Assembly (NCBI GenBank): GCA_008297865.1
Contig: VBQI01000008.1
Coordinates: 1 to 33,321, forward strand
Reading direction: 5' to 3'
From: Thermoplasmata archaeon
GTDB lineage: Archaea; Thermoplasmatota; E2; UBA202; JdFR-43
DNA: 33,321 nt
Of this stretch, positions 1 to 33,321 are shown one piece after another. The notes beneath the pieces were generated by a model. The model searched no databases and had not been told where the DNA came from. It saw nothing but the letters and a program-made list of their open reading frames with translations. Made by a program: the position numbers and the translations under genes. The first letter of the stretch is position 1; every line of letters starts with the position of its first letter.

Positions 1-73
1 AAGCCATCATTTCTACACCTTCAATTAAAGTTCTTTTTAGTCTCGCTTCTTTTCCGCATATTTCACATTTCAT
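1..73 (-). CDS. Archaeal multiprotein bridging factor aMBF1, N-terminal zinc-ribbon fragment (truncated by window edge)
   Basis: Reverse-strand translation from ATG at 73: MKCEICGKEARLKRTLIEGVEMMA, matching the aMBF1 N-terminus (CxxCG...LIEGVE). Not in the ORF track because it is short and runs off the window. Confidence 0.75.
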   Translation of the reverse strand, partial: MKCEICGKEARLKRTLIEGVEMMA

Positions 74-147
74 GTAGCGATATCTTTTTGCACAATATGA
101 ATTTTTGCAAATTTTTGAAAAGTTTTTAAAACAAAATGTATTTCTAA

Positions 148-489
148 ATGATTAAAATGATATTTGGAAAAGGAAGGAAAGAGGAATATATAGATTTGGA
201 GGAATATGGTGGAGAGGCGCAACCAGAAGCAAAGATGTTTGTAAAAGTTGTAGAAATCCAAAAATACGATGATTTAAAGGAATTTATAAGTTATATATAT
301 GAAGGAAATCTCCTTATTTTAGATATTACTCCAATTTCAGTAGATGACATTGAAGTTGAGCGAATAACAAATGAGCTTAAGAGAGTTGTTAAAGATATAA
401 ATGGGGACATTGCTGGCTTAGATAGAAATCATTTTATTGTCACACCATCTGGAGTAAAAATAGATAGGAGAAAAATTAGAAAATTCTAA
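148..489 (+). CDS. sepF: SepF-like cell division protein (archaeal FtsZ membrane anchor)
   Basis: 113 aa; SepF-like core 'MFVKVVEIQKYDDLKEFISYIYEGNLLILDITPI...DINGDIAGLDRNHFIVTPSGVKI'. Start may be the second Met at 157. Confidence 0.82.
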   Translation: MIKMIFGKGRKEEYIDLEEYGGEAQPEAKMFVKVVEIQKYDDLKEFISYIYEGNLLILDITPISVDDIEVERITNELKRVVKDINGDIAGLDRNHFIVTPSGVKIDRRKIRKF

Positions 490-1454
490 CCCACAAAAAA
501 TTCTTCTATTTCAAGCATATCCCTCCACTCTTCCTTGCAATAACAGTATGTCTCTTTTACCTCTTGCATTAATGAGAAATTTTTGATTATATCAAGCAAA
601 TTTTTATCACATTTTCCACAATTATGAGCCCCTCTTTCCTTTCCTCCTGCAACAACATCACATTTTATTAGTCCATTATATATTTCTCTACTTTCCTTCA
701 AAATTTCAATAACACTCCATAACCAGGGAGGGCGATATAGTCCATGCTTCCATAAAAATTCTACAACTGTCTTTCCATGTATTGCAACAGGATTAAATGA
801 AATTGTATTTGCCATATCCTTCACTTTTTCAACTGTATAGATTGCATCATCAATTGCTTCTTTTTCTGTTAGAAAAGGGGATTTAATCAAAATATAAACT
901 TTTAGCTCTTTTCCGAGCTCTATGACTCTTTCTGCAGATTTTTTCCATTGTTGAAAAGTGAAACCTTTATTTATTGCATATTTCAAAACTTTATCATTTG
1001 CAGATTCAAGACCCATTGCTATTTCAAGTCTTGTCTTTGTTTTTAATTCCTCTAATGCATTGACAAATTCTGGTCTGCTTTCTACAATTATCTTTTTTGC
1101 TTTTTCAAATTTTTTTAGAATAAGAGATTGCAAATCCCGTGGAATCTCCTTTTCATCAAAAAAACTTCCAGATGTAAAAATTTTGACAATAGTTTCATTG
1201 TTATATTCCCTTATTGCTTGGGCTATCTGTTTCTTTATTTCTTCTCTTCCTGCATCATAGCTTTCCTTAAAATACCCACACATTGTGCATCCGCTTTGCT
1301 TTGCCCATCTACAGCCAGAAGTGCGCAGGATGAACACAAAAGCATCTACAATTTTTCCATCAAGAACATCCTTTTCTTTCCATATTCTCGGCTTTTTTAC
1401 TTTTTTTACCTTACCTTTTTTAAAATCTTTAATGAGTTTGTGGAATTCTTTCAT
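486..1454 (-). CDS. Archaeosine biosynthesis radical SAM protein (RaSEA-like)
   Basis: Radical SAM-type CxxxxxxxCxxC cluster region 'RTSGCRWAKQSGCTMCGYF', 'FTSGSFFDEKEIP', 'ESRPEFV', and C-terminal Cys-rich 'CGKCDKN...YCYCKEEW', resembling the TIGR01210-type family. Confidence 0.82.
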   Translation of the reverse strand: MKEFHKLIKDFKKGKVKKVKKPRIWKEKDVLDGKIVDAFVFILRTSGCRWAKQSGCTMCGYFKESYDAGREEIKKQIAQAIREYNNETIVKIFTSGSFFDEKEIPRDLQSLILKKFEKAKKIIVESRPEFVNALEELKTKTRLEIAMGLESANDKVLKYAINKGFTFQQWKKSAERVIELGKELKVYILIKSPFLTEKEAIDDAIYTVEKVKDMANTISFNPVAIHGKTVVEFLWKHGLYRPPWLWSVIEILKESREIYNGLIKCDVVAGGKERGAHNCGKCDKNLLDIIKNFSLMQEVKETYCYCKEEWRDMLEIEEFFVG

Positions 1455-2134
1455 TTTGCAATTATAGCGCGGAGCCAGTCGGCAACATTTTCCGCATGGT
1501 CTGCAATGTCATCAATCCAATCAACTATCTTGAGTAAGTGGTATTCATCCATTGGAGAGAGTTTTTCTTCGAGCTTGTAAATTTTTTCAGTTATTCTATA
1601 ACGAATTTGGTCTGCTTCCCATTCTTTTTTATGCACATTATGAATATATCTTTTTGATTCTTCCCTTTCTTTTCCTGCAAAACTTGTTTCTATTAAGTCG
1701 CGAACATTCTCAACAGCTTTTTCCATTTCCTCTACTGTTTCTGCAACTTTATTCATATGTCGTTTAAAATCTTCTTTTAACTCATCTGGTATAGGGGTGT
1801 GGCGCAAATCCAAAAGCTGGGCAAGATTTTCTGCATGGTCGAGTATTGCATCTTCTTCACGCAACACCCATAGGAAATATCTTTTGTCTACAGGCATAAG
1901 AATCGAGCGGGGCAAATGAGCTCGAATATTTCCTTTTATTAAATCAGCTTCATGCTCCAATTCTGAAACTTTTTCTGTAATCTTATGGAAGTTCTCATAA
2001 TCACCATCTATATACCTTAGCACGCCATCCCTAAGTAATGAAATGCACTCCCTAACTTTACTCATATGCTCAAATAGCCCAGCAAATGGCGACTTTTTCC
2101 TGTATGTATCTCCAACTGGTGCTCTAAATGGCAT
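1451..2134 (-). CDS. DUF47/PhoU-like phosphate transport accessory protein
   Basis: 227 aa helical protein with PhoU-like motifs (ISLLRDGVLRYIDGDYENFHKITEKVSELEHEADLIKGNIRAHL); directly downstream of a Pit transporter. Confidence 0.88.
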   Translation of the reverse strand: MPFRAPVGDTYRKKSPFAGLFEHMSKVRECISLLRDGVLRYIDGDYENFHKITEKVSELEHEADLIKGNIRAHLPRSILMPVDKRYFLWVLREEDAILDHAENLAQLLDLRHTPIPDELKEDFKRHMNKVAETVEEMEKAVENVRDLIETSFAGKEREESKRYIHNVHKKEWEADQIRYRITEKIYKLEEKLSPMDEYHLLKIVDWIDDIADHAENVADWLRAIIAK

Positions 2135-3354
2135 TAAAATAATATTGTCAACCCCCTATAAATCAATATCGATAAAATTGCAGTTGCAGGTAGGGTGAGA
2201 AGCCATGAATAAACTATCTTTTTAATAATGGATAAATCAACAGCATCCAAACCTCTAGCGAGTCCAACACCTATGACAGCTCCCACTACAGTATGCGTCG
2301 TTGAGATAGGCATTCCAAGTTTGGAGGCAACAAGCACTACAGTTGCAGCTGAAAAATCTATTGCAAATCCCCTTGTGTTAGTCAAAGCAGTTATTTTTCC
2401 CCCTACAGTCCTTATAACTTTGTATCCCCATGTCACAATACCTATTGCTATTCCCATGCCTCCTAAGGCAAGCAGATACATAGGGTCAATGTTCATTTGG
2501 AGGGCAATAACTAAAACGACAGCTACTGGGGCAATTGCATTTGCAACATCATTTGCTCCATGAGAAAATGCAACATAGCACGAGGTCATTACTTGTAAAC
2601 GGCGAAAAAGCCCTTCTACAATATCATAGCCTCTTCCTGCCACCTTGCGTAGAAGGAGGAATCCAAAAATTGATGCGATAAAGGCTATGAGAAGAGAAAG
2701 AAGAATATATTCTTTCAAATCATATTCAAGTAGTTCCCCAACCCTTGTTTTCATAAAAATTGAAAGAAAAATGATAAAGATGGTTAAGCCAATGAATAAT
2801 GGTCCGACTTTCTTTGCACTTTTTACTGGCTCTTTTTTTGCAAGAACAAAATAAGCAATTATCTTAAACATTATAAAAGCCATAATTCCACCAACGATGG
2901 GTGAAAGAACCCATGATGAAGCTATTTGACCAACGGTACCCCATTTTACGAATGATAATCCTCCTTGAATAAGTCCAAAACCTATAACCCCGCCTATTAC
3001 ACCATGGGTTGTAGAAACTGGCAATTCCTTCCATGTAGCGATAGTTACGAAAATTCCAGCAGCAAGCAAGGCAGACAAAAAGCCGAGCGCAACCAAATGT
3101 TCATCCATAATTAAATTTCCTCCTGCATCGTAAGCCTTTACAATTCCTCCTTTTATTGTATCTGTAACATGCTTTCCAACGAGCACCGCCCCCAAAAAGT
3201 TAAGGACAGAAGCAATGATTAAAGCCTGTCTTAATGTTATTGCCTTCGCTCCTACAGCAGTTGACATTGAATTTGCAACGTCATTTGCCCCTATGCTCCA
3301 TGCCATATATAAGCCAGCAAAGATGGCAATAGCAACAAGTAAAATAGCAAGCAT
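2134..3354 (-). CDS. Inorganic phosphate transporter, Pit/PHO4 family
   Basis: 406 aa; duplicated signatures 'IGANDVANSMSTAVG' and 'HGANDVANAIAP', 'PVSTTHGVIGGVIG' and 'PISTTHTVVGAVIG'. Confidence 0.95.
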   Translation of the reverse strand: MLAILLVAIAIFAGLYMAWSIGANDVANSMSTAVGAKAITLRQALIIASVLNFLGAVLVGKHVTDTIKGGIVKAYDAGGNLIMDEHLVALGFLSALLAAGIFVTIATWKELPVSTTHGVIGGVIGFGLIQGGLSFVKWGTVGQIASSWVLSPIVGGIMAFIMFKIIAYFVLAKKEPVKSAKKVGPLFIGLTIFIIFLSIFMKTRVGELLEYDLKEYILLSLLIAFIASIFGFLLLRKVAGRGYDIVEGLFRRLQVMTSCYVAFSHGANDVANAIAPVAVVLVIALQMNIDPMYLLALGGMGIAIGIVTWGYKVIRTVGGKITALTNTRGFAIDFSAATVVLVASKLGMPISTTHTVVGAVIGVGLARGLDAVDLSIIKKIVYSWLLTLPATAILSILIYRGLTILF

Positions 3355-3405
3355 GGTAGGTAAATATTCATAAAAATTTATATTTTCCTGCCAAATTCTT
3401 TTATA

Positions 3406-3645
3406 ATGATTAAAGCATACATTCTCATTCTTACATATGTTGGAAATTTGAAAGCTGTGCTTGAGGAAATGAGGAAGCTTAGCAACATAGAAAGCATTGC
3501 AGTCGTTGCCGGTGACTATGACATAATTGTAAAAGCAAGTGTAAACAGCTTAGAAGAGCTTATGGAACTAACAGATAAAATACATGCAATTAAAGGGGTT
3601 AAAAGAACGAATACACAGGTTATAGAAAAAGAGATAGAGACATGA
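3406..3645 (+). CDS. Stand-alone Lrp/AsnC ligand-binding (RAM) domain protein
   Basis: 79 aa; 'AYILILTYVGNLKAVLEEMRKLSNIESIAVVAGDYDIIVKASVNSLEELMELTDKIHAIKGVKRTNTQVI', RAM fold pattern without HTH. Confidence 0.85.
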   Translation: MIKAYILILTYVGNLKAVLEEMRKLSNIESIAVVAGDYDIIVKASVNSLEELMELTDKIHAIKGVKRTNTQVIEKEIET

Positions 3646-4862
3646 GGATAAGAAAAAAGAGTTTATTCTATCTACTTGCAATTTTGTCCTCATTGATAGC
3701 CGCGGGTGTAACTTCAATAGACACATATATATCTATAAAATATAAAATAAATCCATGGACATTATGTCTTGCTATTTTCATAGCTGGGATGATAATAACT
3801 CTTTTATTATGCATTTTTTTATCCATTCCTATAGGAAAGAAAGCAATAGGGACAAGAATAGATCCTTCTTTTTATAGGATAAGGTTGCTAAGGAAAGAAG
3901 AATTACCATATCATATATTGGCTGGTATAGGAAATGCTGTTGCAACCATAGCCTATTTCTTCATAATATCAATTTATAAAGATCCGTCTGCCACCATTTC
4001 CTTTTTCCAGGTTGTTATCTTATATTTACTCCTCACTGAATCAATAGCAGAGAAAAATGCTCCCACGCTTGCGGAGGTAGAGTCTTCAGTGATAGTAACA
4101 TTTGGTGCAATAATGGCTTCTTTTTCCCTACAAGGGGAAATTAATTTTTTGGGCTTGCTTATTGTTTTTGCTATCCTAAACCCTGCATGGGTTCTGTTTT
4201 CAATATATCAAAGAAGGCTTAAATTGATGAAAATAAATGGAAGACATAATGACGCAATCAATATTAGATTCTGGAATCTCTTATTTACGACTCTCTTTAC
4301 ATCGCTTCTTGTTTATTTCATTGATGCAAAAAGATTTTTTGAAGTGGCTGTAGTAATGAAATATTGGCAAATATTTTTCCTTTCAATGGGAGTAACGTTC
4401 TTTTCATACATCCTTTATATCAGAGCTTTGGGGCTGGGCAAAGCAAGCGTTACCCAAGCAGTAAAATCCTCTACCATAATATTTTCAATTCCCTTCTCCA
4501 TTCTTCTTTCTAAATTTGTCCACATATCCTTATATGAATCTCCACAACAGCTTGTGATAAAAACAATGGGCATAATACTTGTTGTTATGGGGGTAATATC
4601 TTTTGCACTTACAGAAGTAAAGGCATATATTTTTATGAAGGCAAGCACTGGCTATTCAATAGATGAGTTAATGAGAAAGATATGGAAAATAAAGGGTATA
4701 ACAAGCGTTGCTACTGTTGCTGGAAAATATGATATAATTGCAAAAGCCAGAATAAGAACCTTAGGCAAGGGATATGAGCGAATTATAAGAGAATTAGAGG
4801 GGATAAAAGGAATAGAAAGATTTGAATGGCAATCCATATTAAAAGAATGGGAGGAAGTATAA
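3642..4862 (+). CDS. DMT/EamA-like multispanning membrane transporter fused to a C-terminal Lrp/AsnC RAM domain
   Basis: About 10 hydrophobic segments over residues 1-335, then 'STGYSIDELMRKIWKIKGITSVATVAGKYDIIAKARIRTLGKGYERIIRELEGIKGIERFEWQSIL', a RAM-like domain. ATGA overlap with the upstream RAM gene. Confidence 0.78.
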   Translation: MRIRKKSLFYLLAILSSLIAAGVTSIDTYISIKYKINPWTLCLAIFIAGMIITLLLCIFLSIPIGKKAIGTRIDPSFYRIRLLRKEELPYHILAGIGNAVATIAYFFIISIYKDPSATISFFQVVILYLLLTESIAEKNAPTLAEVESSVIVTFGAIMASFSLQGEINFLGLLIVFAILNPAWVLFSIYQRRLKLMKINGRHNDAINIRFWNLLFTTLFTSLLVYFIDAKRFFEVAVVMKYWQIFFLSMGVTFFSYILYIRALGLGKASVTQAVKSSTIIFSIPFSILLSKFVHISLYESPQQLVIKTMGIILVVMGVISFALTEVKAYIFMKASTGYSIDELMRKIWKIKGITSVATVAGKYDIIAKARIRTLGKGYERIIRELEGIKGIERFEWQSILKEWEEV

Positions 4863-5605
4863 TGAAAGTTGGAATTATCGGGGGCACAGGTTTATATGAA
4901 ATGGAAGGAGAGGCAATTGTTGTTGAAACTAATTATGGCGACGTTGAAATGATATTTTTTGAAAAACACGACAGGCAAATCTTTTTCATTCCAAGACATG
5001 GGAAGAAGCATAAGCCTGCCCATAGCGTAAATTATTTTGCTAATATAGAGGCAATGAAAAATGCTGGTGTGGAAGCGATAATTGCAACAAGCACAGTTGG
5101 TTCAATGAAGAAAGAAATAAAGCCTGGAAGCATCTTCATTCCAAATGATTTTATTGATTTTACAAGGCGTAAAACAACTTTTTTTGATGATGAAGCAGTC
5201 CATATTGACATGAGTCAGCCTTTCTGTCCTATCATAAGAAAAATTTTGTTTGAAGAAGCAAGGAAGCAGAGCATTGCTCATGAAGGGGTTTATGTTGTAA
5301 CTCAGGGACCAAGATTAGAAACAAAAGCAGAAATCTCCATGCTCAGAAATTTTGCAGACGTCGTTGGGATGACCTTATTTCCAGAGATAGTGCTGGCGAG
5401 AGAAAAAGGAATTTGCTATGCCTCCTTATGCATTGTTTCAAATTTTGCTGCAGGATTGCAGGAAAAACTGGATATAGAAGAAATTAAAAGAATATATGAA
5501 AATAAGAAACGTGTGGTGCTCTCAATTATTGATGGATGTATAAAAAGATTGCCAGAAGAAAGGAAATGTGATTGTAAAAATGCAGCTGATAAAGGGAGAA
5601 TATAA
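4862..5605 (+). CDS. MTA/MTI phosphorylase family (likely 6-oxopurine-type, S-methyl-5'-thioinosine phosphorylase-like)
   Basis: 'MKVGIIGGTGLY', 'IPRHGKKHKPAHSVNYFANIEAMKNAGVEAIIATSTVGSM', 'VYVVTQGPRLETKAEI', 'VVGMTLFPEIVLAREKGICYASLCIVSNFAAG'. Start taken at the ATG overlapping the previous stop (TAATG). Confidence 0.88.
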   Translation: MKVGIIGGTGLYEMEGEAIVVETNYGDVEMIFFEKHDRQIFFIPRHGKKHKPAHSVNYFANIEAMKNAGVEAIIATSTVGSMKKEIKPGSIFIPNDFIDFTRRKTTFFDDEAVHIDMSQPFCPIIRKILFEEARKQSIAHEGVYVVTQGPRLETKAEISMLRNFADVVGMTLFPEIVLAREKGICYASLCIVSNFAAGLQEKLDIEEIKRIYENKKRVVLSIIDGCIKRLPEERKCDCKNAADKGRI

Positions 5606-6107
5606 TATTGAAGAGCTCATTAAATTTGTTCATTCTATCTACTTAGCTACAAACGGAGCCTATCCTCTTCTTGAATGGGTTGATGAAAAACCATCGCCAA
5701 ATGACTTTAAAACTTTTGAAAAAATCTATGCTCCTTTTCTAAAGGAAAGGCTAGAAAAAGAATTTGATGAAATCTATATATGGAGAAGTAAAGAAATTAT
5801 AGGAACAGGAGCCTTAGTTTATAAATTTGAAGGAAAGGATATTCCATGGATTCCTTCATTGCCAAGTAAAGCCGGTTTCATAGAATTTTTAATGGTTTCT
5901 CCACAGCATCAAGGAAAAGGATATGGAAAAAAATTCTTGTTCTTTTTGATTCACCGTCTTCATCAATTAGCAAAAGATGCATATGTCGTAACATCTCCTT
6001 TTATAGATGCATACTTCTTTTATAAAAAAAATGGATTTAAAGATGTTTTAAGATATGAAAAATTTGTTTTAATGAAATATGAAGGCTTACATACTCAAAA
6101 CTTTTAA
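5568..6107 (+). CDS. GNAT family N-acetyltransferase
   Basis: Acetyl-CoA binding motif A-like 'FIEFLMVSPQHQGKGYGKKFLFFLIHRLHQLA' and 'FYKKNGFKDVLRYEKFVLMKY'. Confidence 0.82.
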   Translation: MIVKMQLIKGEYNIEELIKFVHSIYLATNGAYPLLEWVDEKPSPNDFKTFEKIYAPFLKERLEKEFDEIYIWRSKEIIGTGALVYKFEGKDIPWIPSLPSKAGFIEFLMVSPQHQGKGYGKKFLFFLIHRLHQLAKDAYVVTSPFIDAYFFYKKNGFKDVLRYEKFVLMKYEGLHTQNF

Positions 6108-6129
6108 AGGCTGTGATATTTTACTTCAT

Positions 6130-6417
6130 ATGATTATTGCTGAACTGGCTATATTTCCTACATCTGAAGGAGTATCTGTAAGCAAATATGTTAAGAAAGC
6201 ATTGGAAGAGATAGAGAAATCTGGACTAAAGCATGAAACAGGAGCTATGTCTACAACCATAGAAGCAAAAAGCCTAAATGAAATTTTTGAGGTGATTAAA
6301 AGGGCACATGAAGCAATTGTTGGCATGGGAGCAAAGCGAATTCACATTGATTTGCGCATCGACCATAGGCTTGATAAAGAAGCGACAATTGAATCAAAGA
6401 AGAGGGCGGTTCAATGA
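6130..6417 (+). CDS. MTH1187/YkoF-like thiamine-binding family protein
   Basis: 'MIIAELAIFPTSEGVSVSKYVKKALEEIEKSGLKHETGAMSTTIEAKSLNEIFEVIKRAHEAIVGMGAKRIHIDLRIDHRLDKEATIESKKRAV', a typical MTH1187 family sequence. Confidence 0.85.
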   Translation: MIIAELAIFPTSEGVSVSKYVKKALEEIEKSGLKHETGAMSTTIEAKSLNEIFEVIKRAHEAIVGMGAKRIHIDLRIDHRLDKEATIESKKRAVQ

Positions 6418-7364
6418 TTGAGATATGGACAGAAAAATATCGTCCATCGAAGCTTGATGAGGTTATAGGACAAGAGCATATTGTAAAAAGTCTTAAGGCT
6501 TATGTAAAATCTGGGAATATACCTCATTTGCTTTTCGCCGGCCCCGCTGGAACAGGGAAAACAACTTGTGCCATCGCTTTGGCTAAGGAATTCTATGGTG
6601 ATGCATGGAGGGAAAATTTTGAAGAGTTGAATGCAAGCGATGAACGTGGCTTAGACGTTGTTAGAGGGAGAATAAAAAATTTTGCAAGAACAGCTCCTCT
6701 TGGGAGGGCACCCTTCAAAATCATATTTCTTGATGAGGCAGATGCTCTTACTCCAGATGCACAGGCAGCTTTAAGAAGAACAATGGAAAGATATACTGCA
6801 ACATGTAGATTTATTTTATCATGTAATTATAGTAGTAAAATTATAGAGCCGATTCAATCAAGATGCGTCGTTTTTCGTTTCTCGTCAATAAACGATAGGG
6901 ATATGGAAAAGTATTTGCAAAAAATAGCAGAGAAGGAGGGAATTGAAATAACGGAGGAAGGAATGAAATCACTGATATATGTGGCACGTGGTGACATGCG
7001 CAGGGCAATTAATTCATTGCAGGTGGCTGCGAGCATTTCAAATCGCATAGACGCAGACACTGTATATAGAGTTGCTTCTGTAGCACGTCCTGAATTGGCC
7101 AAAGCATTACTTGAAACAGCTTTGAGAGGAGATTTCTTGAAGGCGAGAGAAATGCTTGATAAAATGTTTATTGAAGAAGGACTTTCTGGAGAAGATATTA
7201 TTAAAGGATTGCACGGTGCAATTTTCGACGTTTCATTGCATGAAAGGAAGAAAGCAGAAATAATAGATAGAATGGGAGAAGTGGAATTTAGAATAGTTGA
7301 AGGAAGCAATGAACGCATACAGCTTGAAGCTTTATTGGCATATTTAGCATCGATAGAAAAATAA
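6414..7364 (+). CDS. rfcS: Replication factor C small subunit (clamp loader)
   Basis: 'EIWTEKYRPSKLDEVIGQEHIVKSLKAYVKSGNIPHLLFAGPAGTGKTTCAIALAKEFYG', 'LDEADALTPDAQAALRRTMERYTATCRFILSCNYSSKIIEPIQSRC'. Confidence 0.97.
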   Translation: MIEIWTEKYRPSKLDEVIGQEHIVKSLKAYVKSGNIPHLLFAGPAGTGKTTCAIALAKEFYGDAWRENFEELNASDERGLDVVRGRIKNFARTAPLGRAPFKIIFLDEADALTPDAQAALRRTMERYTATCRFILSCNYSSKIIEPIQSRCVVFRFSSINDRDMEKYLQKIAEKEGIEITEEGMKSLIYVARGDMRRAINSLQVAASISNRIDADTVYRVASVARPELAKALLETALRGDFLKAREMLDKMFIEEGLSGEDIIKGLHGAIFDVSLHERKKAEIIDRMGEVEFRIVEGSNERIQLEALLAYLASIEK

Positions 7365-7384
7365 TAAATCCAGCTATTTATAAC

Positions 7385-8527
7385 ATGGAAGATGAAACAG
7401 TTTGTGTTTATGAAGAGGAGTATGAATATGGAAGCATAACTTGTCCTTTGCATCTTTCATCAACTTTTCTGTTAAATGATGAGAAATATAAAAAAATGAA
7501 GGAGGGCAAAGCAAGAGAGGATTTCATTTACTCTCGCCTTTCTAATCCAACTGTAAAAGCCTTGAAAAAGAAATTTGCAATACTTGAAAAAGCCGATGAT
7601 TCACTCGCTTTTTCTTCAGGAATGTCAGCTATAGCAACGACTCTTCTTACCTTTCTTCGTCCAAAAGATGAATTGATTACTTCCATAGATTTATACGGTG
7701 GAACTTACAGATTCATAGAGGATGAGTTGAAAATGCTCGGTATAAAAGTTAGATACGTAGACTGTACGTCCCTGGAAGAAATAAGAAATGCTATAACAGA
7801 AAGAACGAAAATGATATTTTTTGAAACAATAACAAAATCCAATGCTTAAGGTTGTTGATGTGCCTTCAATTGCAGAATTGGCAAATGAAAATGATATAAT
7901 ATTCTGTGTAGATGCAACATTTTCAACGCCTATAAATCAACATGCATTAGAGCAAGGAGCTGACATTGTTATTCACAGCACTTCAAAATATCTTAGTGGA
8001 CATTCTGATTTAATCGGGGGAATAGTTGCTTCAAATAAACAAAATATTGAAAAAATCTGGCAGAGAATGACAAAATATGGAGGTTGCATGAACCCATTTC
8101 AAGCTTATATGCTTTTAAGGAGTATGAAAACATTGCATATAAGGATGAAAACACATAATGAGAATGCAATGGGAATTGCAGAATTTCTTGAGAAAAAAGT
8201 TAAAAAAGTTATTTATCCTGGCTTAGAAAGTCACGAACAATATGAAATAGCAAAAAGACTATTAAAAGGATATGGAGGGATGGTAAGTTTCGTTTTAGGA
8301 AAAAACGAATATGGACTAAAATTTATGAGGAGGCTTAAAATAATCAAGGAAGCTTCAAGTTTAGGAGGGATTGAAAGCTTAATGAGTATGCCTTTCAATA
8401 CATCTCACAGCTATTTAAGCAATGAGGAAAGAAAAAAATGGGAATAGAGGATGGTTTTATCCGACTTTCTGTTGGAATAGAACATATTAATGATTTGATA
8501 GGTGATATAGAAAAAGCACTTAGTTAA
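7385..8527 (+). pseudogene. Cystathionine gamma-synthase/lyase family PLP enzyme (trans-sulfuration), interrupted by two frameshifts
   Basis: Three segments in shifting frames: 7385-7837 (YGSITCPLHLSSTF...FSSGMSAIATTL...DLYGGTYR), 7834-8438 (after correction 'ETITNPMLKVVDVPSIAELAN...VDATFSTPINQ...ADIVIHSTSKYLSGHSDLIGG'), 8438-8527 (MGIEDGFIRLSVGIEHINDLIGDIEKALS*). Shifts lie in A-runs at 7834-7837 and 8432-8438. Confidence 0.85.
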
Positions 8528-9475
8528 TCATTCAAAAATTATGCTTTTCTGTTCAAGTTCTATTTCTGGCATTTTATAGCCTTTTCTCGCCTTTTTATCA
8601 TACTCTTCCTCGCCCATCTCCTGGAGTATTTTACGCCCTTTCTCATACATTTTCAGAACATTGTTATTCATTTTTGCAACGCTTCCAGGTGAGATTTTTT
8701 TCATGAGCAATTTTGAAGCTATTGTTAGGCCAAGAGGGAGAGATTCTGTTCTCATTATGCTACCAGGAATAGCCTGAAACCATATGCCTATTGAATCTTC
8801 TCCAAATTTTGTTATTGGTATACCCGCGGCAGCCTGCCTTTCTGGCGTTGGGCCGACGTCTGCAACAATCCATTTCCCATCTATGTATGCTTCACCTTCA
8901 CCATGAAGCATGAAATAGCCCATTGCATCATACCACTCCTGCATGAGAGGATCTGCCATAAATGTGTCAAACCATTGTTGAATCATTGTAAGTGCATATA
9001 GCTTGTATCTTGCTTTTATTCCAGCCACCCTACATAGAGCAATGAAAAGGGAAATTTTATGGAGGCAGGTGCCATAACCTCTTCTTAAAGTTGCTTCCAC
9101 ACTGTCCAAGGGCACTATTTGAAGAATAATTTTCCTTTTGGTAAACTCAAAAGCATCCTTTGCATATTCATAAGGTTCTTTTTCAAATGCTCCAAGATGA
9201 TTTGCCAAAGCTATTACTTCTTTTGAATATGGATTACAATGCAAAGTGGGGCGGAGGTATTTCTCATCAGATTTCACGAATTTCATTCCTGGCCTATATT
9301 CCGGCAATTCATACATTCTTTCTGGAGGCTTATATCCAACTTTTTCCTTTCTTACTTCCTTAAGGCTCCCCAAATTTTTAAGCAGAACTTTGCTAAGGGC
9401 AAACCCCCCTCTAATGAAGAGTTTGAGCATTTGCTTCGGTGGGATATATTCCTTTTCTTTCCACTCTCTAAACAT
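8528..9475 (-). CDS. Transglutaminase-like (papain-fold) protein
   Basis: 'LRRGYGTCLHKISLFIALCRVAGIKARYKLYAL', then 'YFMLHGEGEAYIDGKWIVADVGPT': plausible Cys-His-Asp arrangement of the transglutaminase-like superfamily. Confidence 0.7.
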   Translation of the reverse strand: MFREWKEKEYIPPKQMLKLFIRGGFALSKVLLKNLGSLKEVRKEKVGYKPPERMYELPEYRPGMKFVKSDEKYLRPTLHCNPYSKEVIALANHLGAFEKEPYEYAKDAFEFTKRKIILQIVPLDSVEATLRRGYGTCLHKISLFIALCRVAGIKARYKLYALTMIQQWFDTFMADPLMQEWYDAMGYFMLHGEGEAYIDGKWIVADVGPTPERQAAAGIPITKFGEDSIGIWFQAIPGSIMRTESLPLGLTIASKLLMKKISPGSVAKMNNNVLKMYEKGRKILQEMGEEEYDKKARKGYKMPEIELEQKSIIFE

Positions 9476-9476
9476 A

Positions 9477-10836
9477 CTATCTTCCTAAATCCATTGAAAG
9501 AACTCTCCTCATTTCTTCAGCACAGCCCCTCATTTCATCTCCTTTAGCTCTTTTTACTTCGGGCTCAAGAACAGGCGTCTCTCTCTCACAAGCAGGACAA
9601 TGTTCGAGCATTCTAACTTCATCTCCAGAAATAATGAAGCTGGGATAACTTGTAGCGAGTCCATCAAGGAAGGCAAACCTCCCTTTTTCTCCATAGCTTA
9701 CTTGCTCACCATTCTCATCTAAAACCATTGCATGATAGTATGTTGTTGGAACATGCAAATAATGTCCTTCTGGGCAATGAACCATCCAACCATTTCCTTC
9801 GACCATTCCATATAAATCGAGGCAATTCTCAGGGGGTATGCCCAATAGTTTCTCCACCTTCTCTCTAAATTCCTTGACTGGTAGCCTTTTATCTTCATAA
9901 ATTTTCCATCCACCGCCTGTTCCAACGGCTCCTCTTTCTCCAAAATCAAAAGATTCACCATTTCTTTCTAATTCTTCCATTACAAAATATAATATGAAAG
10001 GAGCACCAACCATTCCTACCTTGTTTCCCTCTTTATAATTTTTTCTTATCCAATTTATGATGCGGTTAATCATCTTCTTGTTTTCTCTTTGCATTGCGTA
10101 TCTGATTATTCTTCCTTTTAAATTATTTTGCATTGCTGCCTGAATCAAATCTGCAGTAAGCTCTCTGTCTAAAGCAACTTGCACATCTTTTATTACATCA
10201 AAATAAACACTGCATACCTTGCCGGCAAAAACGTTTGTTTTAAATGGATTTGGCATAAATAGGTAGCCATTTATATCTGGCTCCCAAAAAGGATACAACA
10301 TTGTAATTAAAGATTTTGCAATTCCATATTCAGCAGAATTAAAAGTCCTTTGATCTCTTGGGATAAACGTATGTATACCGCTTGTCCCACTGCTATATGA
10401 TATAACCAAGCCAGCGTCATTAAACTTATTGATTATTTCATCATGGCTATCATTTTTTTTCACAACTATGTTAGGTAATTCCCCTGTATAGACGGTAGCA
10501 AGCCACATTGCAAATTCTTTTCCAGAGGGATAATTCTTATAAAATTTGTCTGGAATGAGAGGTATTTTGCTAAAATCGTCAATACTTTTTATATCATCTG
10601 GTGTTACACAGTTCTCCTTACAGAATTTTTTATAAAAAGAATTATTTTCGTAATGATGTTTGAATGCATATTTAATCGCCCTAAATTTATATTCCTCCGC
10701 TTCTTTCTTTGGCCTTTGGCACGTTAAATAAGTCTAATGGTTTATACAGAGCCTCTTCTGCGGGGGTCATAGGATTAGGTATGTATTTGTGAAGCTTTTT
10801 ATTCAGGTTTTTTATATAATCTTCAAATTTTATCAT
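9477..10836 (-). pseudogene. LuxE/acyl-protein synthetase-like (AMP-binding superfamily) protein with one frameshift near its N-terminus
   Basis: ORF track gives only 343 aa from Met 10508. Reverse translation upstream from ATG 10836 reads MIKFEDYIKNLNKKLHKYIPNPMTPAEEALYKPLDLFNVPKAKE, then (removing one A, + strand TTT 10704-10706) EAEEYKFRAIKYAFKHHYENNSFYKKFCKENCVTPDDIKSIDDFSKIPLIPDKFYKNYPSGKEFAMWLAT..., joining the ORF in frame. Core 'LVISYSSGTSGIHTFIPRD', 'GERGAVGTGGGWK', 'LDLYGMVEGNG' is LuxE/adenylate-forming-like. Confidence 0.75.
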
Positions 10837-10912
10837 TGTTTGAAATTTCCTGCTTTATTATATCATTTATTTAAATCATATTTTAATTTGGTTAAAAACT
10901 TTTTGAATGCAT

Positions 10913-10942
10913 TTTGGGACATATAACTTTGGGATATATAAT
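10913..10942. repeat. Tandem direct repeat, 2 x 15 bp, upstream of orc1/cdc6
   Basis: TTTGGGACATATAAC (10913-10927) followed immediately by TTTGGGATATATAAT (10928-10942), 13/15 identical. Confidence 0.8.
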
Positions 10943-10978
10943 ATAGAAAATAATAAAAGAAGGAATTAAATTATTATT

Positions 10979-12004
10979 GTGATTTTGAGAGACATTAGAA
11001 AGCTCGAGCTTTCATATATTCCAGAAAAAATTTTATGCAGAAACGAAGAACTGCAGAGATTAAAACTGCTTGTAGAAAGTGGTAGAGCTTTGATAAGCGG
11101 GGGTGTAGGAACAGGAAAAACACTTCTTGCCCGTTATATTGGAGGAGATGCATATGTAAATTGTTACATAAACAAAACAGAGCATAGGGTTTTAGAAGAA
11201 ATTTTAAAACAGATTAAACCAAGATTTAATCCAGCTGGGTTGCCGACGCAAAAATTGTGGAATGAGATAGAAGAAGGAAAACAACTAATTTTAGATGAAA
11301 TAGATGGAATGCACACCAATGAGCTAAGACACTTTGCTTATGCAATATCTAGGCAACATGAGATAGGCAAAAAAATAAAATATATTGCGATTACAAGAAG
11401 CTCTACAATTTTAAGACAAATAATAAATGATGATGCAACATGGAGCACCTTTGCGAACAATGCTATAGTTGAACTAAGACCATACACATGGGAACAAATT
11501 AAAGAAATTTTGGAATATAGGGCAAGCCAGAGTCTGCGCTCGGATAGCTATGATGATGAAATTATTTCATTAATTGCGGATATTGCATTACAATCACATG
11601 GTCATATGAGAACTGGTATAGATTTACTCAGAAATTCTGCTATGATAGCAGATAGCAGGGGAAAAGATAAGATAGAGCCAGAAGATGTAAGAGAAGCCAA
11701 TAGAGAGGATATGATAAGTGATATAGAAAGTATGGAAGTGAATGATGCCATTCTTTTACTTGCTGTTGCCACCGCCTGCAGGAATAGAGCTTATGTTAGT
11801 TTGGAGGAGATGAAGGATTATTTGCAGGTTAAAGGAGAAGAATATGGGATAATAATGGGTGACAGAAAATTTGAAGCAACTTTACAAAGCTTACTACAGC
11901 AAGGATTTATCTATGAAGGGAAATATGGTTATACAATTCTTCAATGCCCAACAAGCGTGCTTATAAAAGAAATTGAGGAGAAAATGAAAAAGATTACTTC
12001 TTGA
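10979..12004 (+). CDS. Orc1/Cdc6-family replication initiator AAA+ ATPase
   Basis: GTG start; Walker A 'GGVGTGKTLLARY', Walker B 'LILDEIDGM', 'ALQSHGHMRTGIDLLRNSAMIADSRGKDKIEPEDVREAN', C-terminal winged-helix-like region. Confidence 0.88.
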   Translation: MILRDIRKLELSYIPEKILCRNEELQRLKLLVESGRALISGGVGTGKTLLARYIGGDAYVNCYINKTEHRVLEEILKQIKPRFNPAGLPTQKLWNEIEEGKQLILDEIDGMHTNELRHFAYAISRQHEIGKKIKYIAITRSSTILRQIINDDATWSTFANNAIVELRPYTWEQIKEILEYRASQSLRSDSYDDEIISLIADIALQSHGHMRTGIDLLRNSAMIADSRGKDKIEPEDVREANREDMISDIESMEVNDAILLLAVATACRNRAYVSLEEMKDYLQVKGEEYGIIMGDRKFEATLQSLLQQGFIYEGKYGYTILQCPTSVLIKEIEEKMKKITS

Positions 12005-13406
12005 TTAATCTACTTATTATTTCTTTGTCTATTTTTTCTTTCTCTTTCTTTTCTTCTTTATAAATTCTCCATGGTAGTTTATGGCTTTCCATAGTAAGCA
12101 CATATATAATGCTTCCAATTCCAATCCAAGTTATGAGGAAAATAAAACCAGACATTGCATCTTCAAGCCTTAAAATAATAACCAAAGAAAAGAGCCGAGG
12201 AAAGCATGCCAAATAGAGCGACAATCCACAATCCTTTAAATTTGAATTTTGCTTTCTTATAAATTTCTGGGCGTTTATACGGCAGTATTAAGGTAGATAT
12301 TGATATGGAAATGTAAATTAACAAGACCGCCATATTTATCATCATAACTGCTGTCATAAACTGCTTGGCAAGAAGAATTATGATTATTGCCATAACTGTA
12401 TTTATTATTAAAGTCCACTTTGGCACCCCAAATTTATTCAGTTGCGCAAGCTTCTCCGGAACAATTCTATCCTTAGCCATGCAAAGGAAAGGCGGGAGGT
12501 AGCAAGCATCATTGGATTTATATCAGAGATTATTGCAATAGAGCCCGCAAAAGCGACATAAACTGCTATTAAAGATGGTAAAAAGTGCTTTGCCACATCC
12601 GGAACTGAGCCAGCTGAAAAATCGTATGAAGCATAGAAAGATGGACTCATGGAACCATATGTTATTAAAGCTACCATAACGTAAATGATTGCTATAAAAA
12701 GCATTGAAATAATTATTCCTCTCGGAAGCACTCTCTCTGGATTTTTAATTTCATCTCCTGCATTTGCAATTGCTGCAAATCCTATATAGCTAAAGAAAAT
12801 TAGACTGCTTGCCTTTGCAATGGAAGATAGATTTATTCTAAAAGAATATTCTAAATTACTCATGCTAATATTTGGAAGCCCAAATAAGATAAATAATGAA
12901 ATTCCCATCATTAAAAGAATAAACATTGCTGTCTGGATTCTCCCATATATTTTTACTCCCATATAATTTACCAATAAAAATATGATGACAAGAAGAATTG
13001 CCACCACTTGTATATTTCTTGAGATGAAAAAAGATATGGAGTGCAGATTTATTATATCAAAGAAATTATTTATAAGAATAATATCGCCAACTGCCATTGC
13101 CGCTATGGTGGCAATCATTGCAAACCATCTGGCCCATGTGGAAATGAAACCAACGAAAGGATCAATAATTCTGCTGACAAAAACATATTCTCCACCTGAT
13201 GAAGGCAAAGCCGAGGATAAAACAGCGTAGCAAAGAGCCATAAAAAATGCAGGAATTGCTGCAATCACATATGAAATGATTATGGAAGAACCAATACTAA
13301 CTTTACTCTGAATCTGAATCGTTGATATAAAAAGTCCACCCCCAATAACTGCTGTAACTACAGTTGCAACGACTTCCTTTAATCCAAGTTCTCTTCTCAG
13401 TTCCAT
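11994..13406 (-). pseudogene. APC superfamily amino acid permease interrupted by two frameshifts
   Basis: Segment 1 (13406 to ~12480): MELRRELGLKEVVATVVTAVIGGGLFIST...INPMMLATSRLSFA. Segment 2 (~12480-12168): MAKDRIVPEKLAQLNKFGVPKWTLIINTVM...LFFGYYFK. Segment 3 (~12168-11994): LEDAMSGFIFLITWIGIGSIIYVL...SRLIKK*. Continuous homology-like reading after +1 at ~12478-12481 and -1 at ~12168. Confidence 0.82.
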
Positions 13407-13409
13407 TTC

Positions 13410-15389
13410 TCACCCGAAAAGAGGAAGAAAAACAAGGCTTACTATTGACATCAATTTTATAAGTATGTTCAGAGATGGTCCAGCTGTATCCTTGCATGGG
13501 TCGCCGACCGTATCGCCAACCACCGCCGCTTTATGGGCGAAGCTTCCTTTGCCCCCAAGATTGCCTGCTTCAATATATTTCTTTGCGTTGTCCCATGCCC
13601 CGCCAGCGTTTGCAAGAAATATGGCTAAAAGAAAGCCAGAAGCCGTTGCTCCAGCAAGCAAGCCAATTAACGCTTCCACCCTCCATACTCCGATTATAAT
13701 GGGAACAATAACCGCCAAGCTTGATGGAAGAATCATTTCTCTTAATGCTCCTCTTGTAGCTATTTTAACACATCTCTCATAATCTGGTTTTCCTTTGCCT
13801 TCTAAAATGCCGAACTCTCTGAATTGCCTTCTCACTTCATTTACCATTTTTCCAGCTGCCCTACCAACTGCACCTATGGTGAGAGAAGAAAAAAGAAAAG
13901 GAAGCATTGCCCCTACAAAAATGCCAGTCATTAAATAGGGGGATGTTAACTTTACGTTAATTACTCCAACCACCTCTTCTGCTTTTTTAACAAAAGTAAA
14001 GAGAAGTGCTAAAGCAGTTATAGCAGCTGAGCCAATGGCAAAACCTTTTCCCATTGCAGCAGTTGTATTGCCTACAGCATCTAAACTTTCTGTTCTTTTC
14101 CTTATTTCCTCTCCAAGTCCAGCCATCTCTGCTATGCCAGCAGCATTGTCAGCGACGGGACCATAACAATCTGTTGCAAGAGTAATGCCAAGCGTTGAAA
14201 GCATACCAACTGCTGCCAAAGCTATGCCGTAAAATCCAGCAAATTCATAGGCAACAACCATTGCTATGCATGTTGAAACAATTGGTATGGCTGTGCTGAT
14301 CATGCCTATTGACATTCCTTGCAATATGTCTGTTGCTGCTCCTGTCTGAGCCGCTTTTGCAATTTTTTGTGCTGGTTTTCGCTGTTCAGAAGTAAAATAT
14401 TCTGTTGACAAGCCTATTACTATACCATCTATTAAGCCAACAAGAACTGCAAAAAACGGATTATAGTCGGATAGCAAAATATGTGTTATAACAAATGCAA
14501 TTACGGCAAATATGATAGCAGAGCCAAATAATCCATTTCTTAATGCTGAGTATACATTTTTCCCTCTAACAAAAATCATTGCTGAAATAGAAGCAAGGAT
14601 TCCCAAGCCTGCTATAATCAATGGATAAACTTTTGCATATGCATAAGTTACAAGGAAGGCAAGAGATATAGCAGAGATTATGGAATCAACATATGACTCA
14701 AATAAATCTGCTCCCATTCCCGCAACGTCGCCAACATTATCACCAACATTATCAGCTATAACTGCAGGGTTTCGAGGGTCATCTTCAGGTATGCCCTCTT
14801 CAACTTTTCCAACTAAATCCGCTCCTATATCAGCGGATTTGGTGTATATGCCTCCTCCTACTCTTGCAAACAATGCAATGCTACTTGCTCCAAAACCAAA
14901 GCCAAAAAGAATGCTTGAAAGAATGCTCGAGTCTTCCCCAAAAGTCAAATAGAATACACTCACTCCAATTATTCCAAGTCCAACAACAGCAAGCCCCATG
15001 ACGGCGCCAGAAGAAAAAGCAACGAGCAAGCCATTTCTCACCGATTTTTTTGATGCCTCAGCTGTTCTCGCATTTGCTTTTGTTGCAACTCTCATACCAA
15101 TGTTTCCAGCTAAGCCCGAGAAAAAAGCTCCCGTTAGAAAAGCTATTGCAGTCTGCCAGGGCAAGTTTGTGAAGTAGCTTGCTACAAACAGAAAAAGCAT
15201 TACTATTATTACAAAAATTGCTATAATTTTGTATTCTTCATTCAAGAAAGTGATGGCCCCCTTTTGTATAGCCTTAGAAATTTCTACCATTTTTTCATTC
15301 CCTGCTGGCTTTTTTAGGATATATACTATTAAGGCAAAAGCTGAGAAAATTGAAACGAGTCCCGTAAATAGAGGAAAGAGTTCTAACAT
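13410..15389 (-). CDS. Membrane-bound ion-translocating pyrophosphatase (K+-dependent type)
   Basis: 659 aa; 'DVGADLVGKVE'-type loop 'DIGADLVGKVEEGIPEDDPRNPAVIADNVGDNVGDVAGMGADLFESY', 'ATDCYGPVADNAAGIAEM', 'LDAVGNTTAAMGKGFAIGSAA', 'DTVGDPCKDTAGPSLNILIKL'. Confidence 0.97.
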   Translation of the reverse strand: MLELFPLFTGLVSIFSAFALIVYILKKPAGNEKMVEISKAIQKGAITFLNEEYKIIAIFVIIVMLFLFVASYFTNLPWQTAIAFLTGAFFSGLAGNIGMRVATKANARTAEASKKSVRNGLLVAFSSGAVMGLAVVGLGIIGVSVFYLTFGEDSSILSSILFGFGFGASSIALFARVGGGIYTKSADIGADLVGKVEEGIPEDDPRNPAVIADNVGDNVGDVAGMGADLFESYVDSIISAISLAFLVTYAYAKVYPLIIAGLGILASISAMIFVRGKNVYSALRNGLFGSAIIFAVIAFVITHILLSDYNPFFAVLVGLIDGIVIGLSTEYFTSEQRKPAQKIAKAAQTGAATDILQGMSIGMISTAIPIVSTCIAMVVAYEFAGFYGIALAAVGMLSTLGITLATDCYGPVADNAAGIAEMAGLGEEIRKRTESLDAVGNTTAAMGKGFAIGSAAITALALLFTFVKKAEEVVGVINVKLTSPYLMTGIFVGAMLPFLFSSLTIGAVGRAAGKMVNEVRRQFREFGILEGKGKPDYERCVKIATRGALREMILPSSLAVIVPIIIGVWRVEALIGLLAGATASGFLLAIFLANAGGAWDNAKKYIEAGNLGGKGSFAHKAAVVGDTVGDPCKDTAGPSLNILIKLMSIVSLVFLPLFG

Positions 15390-15476
15390 GGGAAGGAAAA
15401 TGATTTCCCTACTTAATTTTATCGCAATAATTTCGCCTTTTGATAGTCTATCAGCGCGACCATGATAAAAGCTTCA

Positions 15477-15626
15477 CTACTTTCTGAATCCTCCCATGTC
15501 AATGCCTATTCCAAAATAGCCTTGTGTCCATAGCGACCAATCTTTTCCTTTGTTTGAATAATCATCGACGCCAAATATATTTATTAGGAAGGCAAAACAC
15601 CACCTGCATAAGCCGTAAATCTGCAT
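15477..15626 (-). CDS. Short hypothetical ORF (49 aa) or gene remnant
   Basis: Reverse translation: MQIYGLCRWCFAFLINIFGVDDYSNKGKDWSLWTQGYFGIGIDMGGFRK*; frame stays open a further 23 codons upstream. Protein-like composition but no recognised family. Confidence 0.3.
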   Translation of the reverse strand: MQIYGLCRWCFAFLINIFGVDDYSNKGKDWSLWTQGYFGIGIDMGGFRK

Positions 15627-15668
15627 TGAGAATTCATTTATTAAATGAAATAGATTTTCATGCAGATT
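15618..15668. repeat. Nested inverted repeats in intergenic region
   Basis: Outer arms AATCTGCAT (15618-15626)/ATGCAGATT (15660-15668); inner CATTTA-T-TAAATG (15635-15647). Confidence 0.6.
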
Positions 15669-15886
15669 AAACTGTAAAAATATTCTTGTTCATATAACTA
15701 TCTACACTATAAGTTGATGAAAAAATGAGTAAAGGAAGAATAAAGCAGACTAACTTTTTCATGGAATTAATTTATGTAGTATCTATATGTTTTTCGCAAA
15801 CATCATGGGAAAGTTTTCTCTCAAAAAATTTGTTGGGTATGGAGATGATAGAGGGGTAAAATGAAGGAAAAGGAGCAATAATTTTG

Positions 15887-17314
15887 TTAACTTTGTATTA
15901 AAGGTATGTAAATTGGAGGAATTGCTGGAGGGAAATTGGCGTTAACTTTTTCAGTATTAAAGCCTGGCTTTATTTCCGTTAATGACCATGGAAAGAAAGT
16001 TATTCTTCCTCCTCCAACCCACCATATTCCATCACCAAATAATCCAAATGTTAAAGGACCGAATATGCTTCCCCAATAATTATAGCGGGCATCCGAAATA
16101 CTTGAATTTGCAAATAAGCCCCATCCATTTCCAAAAATATTGTTGTGATTGATTGTATTATCCTGAGTCTTATATAAGTATACTCCACATACTTTGTTGC
16201 CAATTATGTTGCAATATTCTACGACATTATTTCCTTCCTCATATATCTCTATGCCGAGATTTTCATTTTCAATTAAACTACAATTTTTTACCTTATTGGC
16301 AGAGGAGAAATATATTACCATGCCTGGATATCCATTCCTTTGAGAAACAGTATTTTTTATAATATTATTTTTAGAATACAAAATAGTCACTCCATTGTAT
16401 ATACTATCTGAAATGCTACAATTATCTATTTTGCTACCCTCAGCCATATAAAGAGCTATACCAGCTAAATTGTTTGATAAACTACAATTGGATATATGAG
16501 AATTATTACTATATGTTATTGCCAAACCGGTATTTTCACTATAAGATATATTGCATTTCTGGATTATTGTATTATCTGAATAGGAGACTATCATTCCAAC
16601 ATTTTCTTCACTCCCACAAAAATTAATTGTGGAGCCAATAATCTTATTATTTGGAGATTCCCTAATGTAAATTGCGGTGGAGCATCTATAAAAATTTGAA
16701 TTAATTGTATTTTCCTTTGACTTATATACATATACACCCGTCCAGTTTGCGAGGGTAAAATTACAGTTCATCACATCATTGTAATTTGAATCAATGGTTA
16801 GCAAGATAGATTGTCCTTGGAGCCCTTCGAAAATGCAATCTTTAAATTTGTTATGAACGGATTTATAGACTATTGCCCCATGAAAATCATTTATAAATTT
16901 ACATTTAGTGATTTCGCAATAGCTATCATTGTTCATATATATGCCTTCATGATAATAATGTTGTTTGCTATTCATTATTGTAAAGTTAGATATTTTAATA
17001 GCCTTGCAACTATAAATGTTAATTACATTACCCTCTAAATTGCCATCTATTATTGTATTATTTATATCCTCTCCGATGATTGTTATATTTCGCTTATTGT
17101 AAATATAAAGAATTTCCTTATACGTCCCAGCATATACGAAGATGGTATCTCCTGCAGAAGCATGATTGATTGCATCCTGAATTTTAGTATAATTGCCTTC
17201 GCCAGAACCTCCAACAAACAATCTGTTGCCAGATATCTTATCCATCGGTGTATCTGCTAACAGAGTGGGCAAAAATAAAACAAATCCTATGGCGATAGCA
17301 ATAACCTTACTCAT
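15887..17314 (-). CDS. Exported right-handed beta-helix (NosD/PbH1-repeat) protein
   Basis: Signal peptide-like N-terminus; 'YTKIQDAINHASAGDTIFVYAGTYKEILYI', 'NITIIGEDINNTIIDGN', repeated 'N.I.NC.I..N...G I.....N.I..' units and 'YNYWGSIFGP'. Confidence 0.88.
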   Translation of the reverse strand: MSKVIAIAIGFVLFLPTLLADTPMDKISGNRLFVGGSGEGNYTKIQDAINHASAGDTIFVYAGTYKEILYIYNKRNITIIGEDINNTIIDGNLEGNVINIYSCKAIKISNFTIMNSKQHYYHEGIYMNNDSYCEITKCKFINDFHGAIVYKSVHNKFKDCIFEGLQGQSILLTIDSNYNDVMNCNFTLANWTGVYVYKSKENTINSNFYRCSTAIYIRESPNNKIIGSTINFCGSEENVGMIVSYSDNTIIQKCNISYSENTGLAITYSNNSHISNCSLSNNLAGIALYMAEGSKIDNCSISDSIYNGVTILYSKNNIIKNTVSQRNGYPGMVIYFSSANKVKNCSLIENENLGIEIYEEGNNVVEYCNIIGNKVCGVYLYKTQDNTINHNNIFGNGWGLFANSSISDARYNYWGSIFGPLTFGLFGDGIWWVGGGRITFFPWSLTEIKPGFNTEKVNANFPPAIPPIYIPLIQS

Positions 17315-17409
17315 TTTACCCCCGAGACATGAAATATTTGCAATTTTATTAAGCTTTCTGTTTTTGATATAAAGACAGTTAATTTAAATATTCTTCAACT
17401 ATTTCTCTC

Positions 17410-18579
17410 ATGCACCTTACTCCAGAGCAGGAAAAAATGCTTGAAGGTGAGCATGGAGAGATGATTGCGAAGATGATGCGCCTGCTTGTGAGGCTTGGCG
17501 ATGTATACAATGCCAGCAAAATGATTCCTGTTGCTTCTGTGCAGGTGGCGGGTGTATCATATAAAAGTATAGGAGATGCTGGCTTGGAATTTTTGCAGGA
17601 TATTGCAAGAGAAGCTAGAGTGAAAGTTCTAACTTTCTTAAATCCTGCTGGCATGGATTTAGAAAACTGGCGGGAAATGGGTATAGACGAGGGATTTGCA
17701 AAAAAGCAGGCTGCAATTATTGAAGCATTTAAGAAGATGGGCATTGTTATTTCAGCAACATGCACCCCTTACTTAGCTGGAAATTTGCCTCGTTATCGTC
17801 AACACATAGCATGGAGTGAATCATCTGCAGTTTCTTTTGCTAACTCAGTTATAGGAGCCCGGACTAACAGGGAGGGAGGACCTTCTGCCTTAGCTGCCGC
17901 CATAACTGGCTTCACACCTTATTATGGATTGCATTTAGATGAAAACAGACAGTCCAATGTAATTGTGGAAGTAAAGGCGGAGCTTAAAACCAGCACAGAC
18001 TTTGCAGCAATGGGACATTATGTTGGTAGAGAAGTTAAGAAAGGCATCCCTTACTTTAAAGGTATAAAGAATGCAGATGTTGATGATTTAAAGGGACTGG
18101 GAGCAGCAATAGCAGCTTCTGGAGCCATAGCATTATATCATGCTGAAGGTATTACTCCTGAGGCAAAAGAAGTTAACATTGAAGGCTTAGAAAAGATTGA
18201 ATTTGGAGAGGAAGAAAAAAGAGAAACTTATGAGAGGCTTAATACAGGAGAAGAAGAGGATATAATAATTTTTGGCTGTCCCCATGCATCGCTGAAGGAA
18301 ATAATTAAAATTTCAAAACTTGTTGAAGGAAGAAAAGCAAGAAAGCCATTCTGGATATGTACTTCAAGGGCTGTGAAGGAGATTGCAGAAAGGATGGAAC
18401 TAGATGAAAAGATAAGCAAGGCAGGAGGAAAAATTGTTGCTGATACCTGCATGGTTGTATCACCTATAGAAAAGTTATTCAGCACGACCGCAGTCAACTC
18501 TGCTAAAGCAGCTCATTATTTGCCAGGCTTCTGTAAGCAAAAGGTAATTTTTAAAAGTATGGAGGAATTATTACTATGA
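17410..18579 (+). CDS. Phosphomevalonate dehydratase large subunit (aconitase X catalytic domain)
   Basis: 'MHLTPEQEKMLEGEHG...AMKMMRLLVRLGDVYNA'-type AcnX N-terminus, 'CTPYLAGNLPRYRQHIAWSESSAVSFANSVIGARTNREGGPSALAAAITGFTPYYGLHLDENR', 'ADTCMVVSP'. Confidence 0.92.
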   Translation: MHLTPEQEKMLEGEHGEMIAKMMRLLVRLGDVYNASKMIPVASVQVAGVSYKSIGDAGLEFLQDIAREARVKVLTFLNPAGMDLENWREMGIDEGFAKKQAAIIEAFKKMGIVISATCTPYLAGNLPRYRQHIAWSESSAVSFANSVIGARTNREGGPSALAAAITGFTPYYGLHLDENRQSNVIVEVKAELKTSTDFAAMGHYVGREVKKGIPYFKGIKNADVDDLKGLGAAIAASGAIALYHAEGITPEAKEVNIEGLEKIEFGEEEKRETYERLNTGEEEDIIIFGCPHASLKEIIKISKLVEGRKARKPFWICTSRAVKEIAERMELDEKISKAGGKIVADTCMVVSPIEKLFSTTAVNSAKAAHYLPGFCKQKVIFKSMEELLL

Positions 18580-18965
18580 AGGCTCGAACTATATATCCTG
18601 GAAAGGCCGAAGGACAAGCCATCGTAAGCCATGAGCCTATTGGTTTTTATGGTGGAATTGACATGAAAACAGGCATTGTTATAGAAAAGGGACATGAACT
18701 TGAAGGGCAATGTGTTAAAGATAAAATACTTATATTTCCATATGGGAAGGGCTCCACAGTCGGGAGCTACGTTATATACGGCTTAAAGAAAAATGGCGTC
18801 GCACCGAAAGCCATAGTGAACAAGGAAACGGAGATTATTGTTGCTACTGGAGCAATTTTAGCTGGCATAGTTTGCGTAGATAGTATAGACATTGAGAAAA
18901 TAAAAAGTGGAGATTATGTTATAATTGAAGCTGGAGAAAAAGAAGCGGAAGTTACAGTAAAATGA
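18576..18965 (+). CDS. Phosphomevalonate dehydratase small subunit (aconitase X swivel domain)
   Basis: 'PGKAEGQAIVSHEPIGFYGGIDMKTGIVIEKGHELEGQCVKDKILIFPYGKGSTVGSYVIYGLKKNGVAPKAIVNKETEIIVATGAILAGI'; ATGA overlap with the large subunit. Confidence 0.92.
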   Translation: MKARTIYPGKAEGQAIVSHEPIGFYGGIDMKTGIVIEKGHELEGQCVKDKILIFPYGKGSTVGSYVIYGLKKNGVAPKAIVNKETEIIVATGAILAGIVCVDSIDIEKIKSGDYVIIEAGEKEAEVTVK

Positions 18966-19714
18966 TCATTGTTAAGCTGGGAGGAAGTGTCATAAGCAAT
19001 AAGAATAAACCTTTTTCATTTAATGAAAATGTGGTTGAAAACCTTGCAGAAGAAATATCACAATTTTATCCAGAGAAAAAGTTTTTGGTTGTTCATGGGG
19101 GAGGTAGCTTCGGCCATCCTCTAGCAAAGAAATATGAGTTGAGGAAAGGATTGAATGAGGAAAGGAAAGTTGGATTCAGTTATACGCATGAAGCAATGCT
19201 CGAGTTGAATAAGAAAATTATTAATATATTTCTTGAAAAGAATCTGCCTGCATTTTCTGTAAGCCCTTCTTCCATTTTTTTAATTGAGAAGGGAGAAATT
19301 GTGGAGGGATGGCTAAAGATAATAGAGGAACTTCTGGATAAGGATTTTATTCCAGTTTTGTTTGGAGATGTTGCCATAGCAAAAGATAAGGGCATAGATA
19401 TACTCTCTGGCGATCAAATTATCTCTTTCTTAGCAAATAAAATGAAGCCAGAGAAAGTAATTTTTCTCATGGATGTTGATGGCATCTACACTAAAAGCCC
19501 AGAAGAGAAGGATGCAGAATTAATTGAAGTTATAGATGAAAAGCTAAAACCGGAGGGAAAAGCTGGCGTGTATGATGTTACGGGAGGGATAAAAAATAAA
19601 ATAGAGCAGGCATTGAAAATGCCATGCCAAGTTTATTTCATAAATGGAATGATAAAAGGAAATTTAACTAAGGCAATAAAAGGAGAGAAAATAGGAACAA
19701 GAAAGAAGTTATAA
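18962..19714 (+). CDS. Isopentenyl phosphate kinase (amino acid kinase family)
   Basis: 'MIIVKLGGSVISNKNKPFSF', 'VVHGGGSFGHPLAKKYEL', 'GDVAIAKDKGIDILSGDQIISFLA', 'MDVDGIYTKSPEEKDAELI', 'DVTGGIKNKIEQAL'. Catalytic-His-type GSFGHP motif. Confidence 0.93.
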   Translation: MIIVKLGGSVISNKNKPFSFNENVVENLAEEISQFYPEKKFLVVHGGGSFGHPLAKKYELRKGLNEERKVGFSYTHEAMLELNKKIINIFLEKNLPAFSVSPSSIFLIEKGEIVEGWLKIIEELLDKDFIPVLFGDVAIAKDKGIDILSGDQIISFLANKMKPEKVIFLMDVDGIYTKSPEEKDAELIEVIDEKLKPEGKAGVYDVTGGIKNKIEQALKMPCQVYFINGMIKGNLTKAIKGEKIGTRKKL

Positions 19715-19716
19715 CA

Positions 19717-20004
19717 TTAACTATTTTTTACTGCTTTCATCACAACTGCAAGAAAATCATCTTTATTTACACCTATAACTTGAATCTTTTTAAAGAAACT
19801 TTTTAAAATATTCTGCAAATCATCAATTTTAACCCCTTTCAGTTTCTCTTCCAATTCTTCTATTTTTTCTTCGGGATGCATGAAAAAATCCCCACTAAAC
19901 TTAATTTTTTCTATAATTCCATCTTTAATTTTAACTTCGCATTTAATCAATTTTCCTCCTTTAACTTTCAATTCACCTTTTAAAATTCCATTCCTTACTT
20001 TCAT
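19717..20004 (-). CDS. lplB: Lipoate-protein ligase accessory subunit (LplB-like C-terminal domain)
   Basis: 95 aa 'GELKVKGGKLIKCEVKIKDGIIEKIKFSGDFFMHPEEKIEELEEKLKGVKIDD', resembling the LplA C-terminal domain; adjacent to lplA. Confidence 0.82.
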   Translation of the reverse strand: MKVRNGILKGELKVKGGKLIKCEVKIKDGIIEKIKFSGDFFMHPEEKIEELEEKLKGVKIDDLQNILKSFFKKIQVIGVNKDDFLAVVMKAVKNS

Positions 20005-20710
20005 ACTTCACCCTCAACTTCTCTGCCAGTTCCTTTTCCTTCTCATCCATTTTCCCTTCAAAAAATTTTATTTTCATTTTTTCTCTGAAACCCCTCATTA
20101 TCGCGTTAATAACTTCTTCCTTGCTAATTTCTCCAATTTCATTCTCTATGGACGTAACCCTCTCCTCAGCCCTTTTTATTTGTTTATCACTAATTTTTTC
20201 TTTGCTAACTTTAAGCAATGAAAACATTTTTTTCACATTTACTTTAAGCAATATAGTTCCATGTTGCAATACATTTCCATATCTCCTTGTCTGAGCACTT
20301 CCAGAAATTTTCTTGTCATTTACTATAATATCATTTATTCCTGCATGCTCTGCTTTTATTCCTACATACTTTAAACCATGAGCAATTGATGAGCATATAA
20401 TAGAGTAAGAGTCCATAATGTTTTGAGGCAACATATTTTGAGGGCATACTATGGAGTAAGTTATCTCTCCATTTTCATCATGGTAAACTGCTCCCCCACC
20501 AGTTATGCGACGCACAACGTCTACCCTTTGTCTCTTGCATTCTTCTAAATTTACTTCATCCTCAATGCATTGGAAATAGCCTATTGAAATAGCTGATGGC
20601 TTCCATGTATAAAAGCGCAAGGTTGGTATACCCTTTCTAAGCAATGCCTCATCAATTGCCATATTTGAAAAAGCATCGTTTGCTGGATGCAATATAAGGC
20701 GCCATTGCAT
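19973..20710 (-). CDS. lplA: Lipoate-protein ligase A (catalytic subunit)
   Basis: 'RRITGGGAVYHDENGEITYSIV', 'HAGINDIIVNDKKISGSAQTRRYGNVLQHGTILL'. Confidence 0.93.
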   Translation of the reverse strand: MQWRLILHPANDAFSNMAIDEALLRKGIPTLRFYTWKPSAISIGYFQCIEDEVNLEECKRQRVDVVRRITGGGAVYHDENGEITYSIVCPQNMLPQNIMDSYSIICSSIAHGLKYVGIKAEHAGINDIIVNDKKISGSAQTRRYGNVLQHGTILLKVNVKKMFSLLKVSKEKISDKQIKRAEERVTSIENEIGEISKEEVINAIMRGFREKMKIKFFEGKMDEKEKELAEKLRVKYESKEWNFKR

Positions 20711-20748
20711 ATGTGTAAATATAATTAGCCTAAATTATTATCGGCGAA

Positions 20749-20777
20749 ATGAATATATGGTGGTGGAGAATATTCAT
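20749..20777. promoter_or_regulatory. Inverted repeat immediately upstream of an HTH regulator gene (candidate operator)
   Basis: ATGAATAT (20749-20756) - 13 nt - ATATTCAT (20770-20777), perfect 8 bp arms ending 2 nt before the ATG at 20780. Confidence 0.45.
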
Positions 20778-20779
20778 GT

Positions 20780-21091
20780 ATGAAAAAAACTCCGTGCGAA
20801 GTCATTGTATGGAATGTAATTCCATGCATAAGAAAAAGATTGGCAGAAAATCTTTTAAAATATGGATTAAGCCAGAAAGCAATTGCAGAAAAAATTGGGG
20901 TGAGTGATGCGGCCATTTCTCAATATCTTTCAAACAAAAGAGGAAGCAACGATACTTTCGATGAAAACATTGGAAAAGAAATAGAAAAATCTGCAAAGAA
21001 AATTTTGGATGGAGGAGACGTTATAAAAGAAATTTGCAGAATATGCAATATTGTCAAAAAAGAAATGAAAATAGAGGATACTATCTGCTGA
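20780..21091 (+). CDS. XRE-like HTH transcriptional regulator (archaeal predicted regulator family) with multiple Cys
   Basis: 'LAENLLKYGLSQKAIAEKIGVSDAAISQYLSNKRG' HTH; Cys at the N-terminus and 'EICRICNIVKKEMKIEDTIC' at the C-terminus. Confidence 0.82.
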   Translation: MKKTPCEVIVWNVIPCIRKRLAENLLKYGLSQKAIAEKIGVSDAAISQYLSNKRGSNDTFDENIGKEIEKSAKKILDGGDVIKEICRICNIVKKEMKIEDTIC

Positions 21092-21601
21092 TTACCACTT
21101 ATTGTAGTGTATTATGTCTTCCCTCAGCCATTTTTCAGATGGTACTTCATCAGCATAGCCAACAGGAACTATTGCAATTGGTTTCACATATGGTGGAAGA
21201 CGTAGAATTTCTCTTACTTTTTCCTCATCAAAAGCTCCCACCCAACATGTAGCAAGTCCTTCATCAAATGCGGCAAGCAAAAAATTTTCTATAGCGGCAG
21301 AAGTATCTTCTATACAATACAATTTTCCTCTCTGCCCATATGGCGATATTCTTTTCTCATTTGCACAAAAAACTATAACAATTGGTGCTTCCGAAACAAA
21401 TTCCTGATTATAAGAAGCTTCTGCAAGTTCTTCCTTCTTTTTTTGGTCATCTACTATTATAAAATCTCTCGCTTGCAAATTACCAGCAGAAGGAGCATAA
21501 TTTGCGAGAAGAAGGAGATTCTCAACAATATCTCTGGCAACTGGTTTATTTGTAAATTTTCGTATAGATCTCCTTTTCTTTATCGCCTCTTTTAATTCCA
21601 T
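21092..21601 (-). CDS. Nitroreductase family protein (FMN-dependent)
   Basis: 'MELKEAIKKRRSIRKFTNKPVARDIVENLLLLANYAPSAGNLQARDFIIV', 'AFDEGLATCWVGAFDEEKVREILRLPPYVKPIAIVPVGYADE'. Start at internal Met 21601 overlapping the upstream stop. Confidence 0.92.
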   Translation of the reverse strand: MELKEAIKKRRSIRKFTNKPVARDIVENLLLLANYAPSAGNLQARDFIIVDDQKKKEELAEASYNQEFVSEAPIVIVFCANEKRISPYGQRGKLYCIEDTSAAIENFLLAAFDEGLATCWVGAFDEEKVREILRLPPYVKPIAIVPVGYADEVPSEKWLREDIIHYNKW

Positions 21602-21885
21602 TACGCCTTCATGATGCCCGCCAAGAAGGCACCTAAAGCAATCAATGCACCTATTACGCCGCCAATTATTGAAGCAATTCCATCTCTTACTGTATTCCAG
21701 TCCCATGCAGGACTTCCCCACAGTGCGCCACCGCTATAATTGTAGAATATGATAGCAACTATTATACCGATTATGAACAGCACGCTTCCTATAGCTCTGC
21801 TTTTTCCAGAGCCAAAATACATTGTAAATATTCCAGCAATTATCGTTCCTATAGCAAACACCAAAAGAAGCATACTCAAAAACAA
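21601..21885 (-). CDS. Small hydrophobic membrane protein
   Basis: 94 aa from TTG; 2-3 hydrophobic segments; strong AGGAGGTGAT element about 15 nt upstream; stop overlaps the nitroreductase start. Confidence 0.6.
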   Translation of the reverse strand: MFLSMLLLVFAIGTIIAGIFTMYFGSGKSRAIGSVLFIIGIIVAIIFYNYSGGALWGSPAWDWNTVRDGIASIIGGVIGALIALGAFLAGIMKA

Positions 21886-21908
21886 TTCCCATGCTATTTT
21901 ATCACCTC

Positions 21909-22196
21909 CTAAAATTTAGTTCCAGTTAAAGTTTTTGTATCAGCTACGCCATCTATGGAGCGTATTCTTTCAACCACTATCTTTCCAAGCTCTTCCAAGT
22001 CTTTCGCTTCTACTTTTGCAATCAAGTCGTATTCTCCAAATAAGGGATGTAGTTCGATAATTTCTTTTATCTTCAATAGTTCATTATAAACTTGATGTTC
22101 TTTTGCAGGTGCCGTCGATATTAAGATAAAGCCTATTGGCATGTCTATCAGCTCGTAATATAATTTATCCTTATTAACCTTTCTATTTTCCATCAA
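21909..22196 (-). CDS. Lrp/AsnC-type RAM ligand-binding domain protein
   Basis: 'IGFILISTAPAKEHQVYNELLKIKEIIELHPLFGEYDLIAKVEAKDLEELGKIVVERIRSIDGVADTKTLTG'. Confidence 0.85.
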   Translation of the reverse strand: MMENRKVNKDKLYYELIDMPIGFILISTAPAKEHQVYNELLKIKEIIELHPLFGEYDLIAKVEAKDLEELGKIVVERIRSIDGVADTKTLTGTKF

Positions 22197-22239
22197 GCAA
22201 TTTTTAGAAAATTTTTTATTAGGTAGAGTTAATACACAA

Positions 22240-22527
22240 ATGGTAGAAATTCAGCTTGTATCTATTATCTTTCTAATAGCCTGTATAGTTACTATATTAA
22301 TCTGGATATTTATCTATAAATGGGTATGTAAAAATAAGGAAAAAGTGCCAGGTAGATTTTTTGAATACATTTTTTTCTTATTCCTATTTTTTGCAAGTTA
22401 TTATTTAACTTGGGCATCTTCCTTTAGAGGGGCAAAAGCATTGTTTAGACTATCTCTTATGGCATCATTTCTTATAAGTGCAATTTTTTCTGGCTATCTC
22501 CATTACGTAAAAAAGATATATAATTGA
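22240..22527 (+). CDS. Small multispanning membrane protein, unknown function
   Basis: 95 aa with three hydrophobic segments; own start after a short intergenic region. Confidence 0.55.
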   Translation: MVEIQLVSIIFLIACIVTILIWIFIYKWVCKNKEKVPGRFFEYIFFLFLFFASYYLTWASSFRGAKALFRLSLMASFLISAIFSGYLHYVKKIYN

Positions 22528-22533
22528 GTAATT

Positions 22534-24234
22534 TTAGCCATAGGTAACGAAGCATGCATCCAGCATGCTTTCTCTCTCCCAACTAACCCCTGCATCCCCT
22601 GAGTGATAAAAACTTCCGTAAGGATATGGGTTTTTAATACCTACAACCCATACTACGCCCCAATCTGCATTGTTGCTTCTGCACACAATATAGTATTCTT
22701 TCCTAGGAACAACTTTTATATCCGGAAAATCAAACATTATCCACTCTGTTTCCCATTCTTTGCTGACAGGTATTGTGAGAGAGAAGGTCATCAAATCACT
22801 TCCATTAAGACTTTCTCTGAGCGAAATGGTTACTTCAAAATTTTCTTTCCAAGCAATCAAGCCGAGTTCAATTTTAGATAAATTGCTAATGCTTGGAATA
22901 AATGATTGGGCAAGCCATCTTGTATTGTTTATGATATATGCATAATATCCATTTACCTGTCTTTGATCAACTATTTTTTCTGCCATGCTAACTGTGAAAC
23001 TTGCTGTATCACTTTCAGCCCCTTTTTCATCTTCTGCAATCACTTTTATTACATATGTGCCTTCTTTATTCCATGAGTGAGACACGCTAATAACTTCTCC
23101 AGATTCATATAGCTTGCTCCATTCTGTAGATCCATCTCCCCAATCAATGAAGTATCTTATTCTATCCTCCTCTGGATCTTCTGAATAAAGCTGGTATGTT
23201 TGCAAAACATTTATTTTTCCCGTTTCATTTCCCGAAATTGTTGGCTCTGAAGGAGGTAGTTCAACTTCCGTTAGATACAACTCGCCTGGGTAGTCATCAA
23301 ATATTTGGGGATACATTCCATAATACTTTTCTATAATTGGCTGGGCGTACCAAAAGGCCTCTTCTGCTGAACATATTCCATCTCCATTTTTATCTCCATA
23401 CCCCTTCAGGCCCTCTACTAAATAATGTGTAAAAAATGAACCGTAAGAAGTATCTTCTTCTCTCACTGAAGTCATTACCACTCTATTTTTCCCCCTCAAT
23501 TCTACACTCAATTCTTTTGCAAATTTCTTTGCATAACTCCAGTTATCATTGAATCCGCCACTATGACAGCTATCTACAATTAAGCATATTCCTTTCGATT
23601 CCAGCCTGTTTAAAAAATAGTTAATTTCATCATCTGTTAAAATTGCAAATGGATTTGCCAACGGCTCCCAGCTCCATGGATTTTCAAAAGGCAGAAAGCC
23701 ACGATAGGTAGCGAGAGCTTCATCCATTTCGTCTTTTTCATCAAAAGGGGGTAAATCAAAGATTATTGGAAAACCATGTGTTGTGAGATAAATAAGACAA
23801 ATATCATTTTCATCTTCCATCTTATCGAGCCATCTGAAACCCTTTATTATATTGAGTAAAGTTGCATTCTCAGCAGTAATAACTTTTATATGATTCTCAT
23901 CCCACCATTCGGAAACAAGCAATGTTTTGTATAAATTCTCCACTTCTTTAAGCATGGACGGGCGGTTCATCTCTGGAACATTTGCATACACGCCAACAGC
24001 AACAAGCAAAGCCCAGTATTCTGTATCTGCAGAACTTTCCTCAAAGGAAATAACTGGTAATCTCATCTGCTCCTTTTCCTGAAAAACAGGTGCATTTGAT
24101 TCTGTCAACATTGAACTCAACATTAAACAAATTATAAGGAAAGGACCAAGTTCCTTTATAACGAGGGACATGAAATTAAAATCAATTTCCATATAAAAGA
24201 GTTTGTTCTCCCAAAAATGATATTCAAAATCCAT
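22534..24234 (-). CDS. Exported metacaspase/caspase-like (C14-type) peptidase with EF-hand-like loop, PKD domain and C-terminal beta domain
   Basis: His motif 'CLIYLTTHGFP', Cys motif 'CLIVDSCHSGGF'; 'YGDKNGDGICSAEEAF' EF-hand-like loop; 'DPEEDRIRYFIDWGDGSTEW...HSWNKEGTYVIKVIAEDEKGAES' PKD. Probable true start at Met 24171 (MSLVIKELGPFLIICLMLSSM, signal-like). Confidence 0.8.
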   Translation of the reverse strand: MDFEYHFWENKLFYMEIDFNFMSLVIKELGPFLIICLMLSSMLTESNAPVFQEKEQMRLPVISFEESSADTEYWALLVAVGVYANVPEMNRPSMLKEVENLYKTLLVSEWWDENHIKVITAENATLLNIIKGFRWLDKMEDENDICLIYLTTHGFPIIFDLPPFDEKDEMDEALATYRGFLPFENPWSWEPLANPFAILTDDEINYFLNRLESKGICLIVDSCHSGGFNDNWSYAKKFAKELSVELRGKNRVVMTSVREEDTSYGSFFTHYLVEGLKGYGDKNGDGICSAEEAFWYAQPIIEKYYGMYPQIFDDYPGELYLTEVELPPSEPTISGNETGKINVLQTYQLYSEDPEEDRIRYFIDWGDGSTEWSKLYESGEVISVSHSWNKEGTYVIKVIAEDEKGAESDTASFTVSMAEKIVDQRQVNGYYAYIINNTRWLAQSFIPSISNLSKIELGLIAWKENFEVTISLRESLNGSDLMTFSLTIPVSKEWETEWIMFDFPDIKVVPRKEYYIVCRSNNADWGVVWVVGIKNPYPYGSFYHSGDAGVSWERESMLDACFVTYG

Positions 24235-24259
24235 TTATACATTCACTATTTTTTCCTCG

Positions 24260-26320
24260 ATGAAAAAGATAATAGTATTGTTGCTAACTCTACTCTTAAC
24301 CATTTCATTATCTCATGCAAAAATTGACTTGGCTATTGAATGGATTAAAGCAGAAAGAATTGTAGGAGAGGGGGAAATTGTAGAAATAAAAGCTAAGGTT
24401 TTGAATTTAGGGGAAAGCACTTCCTTCACTATATCCTTCTATTATGATTCTATCGATCCAGAGCATCTAATAGCAAGGAAACATTATGATTCAATTAACG
24501 TGTACAGAATCCCATCTGTAAAGTGGGATACAAAGGATTTGATAGGCGACCATACAATTATTGCATATGTTGAGGATGGATACAAAGAAAACAATTATGC
24601 CTTCTACAATATTTCTATTGTTGAGACAAAACCAGATGAAAATGAAAGGAAAATAATGATTTGTGAAGTATATTATTATGCTCGTCCCAACAGGAATAAT
24701 GAATATATTTGCATAGCTAATAGTGGAGAGAGAAAAGTAAATATGGAAGGATGGTATCTCACTACTGAGCCGTGGGAAAGAGCAGATGAGCAGAATAAGA
24801 TCATTCTCCCTGATGTAGAACTAAATTGTAGTGAAAAAATTTACATTACCCAAAATGGGAGTAGCTTTAAAATAGAAACTGGATTTGAAGCAGATTTTGA
24901 ATGGTACAACTGCTCTCATGTGCCAGATATAGAAAGGGAAGGAAGGTTTGTTTTGCCGAATCATGGAGGAATTGTATGCCTTAAAGATAAATACAATCAT
25001 TCAATTGATGTTGTAGTTTACGGAGATGTTTCGTATAGCGATGGATGGATTGGAGAAGCAGTAAAAAATGTTGATAAAGGAGTTGTGTTAAAAAGAAAGG
25101 ATTTTGTCGATACAAATACAAGCAAGGATTGGGAGCGGAGTATTATTGGACAATCCGAATTCCCTTCTTTTAGGGGAAAAGCCTATAGAGCTATTGCTTT
25201 TTGCTCTCCCGATTGCTCTTATGATGTTATTTCTAAAGAGTTAGTAAATATAAGCGAGATAAAGCTAAACCTGTATATGTTTACCGATCCTTTTCTTGCG
25301 GATTTGTTAAATAAAACAAATGCAGAAATGAAAATTCTTTTAGATGGAAATGTAATCGGTGGCTTACCCATGGAAGAAAGATATATTGCATGGATGCTTA
25401 GCAAAAAAGGAGAAGTGAGATATATGATGGCAAATGAGGAAGAGGGTGTATACAAGAGATATAAGTATAATCATGCAAAATATGCGATTATAGACGGCAA
25501 AAAGTGCATTATAGAATCTGCAAATTGGGTGAAAAACGGCGTGCCCATCGATAATTCGTATGGAAATAGAGAATGGGGGGTTTTAATTGAGAATGAAAGC
25601 TTGGCAGACTATCTCTCAACTGTTTTTCTTTACGACTGGAACCCTTCTTTTCAAGATAGCATACCTTTCGATGAAAAAAGCTTCACACATGGCAGGCCAC
25701 CCGAAGATTTCTCTATGAATTATTTTATTCCAAAAGGTGACTATGTAGCAAAATTTTCACCTTTGTATTTAAATTCCTCTTTCAATTTTACAGTTATAGT
25801 TGCCCCAGACAATGCCGAAGAAGAAATATTACATCTTCTTGATACAGCTGAAAAAGAAATATTGGTTGAGCAGGCATATATTGAGAAAGATTGGGAAGAT
25901 GGAATTAATCCTTTGCTTGAAAAACTAATCGAGAAAAATGAGAGTGGGGTAAGGGTCAAGATTATACTTAACTACAATCCTGCATATTATTCAACAAATA
26001 AAATGAATGAGGAAACTTGCGATTTTTTGAAAAATATTGATGTTAAACTCCAAAAGGAATTGAATATACACAATAAAGGTGTAATTGTAGATGGAGAGAA
26101 AGTACTTATATCTTCTATTAATTGGGGAGAAAATTCAATAAGGAGAAATAGAGAGGTGGGAATAATAATAGAAAGTGAAGAGATGGCAGAATATTTTGAA
26201 AAAATTTTTTGGTATGACTGGAACTATAAATTTGAAGAAAAGGCAGGATATGAAAAAATATTTGTTTTCGCTATCTTTATAATAACCTTTCTCTTAATCT
26301 ACCTACATTGGAGGAAATGA
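24260..26320 (+). CDS. Exported, membrane-anchored double phospholipase D-like protein with CARDB-like and lamin-tail-like N-terminal domains
   Basis: Signal peptide; 'LAIEWIKAERIVGEGEIVEIKAKVLNLGES' CARDB-like; 'ICEVYYYARPNRNNEYICIANSGERKVNMEGWYLTTE' LTD-like; PLD motifs 'HAKYAIIDGKKCIIESANW' and 'HNKGVIVDGEKVLISSINWGENSIRRNREVGI'; C-terminal TM 'IFVFAIFIITFLLIYLHWRK'. Confidence 0.85.
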   Translation: MKKIIVLLLTLLLTISLSHAKIDLAIEWIKAERIVGEGEIVEIKAKVLNLGESTSFTISFYYDSIDPEHLIARKHYDSINVYRIPSVKWDTKDLIGDHTIIAYVEDGYKENNYAFYNISIVETKPDENERKIMICEVYYYARPNRNNEYICIANSGERKVNMEGWYLTTEPWERADEQNKIILPDVELNCSEKIYITQNGSSFKIETGFEADFEWYNCSHVPDIEREGRFVLPNHGGIVCLKDKYNHSIDVVVYGDVSYSDGWIGEAVKNVDKGVVLKRKDFVDTNTSKDWERSIIGQSEFPSFRGKAYRAIAFCSPDCSYDVISKELVNISEIKLNLYMFTDPFLADLLNKTNAEMKILLDGNVIGGLPMEERYIAWMLSKKGEVRYMMANEEEGVYKRYKYNHAKYAIIDGKKCIIESANWVKNGVPIDNSYGNREWGVLIENESLADYLSTVFLYDWNPSFQDSIPFDEKSFTHGRPPEDFSMNYFIPKGDYVAKFSPLYLNSSFNFTVIVAPDNAEEEILHLLDTAEKEILVEQAYIEKDWEDGINPLLEKLIEKNESGVRVKIILNYNPAYYSTNKMNEETCDFLKNIDVKLQKELNIHNKGVIVDGEKVLISSINWGENSIRRNREVGIIIESEEMAEYFEKIFWYDWNYKFEEKAGYEKIFVFAIFIITFLLIYLHWRK

Positions 26321-26321
26321 A

Positions 26322-27185
26322 ATGCTTGCAAAAATAATTTCAATAGCTGTTCCTCTTGCCATCGTTCTTCCTATTGTATATGGATTTATCAGAAAAATTC
26401 CCTTATCGCTTATGCTAATCTTATCAAATTTTATCGTATTTTTTATAACATTTCCTTTTCTTAAGCTCGCAATAAATGAATTTGCATTCAATCCCTTATA
26501 TCTTAGCAGTTTAACTAAAATATATACTATTTTCACTTCAATGTTTTTGCATGGTGGTTTTGATCACATACTCTTCAATATGATTGGACTATTTTTTATT
26601 GGTTTACCATTTGAAAATGAAGTAGGGACAAAAAAATTCATCACCATATATTTCATTTCTGGAATTTCTGCTGCCTTGCTATTTTCCTTTTACAATTTTG
26701 GTGAAACTTATCTTATAGGGGCATCTGGAGCAATTTTTGGGATACTTGGCGCGTTTGCAGCATGTTGCCCATTTAAAAGAGTTTTTGTTCCTGTGCCAAT
26801 GTTCATAATGTTTTTTATGAGAATTCCCGTTATTGTTCTCGCCTTGCTATATGCTGGACTTGAAACATTCTATACATTGCTCGGTGCGCCTGATGGCGTT
26901 GCACATTCAGCTCATCTTGGGGGGTTCATAGCGGGCGTGTTTATGTATCCATTTATAAAAAGAAAGGTGGAAGCAAGGACTGACATCAACATTAATGATT
27001 TAGAGGAACTGATAGTTAACGATAAACAAAGAGAGATTTTTGATAAAGTGAAGCAGGCTGATGAAGCAGATGTAAGAGATGCATGGCTTTCCTATCTTTT
27101 AAAACATGTTAAATGTCCAAAATGTGGGGGAGAGATTTCTGTTAAAGAAGGAATAAAATGCAAAAAATGCGGTTATAAAAAATGA
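26322..27185 (+). CDS. Rhomboid-family intramembrane serine protease with C-terminal zinc ribbon
   Basis: 'TSMFLHGGFDHILFNMIGLFFIG', 'LIGASGAIFGILGAFA' (Ser), 'GVAHSAHLGGFIAGVFMYP' (His), C-terminal 'CPKCGGEISVKEGIKCKKCGYKK'. Confidence 0.92.
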   Translation: MLAKIISIAVPLAIVLPIVYGFIRKIPLSLMLILSNFIVFFITFPFLKLAINEFAFNPLYLSSLTKIYTIFTSMFLHGGFDHILFNMIGLFFIGLPFENEVGTKKFITIYFISGISAALLFSFYNFGETYLIGASGAIFGILGAFAACCPFKRVFVPVPMFIMFFMRIPVIVLALLYAGLETFYTLLGAPDGVAHSAHLGGFIAGVFMYPFIKRKVEARTDININDLEELIVNDKQREIFDKVKQADEADVRDAWLSYLLKHVKCPKCGGEISVKEGIKCKKCGYKK

Positions 27186-28288
27186 AGAATTACATATGCT
27201 ACAATCACTCCTCCATTTAAATATGGCAACCCTGGCTGTGGGCCTTTCGAAATAAGCGTCATGAGGAGAATATAGCCAATTAATGCTCCTAGTAATGTTA
27301 AAATAAAGCCCGTCAGTCCATATTCAAGATAGGATGCAGTAATCAGAATCCCTGGAATTACAACGTCTCCGAGCCCCATATAAACTGCATCCCTCTCATC
27401 TCGCCATTTATCCCTTAAATATGAATAAGAAGCTTTTTTTGGGAAAATCATGAGCAATGGAAGATGAGACGATACCGCTGTTTCTGCAAGTTTTACCATA
27501 TGTTTTGTTTTGTAAACAGAAACCGCATCATAAATTGCTAAAGCAATGAGAAATAGTAGTATTAGCTCAATTGAAAGTGATATGGCAAAAATGGCAGATA
27601 TACCTCCAGCAAGAAAAATTCCGAAAGTGTCAATAACATACCACTCTGGATATTTTACTAAAAGAAACAACATTACCACTGATATTATAAAAGCAGACAA
27701 AATGGCAAAAGTAGATTCATATGCAAATGAAACATCAGTTTCTATTGGCGGAACATTATTTCCTTTTCTCTCTCCCTTGATATAAATGACTTTACTTTCT
27801 CCCCCTCTAATTTCAGTAAGTGTCCATCTATTGTTGAATCCGGTATCATTTGCGGGCTGGGAAGAAATGAAAGTAAAATTTTCATGGTAAAGCGTAGATA
27901 CAACAACATTTTTTACAGGTTTATTTCCTGTATTGTTCACCCATATGGTATATATTAATTTGCCTCCTTGAAAATCCACTTTCTCCTCGATAGTTAAAGA
28001 AGGACTATCTACGGAATAGAAGAAAGCCTGAAAAATGGTGAATGCTGTAAGAAAGAAAAATAACAATATTATATATTTCACCAAATTTTTTCTATACTTT
28101 GCTATAAGCAAAATAATCAGGGTAAAAATGAGGATAATAAAAAAGATGTAAACAATGTTAAGTGGATCATTAGGATTTTCAAATGTTTCAAATCCCGCTT
28201 CTTTAAAAGATGGAGCAACAAAAATTGCTATAAGCTGGCTCACAACAAAAAGCACTGCCATGCCAGCAGGTGCACCAAATTTTTTCAT
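27173..28288 (-). CDS. Presenilin/SPP-like (PSH) GxGD intramembrane aspartyl protease with inserted extracytoplasmic domain
   Basis: 'LAIYDAVSVY' (YD), 'YMGLGDVVIPG' (GxGD), 'QPGLPYLNGG' (PAL-like); nine apparent TM segments; ~85 aa soluble insert 'SLTIEEKVDFQGGKLIYTIWVNNTGNKPVKNVVVSTLYHENFTF...' between TM3 and TM4. Confidence 0.85.
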   Translation of the reverse strand: MKKFGAPAGMAVLFVVSQLIAIFVAPSFKEAGFETFENPNDPLNIVYIFFIILIFTLIILLIAKYRKNLVKYIILLFFFLTAFTIFQAFFYSVDSPSLTIEEKVDFQGGKLIYTIWVNNTGNKPVKNVVVSTLYHENFTFISSQPANDTGFNNRWTLTEIRGGESKVIYIKGERKGNNVPPIETDVSFAYESTFAILSAFIISVVMLFLLVKYPEWYVIDTFGIFLAGGISAIFAISLSIELILLFLIALAIYDAVSVYKTKHMVKLAETAVSSHLPLLMIFPKKASYSYLRDKWRDERDAVYMGLGDVVIPGILITASYLEYGLTGFILTLLGALIGYILLMTLISKGPQPGLPYLNGGVIVAYVILHFL

Positions 28289-28320
28289 ACAAGTAAAAGA
28301 TTTAGGATAAATTAATTTTG

Positions 28321-28411
28321 GTTCATATCAATGTTTTTATCAGATGGACTATAAATGCTTCGTGAAAGTAAAAATATTCCTGCCTGAGTTCATATCAATG
28401 TTTTTATCAGA
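28321..28411. repeat. 24-bp exact direct repeat, period 67 bp
   Basis: GTTCATATCAATGTTTTTATCAGA at 28321-28344 and 28388-28411; the second copy encodes the C-terminal end of the 28390-28671 ORF. Confidence 0.9.
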
Positions 28412-28671
28412 CGTGCTACTGCCTCTGCTTCTTTCACAAAGAAAATGTATTCTTTTTCCGAAATAATTTTGATTTTTTTGGTTAGCCCTTTCATTACCTC
28501 GCTTTTTCTTATTTCTTTGAACCTTATAATGATTTCATTTTTTGTGAGCATAGGTTTAAAAACTATTTTTTTGTTAGTGACAAAAAGAGTGCCAGGTATT
28601 TTCACACTCTTTACTTTCATATTCGCTTTCTTTTTCCACAAAATTAGCTCATTTTTCTCTAAATTAATCAC
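28390..28671 (-). CDS. Small PH/GRAM-like domain protein (tentative)
   Basis: 93 aa 'ELILWKKKANMKVKSVKIPGTLFVTNKKIVFKPMLTKNEIIIRFKEIRKSEVMKGLTKKIKIISEKEYIFFVKEAEAVARLIKTLI'; 'GTLFVTNKKIVF' resembles GRAM/bPH strands. Confidence 0.6.
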   Translation of the reverse strand: MINLEKNELILWKKKANMKVKSVKIPGTLFVTNKKIVFKPMLTKNEIIIRFKEIRKSEVMKGLTKKIKIISEKEYIFFVKEAEAVARLIKTLI

Positions 28672-28703
28672 AGTAAAAAAGGCGGATGAAAATAAAAGTT
28701 TTG

Positions 28704-29150
28704 TTAATCAAAAACGATTCCTATTACAACGCCAGAAAATCCGGCAATAGCAAAAATTGCCGGAAGCATTACGTACATAGAGAAACCTACAAAAGGGATA
28801 AATATTGCTACATGAACAGCATGTGCCCAATGCCCCTGCAAACCTTGAGTATCGAGAAAGGTAATAGGAAAGGCAATAAGTGCTGGAGTCAATGGAATGA
28901 ATGGAGGAAATATTATTCCACCTCCTATTCCAACTACTTTGCACATAGTATTAACATATATGCTATCCTCTCCGAATTTTTCCTGCAAAATTTCAATAAA
29001 AACTTCTATTTCTTCTTCAGTAAATCCTCCTTCCCGTATGCTTTTAAGTTCATCTATCACAAAATCAATTTCGTTTTTTTCTTTTTTATTCGGGCTTACA
29101 CACGGTAAGCAAATTGAGAAAATTATAAGGAAAGCAATAAATTTTCTCAT
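28704..29150 (-). CDS. Hypothetical exported/membrane protein
   Basis: 148 aa with signal peptide-like N-terminus (MRKFIAFLIIFSICLPCVSP) and hydrophobic C-terminal half. Confidence 0.6.
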   Translation of the reverse strand: MRKFIAFLIIFSICLPCVSPNKKEKNEIDFVIDELKSIREGGFTEEEIEVFIEILQEKFGEDSIYVNTMCKVVGIGGGIIFPPFIPLTPALIAFPITFLDTQGLQGHWAHAVHVAIFIPFVGFSMYVMLPAIFAIAGFSGVVIGIVFD

Positions 29151-29229
29151 TGTAATAATTTCTCTACCCCTATATATAGTTCACCTTTTGATTAACAATT
29201 TCGCAAGCATCTTATTTACTTTCTGTTTT

Positions 29230-29670
29230 ATGAATATGAAAGGTATACTACTTGGGATAGTGATAATCGGAATAATTGCATCTGCATATTTTATGATGGC
29301 AAATGGAGATTATGCCATTGTGGTGAAAACAGATAAGCATACCTATTCTCTAAATGAAGAAATACATATCTGGATCGAAATTAAAGATTATGACAGTAAG
29401 AATATAAAATTTCCTTCATCAAAAATTGCTGACTTCTGCATTTATAAAGGAGAAGAAAAATTGTATCAGTGGTCGGAAAATAGAAGTTTTTTACAGGTTA
29501 TTACCTCGATAAATCTCTCGAAAGGAATGATATTATTAGAAACAACTATTCCTGCAAATATGTTGGGCATCGGAACTTTTGAAATAAGAGCGTGGATGGA
29601 AAAATTTTATGAAAATGGAGAAATCCATCCTGAAGTATATGCAAAGTCAATTAGCTTTTCTATATCATGA
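29230..29670 (+). CDS. Membrane-anchored BsuPI-like (intracellular proteinase inhibitor-type) domain protein
   Basis: Start set at Met 29230 (MNMKGILLGIVIIGIIASAYFMM, TM). 'DKHTYSLNEEIHIWIEIKDYDSKNIKFPSSKIADFCIYKGEEKLYQWSENRSFLQVITSINLSKGMILLETTIP' fits the BsuPI pattern (yrWS...F.q.l..i.L..G). Confidence 0.55.
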   Translation: MNMKGILLGIVIIGIIASAYFMMANGDYAIVVKTDKHTYSLNEEIHIWIEIKDYDSKNIKFPSSKIADFCIYKGEEKLYQWSENRSFLQVITSINLSKGMILLETTIPANMLGIGTFEIRAWMEKFYENGEIHPEVYAKSISFSIS

Positions 29671-29818
29671 ACATTGCGTCTATTCAAATACTTTTCTGAG
29701 ATTCTTATATTCTTTGGGAGCATTCAAGACTGCATTCATGCAATTGATGCGGGCGTTAATATATTAGCAGAAGTCCACAGAAACAAAAATTTTAATAATA
29801 GCTCTCCATACAATACCA

Positions 29819-30037
29819 ATGAAACCCCTGGAAGTGATTCATGCAAGCTTAGAAAAGCGCATACTTGTTGAATTGAAAGGGGGAAGAGAATATCGTGGCA
29901 TATTAGAAGGATATGATCATCCTCATCTCAATCTCATATTAAGGAATGCGGAAGAGATTATAGAAGGAGAAAAGAAACGGGAATTAGAAAAAGTTATTGT
30001 AAGGGGAGACAATATAGTATATATATTACCGCCGTGA
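29819..30037 (+). CDS. LSm/Sm-like archaeal protein
   Basis: '[45 protein letters not shown]...[16 protein letters not shown]', Sm1/Sm2 motifs. Confidence 0.95.
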
Positions 30038-30041
30038 TAAA

Positions 30042-30197
30042 ATGAGTAAAGGTACGCCATCAAAAGAAGGAGGAGGAAAAACCCACATTGTTTGCAGAAG
30101 ATGCGGGAAGCATGCATATAATGCGAGAAAGAAATATTGTGCCTCCTGCGGCTTTGGAAGGTCCAGGAGGAGAAGAAAATTCAGCTGGAAAAAATGA
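30042..30197 (+). CDS. rpl37e: 50S ribosomal protein L37e
   Basis: Translation: [51 protein letters not shown]. Below the ORF track length cutoff; zinc-finger CxxC/CxxC. Confidence 0.96.
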
Positions 30198-31582
30198 AAG
30201 AAAGTTGTGGAGTAGTTGCCATTGCTTCTCGCAATAATGTAGCAGAAAGCCTATACATTTCTCTAATGGCGTTGCAACATCGTGGGCAGGAGGCGGCGGG
30301 CATAGCCTTGTATAATGGAAAAATAGAGACATATAAGGGACTTGGGCTTGTGGAAGAGGCATTTCGCAAATTTGATTTGAAAGAACTTAAAGGTAATGTT
30401 GGCATTGGTCATACTTATTATTCAGTAAAAATTTCTTCTCCTGAAAATGCTCAGCCTACTTTACTTCACACATCTGCAGGAGATATTGCAATTGCCCATA
30501 ATGGTATAATAGTAAATTCTTCAGAGCTTAAAGAAGAGCTTATGAAAAGCGGACATAGTTTCATGTACGGAAGTGAGGAAGAGGCAATTGTCTATCTTCT
30601 TGCAGACTATTTGAAAGAGAAAAGCATACAAAAGGCAACAAAACTGCTTATGAAGAAAATAAATGGCTCATATTCATTTACATTTATGCTAAATGAAAGA
30701 ACATTTGGACTCAGAGATGCGCATGGAATAAAGCCTTTATGTATTGGAAAAATAGATAATGGCTACATTATCACCTCTGAATCCGTAGCAATAGATGCGC
30801 TTGGAGGGGAATTTATAAGAGATGTTGAGCCTGGCGAGCTTATTGAAATTACAGCAGATGGCTATAAATCATATAAGCTTATAAATGAGAGATATAAGGC
30901 GCATTGCTTCTTTGAATATGTATACTTTGCAAGAGCAGATTCATTTATAGATGGAATAGAAGTGTACAAAGTTAGGGAGAAGCTTGGAGAAATTCTTGCA
31001 AGAGAACATCCTGTAGATGCAGATTATGTTATTCCCATTCCCGATTCAGGAAGAGCTCATGCTTATGGCTATTCAAAAGCATCTGGAATCCCTCTGGCAG
31101 AGGGATTAATGAAAAATCGCTATATTGCAAGAACCTTTATTCTACCAACTCAAAAAATAAGAGAGAAACTCGTACAATTAAAGCTTAATCCGGTTAAAAG
31201 CATTGTAAATGGGAAGAGGATAGTTATTGTAGATGATTCCATAGTAAGAGGGACAACAATGAGGAAAATAGTTAGCTTACTCCGCCGTTATGGGGCGAAG
31301 CAAGTGCATGTTCGTATTGCCTCACCGCCAATTATAGCTCCATGCTATTTTGGAATTGATATGACAACGAGGGAGCAACTTATTGCTTCGGGGAGAAGTA
31401 TAGAAGAAATAAGGGAAGAAATTGGAGCAGATTCCCTCGGATACATTTCTATAGATGGGCTTGTGGAAGCAATGGGGATTGAAAAAGATAATCTCTGTCT
31501 TGGATGCGTAACAGCAGAATATCCTGTTCCCGTAAAAGGAGAGAAGCTTCGATTCCAAAAAGAGTTGGAAAAATGGGAATGA
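30194..31582 (+). CDS. purF: Amidophosphoribosyltransferase
   Basis: '[42 protein letters not shown]', '[20 protein letters not shown]', '[22 protein letters not shown]', '[38 protein letters not shown]'. Start at ATGA overlap with L37e. Confidence 0.95.
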
Positions 31583-33153
31583 AATACTATGCAATAATAA
31601 TTGCTACTATAGCAATCCTTTCCTTTATATTTGTATACAGTTTTAAGAAGGAAAACGAGCAGGAGACAATAATCATTTCAATCTATCCAGAAAATTTTTC
31701 CATTGAAGAAGGAAAAAGCATGGAAATCATTCTCTCTGTAAGTAAAAATGGAGAGCCATATGAAACAAATGTAAGCTGGAGTGTTAAGGCAAGTGGAGAT
31801 ACGGGAAGGGTGGAAAATGGCTCATTTACTGATATATATGGAAAGGCAAAAGCAAGATATGTTGCGCCAAAAGATGTGGATGAAATGGAGCATGGGGTAG
31901 AGATAATTGCTTCTGTAAAAATTGATGGAAAGGAGTGGAAGGCTTATGCAAATGCAACAGTTTATCCAAGGTTATATGAAACAGAATTATATTTAGAAAG
32001 CAATAGAAGAGAAATGATTGCGGGAGAAACCTGCATTTTTAAAGCTTATTTAGTTGCAAAAGAACAACAATGGCATCCATTAGAAAATGCAACAATAATA
32101 TGGAAATTTTATGCAAATGGAATATTGTTCATGGAGAAAAAGAGCGAAACAGATGAAAATGGAATCACAGAGATGCCTTTATTCTATTCTAATGCAATAG
32201 AAAATACGAGCATAGTGGCGATGGCGAAATTTGAGAGAAATTTATCAGGAGAAAAAGATTATGAGGGAAGTGCTGCAGATAAAAGCATTTCCGTTATTCC
32301 AGAGAGGCCCGGCGACTTTCCTATTGTTTTGATTCATGGATGGTCTGGAAGTATATCTAATGCATTAATAAACTATACATGGTGGAATTTAACAAAGAAG
32401 CTGGAGGCAAGAGGTTTTAAAGTTCTTGATTTTGATGTTACCAAACCCGGCATACAATGGCTAACTTATGAGCCAGACTGGTTTGAAGAACATCATATTC
32501 CATGGGTTGCAGCAAGAGTATGTGAAAAAATAAGAGATGCACTGGTATTAAATGGCTATTCTCCAAATCAGACGATAGATATTGTTACTCATAGTATGGG
32601 TGGACTTGTAGCCCGATTCATGGCTGAGCATTATATGGCAGATGTTGACTACTGGAATAAAAGCTGGAATGGCAAAGGATATCCTTGGTATGGTGATGGG
32701 TATCCAGATATAACTATTGGACCATTCCAAATTGATGATTTAATAGTTGTTGGCACCCCCTGCCATGGTGTGCCTCCTAACATAAATGTAAGTTTGCTTA
32801 GAGAAATAATAAAACGTGCATATCTTCCATGGTGGATGGGGCCTGTGCCAGATATGATTTACAACTCACCTTTTTTACAGGCTATGGGGTATGAAGGAAC
32901 TGATTTAGTTGACTATTATGCTGTGGGAGGAGATATTGGATTTATTATTGGTGATTATCCGAGAGATTTTGATGGAGATGGCATACCACATACTTCAGAT
33001 GGTCTCTGTCCAACAGAAAGTCCTTACTTAGAGGGTAAACCACTTTACATTTTAGAAGGCTCAGCTTGGCCTCTTGGAAAAGAAGACCATATTTCTTTGA
33101 TTGCCATTAACGAGAAAGTGCATGAATATATTATACAGCATTTAATTAATTAA
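31579..33153 (+). CDS. Exported alpha/beta hydrolase (lipase/PGAP1-like) with N-terminal Ig-like beta domains
   Basis: N-terminal TM ([22 protein letters not shown]); 'IYPENFSIEEGKSMEIILSVSKNGEPYETNVSWSV' Ig-like; 'FPIVLIHGWSGS', 'IDIVTHSMGGLVARFMAEHY', terminal 'EDHISLIAINEKVHEYI'. Start overlaps purF stop (ATGA). Confidence 0.82.
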   Translation: MKYYAIIIATIAILSFIFVYSFKKENEQETIIISIYPENFSIEEGKSMEIILSVSKNGEPYETNVSWSVKASGDTGRVENGSFTDIYGKAKARYVAPKDVDEMEHGVEIIASVKIDGKEWKAYANATVYPRLYETELYLESNRREMIAGETCIFKAYLVAKEQQWHPLENATIIWKFYANGILFMEKKSETDENGITEMPLFYSNAIENTSIVAMAKFERNLSGEKDYEGSAADKSISVIPERPGDFPIVLIHGWSGSISNALINYTWWNLTKKLEARGFKVLDFDVTKPGIQWLTYEPDWFEEHHIPWVAARVCEKIRDALVLNGYSPNQTIDIVTHSMGGLVARFMAEHYMADVDYWNKSWNGKGYPWYGDGYPDITIGPFQIDDLIVVGTPCHGVPPNINVSLLREIIKRAYLPWWMGPVPDMIYNSPFLQAMGYEGTDLVDYYAVGGDIGFIIGDYPRDFDGDGIPHTSDGLCPTESPYLEGKPLYILEGSAWPLGKEDHISLIAINEKVHEYIIQHLIN

Positions 33154-33273
33154 CATATAGCATTAAATTTGATCGTTTAACTTATTTGTAAAAGACTTCC
33201 TTCATGGTTTACAACTATTTCCGCTATGAGCTGCTGTGTTGCATAACTGGTTCTCTTTCCCTTTATAATTCAC

Positions 33274-33302
33274 GAATTCCTATTTCTTCCAAATAGGAAT
33301 TC
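33274..33302. repeat. Perfect inverted repeat (12 bp arms, 5 nt loop)
   Basis: GAATTCCTATTT-CTTCC-AAATAGGAATTC. Confidence 0.9.
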
Positions 33303-33321
33303 CTGTTTCGTCATAAAATAT

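Follow-up and report, generated by a model that had tools for sequence, protein, structure and literature searches.

What connects a putative surface hydrolase of the PLD superfamily, a rhomboid protease and a presenilin-type protease whose genes lie side by side in an archaeal genome, and does the connection extend to the genes around them? The question is raised by a stretch of 33,321 nucleotides (the window) from a 1.17 Mb, 81%-complete archaeal genome. A first-pass annotation had located five genes in it, for proteins referred to here as C14, PLD, RHO, PSH and BsuPI, and had suggested that they might form one module for proteolysis at the cell surface. Profile matches and motifs bear out the existence of all five proteins at the coordinates below, and the gene junctions are as that annotation described them: RHO starts 1 nt past the end of PLD, and the 3' ends of RHO and PSH overlap by 13 bp. 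The features are:

22534..24234, minus strand: C14 caspase-like protein with a PKD domain, divergent neighbour of PLD, outside the conserved locus
24260..26320, plus strand: PLD, with signal peptide, N-terminal LTD-like beta domains, two HKD domains, C-terminal transmembrane helix (TM) and HWRK tail
26322..27185, plus strand: RHO, rhomboid intramembrane serine protease, S135/H198, with a C-terminal Cys ribbon predicted to be cytosolic
27173..28288, minus strand: PSH, presenilin/SPP-type GxGD aspartyl protease, 9 TM, D254/D308
27713..28012, minus strand: DUF11 insertion between TM3 and TM4 of PSH (residues ~93-192), with a predicted extracellular location
28390..28671, minus strand: GRAM/bPH-domain protein, 5' of PSH, near the locus in 2/56 relatives (3/57 loci)
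29230..29670, plus strand: BsuPI-like TM-anchored protein, likely start 29230, outside the conserved locus

Proteins of the locus

Each protein of the locus is a member of a known family. PLD belongs to the PLD superfamily, with two PLDc_2 matches (E=4.5e-33) and HKD motifs (HxKx4D) at residues 405 and 604; two strict HKD motifs are also present in 31 of the 35 full-length homologues. The homologues have an LTD domain in common, often together with CARDB, and in the window protein the LTD match is under its cut-off (29.6 vs 34.3 bits). A signal peptide at one end and, at the other, a TM at residues 666-684 followed by a short basic tail predict a type I membrane protein. Across the homologues the C-terminus consists of a variable linker, in which no Gly/Ser-rich motif (GG/SGGS) precedes the TM, then a moderately conserved TM and then a better conserved basic tail, often of the form [DHY]W[RK][KR]. 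It should be noted that the tail is under an extra constraint at the DNA level because the last codons of PLD overlap RHO in many genomes.

The HKD motifs of PLD are followed by SANW/SINW, as in the nucleases Nuc, NucT and DrmC and in the exonucleases PLD3 and PLD4. Its best NCBIfam and PADLOC matches are DrmC and NucT, although those from NCBIfam are below their cut-offs, and its top Foldseek match is human PLD3. The predicted fold does not settle the substrate, since phospholipases match it as well as the nuclease PLD3 does. A nuclease-like role appears likelier than one in lipid remodelling, and PLD is best read as a hydrolase anchored at the cell surface in type I orientation and predicted to be nuclease-like. 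A function in DISARM or another defence system was considered and rejected: the DrmC match reaches 67 bits against a cut-off of 133, and 0 of 8 scanned nearby proteins match another DISARM component.

RHO is an S54 rhomboid protease (E=1.8e-31; 109.7 vs cut-off 22.6 bits) with the catalytic residues S135 and H198, and GxSG and the His are both kept in 47 of 47 homologous loci. Its C-terminus carries a zinc-ribbon-like pair of CxxC motifs. It is not a true rhombosortase (TIGR03902), for which its 45.4 bits fall short of the curated cut-off of 84.

PSH matches the SPP profile with E=1.4e-57 and the NCBIfam family for archaeal PSH (NF041679) with 231 bits against a cut-off of 125. It has the presenilin-SPP motifs YD254, GLGD308 and a C-terminal PAL-type QPGLPYL, and GxGD is kept in 57/57 loci. 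The AF2 model (pLDDT 82) contains nine TM helices and a low-confidence insertion, and it superimposes with TM-scores of 0.76-0.81 (by target length) on crystal chains of PSH, which are its top Foldseek matches. PSH has the catalytic core, both catalytic Asp residues and, in the model, the nine TM of the crystallized archaeal enzyme (MCMJR1, PDB 4HYC). The charges of its loops are consistent with an N-in arrangement that places the TM3-TM4 loop outside, and the topology is predicted to be presenilin-like.

The two outermost genes also encode what had been annotated. C14 is a member of the Peptidase_C14 family (Pfam, E=3e-7; 30.8 bits vs cut-off 21.4) with an N-terminal TM, a PKD domain and the dyad H153 (TTHG) and C223 (DSCHSGG). 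The BsuPI domain scores 41.6 bits against a gathering threshold of 22.9 (PF12690); the ATG at 29230 is a likelier start of its gene than position 28897, where the long open reading frame begins.

Gene neighbourhood in relatives of the same class

The neighbourhood was compared across 57 PSH loci, the window and 56 relatives of the same class, with open reading frames called on their DNA. RHO adjoins PSH (position -1) in 47 of the 57 loci, convergent in every one of them; RHO and PSH are therefore not one operon. PLD lies directly 5' of RHO (position -2 from PSH), on the strand of RHO, in 42/57, a count that includes a few partial PLDs at contig ends and one relic of 64 amino acids. Adjacency of RHO and PSH was found in 16/17 loci of family f1 (the single remaining locus is at a contig end), 3/3 of f2, 25/27 of f4 and 3/3 of f10, and in 0/7 of f3 and f5-f9, where PSH is located elsewhere. 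Order and orientation of PLD, RHO and PSH are kept in four families of the class. As an internal control, 328 gene clusters within seven genes of PSH were compared: only PLD, RHO and PSH themselves are consistent across families, and the other genes are only sporadically common to f1, f2, f4 and f10. A tRNA-Cys gene is often retained upstream of the locus in f4 and f10, which indicates that the locus is stable there in general.

The spacing is tight on both sides of RHO, with a gap of -55 to +6 bp between PLD and RHO in the class loci and of -35 to +55 bp between the 3' ends of RHO and PSH, which overlap in 32 of 47 loci and do not in 15. Both halves of the arrangement also occur separately. 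For example, the PLD-RHO pair is intact in six genomes in which PSH is elsewhere (G023, G024, G025, G027, G031 and G040); by family, PLD-RHO without PSH occurs in f5-f9 and also in f16, f20 and f27. The gene that precedes this rhomboid in f12 codes instead for another surface protein, with a cupredoxin domain, a C-terminal TM and an RR tail. In another family (f17, genome G065) RHO and PSH are convergent too. Where methanogens and further lineages were sampled, neither PLD nor RHO was within reach of PSH.

An intact PLD was not found in six genomes (G026, G039, G041, G044, G045 and G053), in all of which RHO and PSH are still adjacent. PLD can therefore not be the only substrate, and either RHO and PSH act on further clients or something else keeps them adjacent. 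In five of the six, G053 being the one where none was found, relics with the TM tail of PLD are present. That these stubs are small independent membrane proteins was rejected; pseudogene relics are preferred because the copy in G044 has no normal start codon and because the stub lies partly within RHO or may contain the RHO promoter.

The two outer genes are local. The whole-protein profile of C14 matches at 9 loci, and the caspase domain by itself is found only in the window and at one other locus; the remaining matches presumably come from PKD and other extracellular domains. The gene for BsuPI was found near PSH in 0 of the 56 class relatives. The proposal that BsuPI is an inhibitor or a substrate within this system is unsupported. 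Of the co-occurrence expected for a five-gene surface-proteolysis module, the 57 loci thus bear out the part formed by PLD, RHO and PSH and speak against the part formed by C14 and BsuPI. That all five genes nevertheless form one such module, with the caspase-like protein and BsuPI as an inhibitor among its parts, is highly improbable: the five are packed into 7 kb and the majority encode exported or membrane proteins, but the distribution of the caspase domain and of BsuPI contradicts it unless the module is specific to the genus.

Insertions between TM3 and TM4 of PSH

The first-pass annotation missed a DUF11 domain inside PSH (PF01345, residues 105-173, E=3e-7, 31.1-35.1 bits vs gathering threshold 24.6). 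It lies in about 95-100 extra amino acids of the TM3-TM4 loop, a loop that is short in the class relatives, where DUF11 is absent, and short also in 4HYC. Residues 193-367 of the window protein align to residues 101-288 of 4HYC (whole-chain E=8e-39), and the gap for the insertion falls at residues 92-101 of 4HYC, between TM3 and TM4. The insertion is predicted to be extracellular. In the tree the window PSH is closest to members of the same family without the insertion, which points to a recent gain. An assembly chimera is possible; against it, the insertion is in frame and has the same GC and GC3 as the rest of the gene. The search for a source of the domain in the same genome gave one weak match only (E=0.4), and the 3 N-glycosylation sequons in the window insertion, where 1.6 are expected, are not a significant excess (P=0.20).

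Larger insertions were met in a scan of 145 genomes of the phylum Thermoplasmatota, 125 of them with PSH. Several families have PSH frames of 530-900 amino acids, and in the 14 long proteins examined ~227-404 residues are inserted at the same point between TM3 and TM4 as DUF11. These insertions are acidic and contain 84 N-glycosylation sequons compared with 40 in shuffles (1.7 per 100 residues, whereas the PSH core has 0.18), as expected if they are located outside. One of them (L170) has a weak similarity to propeller/FG-GAP sequences, below curated cut-offs, so that a beta-propeller identity is a possibility for the large insertions. In the tree the long forms occupy two or more separate positions, and ten scanned large insertions gave no DUF11 match, from which it appears that the TM3-TM4 site has been used more than once.

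Proposed function and alternatives

Our leading interpretation, which we hold tentatively and at somewhat less than even odds, is that the conserved neighbourhood of PLD, RHO and PSH is a functional one, serving two-step intramembrane proteolysis at the surface: RHO would sever the anchor of PLD, and of other proteins, and the stub would be cleared by PSH. In this scheme PLD reaches the surface in type I orientation, its catalytic part outside and its basic tail, behind a single C-terminal TM, in the cytosol. RHO, whose translation would follow directly, would cut in the TM or the juxtamembrane region and thereby release or sort the ectodomain, and PSH would then degrade the leftover TM stub of PLD and those of other surface proteins. 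In the window, the extracellular DUF11 domain above the TM bundle of PSH may select or gate substrates. The predicted type I topology of PLD, its conserved TM and basic tail and its tight pairing with RHO make it a plausible protease substrate. The conserved arrangement in four families, the PLD-RHO pairs away from PSH and the variant in f12 speak for the interpretation; the genomes without an intact PLD, the location of PSH elsewhere in f3 and f5-f9, the convergent orientation of RHO and PSH, the rhombosortase score of RHO and the Shewanella result given below speak against it.

A less probable explanation is that PLD and RHO are a dedicated, rhombosortase-like pair and that PSH, a housekeeping enzyme for the removal of stubs or signal peptides, is their neighbour only through synteny and overlapping 3' ends. 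The families with PLD-RHO and no PSH beside it, the frequency of the 3' overlap and the general stability of the locus in f4 and f10 all fit this explanation. It does not account, however, for RHO and PSH staying adjacent after the loss of PLD and at the 15 loci without an overlap, nor for an adjacency that holds across families in which the remaining genes alongside have been replaced, nor for the convergent pair in f17.

Less probable still, and in our view unlikely, is that RHO and PSH serve general quality control by degrading damaged or orphan TM proteins, PLD being an unrelated nuclease or phospholipase on a shared promoter. The persistence of RHO-PSH in several genomes without PLD would be understandable in this case, as would the relaxed sequence specificity of PSH from Methanoculleus (PMC2947513), but the near-constant pairing of PLD with RHO at gaps or overlaps of a few bp and the retention of the TM tail of PLD would be left unexplained.

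Relation to known systems and significance

The closest working analogy for RHO and PLD is the rhombosortase system (PMC3237569, PMC6085458), in which a rhomboid gene likewise lies beside that for an exported GlyGly-CTERM protein with a signal peptide, a C-terminal TM and a basic cluster; its bacterial example ExeM is an LTD nuclease, and homologues of PLD carry LTD. RHO differs in being below the family cut-off and in its C-terminal Cys ribbon, and PLD in having no Gly-rich motif before the TM. In Shewanella, loss of the rhombosortase affected ExeM little (PMC6085458).

For PSH, which is related to Alzheimer-linked presenilin, the likeness is to SPPL2a and gamma-secretase, in which a GxGD protease is likewise combined with a domain on the extracellular or lumenal side; both SPPL2a and presenilin-1 come up among its Foldseek matches. 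SPPL2 bears its outside domain, of the PA type, at the N-terminus, and gamma-secretase has nicastrin as a subunit of its own, whereas the ectodomain of the window PSH is inserted inside the TM3-TM4 loop. It is an unlikely extension of the leading interpretation that presenilins of the Thermoplasmatota have repeatedly gained ectodomains at this site, DUF11 in the window and larger, possibly propeller-like domains elsewhere, that these serve as built-in substrate receptors or gates and so do in one chain what nicastrin does as a subunit, and that PSH and its conserved partner RHO in the class cleave a surface PLD nuclease by regulated proteolysis in two steps.

A literature search limited to open-access papers gave no description of the PLD-RHO-PSH locus or of insertions between TM3 and TM4 of presenilins. 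According to papers and reviews, what archaeal presenilin-type proteases cut in nature is still unknown, and for prokaryotic rhomboids this is largely so (PMC2947513, PMC9263693, PMC12067869). The conserved locus places a candidate substrate of predicted type I topology next to the two enzymes and thus offers a concrete pair to test. And if the insertions between TM3 and TM4 gate substrates, presenilins can bear an ectodomain of their own, and these archaeal proteins would be small single-chain models for the control of access by nicastrin-like domains.

Long presenilin-type proteases in Thermoplasmatota

Presenilin-type proteases of about 530–880 aa, with sequon-rich insertions of 227–404 aa between TM3 and TM4, occur in several Thermoplasmatota families (comparison loci L169–L180, L184 and L185).

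Other genes in the window

19717–20710, minus strand: lipoate-protein ligase-like gene split between an ORF of 245 aa and an overlapping one of 95 aa, identified by eye
28704–29150, minus strand: exported or membrane protein of 148 aa
30194–31582: purF, directly before the next gene
31579–33153, plus strand: TM-anchored, lipase-like alpha/beta hydrolase (weak Pfam matches)

Two-part LplA is known from archaea, and by eye the split of the ligase-like gene resembles it. The 148-aa protein gave only a sub-threshold match in Pfam, none in NCBIfam, and no relative in a search of the presenilin-type protease loci of the window and 56 relatives in its class. The N-terminal region of the hydrolase is possibly Ig-like.

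Genes 5′ of the rhomboid

In families f4 and f10 the gene of the double-HKD surface protein (PLD) is often preceded, mostly directly, by a tRNA-Cys gene (L131, L137, L139, L141–L143, L146, L147, L151, L160 and L166), which also lies upstream of the rhomboid gene where PLD is decayed (L135, L148, L150, L153, L154 and L161). In L127 of family f2, tRNA-Arg occupies this position. Family f12 has, in place of PLD, a large cupredoxin-domain surface protein 5′ of the rhomboid (L201: 5024–9001; L205: 1–3519), which likewise ends in a C-terminal TM segment, here with an RR tail. In the decayed copies of L135, L148, L150, L153 and L154, the segment encoding the TM helix and basic tail is still in frame just 5′ of the rhomboid gene; its survival is possibly due to overlap with the start or the promoter of that gene.
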